Both the position numbers and the translations under genes were made by a program. Source: Quadrisphaera setariae (GTDB lineage: Bacteria; Actinomycetota; Actinomycetes; Actinomycetales; Quadrisphaeraceae). Taken from it: 64,000 nucleotides of DNA. The stretch covers positions 62,001 through 126,000 of the forward strand of contig NZ_VKAC01000013.1 in the NCBI RefSeq assembly GCF_008041935.1, read 5' to 3'. Positions 1 through 64,000 of this stretch are shown piece by piece; the first letter of the stretch is position 1, and each line of letters begins with the position of its first letter. The notes beneath the pieces were generated by a model, which worked only from the letters and a program-made list of their open reading frames with translations, was not told the origin of the DNA and made no database searches.

Positions 1-11
1 CGCTGTCCCTC

Positions 12-41
12 TTGAACGAAGCGTTGTATTAATGCTACGAA
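12..41 (+). promoter_or_regulatory. Probable promoter of the XRE regulator gene
   Basis: TTGAAC (12-17) and TACGAA (36-41) are separated by 18 bp and resemble -35 and -10 boxes. The -10 box ends 7 nt before the ATG at 49, so the transcript would be leaderless. Confidence 0.5.
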
Positions 42-48
42 TAGAGGC

Positions 49-318
49 ATGGGAAGGACGCCGCGCAGCAGTGAAGATGCGGTGCACGACCGCATCGCCG
101 TGCTGCGGGCCGAGCGGCGCACCAGCCGCAAGGAGCTCGCCGAGGCCGTCGGCGTGCACCCGCAGACCATCGGGTACCTCGAGCGCGGCGAGTACAGCCC
201 CTCGCTGGCCCTCGCCCTGCGCATCGCCCGGTACTTCGACCTCCCCGTCGAGGCCGTGTTCAGCCTCGACCCCCTGCCCCCGCTCAGCTCCGAGCTCTAC
301 GGAAGGACAGCCCGATGA
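49..318 (+). CDS. XRE-family helix-turn-helix regulator
   Basis: Small DNA-binding protein of 89 aa made almost entirely of one Cro/CI-type helix-turn-helix (about residues 12-68: RKELAEAVGVHPQTIGYLERGEYSP, followed by the LALRIARYFDLPVEAVF helices usual for this group). It has no sensor domain. The gene overlaps the next by 4 nt (ATGA), so it is translationally coupled to a small membrane protein. Such XRE/membrane-protein pairs are common in actinobacteria, and by inference the regulator may control the pair itself. The ATG at 49 is chosen because of the -10-like TACGAA just upstream; it has no Shine-Dalgarno sequence. The target is unknown. Confidence 0.85.
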   Translation: MGRTPRSSEDAVHDRIAVLRAERRTSRKELAEAVGVHPQTIGYLERGEYSPSLALALRIARYFDLPVEAVFSLDPLPPLSSELYGRTAR

Positions 319-812
319 ACGCCACGACCCGCTCCCGCACCACCGGCCTGGCCGCCACCTTCGAGGACGAGCGGTACGCCTGGGCGCGCCGCCGCGCGGT
401 GCGCCGCAGGGCGGTGTCCGTGGAGGCCGCCCTGGTGGGCTTCCTCGTGGGCGTGCCGCTGGTCTCGACGATGAGCGCACTGAGCGGCCTCGTGCCCGTG
501 GTCCTGTGGGTGGCTGCGTGCCTCGCCTTCATCCCCGTCCACTCCGTGGTGAACCTCGGCGTCCGCGGCGTCTTCGACCGCCGCGAGGCGACGCTCGACG
601 AGGTGCAGCGGTCGATGCGTGACACCGCCGCGGCGGCCGTCACCCGCTACCGCGACGTGCTCGGGCTGCTGGCCTTCGTGGCTGCGGCGCTCGTCACCTG
701 GCGCGGGGGTGGGATGGGGTCCGGTCTCGCCGTCGGCTTCGCGCTCTGGTTCACGAGCGGGCTGCTGTCCACCTGGTACCTGGCCTGGACCCTCCCCGAC
801 GAGGAGGACTGA
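315..812 (+). CDS. Small integral membrane protein
   Basis: 165 aa of unknown function. Four hydrophobic segments are visible (about residues 37-57, 61-83, 113-131 and 136-157), preceded by an Arg-rich cytoplasmic N-terminus ([13 protein letters not shown]) and with a charged loop in the middle (FDRREATLDEVQ). It starts inside the stop codon of the XRE gene and so forms an operon with it. It has no enzyme motif. It resembles the small multipass proteins paired with XRE regulators, such as DUF2975-like proteins, but I cannot assign a family. Confidence 0.75.
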   Translation: MNATTRSRTTGLAATFEDERYAWARRRAVRRRAVSVEAALVGFLVGVPLVSTMSALSGLVPVVLWVAACLAFIPVHSVVNLGVRGVFDRREATLDEVQRSMRDTAAAAVTRYRDVLGLLAFVAAALVTWRGGGMGSGLAVGFALWFTSGLLSTWYLAWTLPDEED

Positions 813-813
813 A

Positions 814-846
814 CTCCACCCCTCTCGCGATCACGGTCGGGTGGAG
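814..846. terminator. Possible terminator hairpin between convergent genes
   Basis: Inverted repeat CTCCACCC (814-821) and GGGTGGAG (839-846) with a 17-nt loop, lying between two convergent genes and overlapping the last codons of the minus-strand gene. There is no U-tract. Assignment is tentative. Confidence 0.35.
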
Positions 847-1940
847 AGGACGACGACCGGCTGGCCGGCCCAGACGTCCTCCTCCTCGACCACCAGGCCG
901 AGTCGCCGCGCCACCGCGAGCGAGCGCCTGTTCGTCGCGGTGACGTAGCAGGCCACGCGCTCCAGCCCGATCCCCGGCGCCGCCTCCAGCCACGCCCGGC
1001 CCGCCTCCGTGGCGTACCCGTGGCCCCAGGCGTGACGGGCCAGCCGCCACCCCACCTCCACCGCCTCCGGACGGCGGCGGTGCCGGCCGAACCCGCAGAA
1101 GCCGAGGAACGCGCCGTCGTCCGTGCGCTCCACGGCCGCGAGGCCGAACCCGTGCACCTCGAAGCACGCGTCGGCGTACCGGGCCAGTCCGTCGGAGGCG
1201 GCGCGGTCCATCGGTCCGGAGCTGAAGTGCTCCATGACCTCGGGGTCGGCGTTCATCGCGGCGAACGGCTCCAGGTCCGCCTCGCGCCAGCGGCGCAGCA
1301 CCAGCCGCTCGGTCTCGAGCACCACCTCGGGCTCGCCGCGCACGGCCCACGCACCGAACCGGTGGTGAGGCGCCAGCAGCGACGCCGGGACCGCCACCTG
1401 TTCGGGGTGGGCGTCCACGCGGGCGCGCAGCTCGACCACCGCGCGGGCCAGCGCCGTCGTCGCGGTGTCGACGACGACGGCGGCGGGCTCGTCGGCGTCG
1501 CGCCGCCAGGCGGGCCGACCGGTGACGCCCTCCCAGGTGGGGACGACCTGCCCGGGCAGGTCGGCGGTGCGCTCTCGCACCCGGCGCTCGTGCAGTTCCG
1601 GGTCGGAGCAGACGACGTCGACCTCGAGCAGCGGCACCCCGACCTCGCTCGCGAGGGCGCGCCACCCGTCTCGCGCCTCGCGCACGGGGTTGACCGCGTC
1701 GACCACGGCGTGGCGGCCGCTCTGCAACGCGTCACCGGCCACCACGTGGGCGAGGCGGTAGCCCGTGGGGTCACCGTCACGAGCCGAGGTCGCACGCAGG
1801 CCGAGTGCGGTCTCGAACGCGTCGACGCGCACGTGCGGCGCACCGAGGGAGCGGGCCAGCTCCCGGGCGAGCGTCGTCTTGCCGACTCCGGGCAGGCCGC
1901 TGAGCACCACGAGCACGCTCCCACTCTCCACCGTGATCAT
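831..1940 (-). CDS. P-loop kinase / GNAT acetyltransferase fusion
   Basis: 369-aa two-domain protein. Residues 8-180 form a small-molecule P-loop kinase domain with Walker A GLPGVGKT (15-22) and a downstream region like the chloramphenicol-phosphotransferase/AAA_33 group (VVDAVNPVREARDGW, RVRERTADLPGQV). Residues about 205-369 form a RimJ/RimL-type GNAT domain (LETERLVLRRWREADLEPF; coenzyme-A-binding region WGHGYATEAG; TNRRSLAVARRLG). The two domains are in one frame with no sign of frameshift. The substrate is unknown; detoxification or modification of a small molecule is an inference. The ATG at 1940 lies inside a perfect palindromic element (1931-1982), so a GTG at 1931 or 1916 could be the true start. 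Confidence 0.8.
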   Translation of the reverse strand: MITVESGSVLVVLSGLPGVGKTTLARELARSLGAPHVRVDAFETALGLRATSARDGDPTGYRLAHVVAGDALQSGRHAVVDAVNPVREARDGWRALASEVGVPLLEVDVVCSDPELHERRVRERTADLPGQVVPTWEGVTGRPAWRRDADEPAAVVVDTATTALARAVVELRARVDAHPEQVAVPASLLAPHHRFGAWAVRGEPEVVLETERLVLRRWREADLEPFAAMNADPEVMEHFSSGPMDRAASDGLARYADACFEVHGFGLAAVERTDDGAFLGFCGFGRHRRRPEAVEVGWRLARHAWGHGYATEAGRAWLEAAPGIGLERVACYVTATNRRSLAVARRLGLVVEEEDVWAGQPVVVLSTRP

Positions 1941-1982
1941 GGGCTTCCGGAACGCGCCTGTTCCGGAAGCCCATGATCACGG
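1931..1982. repeat. Perfect 22-bp inverted repeat (GTGATCATG family)
   Basis: Arms 1931-1952 and 1961-1982 are exact reverse complements around an 8-nt loop. Each arm begins or ends with CCGTGATCATGGG, a motif that recurs at 27721, 27752 and 31652. The element lies between two minus-strand genes and contains the annotated ATG of the kinase/acetyltransferase gene. Confidence 0.85.
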
Positions 1983-1995
1983 ACGGTCGGGTGGG

Positions 1996-2283
1996 TCAGG
2001 AGGTCGGGAAGGCGTCCTTCAGGCTGCCGCCGACCACGGTCCACTCGACGGTGCGGCGCTCGGCGACGATGCCGCCGTCGGTGACGAACGGGTCCTGGTC
2101 GACGACCGCGTCGACCTCGGCGGCGGACGCGCCCTCGAAGACGAGCACCGCGCCGTCGTCGTCCGTCGGCCCGGAGACGAGCAGGTTCGGCAGCGTGCCG
2201 AGCCACCCCCGGTGGGTCGGGCGCACCGCGCTGCGGTGCTCCGCGTCAGCTGTGTACGAGTACGTCACCACGAAGACGGCCAT
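1996..2283 (-). CDS. YCII-related domain protein
   Basis: 95-aa protein with the compact fold of the YciI/YCII family (MAVFVVTYSYTADAEHR at the start, PTHRGWL, GAVLVFEGASAAEVDAVVDQDPF near the end). Characterised relatives are dehydrochlorinase-like or of unknown activity, and this copy keeps the family's DxDPF-like motif (QDPFV). The start is placed at the ATG at 2283 because the family begins with this beta-strand; an in-frame upstream ATG at 2301 would add six residues. It sits between the kinase/acetyltransferase gene and a methyltransferase gene, all on the minus strand. Confidence 0.75.
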   Translation of the reverse strand: MAVFVVTYSYTADAEHRSAVRPTHRGWLGTLPNLLVSGPTDDDGAVLVFEGASAAEVDAVVDQDPFVTDGGIVAERRTVEWTVVGGSLKDAFPTS

Positions 2284-2325
2284 GCCCGCAGTCTCGCCCA
2301 CCTCCCTCGGGACCGGCCCGGGTGG

Positions 2326-3051
2326 TCAGGGCAGGCGGCGGACCAGCACCACGCTGTCGTTGAGGTGCCCGTGCTCCCCACCGGGCCCGGCGGCCGGGCG
2401 GGCGCTCACCTCCGCGCGCACCACTTCCCAGCTCTCACCTGCACCGGTGTCGAGGGCGAGGTCGGCGAGGACCTGCTGCGGCGTCGGGAAGCCGACCGCC
2501 TCGCGGTCCAGCTGCGACCACGGCGGCGGGTCGGCGTGGTCCACGACGAGCAGGTGACCGCCGCGCGCCACCGACGCCGCGGCCCGCCGCAGCACCTCCG
2601 CGCGCGGCCAGCCCACCGGGGCCTGGAGGAACTGCGCGTTCACCAGCTCGAACTCACCCTCGGGGAACGTCTCGGTCAGGTCGTGCCGCTCCAGGACGAC
2701 GTCGACGCCCCTCGCCGCAGCCGCGCTGCGCGCCTTGGCGACCGCGGCGTGCGCCACGTCGACGCCCGTGGCCGTCCAGCCGCGCTCGGCCAGCCAGATG
2801 ACATCACCGCCCTCGCCGCAGCCCAGGTCGAGCGCCCGCCCGGGTGTCACGCCCCGCTCCTCCAGGGCCGCCACGGCCTCGACGAGGCGCGCGTTGGCGC
2901 TCCCGCTCCACCGCATGTCCGCTCCGCTGTAGAGCTCCTCCCACCACGCCGGCAGGCCCTCGGCGGACTGGGGCAGCGGCGGCATCTCGCGCCGCGGCCC
3001 GCCGTGGTCGTGGCCGTGCTGCTGGCCGTGGCCGTGCTGGTGGTCGCTCAT
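2326..3051 (-). CDS. Class I SAM-dependent methyltransferase
   Basis: 241 aa. The N-terminus is His/Gly-rich (residues 4-17), a possible metal-binding tail. The Rossmann methyltransferase domain follows, with motif I LDLGCGEGGD around residue 75, GWTATGVDVAHAAVAKA as motif II, and LLVVDHADPPPW later. This matches the methyltransferases often paired with a thioredoxin-reductase-like flavoprotein and an XRE/cupin regulator. Its ATG overlaps the stop of the upstream oxidoreductase by 4 nt, so the two are coupled. The substrate is unknown. Confidence 0.85.
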   Translation of the reverse strand: MSDHQHGHGQQHGHDHGGPRREMPPLPQSAEGLPAWWEELYSGADMRWSGSANARLVEAVAALEERGVTPGRALDLGCGEGGDVIWLAERGWTATGVDVAHAAVAKARSAAAARGVDVVLERHDLTETFPEGEFELVNAQFLQAPVGWPRAEVLRRAAASVARGGHLLVVDHADPPPWSQLDREAVGFPTPQQVLADLALDTGAGESWEVVRAEVSARPAAGPGGEHGHLNDSVVLVRRLP

Positions 3052-4058
3052 CGTGCTGCTCCCTGCAGGAGGAGGGCGGCCGCGACGTCCTCGCGGGCCA
3101 GGTCCATCGTCATCGCGGCGCCGGCCTGCATGCCAGCGGCCGTCACCGCGGGCACCACGGCCATGGGGGCCGCGGCGTTGCCCGCCGCCCACACGCCGGG
3201 TGCGCTCGTCAGGCCCGTCGGGTCCACGGTCACCGCACCGGTCGCCGCGACGGTCCCCATCACCTCGACGTCGGCGACCGCCACACCGAGCTGTCCGGTC
3301 AGCGAGGTGTCCACCCGCACCCGGGACGCCGCCACCACGGCTGCCACCTCCAGCTCCGCGCCGGAGGCGAGCCGCACCCGCACGTCGCCGTCGTCGCCGT
3401 GGCCGACGGGCTCGAGGGAGACCACCTCGCCGTCGACGAACTCCACGCCGGCCGCCTCCAGCTCCTGCCGCTGCTCGGCCGTGACGTCCGGACCGGTGTG
3501 CGAGAGCACCACCACGCGGTCGGCGACGCTGCGCCACAGCGTCGCCGCGTGCGCGGTCATCGGGCCCGTGCTCAGCACCGCCACCGCGCGGCCGCGCACC
3601 TCCCACCCGTGGCAGAACGGGCAGTGCAGCACGCGGCTGCCCCACAGCTCCCGCAGGCCCGGCACGTCCGGCAGCACGTCGGTGCCGCTGTGGGCCAGGA
3701 GCAGGCGGCGCGCCGTCGTCGTCCGGCCGTCCTCGAGGGCGACGGCGAAGCGCAGCGGCGCACCGTCGTCGCTGCTGCGCTGCAGGGAGGTCACCCGGCC
3801 GTCGACCACCGCACCGCCGTAGCCGCGCAGCTCCGCCCGTCCTGCGGCGAGCAGGTCGAGCGGCGGGGTGCCCTCGCGCGCGAGGAGGTTGTGGACGCCG
3901 TCGGCCGGGGCGTTGCGCGGCTGGCCGGCGTCCACCACGAGCACGCGGCGGCGCATCCGCGCCAGGGCGACCGCGCCGGCGAGGCCGGCGGCGCCGCCAC
4001 CGACCACCACCGCGTCGTACTGGTCGTCCAGCTGTCCGAGGGGAGGTGCTGAGGTCAT
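3048..4058 (-). CDS. FAD-dependent thioredoxin-reductase-like oxidoreductase
   Basis: 336-aa pyridine-nucleotide-disulfide oxidoreductase. It has an FAD dinucleotide-binding motif VVVGGGAAGLAGAVALAR (from residue 17), CPFC at 146-149 in the context HCPFCHGWEVRG, which identifies the thioredoxin-reductase-like family, and a C-terminal FAD-contact stretch GVWAAGNAAAP. It lacks a recognisable NADPH-binding GxGxxA motif at the usual place: the segment reads AVLSTGPMTAHAAT. It is first in a two-gene minus-strand operon with the methyltransferase and divergent from a nitrilase/XRE-cupin operon, with a shared control region at 4059-4136. Redox-linked detoxification is an inference. Confidence 0.88.
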   Translation of the reverse strand: MTSAPPLGQLDDQYDAVVVGGGAAGLAGAVALARMRRRVLVVDAGQPRNAPADGVHNLLAREGTPPLDLLAAGRAELRGYGGAVVDGRVTSLQRSSDDGAPLRFAVALEDGRTTTARRLLLAHSGTDVLPDVPGLRELWGSRVLHCPFCHGWEVRGRAVAVLSTGPMTAHAATLWRSVADRVVVLSHTGPDVTAEQRQELEAAGVEFVDGEVVSLEPVGHGDDGDVRVRLASGAELEVAAVVAASRVRVDTSLTGQLGVAVADVEVMGTVAATGAVTVDPTGLTSAPGVWAAGNAAAPMAVVPAVTAAGMQAGAAMTMDLAREDVAAALLLQGAAR

Positions 4059-4080
4059 GCGGAGACCCTGCGCGCAGTGG

Positions 4081-4118
4081 TGCCGGAACGACAAGCGTTG
4101 TTGCCAGAACGGCAAGCG
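4081..4118. promoter_or_regulatory. Candidate operator: two 17-bp direct repeats, 21 bp apart
   Basis: TGCCGGAACGACAAGCG (4081-4097) and TGCCAGAACGGCAAGCG (4102-4118) differ at 2 of 17 positions and start 21 bp apart, two helical turns. The second contains the inverted repeat TTGCC-N5-GGCAA when the preceding T is included. They lie between divergent operons, one of which encodes an XRE/cupin regulator, the obvious candidate binder. Confidence 0.6.
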
Positions 4119-4136
4119 TCGCCGCAGGATGGGCGC

Positions 4137-4859
4137 GTGCTGACCCCTCTGCGCGTCGCGGTGGCCCAGCCCGCCGTCTCCCGCGGCGACCTGGCGGCGA
4201 CCGCCGCCGCCCACGCCGCGGCGGTCGCTCGCGCCGCCGCGCGGCTGGTGGTCTTCCCCGAGCTGTCGCTGACCGGGTACGTGCTGGACGCACCCGCCGT
4301 CGCGCTCGACGACCCCGTGTGGGAGCCGCTGGTCGCGGCCTGCGCCGAGCACGGCTCGACGGCGCTGGTCGGAGCGCCGGTCGCGGAGGAGGGCGGTCGG
4401 CGCTCCATCGGCGTCGTCGCGGTGGACGGAGGTGGTGTTCGGGTGGTCTACCGCAAGGTGCACCTCTACGGCGACGAGGTCGCTGCGTTCTCGCCCGGGC
4501 CGGGAGCGAGGGTGGTCGAGGTGGACGGCTGGCGCGTCGGGCTGGCGGTCTGCCGCGACACCGGGATCGCTGAGCACACCGCCGCGACCGCCGCGCTCGG
4601 CGTGGACCTGTACGCCGCGGGCGTGGTCGACCTGCCCGAGGCGCTGCCGGTGATCCGCTCTCGGGCGGTGGGGAACGCCCTGGCGTGCCGGGCGCCGGTC
4701 GCGGTGGCCAGTGCCGCTGGAGCGGTGGGGCCGCGGCACGGGTTCCCCGAGACGGCCGGGGGATCGGCGGTGCACGGCGCCGACGGCGCGCTGCTGGCTG
4801 CGGCCGGCGCGGTGGAGGGAGAGGTCGTCGTCGTCGAGCTGGAGCCCCGCCGTGGCTGA
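4137..4859 (+). CDS. Nitrilase-superfamily (carbon-nitrogen) hydrolase
   Basis: 240-aa hydrolase expected to cleave an amide or nitrile C-N bond. The triad is visible: Glu42 (VVFPELSLTGY), Lys107 (VYRKVHLYGDE) and Cys139 (LAVCRDTG). The total length is near the minimum for a single nitrilase domain. GTG at 4137 is chosen as start because the conserved strand LRVAVAQPAV begins there; a CAGGAT box lies 6 nt upstream. It overlaps the following XRE/cupin regulator gene by 8 nt and is divergent from the oxidoreductase gene. The substrate is unknown. Confidence 0.85.
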   Translation: MLTPLRVAVAQPAVSRGDLAATAAAHAAAVARAAARLVVFPELSLTGYVLDAPAVALDDPVWEPLVAACAEHGSTALVGAPVAEEGGRRSIGVVAVDGGGVRVVYRKVHLYGDEVAAFSPGPGARVVEVDGWRVGLAVCRDTGIAEHTAATAALGVDLYAAGVVDLPEALPVIRSRAVGNALACRAPVAVASAAGAVGPRHGFPETAGGSAVHGADGALLAAAGAVEGEVVVVELEPRRG

Positions 4860-5463
4860 CGCGACCGCCACCGGGGCCGGCGACCTCGACGGCGTCCTCG
4901 ACGCCGTCGGTCCGCGCCTCAAGGCGCTGCGCCTGCAGCGCGGCACCACCCTCGCGCAGCTGGGTGAGGCCACGGGCATCTCCGTGAGCACGCTCAGCCG
5001 CCTGGAGTCGGGTCAGCGCCGCCCCACCCTCGAGCTGCTGCTGCCGCTGGCGCAGGCGCACCGGGTGGCGCTCGACGAGCTGGTCGGCGCGCCCGCCACC
5101 GGCGACCCGCGCGTGCACCTGCGGCCGCAGCGCGCGCACGGCCGCACGGTGGTGCCGCTGACGCGCCAGCCGGGCGGGTTGCAGGCGTGGAAGATCGTCA
5201 TGCCGCCCGAGCCCGGCCGCACCCCTGAGGGTGACGGGCTGAAGGTGCACGAGGGCTGGGAGTGGTTCTACGTGCTGGCCGGGAAGATCCGGCTGGTGCT
5301 CGGCGAGCACGACGTGGTGCTCCGCGAGGGCGAGGTCGCCGAGTTCGACACCCGGACGCCGCACTGGTTCTCCAACCCCGGGCCGGCGCCCGCGGAGGTC
5401 CTCAGCCTCTTCGGCCCGCAGGGGGAGCGGATGCACGTCAAGGCCCGGACCCGCCGCGACTGA
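4852..5463 (+). CDS. XRE-cupin transcriptional regulator
   Basis: 203 aa. The N-terminal helix-turn-helix (about residues 16-72) contains TLAQLGEATGISVSTLSRLE and SGQRRPTLELLLPLA. The C-terminal cupin_2 barrel (about 120-198) contains HEGWEWFYVLAGKIRLVLGEH and TPHWFSNPG. Members of this family sense small ligands or metals through the cupin. It is translationally coupled to the nitrilase (8-nt overlap, GTG start) and probably acts on the direct repeats at 4081-4118, controlling both divergent operons; that role is inferred from position. Confidence 0.9.
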   Translation: MADATATGAGDLDGVLDAVGPRLKALRLQRGTTLAQLGEATGISVSTLSRLESGQRRPTLELLLPLAQAHRVALDELVGAPATGDPRVHLRPQRAHGRTVVPLTRQPGGLQAWKIVMPPEPGRTPEGDGLKVHEGWEWFYVLAGKIRLVLGEHDVVLREGEVAEFDTRTPHWFSNPGPAPAEVLSLFGPQGERMHVKARTRRD

Positions 5464-5489
5464 CCACCGCGCCCGCGTCCCGTCCAACA

Positions 5490-5650
5490 TGCAGAAGTCG
5501 CGTCCGGGGCCGTCTGGGGCCGGTTCGGTGAGGTTCTGCCTGCCCGGCGGGACGGGGCAGGGGGCTGGTCGCCCTCGGAGGTGTGACGCCGGACGTGCAG
5601 AAGTCAGCCCGGAGCGCCCTCTACGGCCGTCCGGAGCACTTCTGCACGTC
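5490..5650. repeat. TGCAGAAGT palindromic element
   Basis: Perfect inverted repeat GACGTGCAGAAGT (5592-5604) and its complement (5638-5650) around 33 nt, with a further direct copy of TGCAGAAGT at 5490-5498. It fills the 192-bp gap between convergent genes. No gene is seen here. Confidence 0.65.
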
Positions 5651-5655
5651 GCTCG

Positions 5656-6714
5656 TCACGGCAGGCCGACCGGAGACGGGCTGCCGAACCGGGCGATGCA
5701 GTGCCACACCTGCTTGAGGTGCTGCGCGTCCCACCTCTCCAGCGCCACCGCCCGGCCGACCACCTCCGCGCTGAGCACCCCGTCGTCGGTCAGCGCGGCA
5801 GCCACCTCCAGCGCCACCTGCACGACCTCCCCGCCGCGGTAGGCGATGCACCCCGGCCGCCCCACCAGCTCGGCGACGTGGACGGCGCATCCGGGGTGCC
5901 ACGCGAGCGCGACGCCCGTCGTCGCCCTGATCCGCTCAGCCGCCACCTCGACGGCGGTGCCGCGGAAGCAGGGGTCCAGCACCACCGCCTCGACGTCGCG
6001 CGCCAGCAGCAGCTGCCCGTGGACGTGGGCCTCCACGTAGTCGTCGAGCGCGTCGAACCCGCCCCCCGCGCGCGCGGCGGTCGCCGCGACCAGGGCGGGC
6101 GCCGAGGCCGCCGTCCCCAGCGCCTCCGGCCCGAGCGCGCTGTCGGGGAAGGCCAGCGTCACCCGGTCCAGCACCTCGGGCCGCAGGCGCAGGTGGCAGG
6201 AGCCGAAGCGCAGCGCCGGCCCGCGGGTGTCGTCCCCGGGCAGGGACAGGGCGCCGTAGACGGGGCGCTCGCCGGCGGGCGCGGCGTCGTACGCCCCGCC
6301 GAAGAGCTCCGACTCCCAGCGCCACCTGTCGCCGCCGGGGTGGGCCGTCAGCCCGCCGGCGCTCGTGCCGGTCTGGAACTGCGAGCGGTACCGGCCGTCG
6401 GCAGCCAGCTGGGCGAGCACGGGCCGGCCGGTCGCCGCCGCCAGCCGGTCGGGGTGGAGGTGGACGACGACGGCGGCGCCCGAGGGCAGCGGTGGCCCGC
6501 CTCCGGTGCTGGCCACGCGCGCGGTGACGTGCTCGACCGCCCGCTGCCACGCCTCCACGGCGACAGCCTGTCGCACCGCCGGGTCGAAGCGGAGCGTCAG
6601 GACGTCGACGCCGGAGGAGGCCTTGAGCGACTGACGGCGCGCGCCGACCTGGCACTGGTCGCCCTGGAGCGCGCCATCAGACCAGGGGAGGGTCAGGAAG
6701 CGCGCCGGAAGCAT
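5656..6714 (-). CDS. DUF3626 family protein
   Basis: 352 aa of unknown function. The family signature is the block RYRSQFQTGTSAGGLTAHPGG followed by LFGGAYD, RPVYGALSL, PALRFGSCHLRLRPEV and, near the C-terminus, LKQVWHCIARFG. I recognise these as DUF3626. The protein has no signal peptide and no membrane segment. A GGGAGG Shine-Dalgarno lies 7 nt before the ATG at 6714. It is convergent with the XRE/cupin gene and divergent from the DUF2127 gene. Confidence 0.75.
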   Translation of the reverse strand: MLPARFLTLPWSDGALQGDQCQVGARRQSLKASSGVDVLTLRFDPAVRQAVAVEAWQRAVEHVTARVASTGGGPPLPSGAAVVVHLHPDRLAAATGRPVLAQLAADGRYRSQFQTGTSAGGLTAHPGGDRWRWESELFGGAYDAAPAGERPVYGALSLPGDDTRGPALRFGSCHLRLRPEVLDRVTLAFPDSALGPEALGTAASAPALVAATAARAGGGFDALDDYVEAHVHGQLLLARDVEAVVLDPCFRGTAVEVAAERIRATTGVALAWHPGCAVHVAELVGRPGCIAYRGGEVVQVALEVAAALTDDGVLSAEVVGRAVALERWDAQHLKQVWHCIARFGSPSPVGLP

Positions 6715-6739
6715 CCAGGTGCCTCCCAGGGATCGTGGG

Positions 6740-6748
6740 TACTACCGT
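6740..6748 (+). promoter_or_regulatory. -10 box of the DUF2127 gene (leaderless)
   Basis: TACTAC (6740-6745), or alternatively TACCGT (6743-6748), lies 5-8 nt before the GTG at 6754. No Shine-Dalgarno sequence is present. Confidence 0.4.
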
Positions 6749-6753
6749 CCGCT

Positions 6754-7632
6754 GTGACCACCGTGCAGCAGACCGCGGGACAGCAGTCCGAGCCGCGGAG
6801 CGAGCCCCGCAGGCGCCTGCGGCTGCCGCGCGTGCGGTGGGACCTCCTCGACTGCTCCCTCCAGGGCCACCGCACCGTCGGCCGCGACGTCGCGCGCGTG
6901 CGCCGGGAGGACGCCCTCGTGCTCCGGGAGGACGCCGACGGCCTGCGCTGGCACCGCTGCCTGCGGTGCGACGCCTGGCTCCCCTCCGTGGGGCCCACCG
7001 CGGCGCAGGCCACCCGCGAGCACCTCCCGCCGCGCGAGCAGATCAGGCTCCCGCTGCGGGGCCGCCCGCTGCGCGACCGGTACGTGCTGCGGCTCATCGC
7101 CCTCGACCGGGTGGTGCACGTCCTGGGGCTGGGGATCCTCGCCGCCGCCGTGCTCGTCTTCTCCGGCCACCGCGGCACCCTCGACCGCTGGTGGACGTGG
7201 GGCCTCGACTTCGTCCAGCAGCACGGCGTGGTCATCGACACCACCCACGGCTTCCTGGCGCAGGTCTCCGGCTGGTTCTCCACCCCTTCCAGCCACCTGC
7301 TCTTCATCGGCCTGGGGCTCGTCGCCTACGCCGCGCTGGAGGCCACCGAGGCCGTGGGCCTGTGGCTGGGGCGGCGGTGGGCGGAGTACCTGACGTTCGT
7401 CGCCACGAGCATCCTCATGGTCCCCGAGGTCGCTGACCTCGCCAGCGGCGTCTCGGCCACGGGCGTGGCGCTGTTCGCGCTGAACCTCGCCGTCGTCGTC
7501 TACCTCCTCCTCGCCAAGCGCCTCTTCGGGCTGCGCGGCGGGGGACGGGCGGAGGCCGCCGAGCGCGAGGCCGACTCCGGCTGGTCGGCGCTGGAGCGCA
7601 CCGCCCCGCCGTCCGCCACGCAGCCGGCCTGA
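6754..7632 (+). CDS. DUF2127 membrane protein
   Basis: 292 aa. The soluble N-terminus (1-110) carries a CLRC pair in HRCLRCDAWLPS that could hold a metal. Four predicted membrane segments follow (about 128-148, 187-207, 220-240 and 246-266). The membrane half matches the DUF2127 family, including ALDRVVHVLGLGILAAAV and EAVGLWLGRRWAEYLTFVATS. The function is unknown. The GTG at 6754 is supported by the adjacent -10-like box. The last 25 residues are hydrophilic. Confidence 0.8.
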   Translation: MTTVQQTAGQQSEPRSEPRRRLRLPRVRWDLLDCSLQGHRTVGRDVARVRREDALVLREDADGLRWHRCLRCDAWLPSVGPTAAQATREHLPPREQIRLPLRGRPLRDRYVLRLIALDRVVHVLGLGILAAAVLVFSGHRGTLDRWWTWGLDFVQQHGVVIDTTHGFLAQVSGWFSTPSSHLLFIGLGLVAYAALEATEAVGLWLGRRWAEYLTFVATSILMVPEVADLASGVSATGVALFALNLAVVVYLLLAKRLFGLRGGGRAEAAEREADSGWSALERTAPPSATQPA

Positions 7633-7675
7633 CCCGACCGGTCTGACGCGGAGGGCCGGCCCGGCGCCGGATCAC

Positions 7676-7681
7676 TACCCT
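7676..7681 (+). promoter_or_regulatory. -10 box of hisC (leaderless)
   Basis: TACCCT lies 8 nt upstream of the hisC GTG; no ribosome-binding site is visible. Confidence 0.5.
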
Positions 7682-7689
7682 GGGCGCCT

Positions 7690-8919
7690 GTGAGCCCCAG
7701 CACCTCCGACCCGTCCGGCGCCCCCGTGCGCGGCCTGGTCTCGGACACCACCCTCGACGACCTCCCGCTCCGCGACGACCTGCGCGGCCACGCGCCCTAC
7801 GGCGCGCCCCAGCTCGAGGTCTCCGTGCGGCTCAACACCAACGAGAACAGCCACGACGTGCCGCCGGAGGTGGTCGAGGCCGTGGTCGCTGCGATCGCCG
7901 AGCAGGTGCCCCACCTCAACCGCTACCCCGACCGCGAGGCCGACGCCCTGCGCGACGCCCTCGCGGCGTTCCTGCGCGCCCAGCCCGCCTCCCACGGCGT
8001 GCCGCTGACCCGCGGGAACGTGTGGGCCGCCAACGGCTCCAACGAGGTGCTGCAGCAGCTGCTGCAGGCGTTCGGCGGGCCGGGGCGCACGGCGGTCGGC
8101 TTCACGCCGTCGTACTCGATGCACCCGATCATCACGCAGACCTCCGGCACCGCCTGGGTGGACGGCAAGCGCGGTGACGGGTTCTCGCTGGACCCGTTCG
8201 CCGTCGCCGAGCAGGTCCGTGCGGCCGGCGGCGGCACGGGCGCTGACGTCGTGTTCCTCACCAGCCCGAACAACCCGACCGGCACGGCCCTGCCGCTCGA
8301 CGTCGTCGAGGCCGCCTACGAGGCCACCCGCGGCATCGTCATCGTCGACGAGGCCTACGCCGAGTTCGCCCGCCCTCTGGGCGCCGGCGGCACCCCCAGC
8401 GCCATCACGCTGCTGCCGGGCCGCCCGCGCCTCGTGGTGACGCGCACCATGAGCAAGGCGTTCGCCTTCGCCGGCACGCGCGTCGGCTACCTCGCCGCCG
8501 ACCCCGCCGTGGTCGACGCGCTGCGCCTCGTCCGCCTGCCCTACCACCTGTCCTCCCTCACGCAGGCCGCGGCGACCGCTGCACTGGCCCACGCCGACGC
8601 CCTGCTCGCGACCGTCGAGGACACCAAGGCCCAGCGCGACCGCCTGGTGGCCGCGATGCCCACCCTCGGGCTGTTCGCGCTGCCCAGCGACGCCAACTTC
8701 GTGCTGGTGGGCGGCTTCGACGACGCCCCCGCCGCGTGGAAGGCCCTGTTGGCGCACGGCGTGCTCGTGCGCGACGTCGGCATCCCCGGCCACCTGCGGA
8801 TCACCGCGGGCACCGCCGCCGAGACCGACGCGGTGCTCGCCGCGCTGGCCGAGGTGGTCGTGGAGGAGGAGCGCGCGGCGCACCCTGAGGACACCGACGA
8901 CGACGAGGAGCAGGCATGA
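7690..8919 (+). CDS. hisC: Histidinol-phosphate aminotransferase
   Basis: 409-aa class I/II PLP aminotransferase that converts imidazole-acetol phosphate and glutamate to L-histidinol phosphate. Family markers are [42 protein letters not shown] and the PLP-lysine segment [18 protein letters not shown]. The length is about 40 residues above the usual 360, explained by a short N-terminal tail and an acidic C-terminal tail ([12 protein letters not shown]). It overlaps hisB by 4 nt. The neighbouring hisD is not in the window; it would lie to the left if the standard order held, but the region to the left holds other genes. Confidence 0.95.
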
Positions 8920-9536
8920 GCGGGCAGCGCACGGCGCGCATCGAGCGAGCTACCAGCGAGTCGAGCATCTCCCTCGAGCTCGACCTCGACGGCACCGGCC
9001 GCACCGAGATCAGCACGGGCGTGGCGTTCTACGACCACATGCTCACCGCGCTCGGCAAGCACTCCCTCATCGACCTGCGCGTGCAGGCCACCGGGGACAC
9101 CCACATCGACGCCCACCACGTGGTGGAGGACACCGCCATCGTCCTCGGGCAGGCGCTGCGCCAGGCCCTGGGCGACAAGCGCGGCATCGCCAGGTTCGGT
9201 GACGCGCTGGTGCCGCTCGACGAGGCGCTGGCGCAGGCCGTCGTCGACGTGTCCGGGCGCCCGTTCGTCGTCCACACCGGTGAGCCGGACGGCTACGAGC
9301 ACGTGCTCATCGGCGGCGGGGGAGGCGGCGTGCCCTACGCCGGCAGCCTCACCCGGCACGTCTTCGAGTCGATCGCGCTGCACGCCCACGTCTGCCTGCA
9401 CGTCCGGCTGCTCGCCGGCCGCGACCCCCACCACGTCGCCGAGGCGCAGTACAAGGCGCTGGCCCGCGCGCTGCGCGCCGCGGTGGCGCTCGACCCCCGC
9501 GTCGACGGCGTGCCCTCCACCAAGGGCGCGCTGTGA
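8916..9536 (+). CDS. hisB: Imidazoleglycerol-phosphate dehydratase
   Basis: 206-aa HisB catalysing the sixth step of histidine synthesis. The manganese-binding motifs are present: [28 protein letters not shown], the GRPFVVH strand and, near the end, [19 protein letters not shown]. This is the monofunctional actinobacterial form with no phosphatase domain. The ATGA overlap with hisC implies coupling. A 7-bp GC hairpin (9549-9566) follows the stop codon and may attenuate transcription. Confidence 0.96.
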
Positions 9537-9548
9537 CGGGCACGCGTC

Positions 9549-9566
9549 CGGGGGCCTGCGCCCCCG
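9549..9566 (+). terminator. Short GC hairpin after hisB
   Basis: CGGGGGC (9549-9555) pairs with GCCCCCG (9560-9566) around a 4-nt loop. No U-tract; it could be a weak terminator or attenuator. Confidence 0.35.
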
Positions 9567-9576
9567 CGGTCTCCCG

Positions 9577-10083
9577 GTGAGGTACGAGTTCCCCGGGGCG
9601 GGCGGCGGCGAGCTGTTCGACCCCTCCCAGGGCGCGCGGCGCGCGGTGCTCGTGCTGCCCGTGCTCGACGCCGAGCGCGCCGCCGACCTGTGCGCCCTGA
9701 GCGGCGTCGCCGCGGTGTGCGCCCCGGTGTCCGGGGCGGGCGTCGTGGCGGTGCCCGCACCCCGCGAGGGGGTGCTGCCCGGTCTGGCCGGGGTCGACGC
9801 CGCGGAGCGGCTCAGCCGGATGCTGCGCGGGCTCGACGTCGTCCTGCTCCTCACCGAGGGGGAGCAGGGCCAGGAGGGGCAGGTCACCGCGCAGACGTGG
9901 CGCGGCGGGCAGCAGGTCCCCGACGGCCGGCCTGCGGGACTGCTGCTGGCGACCTGGCCCGGAGACGTGCTGCGGCTGCTGCTCGGCAGCCTCGAGGCGG
10001 CCGACGTCTCGGGCGCCGCGACGAGCGTCGGCCGCAGCCGGTGGACGGCGGTGCGCGGCATGCTGCGCGCCCGCCGGCGGTGA
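9577..10083 (+). CDS. Hypothetical protein downstream of hisB
   Basis: 168 aa, alanine/leucine-rich and soluble by composition. I recognise no domain. A short uncharacterised gene after hisB is usual in actinobacterial his operons, so this may be a diverged version. The start is uncertain: GTG at 9577 (VRYEFPGAGGGELF) is chosen because codon bias begins there, but no ribosome-binding site is evident. Its stop overlaps the GTG of the first LysR gene. Confidence 0.55.
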   Translation: MRYEFPGAGGGELFDPSQGARRAVLVLPVLDAERAADLCALSGVAAVCAPVSGAGVVAVPAPREGVLPGLAGVDAAERLSRMLRGLDVVLLLTEGEQGQEGQVTAQTWRGGQQVPDGRPAGLLLATWPGDVLRLLLGSLEAADVSGAATSVGRSRWTAVRGMLRARRR

Positions 10084-10988
10084 ACCGGCGCCAGCTCGCC
10101 GTCTTCCTCGCCGTCCTCGACCACGGGAGCCTCGGGGCCGCCGCGTCGGCCACCGGGCTGGCACAGCCGACGGTGGCGCAGTCCCTCGACGGTCTCGAGG
10201 CCCAGCTCGGCGCGGTGCTCGTGCACCGCTCCAGCGCGGGCACCACGCCCACGGCCGCCGGGCGGGCGCTGGAGCCCCACGCCCGGCAGCTGCTCCGCGG
10301 TGCCGGCGCCGCCGCGGAAGCCGTGCGCTCCGCCGGGGAGCAGTGCGCGCAGCGGGCCAGCGGCGTCCTCGACGTCGCCGTCGAGGCGGTGCTCGCCGCG
10401 GACGCCGCCAGCGAGCTGCTCGGAGCCTTCAGCGCCCGCCACCCCGGGGTGAGGGTGCAGGTGCGCGTCGCCGAGCACGACGACCGGGTGCTCGAGTCGC
10501 TCCTGGAGGGCCGGGCCGAGGTGGCGGTCGCCTCCCTGCCGCTCGGCCGGACGACCCCGAGCAGGGCGGCGTCGGAGCTGGTGGTCGTGCCGCTCGGGGA
10601 GCAGGAGGTGCTCGTGGCCTTCCCACCCGGCAGCGACGACCTGCCCGACCCGCTGCCCCTGGCGGCGCTGGACGGCCGCGACGTCATCGGCGTGACCGAC
10701 CACAGCCGCCGCGAGCGGCTGGTCTCGCGGGCGCTGGAGGCGGTGGGCGCTCGGCCGCGCCTGGCGGTGGAGACCGCTCACCGCGAGGCGGTGGCCTCGC
10801 TGGTGCTCGCAGGTGCGGGCGCGGGGTTCCTCAGCGGTGTGCTCGCGCAGTGGGCGGCCGCCGAGGGCGTGGTGCTGCGCCGCACCCGGCCCGCGGTCAC
10901 CGCCGCCCACGCGCTGGTGCACCTGCGCCGCGCGCTGTCGCCCGCCGCGCGGGCGCTGGTGCGGCTCGCCGAGGACTGCGCGCCGTGA
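10080..10988 (+). CDS. LysR-type regulator, first of a tandem pair
   Basis: 302 aa. The winged helix-turn-helix covers residues 1-60 (RQLAVFLAVLDHGSLGAAAS, then QPTVAQSLDGLEAQLGAVL) with PTAAGRALEPHARQLL as the linker helix. The substrate-binding domain runs from about 90 to 290 (VLDVAVEAVLAADAASELLGAF; LEGRAEVAVASLPL). It overlaps the preceding gene and the following LysR gene by 4 nt (GTGA), so all three are probably co-translated. The ligand and targets are unknown. Confidence 0.88.
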   Translation: MNRRQLAVFLAVLDHGSLGAAASATGLAQPTVAQSLDGLEAQLGAVLVHRSSAGTTPTAAGRALEPHARQLLRGAGAAAEAVRSAGEQCAQRASGVLDVAVEAVLAADAASELLGAFSARHPGVRVQVRVAEHDDRVLESLLEGRAEVAVASLPLGRTTPSRAASELVVVPLGEQEVLVAFPPGSDDLPDPLPLAALDGRDVIGVTDHSRRERLVSRALEAVGARPRLAVETAHREAVASLVLAGAGAGFLSGVLAQWAAAEGVVLRRTRPAVTAAHALVHLRRALSPAARALVRLAEDCAP

Positions 10989-11884
10989 CCGCCCCGCTGC
11001 TGGCCGACGAGCGCCAGGCGCAGGTGCTGCTCGCCGTGGTGGACCAGGGCAGCATCACCGGTGCCGCCGCGCTGCTGGGGATGGCGCAGCCGTCGCTGTC
11101 GCAGGCGGTGCGGGCCATGGAGCGCGCCGCCGGGTGCCCGCTGTTCGAGAGGACCCCCCGCGGCACGGTCCCCACCGCAGCCGGCCGGGCCCTGGTGGCA
11201 CCGGCTCAGCGGTTGGTGCGCGAGCTGGACGCCGCCCGCCGGGCCGTCGCCGACGTCGTGGCGCTGCGCACGGGCACCCTCGACGTGGTCGCCCACGCGT
11301 CGGTGGCCGCGGACCCCCTGGCCGCTGCGGTCGGCCTCTTCCGCGCTGCCCACCCCGGGGTGCTGGTGCGGGTGCAGGACGCCCGCGACGACGCGCGCCT
11401 GGTCTCCGACCTCGCCCGCGGCCGCACGGAGCTGGCGGTGGTGCAGCTGCCGCTGCCGGGCACCCTGCCGGCGGAGCAGCTGGGAGAGCAGGAGGTGTGG
11501 GCCGTGCTCCCTCCCGGCTCGTCCTGCGCGGGTGAGCCCCTGGGGCGCACCGAGGTGGCCGCGCTCCCGCTCGTGGCGCTGCAGAACGGTGGCTCGGCGC
11601 GCACGGCGCTGCGCGCCGAGCTGGCCGAGACCGGGCTGCCGCGCGCGTCGGTGGTCACGCCCCAGCCGGCCACGGTGCTGCCCCTGGTGCTCGCGGGCGC
11701 GGGGGCCGCGCTCGTCGACCGGCGCCACGCGCAGCGGGTCACCGCCCTCGGCGGCGTCGCGCGTCCGCTCGACCCGCCGCTGCTGCTGCCCTTCGGAGTG
11801 GTGCGGGCGCCCGGGGCCAGCTCACCGGCGGCCGAGGCGCTCGTGGACGCGCTGCGCTCGGTGTGCGGTCGTCGTCGTCCCTAG
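10985..11884 (+). CDS. LysR-type regulator, second of a tandem pair
   Basis: 299 aa. It is clearly paralogous to the gene before it: the same opening (RQAQVLLAVVDQGSITGAAA, QPSLSQAVRAMERAAG), the same PTAAGRAL linker, and aligned effector-domain blocks (LDVVAHASVAADPLAAAVGLF; LARGRTELAVVQLPLPG). It starts with GTG inside the stop of its neighbour. It is convergent with the enoyl-CoA hydratase operon. LysR genes are normally divergent from their targets, so a same-strand coupled pair suggests duplication. Confidence 0.88.
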   Translation: MTAPLLADERQAQVLLAVVDQGSITGAAALLGMAQPSLSQAVRAMERAAGCPLFERTPRGTVPTAAGRALVAPAQRLVRELDAARRAVADVVALRTGTLDVVAHASVAADPLAAAVGLFRAAHPGVLVRVQDARDDARLVSDLARGRTELAVVQLPLPGTLPAEQLGEQEVWAVLPPGSSCAGEPLGRTEVAALPLVALQNGGSARTALRAELAETGLPRASVVTPQPATVLPLVLAGAGAALVDRRHAQRVTALGGVARPLDPPLLLPFGVVRAPGASSPAAEALVDALRSVCGRRRP

Positions 11885-11927
11885 TCCCCGGTCAGCAGCT
11901 CTGCCGGCGGCCTGCCGGACGGCCCGG

Positions 11928-12719
11928 TCAGCGGCCCTGCCAGCGCGGGGCACGGCGTTCGGCGAACGCCCGCGCCCCCTCGGCGGCGTCCTGCGAGCGC
12001 AGCACGTCCGCCACCAGCGCGTCCTGCCGCGTGAAGGCCTCCGCCTCGGGCAGGTCGGCGGTCTCGTCGAGCACCCGCTTGACCGCCGACACCGCCAACG
12101 GCGCCGCCGCCACCACCTGCTCAGCCACCTCGAGCGCGCCGGCCAGCGCACCACCGGGCTCGGTGAGGCGGCTGACCAGGCCGAGCTGCTCGGCGCGCTC
12201 GGCGCCCAGGGCGGCACCGGTGAGCAGCAGCTCGGCGGCGACGGCCCGGGGGATCCGCCGCGGCAGGCGCACCAGGCCGCCCTGCGGCGCCACGATCCCG
12301 CGGGTCACCTCCGGCAGGCCGAACCTCGCCTCGCGGGAGGCGACCACCACGTCGCAGGCGAGCACGAGCTCCGTGCCGCCTCCCAGGGCCCAGCCCTCGA
12401 CGGCGGCCACGAGGGGCTTGCTGCGGCGCCTGCGGGTGAGACCGGCGAACCCGGTGGAGCCCAGCACGGGGGACTCCCCGCGGGCGCGCGCCTTGAGGTC
12501 CATCCCGGCGCTGAAGACGCCCCCGGCCCCGGTGAGCACGCCCACGCGCAGCGCGTCGTCGTCCTCCAGCCGGGTCAGGGCGGCGTCGACGGCCAGGGCC
12601 GTGGCCTCGTCGACGGCGTTGCGGGCCTCCGGACGGTCCAGGACGACGACGAGGACGGCCCCGTGCACCTCCGTCCGCACCGGAGGGCCGCCCTGCGGGC
12701 GGTCGTGCGGCGTGCTCAC
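11928..12719 (-). CDS. Enoyl-CoA hydratase/isomerase family protein
   Basis: 263-aa crotonase-fold enzyme, expected to hydrate a 2-enoyl-CoA. The oxyanion-hole segments are GVFSAGMDLKARA and ALGGGTELVLACDVV. Both catalytic glutamates of true hydratases are kept (the E in GGGTE and the E in FGLPEVTRG). It is the last gene of a minus-strand operon, with its GTG overlapping the CoA-transferase stop by 4 nt. With a glutaryl-CoA-dehydrogenase-like enzyme upstream, crotonyl-CoA hydration is a reasonable guess. Confidence 0.88.
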   Translation of the reverse strand: MSTPHDRPQGGPPVRTEVHGAVLVVVLDRPEARNAVDEATALAVDAALTRLEDDDALRVGVLTGAGGVFSAGMDLKARARGESPVLGSTGFAGLTRRRRSKPLVAAVEGWALGGGTELVLACDVVVASREARFGLPEVTRGIVAPQGGLVRLPRRIPRAVAAELLLTGAALGAERAEQLGLVSRLTEPGGALAGALEVAEQVVAAAPLAVSAVKRVLDETADLPEAEAFTRQDALVADVLRSQDAAEGARAFAERRAPRWQGR

Positions 12720-13978
12720 CGCGCGCCTCCCGTGCCGGCAGCAGCGCCCGCGCCCCCGCGCGCGTGCAGGGCCGCGAGGCGGTCGGGGGTCCAGCCCAGC
12801 TCGGCGAGGACCTCGTCGGTGTGCTCTCCGAGGGCCGGGCTGTGGCGGCGCACCCCGGTGGCGGCGCCGGAGAAGCGGACCGGGGAGCCGATGACGCGGT
12901 ACGGGCCCTCGACGGGGTGCTCCAGCACGTCGAGCATGTGGCCGTCGGCCCAGTAGTCGTGCTCGCCGGCGTGGTCGAGGTCCATGACCGGGGCGAACGG
13001 GATGCTCCGATCGGCGCACAGCTGCCGCCACTCGGCGGTGGTGTGCAGCCGCGAGTGGCGGGCGACGGCCGCGTAGAGGTCGCCGAGGTGGTGCTGCAGG
13101 GTCTCCGGGGTGAACGCGTCCAGCTCCTCGGGGTGGCCCACCAGGTCGAAGTAGTCGACGCAGTTCTGCCAGCTGTAGGGCAGCACCGCGGCGAAGCCGT
13201 CGGCGGTGGGCACCGCGGCGTGCCCCGGCTCGAGGGAGCGGGGGAAGCCGACCGGTCCTGCCGAGGGCTCGTAGGCGCGGCCGCCGAGGTGCTCCACCAT
13301 CGTGAACGCGAACATCGTGTCCGCCATCGGCACCTCCACGCGCTGCCCGCGTCCCGTGCGACCGCGGGCCAGCAGCGCGGCCAGCACCGAGTACACGATG
13401 GTCAGGCCGCAGATCTTGTCCGCCATGGCCGTGGGCGCGTACGACGGCGAGCCCGTCGTGCGGCGCATGAGGTCGACCATCCCCGAGGCGGCCTGCACCA
13501 CCTCGTCGTAGGCGGCCGAGTCAGCGGCGGCCGAGTCCGAGCGGAAGCCCTGCGCGTTGCAGTACACGAGCCGCGGGTTCACCGGCGCGAGGTCCTCGTG
13601 GGTGAGGTGCAGCCGCGCCAGCGCGCCGGGCCTCATGTTGGTCACCAGCACGTCAGCGGTCGCCACGAGGTCGAGCAGGGCGGCCCGGCCCTCGTCGGTC
13701 TTGAGGTCCAGACGGACGCTGCGCTTGTTCCGGTTGAGGTTGAGGGCGATCGCTCCGGTGCTGTCGGGGTCGGCGGGGTCTCGCCGCTGCAGGCGGCGCA
13801 TGACGTCACCGGCTGGCGGCTCCACCTTGATGACGTCAGCGCCGAGGTCTCCCAGCACCTGGCAGGCGTACGGCGCCATGATCACGCTGGCCAGGTCGAT
13901 GACGCGGACGCCGGCCAGCAGGGGCTCGCTCCCGTCGTCGTCGGTCTTCGGGGTGGGGTCGAGGGGGGTGGTGGTCAC
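12716..13978 (-). CDS. CaiB/BaiF-type (class III) CoA-transferase
   Basis: 420 aa. Class III CoA-transferases move CoA between carboxylic acids. Diagnostic blocks are LAGVRVIDLASVIMAPYACQ, LGADVIKVEPPAGD, NLNRNKRSVRLDLK, TNMRPGALARL and AAYDEVVQAASGM, which holds the catalytic aspartate. The middle gene of the operon, it follows an acyl-CoA dehydrogenase. Human SUGCT, a relative, makes glutaryl-CoA from glutarate, which fits a glutarate pathway here; the true acid is inferred. GTG start at 13978. Confidence 0.9.
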   Translation of the reverse strand: MTTTPLDPTPKTDDDGSEPLLAGVRVIDLASVIMAPYACQVLGDLGADVIKVEPPAGDVMRRLQRRDPADPDSTGAIALNLNRNKRSVRLDLKTDEGRAALLDLVATADVLVTNMRPGALARLHLTHEDLAPVNPRLVYCNAQGFRSDSAAADSAAYDEVVQAASGMVDLMRRTTGSPSYAPTAMADKICGLTIVYSVLAALLARGRTGRGQRVEVPMADTMFAFTMVEHLGGRAYEPSAGPVGFPRSLEPGHAAVPTADGFAAVLPYSWQNCVDYFDLVGHPEELDAFTPETLQHHLGDLYAAVARHSRLHTTAEWRQLCADRSIPFAPVMDLDHAGEHDYWADGHMLDVLEHPVEGPYRVIGSPVRFSGAATGVRRHSPALGEHTDEVLAELGWTPDRLAALHARGGAGAAAGTGGAR

Positions 13979-14024
13979 GGAGGAGTCCTCTCGTCGGGGC
14001 GTGCGAGGTGGCAGCGGGGGCGCC

Positions 14025-15224
14025 TCAGCCGAAGGCGCTGGTGCCGGTGGCCGCGCGCGCGGTGATGAGCGCGTTCATCTCGCGGGTGCCCTCGTAGGAG
14101 TAGAGGGCCTCGGCGTCGGCGAAGAACCGCGCGACGCCGTGCTCGAGCAGGATGCCGTTGCCGCCGAGCACCTCGCGGGCCCAGCCGACGGTCTCGCGCA
14201 TGCGGGTGGTGCAGAACATCTTGGCCATCGCGGCCTGCGCCTCGCCGAGCTGGCCGGCCTCCTGCAGCTGGGCCATGCGCACGGCCAGCGCCTGGCAGGC
14301 GGTGACGTTGCCGAGCATGCGGGCGATGAGGTCCTGGATGAGCTGGAAGCTGGCGATCGGACGGCCGAACTGCTCGCGCTGGACGGCGTAGGCGCGGGCG
14401 GCCTCGTAGGCGCCGAGCGCGCAGCCGGTGGCGCTCCACGCGACGCTGCCGCGCGTCACCTTGAGCACCTCGGCGGTGTCGCGGAAGCTGTTCGCGCCCT
14501 GCAGGCGGTCGGCCTCGGGGACGCGGACGCCGTCGAGCACGAGGTGGGCGTTCTGCACGCCGCGCAGAGCGATCTTGCCCTGCAGCGCCTCGGCGGTGAA
14601 CCCCGGCGCGCCCCTGGTCACCACGAACCCCTTGACGCGGTCGTCGGCCACGTCACGGGCCCACACCACCACGAGGTCGGCGAAGGTGCCGTTGCCGATC
14701 CACTTCTTCTCGCCGTCGAGCACCCAGGTGCCGCCCTCGCGACGGGCGGTGGTGGTCAGGCCGCCGGCGGTGCCCGACCCGACGAGCGGCTCGGTGAGGC
14801 CGAACGCCCCGACCTTCTCCCACCGCACCATGTCCGGCAGCCAGCGGCGCTTCTGCTCCTGCGAGCCGCACACCCGCACCGAGCCCATCGCCAGGCCGTT
14901 GTGCACGCCGAAGAACGTGGCGAACGACGGGTCCACCCGGGTCATCTCCATGGCGAGGACACCGGCGAGCAGCGCGCTCTTCGGGGCCACCGACGGGTCG
15001 TCCTCGGGCGTGCCGGTGATGCCGAGCTCGCGGACCTCGGGCACGAGGTCCAGCGGGGTCTCCCCGCGCTCCCAGCGCTCGTCGGCTCCCGGCTGCACGC
15101 GCTCGCGCAGGAAGGTGCGGACGCGGGTGACGACGTCGGCCTCCTCGGGCGAGAGCAGGTCGTGGATGCGGAAGAAGTCGCCCTCGACGGCGCCGCTGTC
15201 GATGCGCGTGCTGCTGGAGCTCAC
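14025..15224 (-). CDS. Acyl-CoA dehydrogenase, glutaryl-CoA dehydrogenase-like
   Basis: 399-aa flavoenzyme oxidising an acyl-CoA at the alpha-beta bond. Features: AFGLTEPLVGSGTAGGL (FAD/substrate region), WVLDGEKKWIGNGTFADLVVVWARD, REQFGRPIASFQLIQ, and YEGTREMNALITAR near the C-terminus, where the Glu of YEGT is the catalytic base in the glutaryl-CoA dehydrogenase branch. GTG at 15224 is preceded by GGGAGG at a good distance. It is first in the operon with the CoA-transferase and hydratase. Glutaryl-CoA is the likeliest substrate but other dicarboxylyl-CoAs are possible. Confidence 0.88.
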   Translation of the reverse strand: MSSSSTRIDSGAVEGDFFRIHDLLSPEEADVVTRVRTFLRERVQPGADERWERGETPLDLVPEVRELGITGTPEDDPSVAPKSALLAGVLAMEMTRVDPSFATFFGVHNGLAMGSVRVCGSQEQKRRWLPDMVRWEKVGAFGLTEPLVGSGTAGGLTTTARREGGTWVLDGEKKWIGNGTFADLVVVWARDVADDRVKGFVVTRGAPGFTAEALQGKIALRGVQNAHLVLDGVRVPEADRLQGANSFRDTAEVLKVTRGSVAWSATGCALGAYEAARAYAVQREQFGRPIASFQLIQDLIARMLGNVTACQALAVRMAQLQEAGQLGEAQAAMAKMFCTTRMRETVGWAREVLGGNGILLEHGVARFFADAEALYSYEGTREMNALITARAATGTSAFG

Positions 15225-15249
15225 GGTGGGGCCTCCCGGTGGTGCGGAT

Positions 15250-15292
15250 GTGTGCTGATCTCCAGCACACCCCTGAGCCGGCCACGCGTCAA
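15250..15292 (-). promoter_or_regulatory. Promoter and candidate operator of the acyl-CoA dehydrogenase operon
   Basis: On the minus strand TTGACG (15292-15287) is followed after 17 bp by TGTGCT (15269-15264), a weak -10. The perfect inverted repeat GTGTGCTG-N5-CAGCACAC (15250-15270) covers that -10 region, as expected for a repressor site. Confidence 0.5.
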
Positions 15293-15365
15293 AGACGCAT
15301 CTGCGGCCCCCGCCCCAGGCAGCGCCTATGGCCGCTGCTCGGCCGCGGCTCACGGCCCCGCCCCC

Positions 15366-15371
15366 TAGGCT
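15366..15371 (+). promoter_or_regulatory. -10 box of the potassium channel gene (leaderless)
   Basis: TAGGCT ends 6 nt before the ATG at 15378, with no Shine-Dalgarno sequence. Confidence 0.55.
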
Positions 15372-15377
15372 CGCCCC

Positions 15378-16409
15378 ATGGCCACAGCGCGCGCCGGGCT
15401 GAGGCTGCCCCGCCTCACCCCGCGGCGCACGCCGCTGACCTCCATCGCCCTGCGCCTGGGTCTGGCGCTGCTCCTGCTGCTGGTCAACTGGGGCCTGGTG
15501 CTGGTCGAGGCCGACCAGTACACCGACAACGCCGACGGGCACGTCTCCGTCATCGACGCGCTCTACTACACGACCGTCACGCTCTCGACCACCGGCTACG
15601 GCGACATCACGCCCGTCACCGAGCAGGCGCGGCTCGTCAACGCGCTGGTCGTGACGCCGATGCGCCTGATGTTCGTCATCATCCTGGTCGGCACCACGCT
15701 GTCGGCGCTCACCGAGCGCTCCCGCACCGAGATCCGCGTCCACCGCTGGAAGGCCCGCATGCGCGACCACGTCGTCGTCCTCGGATACGGCACCAAGGGG
15801 CGCAACGCGGTGCGCGCGCTGCGGCTGCGCGACCACCCGGCCGACCGGATCGTCGTCGTCGAGGCCGACCACGCCGCCGCCTCCCGCGCCAGCAGCGACG
15901 GGTACGCGGTGGTCATCGGGTCCGCCACGCACAAGTCGGTGCTCGTCGAGGCGCAGGTCGAGCGCGCGAGAACGGCGATCATCGCCCTCGACCGCGACGA
16001 CACCGCCGTCCTGGCCGCGCTCACCCTGCGCCGCGTGGCGCCGCACGTGACGGTGCTCGCGTCGTCACGGGAGTCGGCGACGGCGGAGCTGCTGCGCGAG
16101 AGCGGGGCGACGTCGGTGGTGGTCTCCTCCGAGACCGCGGGCCGCCTGCTGGGTCTGGCCACCGACAGCCCCGACGCCGTGAGCGTGGTGGAGGACATGC
16201 TGTCGTTCGGCTCGGGGCTCGACCTCGACGAGCGCCCGGTGGAGGCGTCCGAGGTGGGGCGGCCGCCGCACGCCTGCGGCGTTCCCGTGGTCGGGGTGTG
16301 GCGCGGTGGTCGGATGCTGCGCTACTCCGACCCGTCGATCGGCTCGCTGCGCACCGACGACCGGATCCTCTACGTCGCGTCCCGCGACGACCCGCAGCCC
16401 CTGCGCTGA
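15378..16409 (+). CDS. Two-TM potassium channel with RCK/TrkA-N domain
   Basis: 343-aa potassium channel subunit. Membrane helix 1 (about 23-43), pore loop with selectivity filter TTGYGD (71-76), membrane helix 2 (about 86-109), then a cytoplasmic regulator-of-conductance domain with Rossmann motif VVVLGYGTKGRNAV (about 132-145) and IVVVEADHAAA. A short TrkA-C-like tail follows from about 280. The layout matches MthK/Kch-type channels. It is monocistronic, with a leaderless promoter upstream and a strong hairpin after it. Confidence 0.93.
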   Translation: MATARAGLRLPRLTPRRTPLTSIALRLGLALLLLLVNWGLVLVEADQYTDNADGHVSVIDALYYTTVTLSTTGYGDITPVTEQARLVNALVVTPMRLMFVIILVGTTLSALTERSRTEIRVHRWKARMRDHVVVLGYGTKGRNAVRALRLRDHPADRIVVVEADHAAASRASSDGYAVVIGSATHKSVLVEAQVERARTAIIALDRDDTAVLAALTLRRVAPHVTVLASSRESATAELLRESGATSVVVSSETAGRLLGLATDSPDAVSVVEDMLSFGSGLDLDERPVEASEVGRPPHACGVPVVGVWRGGRMLRYSDPSIGSLRTDDRILYVASRDDPQPLR

Positions 16410-16435
16410 CGAGACCCCACCCGACCGTCACGCTC

Positions 16436-16461
16436 ACCGCAGCCGGGCGCCCGGCTGCGGT
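16436..16461. terminator. 26-bp perfect palindrome after the channel gene
   Basis: ACCGCAGCCGGGC (16436-16448) is followed directly by its reverse complement (16449-16461). It lies 27 nt after the channel stop codon and is the likely transcription terminator, without a U-run. Confidence 0.6.
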
Positions 16462-16502
16462 TCCGGAGTGCGGGGTGATCGGCGGTGCAGTACTCAGGTC
16501 GG

Positions 16503-17045
16503 GTGGCCTCCTCGAAGCTCCTGACCGACGTCGCCCTGGGTCTCGCCGCCGGATGGGTGGGGTCGGCCGTGAAGGCTGCGGCCGAGTCGGGCCTGCAGGA
16601 GTGGGGCGAGCGGAAGCTCCCGCCCGAGACTGGCCAGAAGGAGCTCGACGGCGCCGACCCGGCCGGCCACGGCGACCGCATGCCGCCGTCGCTGCTCTAC
16701 AGGAAGCTCGTCGCTGCCCGGAAGGGCCAGGCCGCCGCTGACGCGCTGGACGACGACGAGCTCGAGGCCGGTGCCCAGCGGTTCCACCGCGCCCTGGCGT
16801 ACGGCTACCCGGTGTTCTACGCGGTGCTGACGCGCCGGGTGCCGCTGGCGCGCGCCGGTGGCGGAGCGGTCGGGGGAGCAGCGCTCTTCGCCGCCTTCCA
16901 CGGCTCGACCCTGCCCGCCCTGGGCGTGCAGGCGTCGCCGTCGGAGCTCCCGAAGGCGTGGTGGGTGTGGGAGGGCGGCTCGCACCTCGCGTACGGCGTC
17001 GCCGTCGACTTCGTGGTGGACGTGCTGCGCCGCATCACCCGCTGA
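16503..17045 (+). CDS. YagU-like (DUF1440) membrane protein
   Basis: 180 aa. Hydrophobic stretches at the N-terminus (LLTDVALGLAAGWVGSAVK), in the middle (YGYPVFYAVLT; GGGAVGGAALFAAFHGSTLPALGV) and near the end (HLAYGVAVDFVVDVLRRI) match the pattern of YagU/DUF1440 proteins, which include an E. coli protein linked to acid resistance. The GTG at 16503 is chosen because TACTCA ends 6 nt before it; an in-frame GTG at 16485 would add six residues. Function here is unknown. Confidence 0.65.
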   Translation: MASSKLLTDVALGLAAGWVGSAVKAAAESGLQEWGERKLPPETGQKELDGADPAGHGDRMPPSLLYRKLVAARKGQAAADALDDDELEAGAQRFHRALAYGYPVFYAVLTRRVPLARAGGGAVGGAALFAAFHGSTLPALGVQASPSELPKAWWVWEGGSHLAYGVAVDFVVDVLRRITR

Positions 17046-17092
17046 CCGCGTCGCGCCCGGGCCGGGCGCCCCGGGTGGGGAGGCTGAGTTCC

Positions 17093-17148
17093 GGTGGGCA
17101 GGCTGACGTCCGCTTGCGGCCCCGGAAGCGGACGTCAGCCTGCCCACC
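17093..17148. repeat. Perfect 23-bp inverted repeat
   Basis: Arms 17093-17115 and 17126-17148 are exact complements around a 10-nt loop; the arm core is GGCAGGCTGACGTCCGCTT. A degenerate direct copy of the left arm lies immediately before it (from about 17074). It may serve as terminator for the gene ending at 17045 and fills most of the gap. Confidence 0.75.
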
Positions 17149-17236
17149 CGGACGTGCCGGGGACGGGACTGCCGGACGCGTGGCCGGTGTTCTTCCGGAG
17201 GAAGGACCGTTCCACCGGATGCACCTGGAGGACACC

Positions 17237-17545
17237 GTGAAGGCAGTGCTGGACGGCGTCGTCGTGGCTGAGGCCGACGACGACGCGATCGTGCGCATCG
17301 AGGGCAACGCCTACTTCCCGCCGAGCAGCGTGGTGGAGGGGGCGCTGTCGAAGAGCCCCACGCCGTACACGTGCCCCTGGAAGGGCGTGGCGCAGTACTG
17401 GAACGTCACCGCGCCCGGCGGCGCCACCGCCGCGGACGGCGCGTGGAGCTACCCCGAGCCGTACCCGGCCTCCTTCGACCGGGTGGGCTCCGACTACTCC
17501 GGCTACCTGGCCTTCGACAAGGCGCAGATCACCATCACCCCCTGA
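17237..17545 (+). CDS. DUF427 domain protein
   Basis: 102 aa, one DUF427 domain: VKAVLDGVVVAEADDDAIVR, then EGNAYFPPSSV, TPYTCPWKGVAQYWNV and a C-terminal SGYLAFDK. The family is small, soluble and of unknown function. GTG at 17237 is preferred because GGAGGAC lies 5 nt upstream and the family begins with this beta-strand; an ATG at 17219 would add six residues. It is followed by repeats rather than a gene on the same strand. Confidence 0.8.
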   Translation: MKAVLDGVVVAEADDDAIVRIEGNAYFPPSSVVEGALSKSPTPYTCPWKGVAQYWNVTAPGGATAADGAWSYPEPYPASFDRVGSDYSGYLAFDKAQITITP

Positions 17546-17559
17546 CGCGCTTCTCTCCC

Positions 17560-17661
17560 GCACTTGCCGCGGAAAGCGCGCTACCCGCCCTCTCCTTCTC
17601 GCACTTGCCGCGGAAAGTGCGAGAAGGAGAGGGCTCTTGCTGCACGTGCGGCGGAAAGTGC
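17560..17661. repeat. Three 20-bp repeats at exact 41-bp spacing
   Basis: GCACTTGCCGCGGAAAGCGC (17560), GCACTTGCCGCGGAAAGTGC (17601) and GCACGTGCGGCGGAAAGTGC (17642) start 41 bp apart. The middle copy sits in a hairpin with 19-bp perfect arms (17588-17606 and 17615-17633), a likely bidirectional terminator between convergent genes. Confidence 0.75.
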
Positions 17662-17678
17662 GGAAGGGGGGAGGGGCG

Positions 17679-18584
17679 TCAGGCAGCGGTGGAGGCGGAC
17701 GCGGGGTCCTCGGCGAGCAGGCCGGGGGTGTCGTCGGCGAGGTCCCACCACAGCTGGTGCAGCTCGGCGTACTTCTCGCCCGGCTCCGGCCGCTTCTCCC
17801 ACGGCTTGTCGATGATGAAGTGGATGTTCTTCACCTCGGCCGCGTCCCACACCTGCGGGTGCTGGTGCGGCAGCGTCTTCAGCGCGTTGTAGACGTACGC
17901 CATCGGCTGCCAGCGCCCGTCGAAGAACTCGTTGAGGAAGTCCTGCTCGGCGAACTGGTAGGCCGAGAGGTCCTCCAGCCCGCGCAGCCGGGCGAGCATC
18001 TCCGCGTGCACGGCCGCGTCGGGTTCGATGACGAGGAAGCCGCCGTTGAAGTACTCCTCCACGCCGGGCTCGCGCACGTGGGAGGCGCCGCGGCAGTGCG
18101 TGTAGAAGCAGTTGGCAGGCACCCAGCTGGCCGGGTAGCTGGCGATGCGGTTGGGGTTGCACCGGCACGCGTGGCACGCGGCGATCCCCCCGGCGGGCAG
18201 CTCGGCGGAGAACAGCTCGTCCATGGGCTGCACGACCAGCATGTCGGCGTCCAGCACCACCAGCCGCGAGAACTCCACCAGCCCCCACGCCCCGAGCTTG
18301 GTCCACACCTCGGCGAAACGGGCGTTGGCGTAGTGCGCCTCCAGGGACTCGTCGGGCCCGACGCGCGGCAGCTCGCGCACCAGAGCGCCGTCCTCGAGGA
18401 GCGCGCGGCGCGCGTCGTCGTCGACGTCCTCGGTGACCATGACGACGAGCGGGTGCTGCGAGCCGCTGCGCCGCAGGGAGGCGTGCAGCGCCCGGACGCC
18501 CACGAGGTAGCTCGGCTGGGTGAGCAGCGTCGCCCAGGCCGCGGGTCGCGCGTCGACGCGCTCGTCGAGACGGGGCCCGCTCAC
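17679..18584 (-). CDS. Glycogenin-like glycosyltransferase (GT8 family)
   Basis: 301 aa. The GT8 fold is shown by AAWATLLTQPSYLVGVRALHAS at the start, the metal/UDP-sugar DXD motif VVLDADMLVV, EEYFNGGFLVIEPD, QDFLNEFFDGRWQPMAYVYNAL, and a final VKNIHFIIDKPWEK. This is the arrangement of glycogenin, galactinol synthase and PGSIP proteins, which use UDP-sugars. Its GTG overlaps the stop of the flavin oxidase gene by 4 nt, so the two enzymes are coupled and probably act on one product. The acceptor is unknown. Confidence 0.88.
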   Translation of the reverse strand: MSGPRLDERVDARPAAWATLLTQPSYLVGVRALHASLRRSGSQHPLVVMVTEDVDDDARRALLEDGALVRELPRVGPDESLEAHYANARFAEVWTKLGAWGLVEFSRLVVLDADMLVVQPMDELFSAELPAGGIAACHACRCNPNRIASYPASWVPANCFYTHCRGASHVREPGVEEYFNGGFLVIEPDAAVHAEMLARLRGLEDLSAYQFAEQDFLNEFFDGRWQPMAYVYNALKTLPHQHPQVWDAAEVKNIHFIIDKPWEKRPEPGEKYAELHQLWWDLADDTPGLLAEDPASASTAA

Positions 18585-19990
18585 GCGGCCACCTCCGACG
18601 CGCGCGAGGCAGGGAAGAGCCGGTCGGTGAAGGCGTTGCTGAAGACGCGCTCGGGGTCCAGGGCCTCGCGCACGGCGAGGAAGTCGTCCCATCGCGGGTA
18701 GAGCGCCGGCCAGTCGTAGAGGGTGTCGTCGAAGTACTTGCCCCAGTGCGGGCGGCCGCCCTCGGCGGCGAGCAGCTTCTCGACCTCGATCAGGAAGTCG
18801 ACGCCCTCCTCGCTGAGCGAGCCGTCCTCGGCGTAGTAGACGACGAAGCCGAAGTACAGGGTGTCGCCGCCCTCCGACGGACTCAGCCACGCCCGCGACG
18901 GACCCGTGGCCCGCAGGATGATCGGGTAGTGCAGGTGCGGGCTGGTCTCCGCGTGCCAGGCGCGGATCTTCTGGACGACGGCGGGCGCGCGGTCCAGCGG
19001 CACCCCGATCTCCACGTTGATCTGCGGCGTCGCGATGCCGCGCATGAAGACCTGGTAGACGTCACCGGTCACGTCGGAGAAGTCCTTGAAGCGGGTCACC
19101 GTGCGGAACGGCTTGCCCTGCGCGTCGAGGATGCGGGTGTCGGCGCGCATGTGCGCCAGCGCTGCGTCGACGGCGCGGTTCATGGCGTCGCTGGTCTCGG
19201 TGCGCTCCACCAGCTGCCGCCCACCGGCCTCCCAGGCGGCCAGCTCGGGCGCCGCGGCGCGCTGCGCGGTCCAGACGTGCACCTTCTCGTCGTCCGGGAA
19301 CCACCACGCCTTGGCCATCTCGTGACCGCGGTTCCAGACGAGCAGGTCGTCCTCGAGGGTCTCGGCGCTGGTGGCGCCCTTGACGCACGAGTACACGGCC
19401 ACGGGGACGGTGCGCAGCGTCACCGAGGTGACCACGCCGAGGGTGCCCAGACCCACCTGCAGCGCGCCGAACCAGGGGTGGTCGGCGCCGAACTCCTCCA
19501 CGGAGCCGTCGGCCATGACCAGGCGCACCGCGAGCAGCGCGTCGCCGATGGAGCTCTGCTGCAGGCCCTGGCCGTGCGTGCCGGTCGCCAGTGCGCCGGC
19601 GAGGGTCTGCTCGGCGATGACGCCGGGGGACGACGGGAGCATGCGGCCGAGCCCGGCGAGGGCGTCGTAGACCTCCTGCAGCACGGTGCCGCCGGCGAAC
19701 GTGGCCCAGTCCTCGCCGTGCGCGAGCAGGCCGCGGTGGCCGCGCACGTCCAGGAGGACCTCGCTCTCCGACGAGCCGGCGGGGGCCAGCATCCGCCCCG
19801 AGGACATGCGGCTGCCCACCAGCCGCACGCGGCCGGGGCGGGAAGCGAGCAGGGAGCGGACCTCGAGCTCGGAGCTCGCCCTCACCAGGGCCGACGCGTC
19901 GGCCAGGGTGGAGTTGCGGGCCCAGTTCCACAGACGGCCGGCGTCGTCCTCGGACACGTCACGACGGGGGTACGGACGCTCAGGAGCCAT
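18581..19990 (-). CDS. FAD-linked oxidase, aldonolactone oxidase-like
   Basis: 469 aa. The N-terminal FAD_binding_4 (PCMH-type) domain contains VRLVGSRMSSGRMLAPAG, PSSPGVIAEQTLAGALATGTHGQG and LGTLGVVTSVTL. The C-terminal ALO domain ends in GGRPHWGKYFDDTLYDWPAL, the HWGK signature of L-gulono/L-galactono/D-arabinono-1,4-lactone oxidases. The ATG at 19990 is preceded by GAGAGG; an upstream in-frame ATG at 20017 lacks such a site. It lies upstream of, and coupled to, a GT8 glycosyltransferase. The sugar-lactone substrate is inferred from family. Confidence 0.88.
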   Translation of the reverse strand: MAPERPYPRRDVSEDDAGRLWNWARNSTLADASALVRASSELEVRSLLASRPGRVRLVGSRMSSGRMLAPAGSSESEVLLDVRGHRGLLAHGEDWATFAGGTVLQEVYDALAGLGRMLPSSPGVIAEQTLAGALATGTHGQGLQQSSIGDALLAVRLVMADGSVEEFGADHPWFGALQVGLGTLGVVTSVTLRTVPVAVYSCVKGATSAETLEDDLLVWNRGHEMAKAWWFPDDEKVHVWTAQRAAAPELAAWEAGGRQLVERTETSDAMNRAVDAALAHMRADTRILDAQGKPFRTVTRFKDFSDVTGDVYQVFMRGIATPQINVEIGVPLDRAPAVVQKIRAWHAETSPHLHYPIILRATGPSRAWLSPSEGGDTLYFGFVVYYAEDGSLSEEGVDFLIEVEKLLAAEGGRPHWGKYFDDTLYDWPALYPRWDDFLAVREALDPERVFSNAFTDRLFPASRASEVAA

Positions 19991-20139
19991 GGCTTGACCT
20001 CTCTTCGCGCGATCCACCGACCTCGCCCGTGCGGCGGGTCGTCCTGCGCGGGCAGGAAGGAGTGCTGCACGACGCTAACCGCGCCAGGGCCTGTTCGCCG
20101 AGCAGGAGGAAGTGGTCTGGGTCACACCGGTGGACCGCC

Positions 20140-20145
20140 TAGCCT
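20140..20145 (+). promoter_or_regulatory. -10 box of hisH (leaderless)
   Basis: TAGCCT ends 6 nt before the hisH GTG. The spacer GGAGGA could alternatively act as a very close Shine-Dalgarno. Confidence 0.5.
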
Positions 20146-20151
20146 GGAGGA

Positions 20152-20865
20152 GTGACCAGCGCGACCGCTTCGAGCGAGGGCCTGACCAGCACCGACAGCA
20201 CTCCCGGTCAGCCGCGGCGCCCCCGCGTCGTCGTCCTCGACTACGGCTTCGGCAACGTGCGCTCCGCCGTGCGAGCCCTCGAGCGGGTGGGTGCGGACGT
20301 CGAGCTCACCGCCGACCGGCGCACCGCGCAGGAGGCCGACGGCCTCGTGGTCCCGGGCGTCGGCGCCTTCGAGGCGTGCGTGCAGGGCATCAAGGGCGTG
20401 CGCGGTGACGAGGTGGTCGACCGGCGCCTGGCCGGTGGCCGCCCCGTGCTCGGCATCTGCGTGGGGCTGCAGGTGATGTTCGCCCGCGGCGTCGAGCACG
20501 GCGTCCAGAGCGAGGGCCTGGGGGAGTGGCCCGGCACCGTGGAGCGCCTGCCCGCCGCCGTGGTCCCGCACATGGGCTGGAACACCGTCGACGCGCCGGA
20601 GGGCTCGGTGCTCTTCGACGGCATCGCCGACGAGCGCTTCTACTTCGTCCACTCCTACGGCGTGCAGCGCTGGGAGATGGACGACGACGTCCGCGAGGAC
20701 GGCACGCTGCGCCGCCGCCGGCCGCTCGTGACGTGGGCCGAGCACGGCGCCCCCTTCGTGGCGGCCGTGGAGAACGGGCCGCTGTCGGCCACGCAGTTCC
20801 ACCCGGAGAAGTCCGGCGACGCCGGCGCGCAGCTGCTGCGCAACTGGGTCACCTCCCTGCGCTGA
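20152..20865 (+). CDS. hisH: Imidazole glycerol phosphate synthase, glutaminase subunit
   Basis: 237-aa class I glutamine amidotransferase that feeds ammonia to HisF. The triad is Cys103 ([10 protein letters not shown]), His217 and Glu219 ([10 protein letters not shown]); PHMGWNTV and FYFVHSYGV are also typical. An N-terminal tail of about 22 residues precedes the conserved [11 protein letters not shown] strand. It is separated from hisB by more than 10 kb and from priA by 6 kb, so the his pathway genes are scattered within the window. hisF is not present here. Confidence 0.95.
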
Positions 20866-20898
20866 CCCCCACCTCCCGTCCCCTCGAGGGACCGCAGG

Positions 20899-21531
20899 TC
20901 AGGAGGACGACGACGCCGGGGCGCTCGCGGCGAGGCCGTCCAGCAGCAGGCGCAGCCCGGTCGTGAACGCGTGGTCCGCGCGCCGCTCCGGTGACGGCTC
21001 GGCGCGCAGCGCCTCGCCGAGCGGCCCGCGCGCGTCGTCGTCGTCCACCTCGACCATCGCGTCGGGGGCGGCGGCGTCCAGGGCGGAGCCCAGCACGAAG
21101 CACTCCAGGGCGGTCAGGGTGGCCATCGCCTCCTGCGGGGAGACGCCGGCGCGGGCCAGGAGGCCGAGCACCCTGTCGTACCCGCGCGCCGCGCGGTGGC
21201 TCCGGATCGGCTCGGTGGTCAGCAGGCCGATGGCGCGGGGGTGGCGGGCGAACGCCGCGCGGTAGCTGACGAGCCACTGCTCGAGCGGTTCGCGCCAGCC
21301 GGCCCCCGCGGGCACCTCGGAGAGGTCCTCGTCCAGGCCCGACGTCACGACCTCGCGGATGAGGTCCACCAGCTCGGCCCGGTCCCTCACGTGCTCGTAG
21401 AGCGACGAGACGTGCACCGACAGGCGCCGGCTGACGGCGGACATCGTCAGCTGGCCGTTGACCTCCAGCTCCGCCAGGGCCGCCGCGACGATGCGCTCGC
21501 GGTCGAGCAGGCGGGTCCGTGGGCGGGGCAT
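20899..21531 (-). CDS. TetR-family regulator
   Basis: 210 aa. N-terminal helix-turn-helix at about residues 8-55 (LDRERIVAAALAELEVNGQLTMSAVSRRL, HVSSLYEHVRDRAELVDLI), then a ligand domain typical of TetR_C (FARHPRAIGLLTTEP; ALECFVLGSALD). The ATG at 21531 has a CACGAT box 6 nt upstream. It is divergent from an APC permease gene, and a palindrome (21617-21631) stands just upstream of that gene. By context it probably represses the permease-amidohydrolase operon. Confidence 0.85.
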   Translation of the reverse strand: MPRPRTRLLDRERIVAAALAELEVNGQLTMSAVSRRLSVHVSSLYEHVRDRAELVDLIREVVTSGLDEDLSEVPAGAGWREPLEQWLVSYRAAFARHPRAIGLLTTEPIRSHRAARGYDRVLGLLARAGVSPQEAMATLTALECFVLGSALDAAAPDAMVEVDDDDARGPLGEALRAEPSPERRADHAFTTGLRLLLDGLAASAPASSSS

Positions 21532-21616
21532 CCGTCGATCGTGCCAGGACCGGTTCGGGTCGGAGTCTGCGCTCACCCCTTCCGCTGGCTCGTCGTGAGC
21601 CCTACGGTGTGCCGAT

Positions 21617-21631
21617 CCCAAAGGGTTTGGG
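21617..21631. promoter_or_regulatory. Candidate TetR operator
   Basis: Palindrome CCCAAA-GGG-TTTGGG, 18 nt before the permease ATG and 86 nt before the divergent TetR gene. It is AT-richer than its surroundings. A GAGGAG ribosome-binding site follows (21638-21643). Confidence 0.6.
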
Positions 21632-21648
21632 TTAATCGAGGAGTGCTC

Positions 21649-23160
21649 ATGACGACGCACCGCCCCGCCGCACCGACGGCCACCAGCCCCGCCACCAGCC
21701 GCACCGGCACCGCTGCCGGCTCGGACGGCCCCACCGCAGCGACGGCGCTGCGCCCCGGGGTCCTCGGCACGTCCAGCATCGCCTTCATCGTCATCTCGGC
21801 CGCCGCACCGCTGACCGTGATGGCGGGCGTCGCCCCGCTCGCCCTGCTCATCGGCGGCCCGGGAGCCCCCGCCGCCTACGTCATCGCCGGCCTCGTGCTG
21901 CTGCTCTTCGCCTCCGGCTTCACCGCCATGTCAGCGGTGGTGCCCAGCGGCGGCGCCTTCTACAGCTACATCACCCTCGGCCTGGGCCGCCCCGCCGGCT
22001 TCGCGTCGGCGCTGCTCGCGCTGGTCTCGTACAACGCCCTCCAGATCGGCGTCTACGGCCTGCTCGGCGTCGCCGGGACCACCGCCGTCACCACGCTGAC
22101 CGGCGCCCAGGTGCCCTGGTGGGTCATCTCGCTCACCGCCCTCGTGCTCGTCCACCTCCTCGGGCGCAGCGGTGTCGACGTCGGCGCCAAGGTCCTCGCG
22201 GTGCTCCTCACCCTCGAGACCGCCATCCTCGTGGTCGTCTGCACCGGCATCTTCGCCGCCGGCGCCGTCCAGCTCGGCCAGCCCGGGTCGTTCACCCCGA
22301 CCGCGGTGTTCGCGCCCGGCATGGCCGCCGTCCTGGCGCTCGCGTTCGTCGCGTTCACCGGCTTCGAGTCCACGGCGATCTACCGCGCCGAGGCCCGCGA
22401 CCCCGAGCGCACCGTCCCCCGCGCCACCATCGTGTCGGTCGGCTTCCTCGCCGCCTTCTACGCCTTCGTCGTGTGGACCGTCGGGCACGCGTACGGCAAC
22501 CAGGGCCCCGAGTACCTGGCCCAGCACCTCAACGACCTGTTCGCCGTGGCCGCCACCCAGTACGTCGGGGCGCGGGCCGCGGACGTCCTCGTCGTCCTGC
22601 TGGTCAGCAGCGTCTTCGCCTCCCTGCTGGCCTTCCACAACGCCTGCAACCGCTACGCCCGCTCCCTCGCCGCCGAGGGCGTGCTGCCCCGGGCGCTGGC
22701 ACGCACGCACCCCCGCTACCAGTCCCCGGCCACCGCTGGCCTCGCGCAGACGGTGCTCGCGCTCGTCGTCGTCGGCGGCTTCGCCCTCGCCGGTGCCGAC
22801 CCCTACCGCCAGCTGCTCCTGTGGGTGAACACCCCCGGCGGCATCGGGCTGCTCCTGCTCCAGGCCCTGGCCTGCGCCGCGGTCCTCCGCTTCTTCTGGA
22901 AGGACCGGCGCGGGTACAGCACGCTCCGCGTGATCGTCGCCCCCGCTCTCGGGCTCGTGCTGCTCGTCGTGGCCATCGTCCTGACCATCAGCCAGATCGA
23001 CCTGCTCACCTCGGCCGGCGCGGCGGTGAACACCGTGCTCGTCGGCCTCGTCTTCGCCGTCGTCGTCCTCGGGCTGGTGCTCTCGCCGGTGCTCGCCCGG
23101 CGCATGCCGGAGGCCTGGGCGCGGCTCGGCACCGGTCGCGGGGAGGATGGCGCAGCGTGA
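21649..23160 (+). CDS. APC-family amino acid permease
   Basis: 503 aa with about 12 hydrophobic segments. The first is preceded by a Thr/Ala-rich cytoplasmic tail of about 40 residues. Family hallmarks: SIAFIVISAAAPLTVMAG in TM1 with a helix break, PSGGAFYSYITLGLGRPAGF, FVAFTGFESTAIYRAEARDPERTVPRA and LAFHNACNRYARSLAAEGVLP. It would import an amino acid or amine by proton symport. It is divergent from TetR and overlaps an amidohydrolase gene by 4 nt, which points to a coupled uptake-and-hydrolysis function. The substrate is unknown. Confidence 0.9.
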   Translation: MTTHRPAAPTATSPATSRTGTAAGSDGPTAATALRPGVLGTSSIAFIVISAAAPLTVMAGVAPLALLIGGPGAPAAYVIAGLVLLLFASGFTAMSAVVPSGGAFYSYITLGLGRPAGFASALLALVSYNALQIGVYGLLGVAGTTAVTTLTGAQVPWWVISLTALVLVHLLGRSGVDVGAKVLAVLLTLETAILVVVCTGIFAAGAVQLGQPGSFTPTAVFAPGMAAVLALAFVAFTGFESTAIYRAEARDPERTVPRATIVSVGFLAAFYAFVVWTVGHAYGNQGPEYLAQHLNDLFAVAATQYVGARAADVLVVLLVSSVFASLLAFHNACNRYARSLAAEGVLPRALARTHPRYQSPATAGLAQTVLALVVVGGFALAGADPYRQLLLWVNTPGGIGLLLLQALACAAVLRFFWKDRRGYSTLRVIVAPALGLVLLVVAIVLTISQIDLLTSAGAAVNTVLVGLVFAVVVLGLVLSPVLARRMPEAWARLGTGRGEDGAA

Positions 23161-24803
23161 GCTCCCCCAGCACGGCTGACCTGCTGATCGTCGACGCCGA
23201 CGTCGTCACCCTCGACCCCGCCCGTCCCCGCGCCCGCGCCGTGGCCGTCTCCCGCGGCGTGGTCGTGGACGTCGGAGGGGACGAGGTCGCCGAGCGGTGG
23301 CGCGGCTCCCGCACCGAGGTCGTCACCCTCGGCGGCGCCGCGCTGACCCCCGGCTGGGTGGACGGCCACTCCCACCCCGTGGGCAGCCTCACGATGTCCG
23401 CGGGCGCCGACCTCACCGCCGTGCGCACGCTGGACCAGCTGCGCGAGCGCCTCGCGCAGCTGGCCCGGGAGAGCACCGACGGCTGGGTGCAGGGGTGGGG
23501 CCTCGTGCCCGACGTCTTCCCCGGCGGGGTGCCGCGCGCCGACCTCGTCGACGACGCGCTCGGCGGCGCGCTCTGCCTGCTCCGCATGGCCGACGCCCAC
23601 TCGGCGCTGGCGAGCACGTCGCTGCTGCGGGCCGCGGGCGTCGACGGCCCGCGGCGCTTCGCCAGCACCGCCGAGGTCATCTGCGACGCCACGGCCGACG
23701 GGCCGCGCCCCACGGGCTTCCTGCTCGAGTGGGACGCGATGGCGCTCGCCGACCGCCACGCCCCCAGCGCCCCCGACGCCGAGCTGCGGTCCCGGCTGCG
23801 CTCGCTGCTCGGCGACATGGCGGCGCAGGGCCTGGTCGGCGCCCACGTCATGGACGGCGACGCCGCCTCGCTGGACCTGCTGGCCCGCACCGAGGACGAC
23901 GGCGACCTGCCGCTCCGGCTGCGCGTCGCCCCGTTCTGCATGCCCGGGGTCGACGACGACGACGTCGCCCAGCTCGTCGCGTGGCAGGAGCGCACCGGGC
24001 GGCGCTGGCGGGTGGCGGGCGTCAAGCTCATGATCGACGGCACCATCGACGGCGGCACGGCCTGGCTGGACCACGCCGACGCCAACGGCGAGAGCACCGG
24101 CTCGTACTGGCGCGACCCCCAGGCCTACGCCCGCGCCGTGCGGGCGCTGGACGCCGCCGGGGTCCCCACGGTCACGCACGCCATCGGGGACGGCGGGGTG
24201 CGCTTCGTCATGGACGTGCTCGAGCCGCTCGGGCCGCCCGTGCCCGCCGACAGCGCCCCCGGACGCCGCGCCGCCCACCGCCTCGAGCACCTGGAGACGC
24301 TCCCGGACGACCTCGTCACCCGCATCGGCCGCTCGGGCATCACCGCCTCGATGCAGCCGACGCACTGCTCGCACTTCGTGGCCGCCGACGGCAGCGACAA
24401 CTGGTCGGTGCGCCTGGGCCCCGAGCGCGCCGGCCACGGCTGGCGCATCCGCGACCTGTTGGGCGCGGGGGCGCTGGTGGTGCTCGGCTCGGACTGGCCC
24501 GTCGCCCACTTCGACGCCCGCGCGATCATGGCCGCCGCCCAGCTGCGCCGCCCCGTCGAGGACGACGACGCCGCGCCCGTCGGCCCGGACCAGGCCATCA
24601 GCGCCGTGGCGGCGCTCACCGGGTACACCCGCGCCCCCGCGCTGGCCGTGGGAGACGCAGCGCGGGGGGTCATCCGGGTGGGGGCCGCGGCGGACCTGAC
24701 GGCCGTGGGCGTCGACCCGACCACCGCCCCGCCGGCGGACCTCGCCGCCGCGCCCGTGGTGCTCACCGTGGTCGGAGGCGCCCCCGTGCACCGCACGCTC
24801 TGA
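23157..24803 (+). CDS. Metal-dependent amidohydrolase (YtcJ-like, amidohydrolase_3)
   Basis: 548 aa. The N-terminal beta-sandwich (ADLLIVDADVVTLDPARP) leads to the metal site GWVDGHSHP. Later motifs are VKLMIDGTIDGGTAWL, TVTHAIGDGGVRFVMDVL, HRLEHLETL and LGSDWPVAHFDARAI, with the catalytic aspartate in GSDWP. The order is that of YtcJ and related exported or cytoplasmic amidohydrolases; here there is no signal peptide. The GTG overlaps the permease stop and GGGAGG lies 10 nt upstream. It probably hydrolyses the compound imported by the permease, which is an inference. Confidence 0.9.
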   Translation: MSSPSTADLLIVDADVVTLDPARPRARAVAVSRGVVVDVGGDEVAERWRGSRTEVVTLGGAALTPGWVDGHSHPVGSLTMSAGADLTAVRTLDQLRERLAQLARESTDGWVQGWGLVPDVFPGGVPRADLVDDALGGALCLLRMADAHSALASTSLLRAAGVDGPRRFASTAEVICDATADGPRPTGFLLEWDAMALADRHAPSAPDAELRSRLRSLLGDMAAQGLVGAHVMDGDAASLDLLARTEDDGDLPLRLRVAPFCMPGVDDDDVAQLVAWQERTGRRWRVAGVKLMIDGTIDGGTAWLDHADANGESTGSYWRDPQAYARAVRALDAAGVPTVTHAIGDGGVRFVMDVLEPLGPPVPADSAPGRRAAHRLEHLETLPDDLVTRIGRSGITASMQPTHCSHFVAADGSDNWSVRLGPERAGHGWRIRDLLGAGALVVLGSDWPVAHFDARAIMAAAQLRRPVEDDDAAPVGPDQAISAVAALTGYTRAPALAVGDAARGVIRVGAAADLTAVGVDPTTAPPADLAAAPVVLTVVGGAPVHRTL

Positions 24804-24856
24804 CCCGGGCGCTGGCGGGGGAGCGGCGGACCGCGGAGGGACCAGCTGACGGGCAC

Positions 24857-24862
24857 TAGCCT
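24857..24862 (+). promoter_or_regulatory. -10 box of the lipoprotein gene (leaderless)
   Basis: TAGCCT ends 6 nt before the GTG at 24869. Confidence 0.55.
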
Positions 24863-24868
24863 CGCCGG

Positions 24869-25399
24869 GTGCTGGTCTCCCGAACCCTCCGCGTCACCGC
24901 TGTCCTGGTCGCCGGTCTGGCGCTGAGCGCCTGCAGCGGCGGCTCCGACGGCCAGGAGGCGCCGACCGCCGCAGCGTCGGCCTCCAGCGCCACGTCCGCG
25001 CCGGCGCCCTCGGAGAGCTCCTCGAGCACCGGCGCGGCGGGCTCGCAGGACCGGGTGGTCGCGAAGTTCTGCTCCGACCGCGCCGCGCTGACCGACCTCG
25101 GCACCCAGATCGAGGCGGGCGGCCTGCCGGCGGCGATCCAGCAGCTCCCCACCTACGTCCAGCGCATGGACGCCATGCAGCCGCCGGACGCCGTCGAGGC
25201 CGACTTCACCGAGTACCGCGCTGCGTGGGCGTCCATCAGCGACGCGCTGCAGGGTGGTTCGCCGGAGGACCCGGCCCTCCAGGCGAAGGTGCAGGCGGCG
25301 GTCGCGGCCCACCCCGACGCGCAGGCGGTCGAGGACCGCCTCAAGACCTGGTCGGACGCCAACTGCCCGGCCGCCTCCGCCTCGCCGTCCGCGGGCTGA
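24869..25399 (+). CDS. Small secreted lipoprotein
   Basis: 176 aa. It has a type II signal peptide with lipobox LSAC (Cys22), followed by a Ser/Ala-rich linker (about 23-65) and a helical domain with two cysteines ([13 protein letters not shown] and DANCPAAS) that could form a disulfide. No family is recognised. It is monocistronic with a leaderless promoter and is convergent with the DUF2252 gene 10 bp away. The protein probably sits on the outer face of the cytoplasmic membrane. Confidence 0.8.
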
Positions 25400-25409
25400 C
25401 CGGGCTCCG

Positions 25410-26861
25410 TCAGAGCCCGGGGAAGGCGCCGTTGCGGAAGCCGTCGACGAACAGGCGGAAGTCGTCGCGGACCACCTCCGCGTAGCCGAGCGCGAACGCC
25501 ACGGCGTCAGCCGCGAACAGCGCGTCACCGCTGCGCCCCGCGTCGTCGTCCTCCCCGGCCGCGTCCAGCACGGCGACGACGGCCTCCTCCACCTGGAAGG
25601 GCACCTCCCCGCCGTCGCTGGAGGAGTCGGCCACGCAGTGCACCTTGGCCGTCGCGCGGCCGAGGTCGCGCAGCAGCGCGACGGCCTGGTCGGGCTCGTC
25701 GACGTCGTCCCAGTCGAGGTCGGCGGTGTACGGCGAGACCTCGCTCACCACGTACCCGACGCCGTCGATCTGGGTGTGCCCGAGCCACGGGTCGGCGTGG
25801 GCCTGCAGGGCCCGCTGGCTGACGGCGGTGCGGTGGCCGTGGTCGGTGAACAGCTCCGTCGACCCGTCGGGGCCCACGAGCCTGCCGACGACGCGCGAGG
25901 GCGCCGCCACCACGCCCTGCTTCATCGACAGGAGCACGTCGTTCTCCATCGCCTGCGTGCGCCCCTCCAGCAGCAGGCTGTACGTGCGCAGGCCGGCGCT
26001 GCCGATGCCGATGCCCGAGCGGCCCACCACGTCCTTGACGTGGTACTCGATCCGCTCGCCGCGCTTGGCCTCCGGGATCGTCACGAGGTACCCGTCGAAG
26101 GCCTCCAGCACGGTGGCGCGCTCGTCGTCGTCGAGGCGGCGGTGCAGGGGGGTGTCGCGGAAGCGCCGGTCGATCGTCGCCTCCGGCCCGGCGTCGGCGA
26201 TCTCCGTCTCGGCGTCGAGCAGGTCGATCCGCCGGGAGGCGCGGGCCTCCTCCAGGGCGTCGTGGACGGGGCCCGTGGTGTTGTCGAGCCGCAGGGCGAA
26301 CGCCGCGTCGTCGTCCTTCGTGGCGAAGGCGCGGACCTGCTCCGTGTACGCGGTGCAGTAGGCGGTGACCATCCGCTCGATGTCCGTGTCGGCGAAGGCC
26401 TTGGCCACCCCGAGCAGCGCCACCGACGCCGCCATCCGCCACACGTCCCACGTGAACGGCGCGAGGTAGGCCTCGTCGAAGTCGTTGACGTCGAAGACCA
26501 GCTGCCCCTGGTCGTTCATGTACGTGCCGTAGTTCTCGGCGTGCAGGTCCCCCTGGATCCACACGCGGCTGGTGCGCTCGTCAGCCCACCTGTCAGCCCC
26601 AGCCACCTCCGGGGCGGCGACGTCGGCGTAGAACAGGCACGCGCTCCCGCGGTAGAAGGTCCACGGGCTGGCGGCCATCTTCCGGAACCGCTTGCGGAAG
26701 GCCGCCGGGTCGGACTCGATGAGCGGCGCGAAGGCGTCGAGGAGGACGGCGACGACGTGCTCGCGCCGCTCGTCCGGCTCGCGCCGGCGGGCCGCCGCGA
26801 CCACCGGGTGGTCCTGCGGGGCGGAGGTCTGGAGGGCGGGCGCGCCGCTGCTGGTGGACAC
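25410..26861 (-). CDS. DUF2252 family protein
   Basis: 483 aa. DUF2252 proteins have a kinase-like (aminoglycoside phosphotransferase-like) appearance. Visible motifs are [20 protein letters not shown] (after KRF), [18 protein letters not shown] with the GDLHxxN element, [18 protein letters not shown] with a DFD-like metal motif, and [20 protein letters not shown]. The biochemical role is unknown. GTG at 26861 is supported by CAGGCT ending 7 nt upstream on the minus strand. It is divergent from priA. Confidence 0.85.
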
Positions 26862-26868
26862 GGCGCAC

Positions 26869-26874
26869 AGCCTG
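26869..26874 (-). promoter_or_regulatory. -10 box of the DUF2252 gene (leaderless)
   Basis: CAGGCT on the minus strand, 7 nt before the GTG at 26861, the same box as precedes pheS and the zinc-ribbon gene. Confidence 0.45.
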
Positions 26875-26954
26875 CTGCGCGCGCTCCGTGCCGACCACCC
26901 GGCCAGCCCGGCCCGTGGACGGACGGCGCTCGCGGGGCTGGGAGGATGGCGCCC

Positions 26955-27713
26955 GTGAGCAGTGAGACCACGTCCCCCTCGAGCGCCGCCCGCCTGCAGC
27001 TGCTGCCCGCCGTCGACGTGGCCGACGGCCAGGCCGTGCGCCTGGTGCAGGGCGAGGCCGGCTCCGAGACCCACTACGGAGCCCCGCTGGACGCCGCGCT
27101 CGCCTGGCAGGAGGGCGGCGCGGAGTGGATCCACCTCGTCGACCTCGACGCCGCCTTCGGCCGCGGCTCCAACGCCGAGCTGCTCGCCTCCGTGGTCGGC
27201 ACCCTCGACGTCGACGTGGAGCTGTCCGGCGGGATCCGCGACGACGCCTCCCTCGAGCGGGCCCTGTCCACCGGCTGCCGCCGCGTGAACCTCGGCACCG
27301 CCGCCCTGGAGGACCCGGAGTGGACCGCCAGCGCCATCGCGCGCCACGGCGACCGGATCGCCGTGGGCCTCGACGTGCGCGGCACCACCCTCGCCGCCCG
27401 CGGGTGGACCCAGGAGGGCGGCGACCTGTGGGAGGTGCTGGCCCGCCTCGACCGCGACGGCTGCTCCCGCTACGTGGTCACCGACGTCACCAAGGACGGG
27501 ACGCTGCGCGGCCCCAACACCGAGCTGCTCGCGCAGGTGTGCGCCGCCACGGAGGCTCCCGTCATCGCCTCCGGCGGCGTGAGCTCCCTCGCCGACCTGC
27601 AGGCCCTCCGCGCCCTGGTCCCGGACGGCGTGGAGGGCGCGATCGTCGGCAAGGCGCTCTACGCGGGGGCGTTCACGCTGCCCGAGGCGCTCGACGTCGC
27701 CGGACGCCCCTGA
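26955..27713 (+). CDS. priA: Bifunctional HisA/TrpF isomerase
   Basis: 252-aa (beta-alpha)8 barrel. PriA isomerises ProFAR for histidine and PRA for tryptophan synthesis, replacing HisA and TrpF in actinobacteria. Markers: [21 protein letters not shown] with the first catalytic Asp, [58 protein letters not shown] with the second catalytic Asp, and [12 protein letters not shown]. The start is set at GTG 26955 because GGGAGGA is well spaced from it and too close to the ATG at 26946. Confidence 0.95.
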
Positions 27714-27720
27714 CCCGCCC

Positions 27721-27765
27721 CCGTGATCATGGACGTTGCCGACATCCCCGGCCGTGATCATGGGC
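27721..27765. repeat. Two CCGTGATCATGG copies after priA
   Basis: CCGTGATCATGG at 27721 and again at 27752, 31 bp apart as direct repeats. The ATG inside the second copy (27760) is the probable start of the SseB-like gene. Confidence 0.6.
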
Positions 27766-28782
27766 GCTAGCCACCCCCTGCGCCGGGGCCAGCACCTGCC
27801 CGGCCGCCACGGGGACGCCCACGGCGACTCCGCCGGCACCCCGTGGGCGGGGCGCACCCTCACCGACAGCCCGTTCGCCGGTGACGACGGCGCGGTGGCC
27901 TCGGCGGTGGCCGCGCTGCTCGACGCCGCACGCGCGACGGGAGAGCCGGTCGACGTGGCGGCGCTCGTCGCGGCGCTGCCGGGAGCGCGGCTCTTCGTCC
28001 CGGTGACCGCGATCTCCGCCGGCGCCGACGAGGCCACGGGTGGCGACCTGGGGGCCGACATGGCCATCCCCACGCTGCGCTCGCCCGACGGGCGCGATGC
28101 CCTGCCGGTGTTCACCTCGGTGACGGCGCTCACTGCATGGAGTGCGGAGGCTCGCCCGGTGCCCGTGGAGGCGCGCCGCGCCGCGGTCAGCGCCGTGCAG
28201 GAGGGGCAGCAGCTGCTCGTGCTCGACCCGGGCGTCGACGGCCCCGCGGGCTCCGTCGTCGTCCCCCGTCCTGCGCTGTGGGCGCTGGCGAAGGGGGAGG
28301 TGTGGACGCCGTCGCCGCGCGACCCCGAGGTCGCCGCCGCCGTCGCGCGGCTCGGCGACGGCCTCGGCGGTGTCGTCGGCGTCACCGCCGAGGCGGGCCC
28401 GGGGGCGGCCGCGGGCCGTGAGCTGAGGGTCGTGGTGGAGCTGGCCGCCGGCGCGAGAGAGCACGCCGGGTGGGCCCGTGACTCCGTGGCCCAGCGCCTC
28501 GGCCAGCACGAGCTGCTGGCCGAGCGCGTCGACTCGGTGGAGCTGGTGGTCCGCGAGCTGCCGCGGGCGGTGCTGGTCGTGCGGCCGAACCCGGGTGGCC
28601 TGCTGCGCCGCTGGTGCGCGTGGGGCGAGGGGACCACACCCGGGCGTCCCCACCACCCGACGACGTTCCACCGCAGCGAGGCCGCCGCGCGTGCGGCGGC
28701 GGCGCGGTGGTGCGAGGGCGACGGTGGGCACGAACGCCCTCCGGGGTCACCGCGCTGCCGCTGGTGCGGAGCCGAGTCGTGA
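27760..28782 (+). CDS. SseB-family protein
   Basis: 340 aa. The N-terminal half is an SseB N-terminal domain (LTDSPFAGDDGAVASAVAALL; GARLFVPVTAISA; TLRSPDGRDALPVFTSVTAL; GQQLLVLDPG). The C-terminal part is less conserved and ends in a putative zinc knuckle (WCEGDGGHERPPGSPRCRWC). In other actinobacteria an SseB-like gene often follows priA, as it does here. Its role is unknown. The ATG at 27760 lies inside the GTGATCATG repeat; GTG at 27754 is an alternative. Confidence 0.8.
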   Translation: MGASHPLRRGQHLPGRHGDAHGDSAGTPWAGRTLTDSPFAGDDGAVASAVAALLDAARATGEPVDVAALVAALPGARLFVPVTAISAGADEATGGDLGADMAIPTLRSPDGRDALPVFTSVTALTAWSAEARPVPVEARRAAVSAVQEGQQLLVLDPGVDGPAGSVVVPRPALWALAKGEVWTPSPRDPEVAAAVARLGDGLGGVVGVTAEAGPGAAAGRELRVVVELAAGAREHAGWARDSVAQRLGQHELLAERVDSVELVVRELPRAVLVVRPNPGGLLRRWCAWGEGTTPGRPHHPTTFHRSEAAARAAAARWCEGDGGHERPPGSPRCRWCGAES

Positions 28783-28875
28783 CGATCCCGCTGCCGGGCT
28801 GACCTCCCACTTTTGCGAGCCCTTTACCATCTGGCGCCGAGGTGTGCCCGACGTGCCAGCTGCACCGTGGCCCCC

Positions 28876-28881
28876 TAGTTT
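28876..28881 (+). promoter_or_regulatory. -10 box of the luciferase-like gene (leaderless)
   Basis: TAGTTT ends 8 nt before the GTG at 28890. Confidence 0.5.
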
Positions 28882-28889
28882 CGTGTGCC

Positions 28890-29978
28890 GTGACGGCGAT
28901 CGGCTTCCACTGCAGCCACGAGCAGATCCCTCCCAGCAGACTGCTCGACTACGCCGTCATGGCGGAGCAGGCCGGCTTCACCGCGGCCATGTGCTCGGAC
29001 CACATCACGCCCTGGGGCACCGCCCAGGGACAGTCGGGTCTGGCCTTCGCGTGGCTCGGTGCCGCGCTGGCGCGCACGCAGCTGCCGTTCGGTGTCGTCC
29101 ACGCGCCGGGCCAGCGGTACCACCCGGCCGTCACCGCCCAGGGCATCGCGACGCTGTCGGAGATGTTCCCCGGCCGCTTCTGGGCCGCTCTCGGCAGCGG
29201 CCAGTACATGAACGAGCACGTCACCGGGGACGGGTGGCCGCCCAAGGACGAGCGCGACGCGCGGCTGGCGGAGGTGGTCGACGTCGTCCGCCGGCTGCTG
29301 GCCGGCGAGGAGGTGACCCACCGCGGACGGGTGGTGGTGCACGAGGCCCGGGTCTTCAGCCGTCCGCCGGTCGATCGCGCACCCGCGCTGCTCGCCGCCG
29401 CGCTCACCCCGCGGACCGCTGAGTGGGCGGCGAGCTGGGCCGACGGGCTCATCACCGTCAACGCCCCGCCCGACCAGATGCGCTCCGTCGTCGACGCCTA
29501 CCGCGGGGCGGGCGGCACCGGCCCGGTGAACCTCCAGGTCCACCTCTCGTGGGCGCAGACCCACGAGGAGGCGCTGGCCGTCGCCCACGAGCAGTGGCGC
29601 AACAACGTCTTCTCCTCCAAGGTCCTCGCCGACCTCGCGACGGTCGAGCAGTTCGACGACATCGGCCAGCGGGTGCAGCCCGCGGAGCTGGAGGACTCGG
29701 TGCTGGTCTCCGCTGACGCCGGGCAGATCAGCGACACGGTGGCGCAGTGGGCCGGGCTCGGCTTCGACGGCGTCTACCTGCACCACGTGGGGCAGCACCT
29801 CGAGGCGTGGATCGACGAGGCCGGTGAGCGGGTGCTGCCGCGCCTGGCCCCCACGGCGCCGCTGGAGCTGGTCGGCCGCACCGGCGCCGGCACCACGGCG
29901 CAGGCCCTCTCAGAGCGCAGTGGCGGAACCGCCCCCACGACGGACCGCGCCACCGCCACCCGGACGGGAGTCCTCTGA
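28890..29978 (+). CDS. Luciferase-like flavin oxidoreductase
   Basis: 362-aa TIM-barrel flavoprotein of the luciferase-like monooxygenase/F420-dependent group: IGFHCSHEQIPPSRLLDYAVMAE, SDHITPW, FGVVHAPGQRYHPAVTAQ, LGSGQYMNEHVTGDGWPPK, RPPVDRAPALLAAALTP. It resembles the TIGR03885-type probable non-F420 flavinoid oxidoreductases. The last 45 residues are low-complexity. It overlaps the GH13 gene by one base (TGATG), so the two are co-translated, an unusual enzyme pairing. The GTG start is supported by the TAGTTT box. Confidence 0.85.
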   Translation: MTAIGFHCSHEQIPPSRLLDYAVMAEQAGFTAAMCSDHITPWGTAQGQSGLAFAWLGAALARTQLPFGVVHAPGQRYHPAVTAQGIATLSEMFPGRFWAALGSGQYMNEHVTGDGWPPKDERDARLAEVVDVVRRLLAGEEVTHRGRVVVHEARVFSRPPVDRAPALLAAALTPRTAEWAASWADGLITVNAPPDQMRSVVDAYRGAGGTGPVNLQVHLSWAQTHEEALAVAHEQWRNNVFSSKVLADLATVEQFDDIGQRVQPAELEDSVLVSADAGQISDTVAQWAGLGFDGVYLHHVGQHLEAWIDEAGERVLPRLAPTAPLELVGRTGAGTTAQALSERSGGTAPTTDRATATRTGVL

Positions 29979-31630
29979 TGCTGACCACGACCGCTGACGA
30001 GTGGTGGGCCACCGCCGTCGGCTACTGCCTCGACATCAAGCGCTTCACCGACTCCGACGGTGACGGGCGCGGCGACCTCGCCGGTCTCGGCGCCCACCTC
30101 GACCACCTGGTCGACCTCGGCGTGGACTTCCTCTGGTTCCAGCCGTTCTACCCCTCGCCCGAGGGTGACGACGGCTACGACATCTCCGACTACTACGGCG
30201 TCGATGACGGCATGGGCACGCTCGGGGAGTTCGTCGAGGTGGTGCGGGCGGCTCGCGAGCGGGGGATGCGCGTCATCGTGGACCTCGTCGTCAACCACAC
30301 CAGCGACGAGCACCCGTGGTTCCAGTCGGCCCGCTCCGACCCGGACTCGCCCTACCGCCACTGGTACGTGTGGCGCGAGGAGCCGGACCCGGAGGACGCC
30401 GACGCGGACATCATCTTCCCCGACGCGGAGGACTCGGTCTGGAGCCGCGACGAGGTGGCCGGGCTCTACTACCGCCACCGCTTCTACCGCCACCAGCCCG
30501 ACCTCAACACCTCCGAACCCGAGGTCCGCGACGAGATCCGCCGGATCATGGGGTTCTGGCTGCAGCTGGGCGTCGCGGGGTTCCGGGTGGATGCCGCGCC
30601 CTTCCTCGCCGAGACGGCCACCCGCGACGGCGACGCCGACGACACGGGCCCTGCGAGCACGTCCGGCTCGTCCAGCGGCGAGCGCGACGAGCAGCTCGAC
30701 GACGACACCGCCCTCGACGAGTCGCTGGCGATGCTCGACGTCATGCGCACCTTCCTGTCACGCCGCAGCGCGGAGGCGGTGATGCTGGGAGAGGTCAACA
30801 AGCCCCGCGACGAGATCGCCCCGTTCTTCGGCGGGGCGGGCCAGCGGATGACCATGTGCTTCGACTTCACGCTGAACCAGGCGCTGTACCTGGCCATGGC
30901 CCGCGGCGACTCCGGCCCGGTCCGCGAGGCGGTCGAGTCACGGCCGGAGCTCACCGAGGGCAAGAGCTGGGGCCTGTTCGTGCGCAACCACGACGAGCTC
31001 ACCCTCGACCAGCTCTCCGACGACGAGCGGCAGGAGGTCTTCGACGCCTTCGGCCCCGAGGAGGAGGTGCAGCTGTTCGGCCGTGGCCTGCGGCTGCGTC
31101 TGCCGACGATGGTCGACGGCGACCGCGACCGCATGGAGCTCGCCTACTGCCTGACGTGGAGCCTGCCCGGCACACCGGTGCTCTACTACGGCGAGGAGGT
31201 CGGCCAGCTGGAGGACCTCTCCATCCCCGGGCGGCTGTCCGTGCGCACGCCGATGGCCTGGGCCGCGGGCGATGCAGGGCCGGGCCCGGTGGTGGCCGAG
31301 CAGGAGCGGGACCCCGACTCGCTGCTGCACTTCTTCCGCCGCATGCTGCGCGCCTACCGCGGTCGCCCCGAGCTCGGCCGCGGTGCCGTCCGGCTGGTCG
31401 ACGTGGGGGAGCCGTCGGTGCTGGCGCACACCATGACGTGGCGCGGTCGCACGGTGCTCGCCCTGCACTCGCTGCGCGACGCGCCGGTGACCGTCACCGT
31501 GCCCGACGGGGTGGTGGAGCCCGGCACCGAGCTGGTCGAGCTGCTGACGTCGTCACCGGTGACCGTGCCCGACGGCGCCTTCGAGGTGGAGCTGCCCCGC
31601 TTCGGCAGGGTCTGGCTCGGCGACACCTGA
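29978..31630 (+). CDS. GH13 alpha-amylase-family enzyme (trehalose synthase-like)
   Basis: 550 aa with a full GH13 catalytic barrel. The nucleophile is Asp205 (GFRVDAAPF), acid/base Glu272 (MLGEVNKP), and transition-state Asp339 (VRNHDEL); VVDLVVNHTSDEHPWFQ and DSDGDGRGDLAGL are typical of trehalose synthase and oligo-1,6-glucosidase relatives. An acidic Ser-rich insertion (about 216-247) separates the nucleophile and acid/base. The protein is somewhat shorter than TreS and opens differently (WWATAVGYCLDIKRF), so hydrolase against isomerase cannot be decided. No signal peptide. Confidence 0.88.
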   Translation: MLTTTADEWWATAVGYCLDIKRFTDSDGDGRGDLAGLGAHLDHLVDLGVDFLWFQPFYPSPEGDDGYDISDYYGVDDGMGTLGEFVEVVRAARERGMRVIVDLVVNHTSDEHPWFQSARSDPDSPYRHWYVWREEPDPEDADADIIFPDAEDSVWSRDEVAGLYYRHRFYRHQPDLNTSEPEVRDEIRRIMGFWLQLGVAGFRVDAAPFLAETATRDGDADDTGPASTSGSSSGERDEQLDDDTALDESLAMLDVMRTFLSRRSAEAVMLGEVNKPRDEIAPFFGGAGQRMTMCFDFTLNQALYLAMARGDSGPVREAVESRPELTEGKSWGLFVRNHDELTLDQLSDDERQEVFDAFGPEEEVQLFGRGLRLRLPTMVDGDRDRMELAYCLTWSLPGTPVLYYGEEVGQLEDLSIPGRLSVRTPMAWAAGDAGPGPVVAEQERDPDSLLHFFRRMLRAYRGRPELGRGAVRLVDVGEPSVLAHTMTWRGRTVLALHSLRDAPVTVTVPDGVVEPGTELVELLTSSPVTVPDGAFEVELPRFGRVWLGDT

Positions 31631-31651
31631 GCAGGAACCTCCTTGCGCCCA

Positions 31652-31664
31652 CCGTGATCATGGG
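31652..31664. repeat. CCGTGATCATGGG copy
   Basis: A single copy of the motif also found at 1931, 1970, 27721 and 27752, immediately before the nucleotidyltransferase ATG. Confidence 0.5.
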
Positions 31665-31667
31665 TGG

Positions 31668-32495
31668 ATGACCACCACGGAGACCGACGAGGTCGATGCC
31701 GACCGCACCTGGCTGACGGAGCACGGTGACCCCACCGCGACCGAGCGCGAGGTGCTGCGCACCGTCGTGGGCTCCGGCGTGCACGGCATCGCCATCGAGG
31801 GCACCGACGACCACGACGAGATGGGCGTCTACGTCGAGCACCCGCGGGCGGTGCTCGGCGTCGGCCACGTGGACGGCCACTACGTCGCGAGGACCGTGCC
31901 GGAGGGCCACCGCTCCCACCACGGCGACGTCGACCTGGTCCTGTACTCGCTGCGCCGCTACCTGGCGCTGGTGCTGACGGGCAACCCGACCGCGCTGCTG
32001 CCCCTGTTCACCCCGGCCGCCGACGTCGTCCTGACCACCCCGCTGGGGGAGCGGCTGCGCGCCGAGGGCCCTGAGCTGCTCAGCCAGCGCGCGGGTCACA
32101 GGTTCCTGGGCTACCTGCGCAGCCAGAGGGAGCGGATGCTCGGCGCAGCGTCCGGTGCGCCGAACCGGCCTGAGCTCGTCGCGCAGCACGGCTTCGACAC
32201 CAAGTACGCCTCCCACGCGCTCCGGCTGGCGTTCCAGGGCATCGAGGTCGTGGAGCACGGGCGTCTCACGCTCCCGATGCCCGAGCCGGAGCGCTCGCTC
32301 GTGCTGGAGGTCAAGCGCGGCGAGCGCACCCAGCAGCAGGCGCTCGCCTTCATCGACGAGCGCGGCGCCCACCTCGAGGACCTCCTGGCCAGCGGCCGCT
32401 CACCGCTGCCGGAGCACCCCGACCTCGACGCCGTCAGCGCGTGGTCGACGGCCGAGCACCTCCGCTACTGGCACGAGCACGGTCTGGCGGACTGA
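31668..32495 (+). CDS. Nucleotidyltransferase (RlaP/PF10127-like, pol-beta superfamily)
   Basis: 275 aa. The pol-beta-type active site is VVGSGVHGIAIEGTDDHDEMGVYVE with the DxD-like pair in DDHDEMG. The segment VDLVLYSLRRYLALVLTGNPTALLPLF and the later FLGYLRSQRERML are typical of the PF10127 group found near RNA-repair and stress genes. The substrate is unknown. The gene follows the GH13 gene by 37 bp and precedes a hairpin region. Confidence 0.8.
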   Translation: MTTTETDEVDADRTWLTEHGDPTATEREVLRTVVGSGVHGIAIEGTDDHDEMGVYVEHPRAVLGVGHVDGHYVARTVPEGHRSHHGDVDLVLYSLRRYLALVLTGNPTALLPLFTPAADVVLTTPLGERLRAEGPELLSQRAGHRFLGYLRSQRERMLGAASGAPNRPELVAQHGFDTKYASHALRLAFQGIEVVEHGRLTLPMPEPERSLVLEVKRGERTQQQALAFIDERGAHLEDLLASGRSPLPEHPDLDAVSAWSTAEHLRYWHEHGLAD

Positions 32496-32502
32496 CGACG
32501 GC

Positions 32503-32571
32503 GGCTGCGGCCGCGTCAGCCTGCGGGCTGACGCGGCCGCAGCCCGTCACGGCCAGGCTGCGAGCCGTGAC
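32503..32571. terminator. Two consecutive perfect hairpins
   Basis: An 18-bp perfect stem (32503-32520 with 32527-32544, 6-nt loop) is followed by an 8-bp stem (32546-32553 with 32564-32571). The first is a likely terminator for the nucleotidyltransferase gene; the second includes the GTG of the next gene. Confidence 0.65.
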
Positions 32572-32752
32572 GGAGCAGACGTCCCCGACCCTGGCGTGCC
32601 CGCTGTGCGGGTGCACGCAGTTCCAGCAGGAGGAGTCCCGGCAGGACTCGCGCTGGGGCTTCACCACCCACCGGATGACGCTGATGATCTGCGTCCAGTG
32701 CCGCTACGTCCTGCACTTCTACGACCAGCACTCGATCTTCGACTTCGACTGA
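32567..32752 (+). CDS. Small zinc-ribbon protein
   Basis: 61 aa. Four cysteines in two CxxC-like pairs (CPLCGC near residue 11; CVQCRYVLHF near 42) form a zinc ribbon, and the protein ends FYDQHSIFDFD. It is too small for an enzyme. The start is the GTG at 32567, because CAGGCT lies 7 nt upstream in the leaderless arrangement; a longer reading frame from 32441 overlaps the nucleotidyltransferase gene and has no codon-bias support. Role unknown; RNA or protein binding is a guess. Confidence 0.7.
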   Translation: MTEQTSPTLACPLCGCTQFQQEESRQDSRWGFTTHRMTLMICVQCRYVLHFYDQHSIFDFD

Positions 32753-32756
32753 GCGC

Positions 32757-33188
32757 TCAGCGCCCGACCCACCACCGCTGCCACGGCGTCTCCACAGCGG
32801 TCCGCCGGTAGTGCTCGCGCACCCACGCCACCGCCTCTGCCGGCGGCACGCCGTCGAGCACCGCCATCAGCGCGAGCGCCGTCCCGGTGCGTCCGTTCCC
32901 GCCGCCGCAGCAGACCTCCACGCGTTCGGTGGCGGCGCGTTCCCACGCCTCGTGCAGCGCGGCGCGCGAGTCGGCTGGGACCAGCGGCAGGCCGAAGTCG
33001 GGCCAGCGCACCCACCGCACCGGCCACGGCTGCGGTGCCGGGCGCTGCCACGTGCACTGGTAGCTGACGTGCGGCTCCAGACCCGTCGGCGGAGCGCCGC
33101 GGCGCACGCCGCGTCCCCGCACCCGCCTGCCCGAGGGCAGGACGACGACGTCAGGGGCGTCCAGCGGCCACGCCAGGTCAGGTCCCAC
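32757..33188 (-). CDS. Dual-specificity-like protein phosphatase
   Basis: 143 aa. The PTP loop is VEVCCGGGNGRTGTALALM, a CX5R loop (catalytic Cys, then GGGNG, then Arg-Thr-Gly). The residue before the catalytic Cys is another Cys, where classical phosphatases have His. RWVRWPDFGLPLVPADSRAAL holds the general-acid Asp region. GTG at 33188 is favoured by homology-like onset at VGPDLAWPLDAPDVV; an ATG at 33236 would add 16 basic residues. The start lies in a hairpin stem (33180-33218). Confidence 0.75.
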   Translation of the reverse strand: MGPDLAWPLDAPDVVVLPSGRRVRGRGVRRGAPPTGLEPHVSYQCTWQRPAPQPWPVRWVRWPDFGLPLVPADSRAALHEAWERAATERVEVCCGGGNGRTGTALALMAVLDGVPPAEAVAWVREHYRRTAVETPWQRWWVGR

Positions 33189-33218
33189 CCGCTGATGGTG
33201 CCTCAGCCGGTGGGACCT
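33180..33218 (-). terminator. Hairpin between ferritin and phosphatase genes
   Basis: 16-nt arms (33180-33195 and 33203-33218) pair with one mismatch around 7 nt. It lies just after the ferritin stop on the minus strand and contains the phosphatase GTG. Confidence 0.5.
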
Positions 33219-33247
33219 GGACCGCCACCGCCTCACGGGTCAGCGCC

Positions 33248-33772
33248 TCACAGGGCGCCGCCGGCGGCGCTCGGGGCCCCCGGGTCGTTCGCGTGGCTGC
33301 TGCCGGCCTCGCGGGCCACGAAGTTCTCGATGTCGAAGAGGTTGGTGGTGCGCTCCGCGATGGTGAGCAGCGTCTGCATGGACGCGACCTCCTCGACCTG
33401 CTCCTTGAGGAACCACAGCATCGCCTGCTCGCCGAGCCCGTCGTCCTCAGCACGGGCGGCGGCGAACAGCGCCTGGATCTGCTCCGACACCTGCTTCTCC
33501 TGGGCGAGCGCCAGCGCGATCGGCTCGCGCACGTCGGCGAACTCGTTCCGCACAGCCGGCACGCTGGGGATGGCCACGCCCATGCCGCGGTCCAGGCGGT
33601 ACTGGACGAGCATCATGGCGTGGTTCCGCTCCTCCACGGACTGTCGGTAGAAGTACCCGGCGAGCTGAGGGAGGTCGTGGTCGTCGAACCACACGGCGAT
33701 GGCGACGTACTGGTGGGACGCAGCGAACTCGTGGCCGATCTGCTCGGCGAGGAGGGTGTCGAAGGTGGTCAC
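33248..33772 (-). CDS. Ferritin
   Basis: 174-aa four-helix iron-storage protein. Ferroxidase-centre residues are visible in helix A (LAEQIGHEFAASHQYVAIAVWF), helix B (SVEERNHAMMLVQYRLDRG), and helix D (MLWFLKEQVEEVASMQTLL, with the QVEE element). The YR-DRG and LFDIENFV segments match actinobacterial BfrB-type ferritins rather than bacterioferritin, with no heme methionine evident. GTG at 33772 is preceded by GAGAGGA. It is separate from the downstream phosphatase. Confidence 0.9.
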   Translation of the reverse strand: MTTFDTLLAEQIGHEFAASHQYVAIAVWFDDHDLPQLAGYFYRQSVEERNHAMMLVQYRLDRGMGVAIPSVPAVRNEFADVREPIALALAQEKQVSEQIQALFAAARAEDDGLGEQAMLWFLKEQVEEVASMQTLLTIAERTTNLFDIENFVAREAGSSHANDPGAPSAAGGAL

Positions 33773-33844
33773 GCTGGATCAGTCCTCTCTGCAGGGGGGA
33801 GGACATGATCTTCGCTGGTGCCCCTGAGAGGGTGCTGGGGAGGG

Positions 33845-34450
33845 TCAGATCCAGCCGGCGGCCTGGGCCCGGGTGACGGCCTCGTGCCGGTTGGACACCC
33901 CCAGCTTCTGCACCGCCGCTGAGAGGTAGTTGCGCACCGTGCCCGGCGAGAGCGACGCGCGCACCGCGATCTCCTCCACGCTGGCCCCGCCGGCGGCCAG
34001 CTCCAGCACGTCGGCCTCGCGAGGTGTCAGCGGGGAGTCCCCGGCGGCGATCGCGTCGGCCGCGAGCTCCGGGTCGACGTGCCGCCCACCGGCGTGGACC
34101 GTCCTGATGACGGATGCCAGCACCGCCGCCGACGTCGTCTTGGGCAGGAACCCCCGCACGCCGGTGGCCAGCGCCCGCTTGAGGTGACCGGGCCGCCCGT
34201 GGCCGGTGACGATGACGACGCCGCACCCGGGCACCTGCTGGCGCAGCTGCGCCGCCACCTCGATGCCGTCCAGGCCGGGCATCTGCAGGTCGAGGACGGC
34301 GACGTCTGGCTCCACCGCCCGCGCCACCGCGACGGCCTCCGGCCCGGACGCGGCCTGGCCGACCACCTCGACGTCGTCCTCGAGGTCCACCAGGGTCGCC
34401 AGCGCGGTGCGGATGAGCTGCTCGTCGTCCGCCAGCAGCACTCTGATCAC
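33845..34450 (-). CDS. NarL/LuxR-family response regulator
   Basis: 201 aa. Receiver domain residues 1-115: acidic pair in LLADDEQLIR, phospho-acceptor Asp in VAVLDLQMPGLDG, and Lys in GFLPKTT. The C-terminal LuxR helix-turn-helix reads LTPREADVLELAAGGASVEEIAVRASLSPGTVRNYLSAAVQKLG. It overlaps the sensor kinase stop by 4 nt (GTGA), so the pair is translationally coupled. It probably controls the ABC exporter operon in which it is encoded, as in many DesKR/BceRS-like systems. Confidence 0.93.
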   Translation of the reverse strand: MIRVLLADDEQLIRTALATLVDLEDDVEVVGQAASGPEAVAVARAVEPDVAVLDLQMPGLDGIEVAAQLRQQVPGCGVVIVTGHGRPGHLKRALATGVRGFLPKTTSAAVLASVIRTVHAGGRHVDPELAADAIAAGDSPLTPREADVLELAAGGASVEEIAVRASLSPGTVRNYLSAAVQKLGVSNRHEAVTRAQAAGWI

Positions 34451-35763
34451 GCGCGGGCCTCCTGATCCACGGGGTGGCTCCCCTCGTCGGGGCTCACCAG
34501 GACGGTAGCCGTGAGCACCACCCGGCCGGGCTCGCGGCGGACCTCGAGCGAGCCGCCCCGGGCCTCGAGCCGCTCCCGCAGCCCCGTCAGCCCGGCACCG
34601 GGGCGGACGGGCGAGGCGCCGCCGTCGTCGTCGTTGCGGACCACGAGCACCGCGGTCCCCTCCACCACGGCCAGCGACAGGGAGCACTCGCGCGCCCGGG
34701 CGTGGCGCACCACGTTGGTGACGGCCTCGCGCACCGCCCAGGCGAGCGCCTCCTGCGCCGCGGGAGCGAGCGCCGCCACAGCGCCCGGCTCGACGCGCAG
34801 CTCGCACCCCACCCCGGCGGAGGCGAGGAGCGCGCGCGCCCCGGACAGCTCCACGTCGAGGTCGGCGCGGCGGTGCCCGCGGACCACTGCGCGCACCTCG
34901 GCCAGGGACGACTGCGCCAGCTCGCGCACCGCGAGCGCCTCGGCGGCGGCCTCGGGCCGACCGCGCTCGGCCAGGCGCGCCACCACCTCGGACTTGAGGG
35001 CGATGGCGGACAGGTCGCGGCCCACGACGTCGTGCAGGTCGCGGGCGAAGCGCAGCCGCTCCTCGGCGACGGCGAGGCGGGCGCGGTCGCCCTGGGCGCC
35101 GGCGAGCTGGCGGACCACGTCGAGCAGCCACACCGACAGCCGCAGCGTCATGACGATGAACGCCGACCCGAGCACCGTGAACGCGCCGGTGGTGAGGACC
35201 ACCAGCGGCGGCTGGCCACCCAGCAGGGCTGCGGCCCCGACGGCGAGGCCGGCGAACACCGGCACGAGCCAGCCCGCTCGCCGGTGCACCACGGCCACCG
35301 CGGCGGGGGAGAACATCACCGAGTAGGCGACCACGGCCTGCCGCGGGGAGCCGCTGAGCGACGCCGCGGTCGGCACGAGCGGCGCGGTGGCCAGCAGCGC
35401 GGCGGTGCTCACCGCGAGCGCCACGAGCCCGGGGCGCTGCTGAGCGCGCCAGTGCGGCTCGACCCCAGCGCGCAGCACCACGAACGCCGCGACGCCCTGC
35501 GCCACGGACAGGCCCACCACCAGGGCCGTCTGCCACGCCGGGCCGGAGCCGCGGGTCAGCACCAGCAGGAGCAGCGGTGGCACCGCGCCCAGCCAGTAGA
35601 GGACCTGCGCGGTGTAGACCTCCACCCGCTGCACCTGGTCCAGCGAGGCCCACCAGACGCGCGGGGAGCGCCACCACGGGGGGACCCGGTCGGTGACCGG
35701 TCCTCGTGGTGGCGCTCCCCGTCCGTCGCGCGTGTCCGTGCTCACGCGGCCAGCGTGCTGCAT
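34447..35763 (-). CDS. Membrane sensor histidine kinase (HisKA_3 type)
   Basis: 438 aa. Five to six hydrophobic segments fill about residues 50-220 with no extracellular sensor domain, a DesK-like plan. The phosphoacceptor segment is RFARDLHDVVGRDLSAIALK, and the ATPase domain has VREAVTNVVRHARA (N box) and PGAGLTGLRERLEARGGSL (G box). The ATG at 35763 overlaps the permease stop by one base. Partner: the downstream LuxR-type regulator. The stimulus is unknown, but linkage to an ABC exporter suggests membrane or antibiotic stress. Confidence 0.9.
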   Translation of the reverse strand: MQHAGRVSTDTRDGRGAPPRGPVTDRVPPWWRSPRVWWASLDQVQRVEVYTAQVLYWLGAVPPLLLLVLTRGSGPAWQTALVVGLSVAQGVAAFVVLRAGVEPHWRAQQRPGLVALAVSTAALLATAPLVPTAASLSGSPRQAVVAYSVMFSPAAVAVVHRRAGWLVPVFAGLAVGAAALLGGQPPLVVLTTGAFTVLGSAFIVMTLRLSVWLLDVVRQLAGAQGDRARLAVAEERLRFARDLHDVVGRDLSAIALKSEVVARLAERGRPEAAAEALAVRELAQSSLAEVRAVVRGHRRADLDVELSGARALLASAGVGCELRVEPGAVAALAPAAQEALAWAVREAVTNVVRHARARECSLSLAVVEGTAVLVVRNDDDGGASPVRPGAGLTGLRERLEARGGSLEVRREPGRVVLTATVLVSPDEGSHPVDQEARA

Positions 35764-36596
35764 CAGCCGCGAGGCTCCCAGCGCCACAGCCGCTTCGCCA
35801 CCGCCGCGAACACCAGCGTCCACACCACGAGCAGGGCGATGTCGACCAGCTCGCCCGGCACCGGCACCGGGAGCTCCGCGAGCGAGACCGACGCACCGGA
35901 CGTGCGGGCCACGAGGTCGGTGAGGCTGGCGAAGGGGAACAGCAGCAGCACCTGCCGCGCCACCTCCGGCAGCGCGCTCACCGTCAGCATGTTCGCCGCG
36001 CCGGAGACGACGACGAGCAGCGGGACCGCGGCCCAGTTCGCCTTCTCCGCGTTCCCCGAGAGCCCGGCGACCGCGACACCGGCCACCACGAGGCCGACGG
36101 AGGCGATGAGCACCCCGGTCATCATCGGGAGCCAACCGAGCGCGTCGGGCAGCGCCCCGCCGCGGGCCGCGAGCACGCCGACCACCGCGAGGGACTCCAG
36201 CACGCCGACCACCACGAGCGGCAGGTACATGCCGGTGACGAGCTCGCCGCCGCTGAGCTCGGAGGTGCGCAGCCGCTTGAGCACCTGCGCCTCGCGCCGG
36301 TTGACGGTGAGCATGACGCCGGCGAAGTGGGTGGTGAGCGACATCACCACGAGCACGCCCATGCCCGCGAGGGCGGCCAGAGCCTGCGGTGAGGCGGACG
36401 GGCTGAGGGCGGCGAGCGCCAGCACGAGGAACGGGCCGGACAGCAGCGTGACGAGGGTGGTGCGCTGCCGGGCGAGCATCGACGTCTCGAACCTGGCCAG
36501 GCGCAGCGTGCGCTGCAGCGGGGTCACGCTGCGGCGGCGGCGCTGCGTCGTCGTCCGGCTCTGGTGGGCGGTGGTGGACGGGACGGCGGTGCTCAT
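35763..36596 (-). CDS. ABC-2 type transporter permease
   Basis: 277 aa with six predicted membrane helices (for example LVTLLSGPFLVLALAAL, AALAGMGVLVVMSLTTHFAGV, LVTGMYLPLVVVGVLESLAVV, VLIASVGLVVAGVAVAGL and VDIALLVVWTLVFAAVAK). The cytoplasmic loop NRREAQVLKRLRTSELSGGEL is the conserved ABC-2 coupling region. It overlaps the ATPase gene by 4 nt and the kinase gene by 1 nt, the middle of a four-gene export/sensing operon. Confidence 0.9.
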   Translation of the reverse strand: MSTAVPSTTAHQSRTTTQRRRRSVTPLQRTLRLARFETSMLARQRTTLVTLLSGPFLVLALAALSPSASPQALAALAGMGVLVVMSLTTHFAGVMLTVNRREAQVLKRLRTSELSGGELVTGMYLPLVVVGVLESLAVVGVLAARGGALPDALGWLPMMTGVLIASVGLVVAGVAVAGLSGNAEKANWAAVPLLVVVSGAANMLTVSALPEVARQVLLLFPFASLTDLVARTSGASVSLAELPVPVPGELVDIALLVVWTLVFAAVAKRLWRWEPRG

Positions 36597-37537
36597 CGGG
36601 AGGCTCCTTCGCGGGCGGGGGTGGTGGCGAGGTCGCCGCGGACCACGGCGTGGAAGACCTCCTCCAAGGAGGCCGGTGTGGCGCGCAGCTGGTCGAGCAC
36701 GGCACCGGCGCGGTCGGCCTCGAGGAGCAGGGCGAGCAGGTCGCGCTGGAGGTGGCGGGTGCGCAGGTCGAGGTGCTCAGCCGCCGCGGCGGGCTGACCG
36801 GGGTGGCGCCGGACGGCGGTGATGCGGGCGGGGCGCTCGCGGAGCACCTCGGCGAGCGTGCCGGCCACCGCGATCCGGCCGCGGTGCATGATCGCCACCC
36901 GGTCGGCGAGGGCCTCGGCCTCCTCGAGGTGGTGCGTGGTCATGAGCACCGTGGTGCCGCCGTCGCGCAGCTCCCGGACCAGGGCCCACAGGGTGGCGCG
37001 GGACTCCGGGTCGAGGCCGGTGGTGGGCTCGTCGAGCACGATGAGCTCGGGAGCGCCCCACACGGCGAGCGCGAGGTCCAGGCGGCGCTTCTCGCCGCCG
37101 GACAGGTCCTTGACCAGCACCGTGCGGCGGTGGGCCAGGCCGACGCGCTCGAGCACGGCGTCGGCGTCGTCGACGCGGCTGCTCAGCGAGGCCCACAGCT
37201 GCAGCGCGGACAGGGGTGTGGCCTCGGGCACGAAGCCCGCCTCCTGCACCATCGTGCCGCTGGCCGCGCGCAGTCGGCGGGTGCTGACCATCGGGTCCTC
37301 CCCGAGCACGGCCACCGAGCCCGCCGAGCGGCGGCGGAACCCCTGCAGGGCCTCGAGCGTGGAGGTCTTCCCGGCGCCGTTGGTGCCGAGCAGGGCGAAG
37401 ACCTCCCCGCGGCGGACGTCGAGGTCGACGGCGTCCACCGCGGTGAACGCGCCGTAGGTGACGGACAGGCCCCGGACGTCGACGACGAGGTCGCTCGTCG
37501 TGCCCGCCGGAGCCGAGGCGGTCGCTGTGCTGGTCAT
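36593..37537 (-). CDS. ABC transporter ATP-binding protein
   Basis: 314 aa. Walker A GTNGAGKTS, Q-loop region MVQEAGFVPEATPLSAL, signature LSGGEKRRLDLALAV, Walker B LIVLDEPTTGLDP, H-loop MTTHHLEEAEALADR. The last 90 residues form the DrrA-type C-terminal extension (TLAEVLRERPARITAVRRHPG). This is the ATPase of an exporter with the downstream ABC-2 permease. First gene of the operon; the start ATG is at 37537. The substrate is unknown. Confidence 0.93.
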   Translation of the reverse strand: MTSTATASAPAGTTSDLVVDVRGLSVTYGAFTAVDAVDLDVRRGEVFALLGTNGAGKTSTLEALQGFRRRSAGSVAVLGEDPMVSTRRLRAASGTMVQEAGFVPEATPLSALQLWASLSSRVDDADAVLERVGLAHRRTVLVKDLSGGEKRRLDLALAVWGAPELIVLDEPTTGLDPESRATLWALVRELRDGGTTVLMTTHHLEEAEALADRVAIMHRGRIAVAGTLAEVLRERPARITAVRRHPGQPAAAAEHLDLRTRHLQRDLLALLLEADRAGAVLDQLRATPASLEEVFHAVVRGDLATTPAREGASR

Positions 37538-37672
37538 GGCTCCACGCTCCCGCCCGGGAGGACCCGGTGGCAGTGCGCGCGCTCACGACCTCGCGTGCAC
37601 CCCTCACGGCCTGGGACCTGACATCCGTCACACTCGCGCGCCTGCCCGCCCCCGGGTGACCTCCTCCTCCTC

Positions 37673-37784
37673 CTCCGCACTCTCCCGCCCGAGTGCCGGT
37701 GTGGCGCCCTGCTTCCCGGCACTCTCCCGCGCGAGTGCCGGTCTAGGAGCCCCTTGACCGGTACTCGGGCGGGAGAGTGCGGAG
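37673..37784. repeat. Three GCACTCTCCCGC palindromic repeats
   Basis: 24-bp units at 37677 and 37719 (direct, 42 bp apart) and an inverted copy at 37757-37780. The first and third units extend to 28-nt arms (37673-37700 and 37757-37784) with one mismatch, able to enclose the middle unit. Each unit is itself a hairpin (GCACTC/GAGTGC). It fills the 293-bp region between divergent genes (37538-37830), where no other gene is seen. Confidence 0.75.
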
Positions 37785-37830
37785 GTGGTGGGGCGGGGCC
37801 GGCGATGGGAGCGTTCGGAGGATGACGACG

Positions 37831-38274
37831 ATGGCGCTGCGACCGGCTCCACCGATCACGCGCGAGCGCACGAGCACCGCGCCGCCGGCTGCCGTGCACG
37901 ATCTGCTCGTCGACGTGAGCAGCTGGCCGCTCTGGTCGCCGCACGTGGTCCGCACCGACCCGGCCACCGGCCGCGTGCACCCCGGCTGGCGGGGGCGCGT
38001 CAAGCCGTGGTTCGGGCCCGCCACGACGATGGAGGTCACCGAGGTGCTGCCCGGCGGCGGGATGCGATGGCGCACCCGTGCGCTCGGGCACGAGCTGCGG
38101 TACGCCCAGCTGGTCAGCCCCGCACCGGGCGGAGGCAGCCGCGTGGTCTTCACCGCCACCGTCCACGGGCCGCTGGGCCCTTTGCTCCAGCGCCTCGCGG
38201 CGCCGCTGTCCGGGTTCGGGCAGCAGCGCCGCCTCGAGCGCCTCGTCCTCCTCGCCGAGCGCACCGCCCCCTGA
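37831..38274 (+). CDS. SRPBCC-family protein (polyketide cyclase/START-like)
   Basis: 147 aa. SRPBCC proteins bind hydrophobic ligands. The visible pattern is AAVHDLLVDVSSWPLWSPHVV near the N-terminus, GWRGRVKPWF, TEVLPGGGMRWRTRALGH and a final long helix GPLLQRLAAPLSGFGQQRRLERLV. The function is unknown. ATG at 37831 is chosen because GGAGG is 10 nt upstream, while the ATG at 37822 is too close. A GAGGAT box sits 7 nt before it. Confidence 0.8.
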   Translation: MALRPAPPITRERTSTAPPAAVHDLLVDVSSWPLWSPHVVRTDPATGRVHPGWRGRVKPWFGPATTMEVTEVLPGGGMRWRTRALGHELRYAQLVSPAPGGGSRVVFTATVHGPLGPLLQRLAAPLSGFGQQRRLERLVLLAERTAP

Positions 38275-38308
38275 CGCCGGACCGCGGCGCGCCGCACCGA
38301 GCGACTGC

Positions 38309-38338
38309 TTGCCCTATCGACTGTCGATGCGCCACGCT
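38309..38338 (+). promoter_or_regulatory. Promoter of the DUF2975 gene
   Basis: TTGCCC (38309-38314), 18 bp, CACGCT (38333-38338). The box ends 5 nt before the GTG at 38344. Confidence 0.45.
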
Positions 38339-38343
38339 GCGCC

Positions 38344-39033
38344 GTGACCACCGCGGCGAAGCAGTACGCGCGTCCCTGGCTCCTCGGCCTGCTCGAGGTG
38401 GTGCTGGGGGTCGCCGGCCTCGCCGCGATCGTCATAGCCCCCGTCTACTGGGTCAACGGCATGACGCAGGCCGGAGCCGGCATCGACGTGCCCGTGGTCG
38501 TGGTGCGGTCCGTCGACGCCCTGGACGGCAGCGGCGGCCGACCGGCGGACGTCGCCGTGGACCTGCCCGTGGGCACCGCGTTCGTCTCCACCGGCGACGT
38601 GCCTCCGCCGCAGCTGTCCGCCACCAACCAGGACCTGGAGCTGTCCAGCCAGGGATCGACCGTCGCGGAGTGGGCGCTCGTGCGCGGCGGCGTGCTGCTG
38701 TGGTGGGGAGCTGCAGGCGTCGCGGCGCTGCTGCTCCGCCGCGTCGTCACGCGCGTGGGGGAGGGACGGTCCTTCTCCGGCGGCAACGCCCGGTGCATCG
38801 CGGGGAGCGCGGTCTGCGTGCTGGTCGCCTCCCAGGTCGCGCCGGTGCTCCCCAGGTGGGCCGCGGCGCTCGTGCTGGAGCGCCTGGGCATGGCGGGCGC
38901 TGGTGCCTCCCTGTCCCCGTCGTGGCAGGTGCTCGACGTCAGCAGCCTCCTCCTCGTGGGGCTGCTGCTCGCCCTCGCCGAAGCCTTCCGGCAGGGCGAG
39001 AAGCTCGTCCGCGACGCCGAGGGGCCCGTCTGA
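38344..39033 (+). CDS. DUF2975 membrane protein
   Basis: 229 aa. Membrane helices lie near residues 14-36, 118-138, 156-176 and 198-216. Between the first two is an exported-looking domain rich in Val/Gly (VPVVVVRSVDALDGSGGRPADVAVDLPVG). This is the DUF2975 layout, which is typically paired with a YozG-like HTH protein, exactly as found here. The function is unknown. Confidence 0.78.
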   Translation: MTTAAKQYARPWLLGLLEVVLGVAGLAAIVIAPVYWVNGMTQAGAGIDVPVVVVRSVDALDGSGGRPADVAVDLPVGTAFVSTGDVPPPQLSATNQDLELSSQGSTVAEWALVRGGVLLWWGAAGVAALLLRRVVTRVGEGRSFSGGNARCIAGSAVCVLVASQVAPVLPRWAAALVLERLGMAGAGASLSPSWQVLDVSSLLLVGLLLALAEAFRQGEKLVRDAEGPV

Positions 39034-39035
39034 CC

Positions 39036-39287
39036 GTGCCGCAGGACGACGACGGCGGTCACCGGGTCCGATGCCACCTCGACGCGCTCCTCGCCGAGCG
39101 CGGCCTGATGCTGGTCCAGCTGGCGGAGCTCGCTGGGGTGACGGTGGTCAACCTGTCGGTGCTCAAGAACGACAGGGCCCGCGCCGTCCGCTTCTCCACC
39201 CTCACCGCGGTGTGCGACGCCCTGGGCTGCCAGCCCGGTGACCTCTTCAGCGTCGAGGCCCGGGTGGAGGGGGCGCGCTCGCAATGA
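39036..39287 (+). CDS. YozG-like XRE regulator
   Basis: 83 aa. A single HTH_26-type Cro/CI domain: VRCHLDALLAERGLMLVQLAELAGVTVVNLSVLKND, then RFSTLTAVCDALGCQPGDLF. It starts with GTG two nt after the DUF2975 stop. HTH_26 proteins usually accompany DUF2975 membrane proteins, and the pair may form a membrane-linked regulatory switch; that is an inference. Ends before a strong palindrome. Confidence 0.82.
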   Translation: MPQDDDGGHRVRCHLDALLAERGLMLVQLAELAGVTVVNLSVLKNDRARAVRFSTLTAVCDALGCQPGDLFSVEARVEGARSQ

Positions 39288-39319
39288 CCTCTTCGCCGTC
39301 GTCACGGGTCCTGCGACGC

Positions 39320-39355
39320 AGGAGGGCCCCCGCCGGATCCGGCGGGGGCCCTCCT
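39320..39355. terminator. 36-bp perfect palindrome (bidirectional terminator)
   Basis: 18-bp arms 39320-39337 and 39338-39355 with the core CCGGATCCGG, placed between the convergent XRE gene and ptsH. Very GC-rich, no U-run. Confidence 0.75.
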
Positions 39356-39371
39356 GGTGGAGCGGGGTGCG

Positions 39372-39629
39372 TCAGGCGTCGAGGTCCTTGGCGACCAGGT
39401 CGGCCACGGTCTTCATGGCGGCCTCGTCGTCGGACTCGACGGTCACCTGGTCGCCCTTGGCGGCGCCCAGCGTCATGATCAGCAGGGCGGAGCCGGCGTC
39501 GACGGGCTCCTGGCCCTCGACCGACAGGGTCACCTCGGCGCCGGTGTCCGTCGCCGCCTGGGCGATGACGGCGGCGGGGCGGGCGTGCAGGCCGACGGCG
39601 GACCCGACGGTCACGGTGGTGCTGGGCAC
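39372..39629 (-). CDS. ptsH: PTS phosphocarrier protein HPr
   Basis: 85 aa. HPr relays phosphate from enzyme I to EIIA. His15 lies in GLHARPAAV. The Ser of DAGSALLIMTLGA (residue 47) corresponds to the regulatory Ser46 position, although the usual Ser-Ile-Met/Leu context is altered. The GTG start is preceded by AAGGAGAG. Last gene of the fruR-fruK-fruA-ptsH run, 57 bp after fruA. Confidence 0.95.
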   Translation of the reverse strand: MPSTTVTVGSAVGLHARPAAVIAQAATDTGAEVTLSVEGQEPVDAGSALLIMTLGAAKGDQVTVESDDEAAMKTVADLVAKDLDA

Positions 39630-39686
39630 GGTGCTCTCTCCTTCGTGAGGGGCGTGTCGTCTAGCGAGAGTGGATCAGAGGGGCGG

Positions 39687-41783
39687 TCAGGCCGCGACCG
39701 GGGTCTTGGCGGTGCTCTTCAGGACGATGACGAGCGCGGCCGAGACCACGAACCCGACGACCAGCGCCGCGACGAAGAGCAGGACGTTGTTCATGGCGAA
39801 GAACACGAAGAGTCCGCCGTGAGGCGCCTGCAGCTGCACCTTGAAGGCCATGATCAGCGCACCGGTGACGGCCCCGCCGACCATGGACGCCGGGATGATG
39901 CGCAGCGGGTCGGCCGCGGCGAACGGGATGGCCCCCTCGGAGATGAACGAGGCGCCGAGCAGCCAGGCGGCCTTGCCGTTCTCCTTCTCGACGGCGGAGA
40001 AGAGCTTCGGGCGGACGGCGGTGGCCAGGGCCATCGCCAGCGGCGGCACCATGCCGGCGGCCATCACGGCCGCCATCACCTGCATCGAGCCGGGGTTGGT
40101 CACGGACAGGCCGGCGGTGGCGAAGGCGTAGGCCGCCTTGTTGACCGGACCGCCCAGGTCGAAGCACATCATCAGGCCGAGGATGACGCCGAGCAGGATC
40201 GCCGAGGTGCCGGTGAGCCCGCTCAGCCAGCTGGACAGGCCGTTCGTGGCGGCGGCCAGCGGGCGGCCGAGGAAGAGGAACATCAGGCCACCGGCCACGA
40301 TGGACGCCACCAGGGGGATGATCATGACGGGCATGAGACCCCGCAGCCACTTGGGCACGTCGAGGCGCGAGAAGGCGTAGGCCACCAGACCGGCGAGCAC
40401 ACCGCCGACGAGGCCGCCGAGGAAGCCGGCGCCGGTGAAGACGGCGATGGCACCGGCGGTGAAGCCGGGGGCGATGCCGGGGCGGTCGGCGATGCCGAAG
40501 GCGATGTAGCCGGCCAGGGCGGGCACGAGGAAGCTGAACGCCAGGGCGCCGATCTGGAAGAGCATCGCGCCGAGGTAGACGAGCAGGGCGCTGTCGCGCA
40601 GCCCGTCGCCCTGCAGCAGCGGCTCGGCCGCCTTGAGCGAGGCCACGTCCGGGAGGTTCCAGAGCGAGTTGGTCAGCAGGATGCTGTCCGCACCGCTGGG
40701 CAGGTTGGTCACGCGGTAGCCGGCCAGCAGGAAGCCGAGGGCGATGAGCAGACCGCCGGCCGCCACGAACGGGATCATGTAGCTGACGCCGGTCAGGAGG
40801 ACCTGGCGGACCTTGACCCAGAACGAGACGTCGCCGCCCTGCACCGCGGTCGACGCCGACGCTCCGCCGCCGTCGCCGGCCACGCGGGCCGCCGCCGGGT
40901 CGGTGGAGGCCTTGAGCGCCTCGGCGACCATGACGTCGGGCTCGTTGATGGCCCGCTTCACGCCGGAGGCGATGACCGGCTTGCCCGCGAAGCGCTCGCG
41001 GCCCTTGACCGGCACGTCGGTGGCGAAGATGACGGCGTCGGCGCTGGCGATGAGCTCGGCCGGCAGCGGCGTGGTGGCGCCGGAGCCCTGCGTCTCCACC
41101 TTGAGGGTGATGCCCGCGCGCTCGGCGGCGGCGACCAGGGAGTCCGCGGCCATGTAGGTGTGGGCGATGCCGGTCGGGCACGCGGTGACGGCCACGACGA
41201 CCTTGCCGGCGCCGTTGGAGGAGCTCGACGACGACGCGCCCGCGGCGGGTGCGGCGGCAGCAGGAGCGGCGGTCGCCGTCGTCGTCGCAGCGGCCGGTGC
41301 GGCGGCGGGCTTCGGGGTCACGACGTCGGTGACGAGGTCGACGACCTCCTGCTCGGTCTTGGCGGCGCGCAGCGCTGCCGTGAAGGCGGGCTTGACCAGC
41401 GCGCGGGCCAGCGCGGTGAGGAGCTTGAGGTGCTCCTGGCCGCCGGAGGCCGGTGCGGCGATGAGGAACGCCAGGTCGGCGCCGCCGTCGGGGGCGCCGA
41501 AGTCGACCTTCGGCGACAGCCGCGCGAACGCCAGCGTCGCCGTCGTGACGGACTCCGAGCGGCAGTGGGGGATGGCGATGCCGCCGGGCAGGCCGGTGGC
41601 CGACTGAGCCTCGCGGGCCATCGCGTCGCGCTGCAGGCCCTCGGGGCTGGTGGCGCGGCCGGTGCCGGCGACGATCGCCGCGAGGGACGCGATGACGTCC
41701 TCCTTGCGGGCGCCGAGGTCGGCGTCGAGGCGCACGAGCTGCGTCGTGATCAGCTGCGCCGGCGCTGTGGTGTCGGTGGACAT
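39687..41783 (-). CDS. fruA: Fructose-specific PTS enzyme IIABC
   Basis: 698 aa. Order A-B-C: EIIA (about 10-155) with His73 in GIAIPHCRSE; an Ala-rich linker; EIIB (about 193-290) with Cys202 in VVVAVTACPTGIAHTYMAA; EIIC (about 315-690) with eight or more membrane helices (for example SYMIPFVAAGGLLIALGFLL). It imports fructose as fructose 1-phosphate. AGGAGG precedes the ATG at 41783. It lies 89 bp after fruK and before ptsH, so the locus supplies the general and specific PTS proteins together. Confidence 0.95.
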   Translation of the reverse strand: MSTDTTAPAQLITTQLVRLDADLGARKEDVIASLAAIVAGTGRATSPEGLQRDAMAREAQSATGLPGGIAIPHCRSESVTTATLAFARLSPKVDFGAPDGGADLAFLIAAPASGGQEHLKLLTALARALVKPAFTAALRAAKTEQEVVDLVTDVVTPKPAAAPAAATTTATAAPAAAAPAAGASSSSSSNGAGKVVVAVTACPTGIAHTYMAADSLVAAAERAGITLKVETQGSGATTPLPAELIASADAVIFATDVPVKGRERFAGKPVIASGVKRAINEPDVMVAEALKASTDPAAARVAGDGGGASASTAVQGGDVSFWVKVRQVLLTGVSYMIPFVAAGGLLIALGFLLAGYRVTNLPSGADSILLTNSLWNLPDVASLKAAEPLLQGDGLRDSALLVYLGAMLFQIGALAFSFLVPALAGYIAFGIADRPGIAPGFTAGAIAVFTGAGFLGGLVGGVLAGLVAYAFSRLDVPKWLRGLMPVMIIPLVASIVAGGLMFLFLGRPLAAATNGLSSWLSGLTGTSAILLGVILGLMMCFDLGGPVNKAAYAFATAGLSVTNPGSMQVMAAVMAAGMVPPLAMALATAVRPKLFSAVEKENGKAAWLLGASFISEGAIPFAAADPLRIIPASMVGGAVTGALIMAFKVQLQAPHGGLFVFFAMNNVLLFVAALVVGFVVSAALVIVLKSTAKTPVAA

Positions 41784-41872
41784 GCGGTCCGGTCCTCCTG
41801 GTCTGGCCGACGGCGTCGGCGGTCCGTGCTGGGGGAGTGCTGGGGGTGGGGCTGGGTCGTGCGGGGAAGAGG

Positions 41873-42850
41873 TCAGAGGCGCCGGGTGGTGACCCGGTCG
41901 CGCTGCACGTGCTCGGGCCCCGGGAGGGTCGAGCCGGGCAGCTGCACCGCGGCGGTGCCGTGGGCGACGGCGACGGCGAGGCGCTCGGCCTCGGCGGCGC
42001 CGTCCAGCTCGGCCAGCAGGTAGCCGGCCAGGGTGGAGTCACCGGCGCCGACCGTGCTGACCGGCGTGACGGGCTCGTGCACGGCGTGCCAGGCGCCGTC
42101 GGCGGTGACGAGCAGGGCGCCCGCACCTCCGAGGGTCACCAGGACGGTCTCGACGCCGCGCTCGACCAGGGTCGAGGCGGCCTCGGCCGCGGCCACGGGG
42201 TCGGCCTCGAGCTCGGCGCCGGCCGCGCCGCCGCGGCCCGGTGCTGCCAGGCCGGTGAGCTCGGCGAGCTCCTCGGCGTTCGGCTTCAGCAGGTCGGGCA
42301 GCGCCGTCGACGACGAGGGGGCGTCCGGCCCGGCGGTCGCCAGCAGCGCCGCGCCGGAGGTGTCCACGGCCACCCGGGCACCGGTGCTGCGCAGCTGCGC
42401 CACGAGCCGGCCGTACCAGTCGTCGTCGACCCCGGGGGGCAGCGAGCCGGAGAGGGCGACCCAGCGGGCGCCTGCGGCCTCGCGGCGCAGCGCCTCCGCC
42501 AGCCCCGCGCGCGCGCCGGCGTCGAGGGGGGCGCCGGGAGCGTTGACCTTGGTGGTGGTGCCGTCGGGCTCGGCGAGGGTCAGGTTGACCCGCGAGTGCG
42601 CGGCGATCGGCACGGCCCGGTGCACCAGGTGCAGCTCGCGCAGTGCCAGCAGCAGCGGGTCGTCGGGGTGGCCGGGCAGCACCGCGACCGCGGTGCGCCC
42701 ACCGGCGGCGACCACGCGGGCCACGTTGACGCCCTTGCCTCCGGGCTGGTCGACGGCGGCGGCCGAGCGCAGCACGGCGCCGCGCTCCAGCGGGCCGGCC
42801 AGCGGGACCAGGCGGTCCAGGCTGGGGTTGGCGGTCAGGGTGACGATCAC
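41873..42850 (-). CDS. fruK: 1-phosphofructokinase
   Basis: 325-aa PfkB-family kinase making fructose 1,6-bisphosphate from the PTS product. Signature 1 is QPGGKGVNVARVVAAGG, with VTLTANPSLDRLV at the start; signature 2 is VSTVGAGDSTLAGYL with the catalytic Asp in GAGDS. GSLPPGVDDDWY and LLKPNAEEL also fit FruK. GTG start, overlapping the fruR stop by 4 nt. Confidence 0.95.
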   Translation of the reverse strand: MIVTLTANPSLDRLVPLAGPLERGAVLRSAAAVDQPGGKGVNVARVVAAGGRTAVAVLPGHPDDPLLLALRELHLVHRAVPIAAHSRVNLTLAEPDGTTTKVNAPGAPLDAGARAGLAEALRREAAGARWVALSGSLPPGVDDDWYGRLVAQLRSTGARVAVDTSGAALLATAGPDAPSSSTALPDLLKPNAEELAELTGLAAPGRGGAAGAELEADPVAAAEAASTLVERGVETVLVTLGGAGALLVTADGAWHAVHEPVTPVSTVGAGDSTLAGYLLAELDGAAEAERLAVAVAHGTAAVQLPGSTLPGPEHVQRDRVTTRRL

Positions 42851-43611
42851 GCGACCAGCACCTCCACTCCACGGGCTTCGAGGGACTTGAGCTCGCGCCG
42901 GGGGGCGCTCGCGTCGGTGACCAGGACGTCCACCTGGTCGAGCCCGGCGAAGCGCACGAGGTGCTCCTGGCCGAGCTTGGAGGCGTCGGCGAGCACGACG
43001 ACGCGGCGTCCGGCGGCGACGAGCGCCCGCTTGAGGGCGGCCTCGTCGTGGTCGGGGGTGGTCAGGCCGTGGTCGGCGGTGATGCCGTTGGCGCCGACGA
43101 AGGCGGTGTCGACGCGCAGGGCGCCGATCTGGGCCAGCGCGTCGGGGCCGACGGCCGCGTGCGTGGTGCCGCGGACGCGGCCGCCCACGAGGTGGAGGTC
43201 GATGCGGCCGGCGCCCGCGAGCTGGGCGGCGACGGGCACGGCGCTCGTCACCACGAGGAGCGGGGCGTCCACCGGCAGCAGTCGGGCCAGCCGGACCGTC
43301 GTCGTGCCTGCGTCCAGGGCGATGGAGCCGCCGGTGGGCACGAGGTCGAGGGCGGCGCGGGCGATGCGGTCCTTGGCGTCGGCGCGCTCGACGTCGCGGT
43401 CGGCCACGGCGCGCTCCACGACCGTCAGGGAGGAGGTGGGGACGGCGCCGCCGTGCACGCGGCGCAGCAGGCCCGCCTTCTCGAGGGCGGCCAGGTCGCG
43501 GCGGACGGTCTCGGTGGTCACGCCGAACTGCGCGGCGACGTCGGTGACGGCGATGCGACCGTGCTGGCGGACCAGCCCGGCGATCGCCTCGTGGCGCTCT
43601 GTCGCGTACAA
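42847..43611 (-). CDS. fruR: DeoR-family repressor of the fructose operon
   Basis: 254 aa. N-terminal DeoR HTH: YATERHEAIAGLVRQHGRIAVTDVAAQFGVTTETVRRDLAAL; C-terminal DeoRC sensor with GGSIALDAGTTTVRLARLL, DTAFVGANGI and DHDEAALKRALV. The start is TTG at 43611, because the conserved domain begins there and GAGGGAG sits 7 nt upstream; the ATG at 43692 would add 27 non-conserved residues. Family members respond to fructose phosphates, and autoregulation through the 219-bp divergent region is expected. Confidence 0.9.
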   Translation of the reverse strand: MYATERHEAIAGLVRQHGRIAVTDVAAQFGVTTETVRRDLAALEKAGLLRRVHGGAVPTSSLTVVERAVADRDVERADAKDRIARAALDLVPTGGSIALDAGTTTVRLARLLPVDAPLLVVTSAVPVAAQLAGAGRIDLHLVGGRVRGTTHAAVGPDALAQIGALRVDTAFVGANGITADHGLTTPDHDEAALKRALVAAGRRVVVLADASKLGQEHLVRFAGLDQVDVLVTDASAPRRELKSLEARGVEVLVA

Positions 43612-43695
43612 CGGCGCACTCCCTCGTGCCTGCGTGTGGTGGCGGTGTGTGGTGTCCCGGCCCGCTGCGATGTGGGCTTGTGTGGGAAACATCTT

Positions 43696-43757
43696 TGTGA
43701 CATGTGGTTCTACGCCCGTTCATGTTGTTGTGTCAAGGGGCGGGTTCGGTGCACGCT
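43696..43757 (+). promoter_or_regulatory. Divergent fruR/ptsI control region
   Basis: TTGTGT (43728-43733), 18 bp and CACGCT (43752-43757) form a plausible ptsI promoter. TGTGACA (43696-43702) and TGTGTCA (43729-43735) overlap or flank its -35 and may be DeoR half-sites. The rest of the 43612-43830 gap shows no gene. Confidence 0.35.
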
Positions 43758-43830
43758 GGTCCCGGACACCACCCCTCAGCCCGACCCGCGCCCGTCCGCG
43801 TGGCGGGTCCGCTCCAGCGCAGGAGTCACG

Positions 43831-45570
43831 ATGAGCAGCGTCGCCACCCCTCCGTCCGCCTCTGCCGCCTCCTCCGGCGGCCGCGCGCTCGCGGGCATCC
43901 CCGTCGTGCCCGGCGTCGGTGCCGGCCCCGTGGTCCGTCCGGCCGACCGGCCGCGCCTGCCGGAGGTCACCGGTGAGCCGTCCGTGGCCGAGGAGGCGCG
44001 CGCCGGTGAGGTCGAGCGCTTCCAGGCCGCCGCCGGTGTCGTCGCCGAGCGCCTGGAGGGGCGCGCCGCGCGCGCCACCGGCGCCGCCGCGGAGGTGCTG
44101 GAGGCCACAGCGGGCCTCGCCCGCGACCGCGGGCTGCTGGCCGCCGTCGCCAAGCGCGTCAAGGCCGGCGCCCCCGCCGACCAGGCCGTCGTCGGTGCGG
44201 CGGAGCAGTTCAGCGCGATGTTCACCCAGCTCGGGGGGGTGATGGCCGAGCGCGTCACCGACCTCGCCGACCTGCGCGACCGCCTCGTGGCCGAGCTCAC
44301 CGGGCAGGAGGAGCCGGGCGTGCCCGTGCCCGCCGACCCCTCGGTGCTGCTCGCCGACGACCTCGCCCCCGCCGACACCGCCGGGCTGCGGCCCGAGCTG
44401 GTGCTCGCCATCGCGACCACGCGCGGCGGCCCCACGAGCCACACCGCGATCATCGCCCGCCAGCTCGGCATCCCCTGCGTGGTGGCCGTCGGCGGCCTCG
44501 ACGACGTCGCCACCGGCCAGTTCGTGCTGGTCGACGGGACCTCCGGGGAGGTCGCCGTCGAGCCCGACCGCGTCCTCGCCGCCGCTCGCGTGGAGGCCTC
44601 CGAGCGCGAGGCCGCCGCCGTCGCCGCCTGGACCGGCCCGGGGGCCACCGCCGACGGTCGCGCCGTCGACGTCCTCGCCAACGTCCAGGACGGCGCGGGC
44701 GCCCGCAGGGCCGCCGCCACCGGCGCCCAGGGCGTGGGCCTGTTCCGCACCGAGCTGTGCTTCCTCGACGCCGACTCCGAGCCGTCCGTGGCCGAGCAGG
44801 CCCGCATCTACGGCGAGGTCTTCGCGGCCTTCTCCGACCGCCCGTCCGGCGCGGGCACCGGGAGCAAGGTGGTGCTGCGCACCCTCGACGCCGGCTCCGA
44901 CAAGCCGCTGAAGTTCGCCACCGCCCCGGACGAGGAGAACCCCGCCCTCGGCGTGCGCGGGCTGCGCATCGCGTGGGGCCAGCCGGGCATCCTCGACCGC
45001 CAGCTCGACGCCGTCGCCCTCGCCGCCGAGCAGACCGGCACCTCGCCGTGGGTGATGGCGCCGATGGTCGCCACCGCCGCCGAGGCCCGCGACTTCGCCG
45101 CCCGCGTCCGCGCTCGCGGTCTGACCGCCGGCGTCATGATCGAGGTCCCGGCCGCCGCGCTGCACGCCGAGCGGATCCTGCGCGAGGTCGACTTCCTCTC
45201 CATCGGCACGAACGACCTGGCGCAGTACACCCTCGCCGCCGACCGGCTCTCCGCCGACCTCGCCCACCTGAACGACCCCTGGCAGCCCGCGCTGCTGCAG
45301 CTCGTGGCGCTGACCGCCGCCGCCGGGGTCGCGGCCGGCAAGCCCGTGGGCGTGTGCGGCGAGGCCGCCGCCGACCCGCTGCTGGGCGCGGTGCTCGCGG
45401 GCATGGGCATCACGTCGCTGTCGTGCGCGGCCAGCGCCGTCTCCGCTGTGGGGGCGCGCCTGGCGCAGGTCGAGCTGGCCGCGTGCCAGGAGGCCGCGCG
45501 CGCCGCCGTCGAGGCCGACGACCCGGCCGCTGCCCGCGCCGCCGCCCGCGAGGTCCTCCTCGGCATCTGA
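43831..45570 (+). CDS. ptsI: PTS enzyme I (phosphoenolpyruvate-protein phosphotransferase)
   Basis: 579 aa. It phosphorylates HPr with PEP. The phosphorylated His204 lies in ATTRGGPTSHTAIIAR; the PEP-binding domain has GVGLFRTELCFLD, VVLRTLDAGSDKPL, NPALGVRGLRI, VMIEVPAAAL, FLSIGTNDLAQYTLAADR and the active Cys in PVGVCGEAAADP. AGGAG lies 5 nt before the ATG at 43831. It is divergent from fruR and completes the PTS in this locus. Confidence 0.96.
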   Translation: MSSVATPPSASAASSGGRALAGIPVVPGVGAGPVVRPADRPRLPEVTGEPSVAEEARAGEVERFQAAAGVVAERLEGRAARATGAAAEVLEATAGLARDRGLLAAVAKRVKAGAPADQAVVGAAEQFSAMFTQLGGVMAERVTDLADLRDRLVAELTGQEEPGVPVPADPSVLLADDLAPADTAGLRPELVLAIATTRGGPTSHTAIIARQLGIPCVVAVGGLDDVATGQFVLVDGTSGEVAVEPDRVLAAARVEASEREAAAVAAWTGPGATADGRAVDVLANVQDGAGARRAAATGAQGVGLFRTELCFLDADSEPSVAEQARIYGEVFAAFSDRPSGAGTGSKVVLRTLDAGSDKPLKFATAPDEENPALGVRGLRIAWGQPGILDRQLDAVALAAEQTGTSPWVMAPMVATAAEARDFAARVRARGLTAGVMIEVPAAALHAERILREVDFLSIGTNDLAQYTLAADRLSADLAHLNDPWQPALLQLVALTAAAGVAAGKPVGVCGEAAADPLLGAVLAGMGITSLSCAASAVSAVGARLAQVELAACQEAARAAVEADDPAAARAAAREVLLGI

Positions 45571-45682
45571 CCCCTCCTCCTCCTCCGCGACGATCGAGGC
45601 AGTCGCGCACGGTCTGCGCGTGCGACTCCCTCGGTCGTCGCCGGACGAGGGAGGGGGGACGGGGCGCGGGAGGATGGCGCAC

Positions 45683-48358
45683 GTGATGCTGCCGCCCGCG
45701 GGACGGCCCGGCTCGGGCGCCGACCTCCCGGTCCGGGAGGTGCTCGACGACCTCGCCGGAGCCCTCGCCGACCGCGGCACCGCGCTGCTCGTCGCTCCTC
45801 CCGGGACCGGCAAGACCACGCTGGTGCCGCTCGCGCTCGCCGACGCCCTCCCGGCGTCAGCGGGCCGCGTGGTGGTCGCCGAGCCCCGCCGCGTGGCCGT
45901 CCGCGCGGCTGCCCGCCGCATGGCCTCCCTGGTCGGCGAGCCCGTCGGGCAGCGCGTCGGGTGGAGCGTCCGCGGTGAGCGCCGCACCAGCGCCGCCACC
46001 CGGGTGGAGGTGGTGACCACCGGTCTGCTGCTGCGGCGCCTGCAGCGCGACCCGGAGCTGCCGGGCGTGGACGTCGTCGTCCTCGACGAGGTCCACGAGC
46101 GCCACCTCGACGCCGACCTCGCCCTCGCGCTCCTCCTGGACGCCCGCGCCGCGCTGCGCCCCGACCTGCGGGTCCTGGCCGCCTCCGCCACCCCTGACAC
46201 CGCCCGCCTCGCCGCCGTGCTCGGCGCCGCCGACGGACAGGAGGACGGCGACGGCGGTGGCGCGCGGCCGGCGCCGGTCGTCGTCGCCACCGCGCCCGTC
46301 CACCCCCTGGAGGTGGTGTGGGCGCCTCCGACGCGGCCCGTGCGCCCGCCCGAGGGGACGCGCACCGACCCCGCGCTGCTCGACCACGTCGCCGCGACGA
46401 CCCGCCGCGCCCTGGCCGAGCGGGCCGGGGACGTGCTGGTGTTCGTCCCCGGAGCGGCCGAGGTCGGCGGCGTGCGGTCCCGGCTGGAGCGCTCCCTCGG
46501 CAGTGACGGCGGCAGCGGCGTCGACGTCCTCGCCCTGTCCGGCCGGCAGTCGACCGACCAGCAGGACGCCGCGCTGCGCCCCTCCGAGCCCGGGCGGCGG
46601 CGCGTGGTGGTCTCCACCGCCGTCGCGGAGTCGAGCCTGACCGTGCCCGGCGTGCGGACCGTGGTGGACGCCGGCCTGTCGCGCGTGCCCCGGACCGACC
46701 ACGCCCGCGGCCTGGGCGGGCTGGCCACCACCCGGGTCAGCCGCGCCGCCGCCGAGCAGCGCGCCGGCCGCGCCGCCCGCGAGGCCCCCGGCACCGTCTA
46801 CCGGTGCTGGAGCGCGCTGGAGCACGAGCGCCTCGCGCCCCAGCCGCTGCCCGAGGTGGCCACCGCTGACCTCACCGGCGCGGTGCTGGCGCTGGCCGCG
46901 TGGTCGCGCGCCGACGGCGCCGGCCTGCCCCTGCTCGACCCCCTGCCCGCCGGCGCCACCGCCGCCGCGGTCGGCGTGCTGCACGACCTCGCCCTCCTCG
47001 ACGGCGACGACCCGTCCACCGCCCGCCCCACCCCCCGCGGCCGCGCGGTCGCGTCGCTGGGGCTGGAGCCGCGCTGGGGCCGTGCGCTGCTCGACGGCGC
47101 GGCGCTGGTGGGGGAGCGGACCGCTGCCGAGGTGGTCGCCCTGCTCAGCGAGGACGGCCTCGTCGGCGGCGGTGGCCCCGGCGGCGGGGGTGACGACATC
47201 GCGGCGAGCTGGCGCGCCCTCCGCCGCGACGACGACCCCGGCCGCTCGGCCCGGTGGCGCGCGGAGGTGCGCCGTCTGTCCGGCGCCCTCGGCGACCTGC
47301 CCGCCGGCCAGCGGCCCGCCGCCGCCACGAGGGCTGCCCGCCTCACCGACGACGCCGCGGCCGGGCTCGTCGTCGGGCTGGCGCACCCCGAGCGGCTCGC
47401 CCGCGCCCGCTCGGCGGGGTCGTCGGGGGAGTCCTACCTCACGGCGGGCGGTACTGCGGTCAGGCTGGCCCCCGGGTCGGGCCTGCGCGGCGCGCCCTGG
47501 CTGGCCGTCGCCGTGGCCGACAGGTCCGGCAGCGACCCGGAGGCCCGTGTCCGCGCCGCCGCCGCCCTCGACGAGGACGGCGCCCGCGCGGCGGCGCCGC
47601 AGCTGCTCGTCGACGTCGAGGAGGTGGCCTGGCAGGGCGGCGCGACCGGTGACGTGGTCGCCCGGCGCGTGGAGCGCCTCGGCGCCGTCGAGCTGAGCAG
47701 CCGACCGCTCACCGGAGCCCTCGACGACCGCGAGCGCGCCCTCGTGGCCGACGCCCTCGCCGACGGCCTCGGGCAGGCGGGCCTGGCGCTGCTGCCGTGG
47801 CCGGAGGGGGCGGTGCGGCTGCGGCGGCGCCTCGCGGCGTGCCGCGAGGCGCTCGGCGACCCGTGGCCCGCCGTCGACGACGACGCCCTGCTCGCCCGTT
47901 CCGCCGAGTGGCTCGGCCCGGAGCTGGCCGGCGCGCGCCGACGGGCCGACCTCGCCCGGGTGGACACGACCTCCGCGCTGAGGCGGCTGCTGCCGTGGCC
48001 GGACGCGACCAGGCTCGACCAGCTGGCGCCTGAGCGCCTGCGCCTGCCCGACGGAGGGGCCCGGGTGCTCGGCCAGCGCGGACCGGACCAGTCGAGCGCA
48101 CCGCTGGACTGGTCCGACCCGGCCGCGCCCGTGCTCGCGGTCCGGCTGCAGAGGGTGCTGGGCTGGACCGGGGCGCCGCGCGTGCTGGACGGGCGCGTCG
48201 CCGTCGTCATCCACCTGCTCTCACCGGCCGGGCGACCGCTCGCGGTCACCGCCGACCTGGCGGGCTTCTGGCGAGGCGCCTACCGGGAGGTGCGGGCGCA
48301 GATGCGGGGTCGTTACCCCAAGCACGCCTGGCCCGAGGACCCCCTCAGCACCCGCTGA
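45683..48358 (+). CDS. hrpB: ATP-dependent helicase, HrpB-type (DEAH/RHA)
   Basis: 891 aa. Superfamily 2 motifs: I VAPPGTGKTTLVPLALAD, II VVVLDEVHERHLDADLAL (DEVH), III AASATPD, then VLVFVPGAAEVGGVRSRLE, VVVSTAVAESSLTVPGVRTVVDAGLSR and the motif VI region AAEQRAGRAAREAPGTVYR. The C-terminal HrpB domain includes PRVLDGRVAVVIHLLSPAGRPLAVTADLAGFWRGAYREVR. GTG at 45683 is chosen, with a GAGGAT box 7 nt before it; ATG at 45674 is an alternative. The cellular role of HrpB is unclear. Confidence 0.88.
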   Translation: MMLPPAGRPGSGADLPVREVLDDLAGALADRGTALLVAPPGTGKTTLVPLALADALPASAGRVVVAEPRRVAVRAAARRMASLVGEPVGQRVGWSVRGERRTSAATRVEVVTTGLLLRRLQRDPELPGVDVVVLDEVHERHLDADLALALLLDARAALRPDLRVLAASATPDTARLAAVLGAADGQEDGDGGGARPAPVVVATAPVHPLEVVWAPPTRPVRPPEGTRTDPALLDHVAATTRRALAERAGDVLVFVPGAAEVGGVRSRLERSLGSDGGSGVDVLALSGRQSTDQQDAALRPSEPGRRRVVVSTAVAESSLTVPGVRTVVDAGLSRVPRTDHARGLGGLATTRVSRAAAEQRAGRAAREAPGTVYRCWSALEHERLAPQPLPEVATADLTGAVLALAAWSRADGAGLPLLDPLPAGATAAAVGVLHDLALLDGDDPSTARPTPRGRAVASLGLEPRWGRALLDGAALVGERTAAEVVALLSEDGLVGGGGPGGGGDDIAASWRALRRDDDPGRSARWRAEVRRLSGALGDLPAGQRPAAATRAARLTDDAAAGLVVGLAHPERLARARSAGSSGESYLTAGGTAVRLAPGSGLRGAPWLAVAVADRSGSDPEARVRAAAALDEDGARAAAPQLLVDVEEVAWQGGATGDVVARRVERLGAVELSSRPLTGALDDRERALVADALADGLGQAGLALLPWPEGAVRLRRRLAACREALGDPWPAVDDDALLARSAEWLGPELAGARRRADLARVDTTSALRRLLPWPDATRLDQLAPERLRLPDGGARVLGQRGPDQSSAPLDWSDPAAPVLAVRLQRVLGWTGAPRVLDGRVAVVIHLLSPAGRPLAVTADLAGFWRGAYREVRAQMRGRYPKHAWPEDPLSTR

Positions 48359-48379
48359 CCACGGGGCGGACGGGCGTGG

Positions 48380-48736
48380 TCAGCGGACCGGGCCGGTGTA
48401 CTTCTCGCCCGGGCCAGCGCCGTGCGCGTCGGGGAAGGGGGACGCCTCGCGGAAGGCCAGCTGCAGCGACCGGAGGCCGTCGCGCAGCGGCCGGGCGTGG
48501 TGGTCGCCGATCTCGGGGGAGGCAGCGGTGACCAGGCCGGCCAGCGCGGTGATGAGCACACGGGCCTCGCCGAGGTCGAGGTGGCCGCCCGCCTCGGCGT
48601 CCTCCGCGAGCCCGCACTTCACGGCCGCGGCGCTCATGAGGTGGACGGCGGCGGCCGTCACCACCTCGACCGCGGGGACCTCCGCGAGGTCCCGGACGGC
48701 GGTGGCGGACTCGGTGCTGGTCTCTGGCTGGCTCAC
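48380..48736 (-). CDS. DUF1844 family protein
   Basis: 118 aa: LAEVPAVEVVTAAAVHLMSAAAVKCGLAED, then DLGEARVLITALAGLVTAASPEIGDHHARPLRDGLRSLQLAFREA. These are the DUF1844 markers. In many actinobacteria DUF1844 genes sit beside infC, as here, but this copy is divergent. It has a leaderless promoter (TAATGT). Function unknown; the helical sequence suggests a small soluble protein. Convergent with hrpB 21 bp away. Confidence 0.82.
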   Translation of the reverse strand: MSQPETSTESATAVRDLAEVPAVEVVTAAAVHLMSAAAVKCGLAEDAEAGGHLDLGEARVLITALAGLVTAASPEIGDHHARPLRDGLRSLQLAFREASPFPDAHGAGPGEKYTGPVR

Positions 48737-48742
48737 GCTGGT

Positions 48743-48748
48743 ACATTA
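48743..48748 (-). promoter_or_regulatory. -10 box of the DUF1844 gene (leaderless)
   Basis: TAATGT on the minus strand ends 6 nt before the GTG at 48736. Confidence 0.55.
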
Positions 48749-49046
48749 GGCGACTGACCGACCGCGGCTCCGTGACCGCGCACGCTCCCGCCCGGCTCGT
48801 CCGGGCACCCGGGAGCACCGCAGAACGGGGCCCGGTGCGCCAAGTGGAGGCCTCCTCCCACCCGCGTCGGCCCTCACCGGCCGCCGGGTCCCCGGTCCAC
48901 CGCACCACCCCGCGAGCACCGGGGGTGGGTGCGGTTCTCCGGCGTCGCCTGCGACGCCCGAGCCGGGTCAGGCCCTCGCGACGCGTCCGTCGGGGGAGAC
49001 CCTCCCGCGACGGTGGTTCCGAGCACGTCGCAGAGGAGCAAGGCAC
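48749..49046 (+). promoter_or_regulatory. Long GC-rich infC leader region
   Basis: A stretch of about 300 bp without a gene separates the DUF1844 promoter from infC. It contains several potential stems, for example GGCGTCG/CGACGCC around 48941-48958 and GCACC-type pairs near 48915-48935. It ends in GAGGAG (49033-49038). infC leaders carry autoregulatory structures in other bacteria; whether this one does is inferred only. I see no convincing -10 box for infC. Confidence 0.4.
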
Positions 49047-50258
49047 ATCAGCGAACCGCGCATCAACGACCGCATCCGCGTCCCCGAGGTGCGGCTGGTC
49101 GGGCCGAACGGTGAGCAGGTCGGGATCGTGCGCGTCGAGGACGCGCTCCGCCTGGCCCAGGAGGCCGACCTCGACCTGGTCGAGGTCGCCCCGCAGGCGA
49201 AGCCCCCGGTCTGCAAGCTCATGGACTTCGGGAAGTTCAAGTACGAGTCCGCGATGAAGGACCGTGAGGCTCGGAAGAACCAGACGAACACCGTGCTGAA
49301 GACCGTCCGGCTGCGCCTGAAGATCGACCCGCACGACTACGAGACCAAGAAGGGCTTCGCCGAGAAGTTCCTCGAGGGCGGCGACAAGGTCAAGGTCATG
49401 ATCATGTTCCGTGGTCGCGAGCAGTCGCGCCCGGAGATGGGCCTCCGCCTCCTCCAGCGCTTCGCCGGCGACGTCGCCGAGCTCGGTGCGATCGAGTCCA
49501 GCCCCCAGCAGGACGGCCGGAACATGGTCATGGTCATCGGCCCGACGCGCCGCAAGGCCGACGTCAAGGCCGAGCAGAAGGCCGAGCAGCGCGACCGCCG
49601 CGACGCCGACCGCGCTGCTCGCGCCGAGCGCACCCAGCGCGAGCGCGAGGAGCAGGCCGAGCGCCAGTCGTCCGCTCCCGAAGAGCCCGAGGCTCCGCAG
49701 GTCTCCCCGCTCATCGCCGAGGGCGACGAGCCGCTGTTCGTCCGCCGCGCCCCGCAGCCGGCCGCTCCGGCGGCCCGCGAGGGCGGCTACCGCAGCGAGC
49801 GTCCCGACCGCGAGGGCGGCTACCGCGGTGGAGACCGTGACGGTGGCGGCTACCGCGGCGACCGTGGCGGTGACCGTCCCGACCGCGAGGGCGGCGGCTA
49901 CCGCGGCGGTGACCGTCCCGACCGCGAGGGCGGCGGCTACCGCGGTGGAGACCGTGACGGCGGGTCCCGCCCGCCGCGCACGTCCACCGGCCCGTCGCGC
50001 CCGTCCGGCCCCCCGCCGGCCTCGCGCCCGGTCCGTCCGGCGATGCCGCGTCCGGCCGTCCAGCCGGGAGCCGCTCCCGGCCCCCGGCCCACGCCGGCGG
50101 CCCCCGCCCGCGAGGGCGCTGCACCGACGCCGGGCCCCGGCCCGTCGCCGGCGCCCCGCCCGGGCTCGGCCACCCCTGGGCCTCGGCCCACCCCGGCCGC
50201 CCCGCGGCCGACCCCCCGTCCGGCTCGACCGACGCCTCCGCCGCCCTCGGGCGACTGA
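49047..50258 (+). CDS. infC: Translation initiation factor IF-3 with AUC start and long RGG-rich tail
   Basis: 403 aa if initiated at the AUC codon at 49047 ([19 protein letters not shown]), which is 8 nt after GAGGAG and restores the family's N-terminus; the first standard start, GTG at 49089, would remove 14 conserved residues. Residues 1 to about 172 are a normal IF-3 ([49 protein letters not shown]). Beyond it lie a charged helical segment (about 173-208), a YRGGDR/DREGG repeat region (about 243-308) and a Pro/Ala/Arg tail. IF-3 is normally about 180-220 aa. It probably uses the rare start codon for autocontrol, as E. coli infC does with AUU. Confidence 0.93.
49800..49952 (+). repeat. Tandem repeat inside infC
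   Basis: Two 39-bp units (49875-49913 and 49914-49952) differ at only a few bases, and a 36-bp relative occupies 49800-49835. Each encodes RPDREGG(G)YRGGD. The repeat falls in the tail, not in the IF-3 core. Confidence 0.85.
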
Positions 50259-50293
50259 GCCGCCGCAGGACCGGACAGACCCAGCACCCGTGA

Positions 50294-50353
50294 CGCCCGG
50301 AGGGACCCCTCCGGGCGCTGACCAGAGCGCGGGCGGGCCATCGTGCCCGCCCG
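50294..50353 (+). promoter_or_regulatory. Two hairpins in the infC-rpmI spacer
   Basis: CGCCCGGAGG (50294-50303) pairs with CCTCCGGGCG (50308-50317). CGGGCGGGC (50330-50338) pairs with GCCCGCCCG (50345-50353), which ends 5 nt before the rpmI ribosome-binding site. This is where L20 binds to autoregulate rpmI-rplT in other bacteria; a role here is inferred. Confidence 0.45.
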
Positions 50354-50373
50354 GAACGAGGAGGACGGCAGCC

Positions 50374-50568
50374 GTGCCGAAGATGAAGACCCACAGCGGG
50401 GCCAAGAAGCGTTTCAAGGTCACCGGGAGCGGCAAGCTCATGCGCGAGCGCACCAACCTGCGCCACCTGCTGGAGGGCAAGTCCACCCGCCGCACGCGCC
50501 GCCTGTCCGTCGACGCGCAGCTCTCCCCGGCCGACGCCAAGCGCGCCGAGCGCCTGCTCGGCCGCTGA
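50374..50568 (+). CDS. rpmI: 50S ribosomal protein L35
   Basis: 64 aa. Full L35: [42 protein letters not shown], then [13 protein letters not shown] start behind GAGGAGGAC. Between infC and rplT as in most bacteria. Confidence 0.97.
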
Positions 50569-50616
50569 GCGGCTGAGCCACTCCCCACCGACCTCTAGAA
50601 GACCCAGGAGCACCCC

Positions 50617-51006
50617 GTGGCACGCGTCAAGCGGGCAGTCAACGCCCAGAAGAAGCGCCGCACCGTCCTCGAGCGCGCCAGCGGCTACCGCGGCCAGCGC
50701 TCGCGGCTCTACCGCAAGGCGAAGGAGCAGGTCACCCACTCCCTCGTCTACGCCTACCGCGACCGCCGCGCCCGCAAGGGCGACTTCCGCCGCCTGTGGA
50801 TCCAGCGCATCAACGCTGCGGTCCGCGACAACGGCATGACCTACAACCGCTTCATCCAGGGCCTCAAGGCCGCGGGTGTCGAGGTCGACCGCCGCATGCT
50901 GGCCGAGCTCGCCGTGAGCGACCCGGCCGCCTTCACCGCGCTGGTGGGCACGGCTCGCGCCGCCCTCCCCGCGGACACCTCGGCCCCCGCCGCCTCGGCG
51001 GCCTGA
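50617..51006 (+). CDS. rplT: 50S ribosomal protein L20
   Basis: 129 aa. L20 nucleates 50S assembly and often represses its own operon. [58 protein letters not shown] and [24 protein letters not shown] are all standard. An Ala-rich C-terminal tail of a few residues is extra. GTG start with AGGAG upstream. Confidence 0.97.
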
Positions 51007-51039
51007 GACCGGTCCGGCAGCGGGGGCGTGGGCAGCAGC

Positions 51040-52083
51040 ATGAGCACCGGGTCGGTCGACCACCGGCCCGGTGCCCGCACCTCCGCGGCTCCGGCTGCGG
51101 CGGCGGGGCTGCTGGCCAACCCCCGCGCTGACCGCGTCAGGGCGCTGGCGCGCCTCGCGACCCCCGCGGGTCGCTCGCGCGCCGGCTCCTTCCTGGCGGA
51201 GGGCCCCCAGGCCGTCCGCGAGGCCCTCAGCGCCCCGGCACCCCACCGGGTGCGCACGGTCGTGGCCACGGCCGCGGCGCTGCAGCGCCACCCCGAGCTC
51301 GGCCCCGGCGCCCACCGCGCCGGGGCCGAGCTGCTGGAGTGCACCGACGAGGTCCTCGCCGTCCTGTCCGGCACCCGCACGCCCCAGGGCGTCGTGGCCG
51401 TCTGCGACGCCGTGCGACCGGCTCTGGAGGACGTGCTGGACGGCGGCCCCCCGGCGCTCGTGGCGCTGATGGCGCGCGTGCAGGACCCGGGCAACGCGGG
51501 CACGGTGGTGCGCGTGGCGGACGCAGCGGGCGCCTCGGCGGTCCTCCTCACGAGCGGGAGCGTCGACGTCCACAACCCCAAGGTGGTGCGCTCCACCGCG
51601 GGCAGCCTGTTCCACCTCGACGTCGTCCAGGGCGTCGACCTGGCAGGCGCCGTCGAGCGCCTCCGCGGCGCCGGCGTGGCGGTCCTCGCCACCGACGGCG
51701 TGCCCGGCCGCGGCAGCGCGGACCTGGACGACCTCCTCGACGAGGCCGAGGTCGGCGCGGGCCCCCTGGCGGGCCCGACGGCCTGGCTGTTCGGCAACGA
51801 GGCGAGCGGGCTCGACCCGGCCGAGCGCGAGCTGGCCGACCTCGCCGTCCGCGTGCCGCTGCACGGCCGCGCTGAGAGCCTGAACCTCGCCACCGCAGCC
51901 GCGGTGTGCCTGTACGCCAGCGCCCGCGCCCACCGCCGCCGGCGCTCCGAGGACGCCGCACCGCGGGCCCTCGTCGCTCCCGCAGACACCGTCAGCCACA
52001 CTGGCGCTGTGGAGCACCGCACGTCCCCGCAGCGGGCGAGCGCCGGCGGAGCCTCGGGCACCGGTCCGGTGGCCCATGACTGA
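51040..52083 (+). CDS. SpoU/TrmH-family RNA 2'-O-methyltransferase
   Basis: 347 aa. N-terminal substrate-binding domain from LLANPRADRVRALARLATPAGRSRAGSFLAEG; the SPOUT domain has motifs [30 protein letters not shown] and ESLNLATAAAVCLY with the Asn/Glu residues of TrmH enzymes. It probably methylates a 23S rRNA ribose. About 45 residues after the SPOUT domain are unconserved. ATG at 51040 is chosen (GTG 51028 is also in frame). It overlaps the next gene by 8 nt. The same gene follows rplT in many actinobacteria. Confidence 0.9.
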   Translation: MSTGSVDHRPGARTSAAPAAAAGLLANPRADRVRALARLATPAGRSRAGSFLAEGPQAVREALSAPAPHRVRTVVATAAALQRHPELGPGAHRAGAELLECTDEVLAVLSGTRTPQGVVAVCDAVRPALEDVLDGGPPALVALMARVQDPGNAGTVVRVADAAGASAVLLTSGSVDVHNPKVVRSTAGSLFHLDVVQGVDLAGAVERLRGAGVAVLATDGVPGRGSADLDDLLDEAEVGAGPLAGPTAWLFGNEASGLDPAERELADLAVRVPLHGRAESLNLATAAAVCLYASARAHRRRRSEDAAPRALVAPADTVSHTGAVEHRTSPQRASAGGASGTGPVAHD

Positions 52084-52456
52084 GACGGTGCTGCCGTGCG
52101 GGCCGGAGGCCGCCGGCCAGGCCCGGCGCCTGGTCGCGCAGGCGTGCACCGCCGCCGCGCTGCCCGCCGACGCCTGCGACAGCGCTCTGCTGTGCACCAG
52201 CGAGCTCGTGACCAACGCGATCGTCCACGGCCGCTCGGACGTGAGGCTGTGGATCCGCACCGAGCGCGGGTGGCTGCGCATCGAGGTCGGTGACGACAAC
52301 TCCCGCCACCCCCACCTGCAGCCCGCCGACGACGGCGCGCTCGACGGGCGGGGCCTGTTCATCGTCGACCTGCTCACGACCCGGTGGGGCGTGCGGGACG
52401 ACAGCATCGGCAAGGTCGTCTGGTTCGAGCTGCGCGCTGAACCCGTGATCGGGTGA
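52076..52456 (+). CDS. Anti-sigma-factor-type ATP-binding protein (HATPase_c_2)
   Basis: 126 aa, one GHKL ATPase domain like RsbW/SpoIIAB: ARRLVAQACTAAALPADACDSALLCTSELVTNAIVHGRSD (N box), LRIEVGDDN (G1) and GRGLFIVDLLTTRWGV (G2). This group includes anti-sigma kinases and solitary regulatory ATPases. No sigma factor or antagonist lies nearby, so the target is unknown. It is translationally coupled to the methyltransferase upstream. Confidence 0.85.
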   Translation: MTETVLPCGPEAAGQARRLVAQACTAAALPADACDSALLCTSELVTNAIVHGRSDVRLWIRTERGWLRIEVGDDNSRHPHLQPADDGALDGRGLFIVDLLTTRWGVRDDSIGKVVWFELRAEPVIG

Positions 52457-52526
52457 GCGCGGACCTGCCGGGCACCGAGAGCCTCTGGTCGGTCACCGGG
52501 AGTGACGAAGGCCGGGGTGCAGGCGG

Positions 52527-52532
52527 TACGGT
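52527..52532 (+). promoter_or_regulatory. -10 box of the PAS histidine kinase (leaderless)
   Basis: TACGGT ends 7 nt before the GTG at 52540, within the reading frame of the kinase. Confidence 0.45.
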
Positions 52533-52539
52533 CGGCGGC

Positions 52540-53727
52540 GTGGACGCCGCGCAGGGGCTGCTGGAGGATCTGCCGGACGGCGTCGTCGTCGTCGGCTCCG
52601 ACGGCCGCGTGCAGCTGGTCAACGCCGGCGCCGAGCGCTGCACCGGCATACCCCGCGAGCAGCTGCTGGGCCGTGACGTCCGCACCGCGCTCCCGCTGCA
52701 GGACACGACCGGCCGCGACTGGTGGTCGATGACCGACCCGTTCTCGGGGCTGGCCACCCGCACGGGCCACCGCGAGCGGCTGCTCGTGCTGCCAGGCGAG
52801 CACGAGGTCCTGGTCACCGCCCGCTACGTGCGTCCCGCGCGGAGCGCCCCCGTCCAGCGGGTGGTGCTGCAGCTGCGTGACACCGAGGCCCGCCGCCGCC
52901 TCGAGAACGACCACGCCGGCCTCATCTCCACCGTCGCCCACGAGCTCCGCTCGCCCCTGACGTCGGTGAAGGGGTTCACGTCCACGCTGCTGCGCCGCTG
53001 GGAGCGCCTCTCGGACGCGCAGAAGCGCCTCATGCTCGAGACGGTCGAGGCCGACGCCGACCGCGTCACCCGCCTCATCGCCGAGCTCCTCGACATCTCC
53101 CGCATGGACGCCGGCCGCCTCGAGGTCAAGCGCCAGGTGGTCGACCTGGCGGGCCTGGTGCGCGGTCAGGTGGAGCGCATGGTGGCCACGGGCCAGCCGG
53201 CCGAGCGGTTCCGGGTGGCCATCGCCTCCCCGCTGCCGGAGGTGTGGGCCGACCCCGACCGCCTCGAGCAGGTGGTGAGCAACCTCGTCGGCAACGCCGT
53301 GCGCCACGGCGCCGGGCAGATCGACATCTCCGTCACGCCCGACCCGGACGGCGACGGCGTGGCCGTGGTCGTCGACGACGAGGGCGAGGGCATCCCCGCC
53401 GAGCACCTCGGCGTGGTCTTCACCAAGTTCTGGCGCGGGTCGCGCCGGGGCGGCACCGGGCTCGGCCTGTACGTGGTGCGGGGTCTGGTGGACGCCCACG
53501 GCGGGCGCATCACGGTGAGCGCGGCCCCCTCCGGCGGTGCCCGGTTCCGCTTCACGCTGCCCGCGGCCGTGCCCGACTTCGTGCAGCTGCCCGGCACGCC
53601 GCTGCTCGACCGGCGCTCCGGCGCCGAGCGCCGCCAGGTGCGGCTCGCCCTGCCCGACGGCGTCGACGAGCGCGGCGCAGCCGCGCCGGCTCCCGCGGCG
53701 GTGGACGCGGCCGAGCGCCGCAGCTGA
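52540..53727 (+). CDS. PAS-domain sensor histidine kinase
   Basis: 395 aa from GTG 52540; a GTG at 52453 that overlaps the previous stop would add 29 unconserved residues. A PAS domain (about 8-118: LLEDLPDGVVVVGSDGRVQLVNAGAERCTG) is followed by HisKA with His134 in LISTVAHELRSPLTSVKGF and HATPase motifs VVSNLVGNAVRHG, VVDDEGEGIP and GGTGLGLYVVRGL. There is no membrane segment, so it is a cytoplasmic kinase. No response regulator is adjacent, making it an orphan. The C-terminal 50 residues are low-complexity. Confidence 0.88.
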   Translation: MDAAQGLLEDLPDGVVVVGSDGRVQLVNAGAERCTGIPREQLLGRDVRTALPLQDTTGRDWWSMTDPFSGLATRTGHRERLLVLPGEHEVLVTARYVRPARSAPVQRVVLQLRDTEARRRLENDHAGLISTVAHELRSPLTSVKGFTSTLLRRWERLSDAQKRLMLETVEADADRVTRLIAELLDISRMDAGRLEVKRQVVDLAGLVRGQVERMVATGQPAERFRVAIASPLPEVWADPDRLEQVVSNLVGNAVRHGAGQIDISVTPDPDGDGVAVVVDDEGEGIPAEHLGVVFTKFWRGSRRGGTGLGLYVVRGLVDAHGGRITVSAAPSGGARFRFTLPAAVPDFVQLPGTPLLDRRSGAERRQVRLALPDGVDERGAAAPAPAAVDAAERRS

Positions 53728-54866
<1,139 letters not shown>

Positions 54867-54867
<1 letters not shown>

Positions 54868-57509
54868 TGCGCGCGCCGCTGAGCTGGCTGCGCGAGTGGG
54901 TCGACGTCCCCGCCGACGCCACCGGGGAGCAGGTCGCCGCCGCGCTGGTGCGCGTGGGCCTGGAGGAGGAGGGCCTGCACGGCGGCGACGTCGTCGGGCC
55001 GGTCGTCGTGGGCCGCGTGCTGTCCCTGGCCCCCGAGCCGCAGAAGAACGGCAAGACCATCAACTGGTGCTCGGTCGACACCGGCGAGCTCGCCCGCGGC
55101 GAGGACCCCCGGGGCGTCGTCTGCGGAGCGCACAACTTCTCCGCCGGAGACCTCGTCGTCGTCGCCACGCCGGGGGCGGTCCTGCCCGGCCCGTTCCCCA
55201 TCGCCGCTCGGAAGACCTACGGGCACGTCTCCGACGGCATGATCTGCTCCGCCCGCGAGCTGGGCCTCGGTGAGGACCACGACGGCATCATCGTGCTCTC
55301 GCGCCTCCTGGGTGACGTCGCCGCGTCGCAGCTGGAGCCCGGCCAGGACGCCCTCGCGCTGCTCGGGCTCACCGAGGAGGTCGTCGAGGTCAACGTCACG
55401 CCCGACCGCGGCTACTGCTTCAGCGTGCGCGGCCTGGCCCGCGAGTACGCGCACGGCGCCGGCCTCGACGTGGCGACCGCCTTCCGCGATCCCGCCGCCG
55501 TCGACGTGCCCGCCGCCGCCGGCGGCTCCGGCTCGGCGCAGGGCCACGGCGTCGAGCTGCGCGACGACGCCCCCGTCCACGGCGCTCCGGGGTGCACCCG
55601 GTTCGTGACGCGCGTCGTGCGCGGCGTCGACCCCACGGCCCCGTCGCCGTTCTGGCTGCAGCGCCGCCTGCAGCAGGCCGGCATGCGGCCGATCTCCCTG
55701 GCCGTCGACGTCACCAACCACGTGATGCTCGAGCTGGGCCAGCCGCTGCACGCCTACGACCTCGCCACCGTCGACGGCCCGCTCGTCGTGCGCCGCGCGC
55801 GCCCGGGGGAGCGGCTCGTGACGCTGGACGGCATCGACAGGAAGCTCGACCCGGAGGACCTCCTCATCACCGACGGACCCGACGGCGCGCGCGCCGTCGG
55901 GCTCGCGGGCGTCATGGGCGGACGCGACACCGAGGTCACGACGTCGACGCGCGACGTGCTCGTCGAGGCCGCCCGCTTCGACCCGGTCACCATCGCGCGC
56001 ACCGCCCGGCGCCACAAGCTGCCCAGCGAGGCCAGCCGCCGCTTCGAGCGGGGCGTCGACACCGCGCTGCAGGCCGCCGCCGCCGAGCTGGCGGTCCGCC
56101 TGCTCGTGGAGCACGGCGGGGGGACGGCCGACGACGCCGCCACCGAGGTCGTCGCGCCCGAGGCCGTCGTGCGGCCGGCGGCGATCGCGCTGCCGGTCGA
56201 CCTGCCGTCCCGCCTGTCGGGCGTGCCCGCCGACCAGCTCGGCGCCGCGCGGGTGACCGAGCTGCTGGAGCAGGTCGGCTGCGCCGTGTCGCCGTCGGGC
56301 TCCGCGGACGCCCGAGGCTCCCTCGACGATGGCGCGCTGCAGGTGGTCCCGCCGACGTGGCGGCCCGACCTCGCGCAGCCGGTCGACCTCGTCGAGGAGG
56401 TCGTGCGCCTGCACGGCTACGAGGCGATCCCGTCCGAGCTGCCGCCGGCGCCGCCGGGCCGGGGTCTGACCACCGGGCAGCGCCTGCGCCGCCGTGCGGC
56501 CGACGCCCTCGCGGCCGGTGGGTTCGTGGAGGTGCGGTCCTACCCGTTCACCTCCGTCGGGCGCAGCGACGAGCTGGGCCTGCCCGCCGACGACCCGCGG
56601 CGCACCGCGCTGCGCCTGGCCAACCCGCTGTCCGACGAGCAGCCGCTGCTGCGCACCAGCGTGCTGGCCACGCTGCTCGACGTGCTGCGGCGCAACACCT
56701 CGCGCGGTGCCGTGGACGTGGCGCTGTTCGAGCTCGGCGCCGTGGTCAACCCGGTCGCGGGTGCCCCGGCGGCGACGCGCCTGCCGGTCGACCACCGCCC
56801 CACCGAGCCCGAGCTGGCCGGGCTGCTCGCCGCGGTGCCGCCCCAGCCCGTGCACGTGGCGGGGGTCCTGGCCGGGCGGGCTGAGCCCGAGGGCTGGTGG
56901 GGCGCCGGTCGGGTGGCCGACGCCGCTGACGCGGTGGCCGCCGCGCAGCTCGTGGCGCAGGCGCTGCGCGTGGAGCTGGTGGTGGCCGCCGGTGCGCTCG
57001 CGCCGTGGCACCCGGGCCGCTGCGCGCAGCTCTCGCTGCCCTCGTCCGAGGACGGGGCGCCCGGCGCGGTCGTGGGGCACGCCGGCGAGCTGCACCCCGC
57101 CGTCGTCGCCGCGCTGGGGCTGCCGCCCCGCGCGGTCGCCTTCGAGCTCGACCTCGACGCCCTCGTCGCCGCCGCCCCGGAGCTGGTGCCCGCGCCGCGG
57201 CTGTCGCCGTTCCCGCCCAGCAAGGAGGACGTGGCGCTCGTCGTCGACACCTCCGTGCCCGCCGAGGCGGTCCGGCAGGCGCTGCTCGCCGGTGCCGCCG
57301 GCGCCGGCCACGCCGACCTCGTCGAGGAGGTGCGCCTCTTCGACGTCTACACCGGCGCTCCCGTGCCGGAGGGACACCGCTCGCTGGCGTTCTCGCTGCG
57401 GCTGCGCGCGCTGGACCGCACGCTCACCGCAGCGGACGCCGCCGCGGTGCGCGAGGCCGCCGTCGCCGAGGCGGTCCGCCGCCACGGCGCCGTGCTGCGC
57501 GGCGCATGA
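54867..57509 (+). CDS. pheT: Phenylalanine-tRNA ligase beta subunit
   Basis: 880 aa. Domains in order: B1 (MRAPLSWLREWVDVPADATGEQVAAAL), EMAP/OB-like tRNA-binding domain (VVVGRVLSLAPEPQKNGKTINWCSVDTG; VCGAHNFSAGDLVVVATPGAVLPG), B3/4 editing domain (RFVTRVVRGVD; ITDGPDGARAVGLAGVMGG), B5 (LPVDLPSRLSGVPADQLGAARVTELLEQVG), class II-like core, and the C-terminal anticodon domain (LSPFPPSKEDVALVVDTSVPAE; FSLRLRALDRTLTAAD). Slightly longer than usual (800-850) because of Ala/Pro-rich insertions. Confidence 0.97.
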
Positions 57510-58339
57510 GCACCCCGTCGCCCTCCGCGCCCAGCCGGGTCGCGCTCGTCACGGGTGCGACCAGCGGCATCGGGCGCGGCCTCGCCGAGGCGCTCGGCGC
57601 TGCCGGGCTCTCAGTGGGGCTGCTCGGCCGTGACGGGGAGCGGCTCGCCGAGGCCCTGCAGGCCGTGCGGCGCACCGGCGCGCGGGCTGCCGCCGTGCCC
57701 GCCGACGTCGTCGACCTGCCCGCTCTCCAGCAGGCGGTCGACCACCTGGAGTCCCAGCTCGGCCCGACGGACCTGCTCGTCTCGGCTGCGGGGATCATCG
57801 AGGCGAGCGAGGTGCCCGTGTGGGAGGCCGACCCCGCGGAGTGGCGGCGCGTCGTCGACGTCGACCTCGTCGGCGCGTTCCACGCGGTCCGCGCGGTGGT
57901 GCCCGGCATGGTCGCGCGCGGCAGGGGCCGGGTCGTCCACCTCGACTCCGGAGCCGGCGTCAAGGACTCGCCCGTCTACTCGGCCTACAACGCGGCCAAG
58001 GCGGGGCTCTTCCGCCTGGGCGGCAACCTCCACGCTGCCGGCGCCGCGCACGGGATCTCGGTGCTGGAGCTCGCGCCCGGCGTCGTGCAGACGCCGATGA
58101 CCATGGCGATGGCCGCCCACGAGCAGCGCCGCCAGCGCGGCGAGTGGACCTCCCAGGCCGAGGTGGACGCCCTCGCCGTGGCCTTCGCCCGCGGCGACCT
58201 CGACGCCTACTCGGGCCGCATGGTCCGCGCGGGCGTCGACACCCCCGCCTCGCTCGCCGAGCGCGCCGCAGCAGGGCTCGACGACGACGACCGCCGCCTG
58301 CGGCTGCGCCCCTGGGGCGGTGGCGACCCCCTGCGCTGA
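57506..58339 (+). CDS. Short-chain dehydrogenase/reductase
   Basis: 277 aa. Rossmann motif VALVTGATSGIGRGLAEALG, active Ser in VHLDSGAGVKDSPVYSAYNAAKAG with the YxxxK catalytic pair (Tyr-Asn-Ala-Ala-Lys), and NAG-like element VSAAGIIEASE, in which the usual NAG is SAAG. Substrate unknown. It overlaps pheT by 4 nt and so is co-translated with a housekeeping gene, although it is unrelated in function. The C-terminal 60 residues are divergent. Confidence 0.88.
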   Translation: MSTPSPSAPSRVALVTGATSGIGRGLAEALGAAGLSVGLLGRDGERLAEALQAVRRTGARAAAVPADVVDLPALQQAVDHLESQLGPTDLLVSAAGIIEASEVPVWEADPAEWRRVVDVDLVGAFHAVRAVVPGMVARGRGRVVHLDSGAGVKDSPVYSAYNAAKAGLFRLGGNLHAAGAAHGISVLELAPGVVQTPMTMAMAAHEQRRQRGEWTSQAEVDALAVAFARGDLDAYSGRMVRAGVDTPASLAERAAAGLDDDDRRLRLRPWGGGDPLR

Positions 58340-58372
58340 CGCGCCGCGCGGACCTGGCGATCGGAGACCGTC

Positions 58373-59847
<1,475 letters not shown>

Positions 59848-59851
<4 letters not shown>

Positions 59852-61035
59852 GCACGACCAGCAGCACCGGGGTGACCGCCCCGCAGGGCTTCCGCGCAGC
59901 GGGCACCACCGCCGGCCTCAAGGCCAGCGGGAAGCCCGACCTGGCCCTCGTGGTCAACGACGGTCCCCGCCACGACGCCGCCGTCGTCCTCACGTCCAAC
60001 CGCGTGCAGGCCGCCCCCGTGAAGTGGACCCGCCAGGCCCTGTCCGACGGGCGCTGCGACGCGGTGGTCCTCAACTCCGGCGGCGCGAACGCCTGCACCG
60101 GAGCGCCCGGCTTCGTCGACACCCACACCACCGCCGAGGCCGTCGCCGAGGCCCTCGGGGTCGGCGCTGCCGACGTCGCCGTCTGCTCCACCGGTCTCAT
60201 CGGCGAGCGCCTGCCGATGGTGGAGCTGCTCGCCGGGGTGAGCGCCGCGGCCACCGCTCTCGACGGCTCCGCCGCTGAGGGCGGCGCCGACGCGGCCACC
60301 GCCATCATGACCACCGACACGGTCTCCAAGCAGGCCGTCGCTCACGGGCCCCAGGGCAGCGGCTGGACCGTCGGCGGCATGGCCAAGGGCGCGGGCATGC
60401 TCGCGCCCGGCCTGGCGACGATGCTCGTGGTGCTCACCACCGACGCCGTCGCCGAGCCGGCCGCGCTCGACGCCGCCCTGCGCGCCGCCACCCGGGTCAC
60501 CTTCGACCGCGTCGACTCCGACGGCTGCATGTCCACCAACGACACCGTGCTGCTGCTCTCCTCAGGCGCCTCCGGTGTGACGCCCACCGCCGAGGAGCTG
60601 CGCGAGGCCGTCACCGCCGTGTGCGCCGACCTGGCCCGCCAGCTGGTCGCCGACGCCGAGGGCGCCAGCCACGACATCGCCGTGGAGGTGGTCGGCGCGG
60701 CCAGCGAGGACGAAGCCGTCACCGTGGCGCGGGCCGTGACCCGGTCCAACCTCTTCAAGGCCGCGATCTTCGGCAACGACCCGAACTGGGGCCGCGTGCT
60801 CGCCGCCGTCGGCACCACCGACGCCGCGTTCGACCCCGACGCCCTCGACGTCTCCTTCAACGGCGTCCAGGTCTGCCGCGCCGGCGGCGTCGGCGACCCC
60901 CGCGAGGGCGTCGACCTCTCCGGGCGCGAGGTGCGCATCGTCGTCGACCTGCACGCCGGCCCGGCCACCGCCACCGTGTGGACCAACGACCTCACGCACG
61001 ACTACGTGCACGAGAACAGCGCGTACTCCTCATGA
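59848..61035 (+). CDS. argJ: Bifunctional ornithine acetyltransferase / N-acetylglutamate synthase
   Basis: 395 aa. ArgJ cycles the acetyl group from N-acetylornithine to glutamate. [24 protein letters not shown] at the start, the autoprocessing site AAIMTTDT-like [11 protein letters not shown] with the Thr nucleophile, [38 protein letters not shown] and [15 protein letters not shown] are all typical. A full-length copy. Overlaps argB by 4 nt. Confidence 0.97.
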
Positions 61036-61924
61036 GCGAGGTCAGCCAGGACCTGCGCCTCGTCAGCGCCGTCGACAAGGCCGCCGTCCTCGTCGAGGCG
61101 CTGCCGTACCTGCAGCAGTTCCACGGCTCGCTGGTGGTGGTGAAGTACGGCGGCAACGCCATGGTCGACGAGTCCCTGACCCGCGCCTTCGCCGCCGACG
61201 TCAACTTCCTGCGCCTGGCCGGGCTGCGCCCCGTCGTCGTCCACGGCGGCGGCCCGCAGATCTCCCGCATGCTCAAGCGCCTCAACATCGAGTCCGAGTT
61301 CCGCGGCGGTCTGCGCGTCACCACGCCCGAGGTCATGGACGTGGTGCGCATGGTGCTCACCGGTTCGGTCGGCCGCGAGCTGGTCGGCCTGCTCAACGCC
61401 TCCGGCCCGCACGCCGTCGGCCTGAGCGGGGAGGACGCCGGCCTGTTCACCGCCCGCAGACGTCACGCGGTGGTCGACGGAGAGCCGGTGGACGTGGGAC
61501 TGGTCGGCGACGTCGTCGCGGTCGACCCGCGCGCCGTCCAGGACCTCCTCGACGCCGGCCGCATCCCCGTGGTCGCCACCGTGGCACCCGAGGAGGACGG
61601 CGACGGCGTGCTCAACGTCAACGCCGACACCGCAGCCGCCGCGCTCGCGGTGGCCCTGGGGGCCCGCAAGCTCGTGGTCCTCACCGACGTCGAGGGTCTG
61701 TACGCCGACTGGCCGGACCGGTCCTCCCTGATCTCCGAGATCGGCGCCGCCGACCTCGAGCAGCTGCTGCCGACCCTGGAGTCCGGGATGGTGCCCAAGA
61801 TGGAGGCCTGCCTGCGGGCGGTGCGCGGTGGCGTCTCCGCCGCGCACGTCGTGGACGGGCGCGTGCCGCACACCCTGCTGGTGGAGGTCTTCACCGACTC
61901 CGGCGTGGGGACGATGGTGCTGCC

Positions 61925-61928
<4 letters not shown>
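61032..61928 (+). CDS. argB: Acetylglutamate kinase
   Basis: 298 aa amino-acid kinase. [15 protein letters not shown] at the phosphate-binding end, [63 protein letters not shown] and [16 protein letters not shown] identify ArgB. The N-terminal helix ([17 protein letters not shown]) of arginine-sensitive hexameric enzymes is present, so feedback inhibition by arginine is likely. Overlaps argD by 4 nt. Confidence 0.97.

Positions 61929-64000
<2,072 letters not shown>

Follow-up and report, generated by a model that had tools for sequence, protein, structure and literature searches.

The usual view of IF3 is that of an invariable factor made of two domains. The infC gene described here encodes an IF3 whose core is followed by a tail longer than the core itself, and the question is whether this tail is translated and kept, and what it may be for. 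The gene is located at 49047-50258, on the forward strand, of the window, the whole 64,000-nt stretch of DNA analysed (G000:C13:62001-126000, in a genome of 4.9 Mb), and is an open frame of 403 residues running from an ATC start to a stop codon at 50256-50258. Residues 1-166 (49047-49544) are an ordinary IF3. The Pfam domains IF3_N (residues 6-75, E 2.3e-32) and IF3_C (residues 83-166, E 9.2e-30) both exceed the Pfam cut-offs and identify the product as a bacterial IF3. A second IF3 was searched for in the genome, and none was found. Beyond residue 166 there are 237 residues, in agreement with the about 230 given in the original prediction.

The gene is followed on the same strand by rpmI (L35, 50374-50568), which is matched in relatives and lies outside the tail, and by rplT (L20, 50617-51006). 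The order infC-rpmI-rplT is typical of bacterial infC, and the window features both this order and a non-canonical start codon. A Shine-Dalgarno-like GAGGAGC, also supported by relatives, is found at 49033-49039, upstream from the ATC at 49047-49049; the mechanical ORF list begins infC at GTG 49089 instead. Non-canonical infC starts are known in connection with IF3 autoregulation, and are ATT in E. coli and ATC in Streptomyces (PMC5472188). ATC or ATT occupies the start position in 106 of the 135 IF3 rows whose start region could be aligned. Of the remaining 29 rows, five were inspected; ATC is found one codon upstream in all five, and the start alignment there is therefore off by one.

Four parts follow each other in the tail, all on the forward strand. 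A charged segment (residues 167-218, 49545-49700), predicted to be helical at residues 170-208 (49554-49670), precedes a conserved island (residues 219-236, 49701-49754) featuring the octapeptide DEPLFVRR at 49725-49748. Next to the island are a repeat part based on a 13-residue unit (residues 237-303, 49755-49955), which hosts a tandem array with a 39-bp period at 49782-49955, and a Pro/Arg/Ala C-terminal part (residues 304-403, 49956-50255). Charged helix, repeats and Pro/Ala/Arg end had all been noticed in the original prediction, where the island was missed; the span drawn there, 49776-50258, takes in the repeat and the Pro part, and leaves out the helix and the island. In an AlphaFold2 run with 47 sequences, a single helix is predicted at residues 170-208 (block pLDDT 87-96 over residues 171-210). 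No secondary structure is predicted past residue 208, where block pLDDT is 43-64, with one block at 71, and the island is not predicted ordered (48-55). Long predicted disorder, read here from low confidence and not from a disorder predictor, is a character that the tail shares with Rho-like phase-separating regions. No solved structures related to the repeat were found up to E 10, and the three longest solved IF3 chains among the matches measure 171-180 residues.

The tail is very probably translated and constrained. Its frame is open in all five other genomes of the genus (g1) examined; tails are complete in four of them, where they measure 224-249 residues, while that of G087 reaches the end of the contig. 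No stop or frameshift right after the IF3 core, the case against translation named in the original prediction, was found in any of the five. dN/dS values were obtained by the NG86 method. Among three close species (G000, G007 and G101) they are 0.17-0.44 in the charged helix, 0-0.08 in the island, 0.09-0.18 in the repeat and 0.18-0.28 in the Pro part, compared to 0-0.06 in the IF3 core, and it is on these values, 0-0.44 in every part, that constraint and translation are judged very probable. The repeat dN/dS is 0.06 in the pair G065-G107, 0.14 in the pair G129-G143, and 0.03 in the Kineosporia pair G121-G426, in which 31 of 33 differences fall at third positions. Higher values arise in deeper comparisons, with their poor alignments, or where the window compared takes in variable flanks. 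Such are the values of the pair G000-G129 (0.72 in the repeat, at 50% identity, and 0.74 in the helix), of the pair G000-G135 (1.06 in the helix, 2.47 in the island window) and of the G121-G426 island window (1.17 over 18 residues, variable flank included). The helix of G129-G143 (0.48) and the Pro part of G065-G107 (0.36) are also among the high values. A frameshift makes the core values of G129 (0.37 and 0.32) unreliable, and they were set aside. The frame change in this infC gene (L142, at about 735-775) is in the core, between LDLVEVAP and VCKLMD, and not in the tail; it is probably an assembly error in an essential gene.

The DNA pattern of the island was detected in 19 of 396 genomes of the order, 12 times within IF3 and 7 times in loci without IF3; the reversed pattern, used as control, was detected in 10 of 396, by manual count. 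Island-positive IF3s, with one match per genome, are those of all six genomes of the window's genus and all six genomes of g41. The latter genus is Kineosporia, as the tail of G426 is identical to that of the K. rhizophila locus L061. The octapeptide pattern is kept in all 12 species. In a class sample of 296 genomes the pattern matched, besides the IF3 of the window, two loci that have no IF3. When linkers around the island were shuffled, the observed score was reached by 0, 0, 1 and 0 of 2000 shuffles, a test biased by windows centred on the motif. A possible likeness between the island and SSB tips was judged too weak to retain. Kineosporia IF3 tails (L061, G065, G107, G121, G135, G425, G426) are built of these four parts too, in identical order, with the island reading [DE]EPIFIKR. 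They differ in having a RPSYGDRPSGPRGD-like or related repeat with 0-1 RGG, and an end stretch with Lys, Glu and Ala, rich in GPRPTPGP. The sequences thus support a four-part arm in fixed order, with an open frame and constrained at the codon level, in two genera.

In the family of the window (13 genomes) the island is found in 6/6 g1 genomes and in 0/7 genomes of the genera g2, g3 and g166, in which tails are 35-60 residues long, or 170 Pro/Ala/Gln-rich residues in G073. Similarly, in family f15 (13 genomes) the island is found in 6/6 Kineosporia genomes and in 0/7 genomes of five other genera, with tails of 39-52 residues. Tails of 35-60 residues are thus found in 13 of the 14 island-less genomes of the two families, G073 being the remaining one, and the arm is thus dispensable in close kin. 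Long Pro/Ala-rich tails without the island are carried by many other actinobacterial IF3s. The interval separating infC from rpmI measures 53-143 nt in rows lacking the island and 111-132 nt in rows hosting it (27 rows in all). In g2 and g166, whose frames stop 35-60 residues past the core, it is only 53-111 nt, which indicates that tail DNA is absent in these genera and not carried untranslated. On account of this and of the open frames in the genus, a frameshifted or untranslated tail was rejected as an explanation. The repeat-bearing IF3 tail originally predicted is real and very probably translated. Two further short motifs recur in IF3 tails. One, TQSLADLLPEG / TNSLADAMPAELK-like, is found outside these families, in L017, L025, L084, L087, L151-L153, L185, L186 and L191; the other, SENLDPEID-like, ends the tails of L033, L105, L108 and L117. 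L059, named Streptomyces sp. NP160, has the same tail as G087 of the window's genus, and its name looks wrong.

In a tree of IF3 core, L35 and L20 (36 rows), g1 groups with its family members g3 and g166, and a clade joining g1 and g41 is rejected (p-AU 0.002). In the same tree f15 is supported as a group only at 74/73, and the family of the window (f1) is not one clade. Transfer of a whole infC gene between the two genera is ruled out by this result. The shared tail accordingly reflects one of three histories, i.e. an old presence followed by several losses, a transfer confined to the 3' part, or convergence.

Tandem Repeats Finder reports the array at 49782-49955 as 4.6 copies of a 39-bp period with 75% matches. 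Its score of 180 tops the 18 rows reported for the window, the runner-up scoring 77, and is well above the best scores obtained in 300 codon shuffles of either 49746-50258 (120) or the repeat part alone (92). The description of the units as near-identical holds for the last ones, which are nearly alike, and not for the array as a whole. The YRGGDR pattern has three matches in the genome, all within infC. The repeat carries four RGGs, each 13 residues from the next. In canonical RGG boxes, which are basic, RGGs are 0-4 residues apart; the repeat is different also in charge, its net charge being +0.015 per residue with a charged fraction of 0.43, and RNA binding by net-neutral repeats is expected to be weaker than by basic RGG boxes. 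Of the IF3 rows that are distinct and complete, 166 in number, 3 have at least two RGGs, as does the contig-cut G087, which has three. G129 and G143, of the same genus, feature DRPERFERP-type repeats with one RGG each. RGG is frequent in only four species. Among the open-licence papers listed, none was found to describe an IF3 tail with RGG or other repeats. The repeat may resemble the DRYG region of human eIF4B.

Judging from composition, the character maintained in the repeat is to be Arg-rich, Lys-free and nearly charge-neutral, with spaced Tyr/Phe, while RGG is not conserved. In the six species of the window's genus the repeat part has Arg 0.22-0.25, Lys 0 and Tyr/Phe 0.06-0.08, and its net charge stays at +0.014 to +0.038 despite the changed repeat sequence. 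In Kineosporia Lys is likewise 0, Arg is 0.16-0.18 and the net charge is between +0.067 and +0.075. In 37 rows with other long IF3 tails (120 residues or more), the tail without its first 50 residues is rich in Ala and Pro; Lys is 0.066, and Tyr and Phe are 0.001 each. Repeat period and copy number vary among the six species of the genus, with the exception of G129 and G143, which agree, and repeat turnover is clear from the sequences compared. The recent expansion or contraction originally proposed fared less well. At third positions, five-codon units taken from one genome (22 pairs, 0.82) are no more alike than units taken from different genomes (83 pairs, 0.84), and recent homogenisation is thus not supported.

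The same genome encodes a Rho protein (L228) with a long Arg/acid region made of tandem DRPERVERSAGADR-like repeats, and an RNase E (L229) with Arg/acid-rich flanks. All but one of 15 additional genomes yielded a Rho, and each of these 14 proteins has a long low-complexity region, the stretch extracted including upstream sequence in several rows. Arg/acid regions on RNA factors are thus common in these bacteria, and composition alone proves little. The g1 Rho regions are near charge-neutral and have at most one Tyr and one Phe; the region of G079 is poorer in Arg. Rho repeats differ from one g1 species to another. By sequence comparison, IF3 is an unusual bearer of such a region, and its repeat is distinguished from Rho by the spacing of Tyr/Phe.

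We tentatively propose that the tail is a translated, selectively kept and mostly disordered C-terminal arm, in which a docking motif is combined with weak multivalent contacts, comparable to that of Rho. The charged helix would hold the arm away from the C-domain of IF3. The island, with a DNA pattern that occurs a single time per genome, is a putative short docking motif for a partner, and the Lys-free, nearly charge-balanced repeat with its spaced Tyr/Phe may engage in weak, multivalent interactions with RNA, with the 30S subunit or with the disordered Arg/acid regions of further RNA factors, Rho among them. The effect could be a higher local concentration of IF3, or a tuned residence of IF3 on 30S or mRNA under some condition. 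The arm would be an added layer, which initiation itself does not need. Codon-level constraint, the island in 12 genomes, the near-zero repeat charge and the lack of tail DNA in short-tailed kin argue for such an arm, as do the predicted helix with nothing structured after it, the Rho and RNase E regions and the precedents of Rho and eIF4B. The reading is weakened by the close kin lacking the island, by an island not predicted ordered, by the poor conservation of repeat and helix between subclades, by the commonness of Arg/acid regions on RNA factors, and by the weaker RNA binding expected of net-neutral repeats. In an improbable extension of it, the arm would be an eIF4B-like repeat arm with a docking motif of its own, recruiting IF3 to Arg/acid-rich assemblies that also contain Rho and RNase E. 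If true, initiation, termination and decay factors would be brought together via matching low-complexity regions.

Much of the same evidence can be read otherwise. The island alone may be functional, as a docking or autoinhibitory motif on the helix, with the repeat and the Pro part as loosely constrained spacers. Its octapeptide pattern is kept in 12 species among which the repeat varies in sequence, period and copy number, and Pro/Ala-rich tails may be long without it; yet loose spacers hardly fit repeat dN/dS values that stay at 0.03-0.18 when close species are compared and a repeat charge remaining near zero, and this account looks rather unlikely. Equally doubtful is the view of the tail as low-complexity sequence, neutral for the most part, which slippage in a GC-rich gene has lengthened and which is tolerated as disordered. 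Codon-level constraint, a frame surviving length changes and an island common to Kineosporia are all hard to reconcile with neutrality, which would readily accommodate the patchy occurrence, the rapid repeat turnover and the long Pro/Ala-rich tails found elsewhere in the class. A repeat working primarily as DNA or mRNA, for instance as a structure or in translational coupling to rpmI-rplT, with coding secondary, is extremely unlikely. Two strong hairpins are found in the infC-rpmI gap (50295-50316 and 50330-50353), where a 118-nt stretch folds at -60.5 kcal/mol (z -2.36, 3 of 200 shuffles being as stable). Both hairpins, however, lie outside the tail, repeat differences between close species are concentrated at third codon positions, and no Rfam family matches 48300-51300 up to E 1. 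Under the preferred reading, a constrained arm with a once-per-genome motif offers a handle on whether bacteria regulate initiation via disordered regions, as has been reported of Rho-mediated termination, and two arm-bearing genera with armless close kin provide a natural comparison.

IF3 extensions with a role are already described, whereas the original prediction knew of no role for such a tail on IF3. The 66-residue C-terminal extension of the M. xanthus InfC protein (Dsg) is reported to be essential for development and not for translation (PMC2129111). Dsg and the IF3 described here both have lineage-specific C-terminal extensions on an essential IF3; the latter is 237 residues long, and the two are likened by description only, no homology being claimed. 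Mitochondrial IF3 terminal extensions adapt the factor to a given ribosome, and at least one is needed for the function of yeast Aim23p (PMC6321546). They are about 30-60 residues long and found at both ends, with no repeat mentioned in the passages describing them, in contrast to the single C-terminal arm found here. Rho, of Bacteroides and other taxa, is similarly a conserved RNA factor with a taxon-specific low-complexity region. Its disordered regions include YQSRGD repeats, i.e. of Y/R/D type, in some taxa and a small conserved element in B. thetaiotaomicron, for whose Rho phase separation is reported (PMC10284900). The Rho region is inserted internally, whereas the IF3 arm is C-terminal and known from sequence alone. 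Yeast eIF4B is likewise an initiation factor with imperfect repeats in a region predicted to be disordered, and its 7-repeats domain binds single-stranded RNA and 40S (PMC8762332). These repeats are about 26 residues long and belong to an unrelated eukaryotic protein, and RNA and 40S binding pertains to eIF4B only. Among these systems, the IF3 analysed here is a variant, in which a constrained repeat arm exceeds the core in length.
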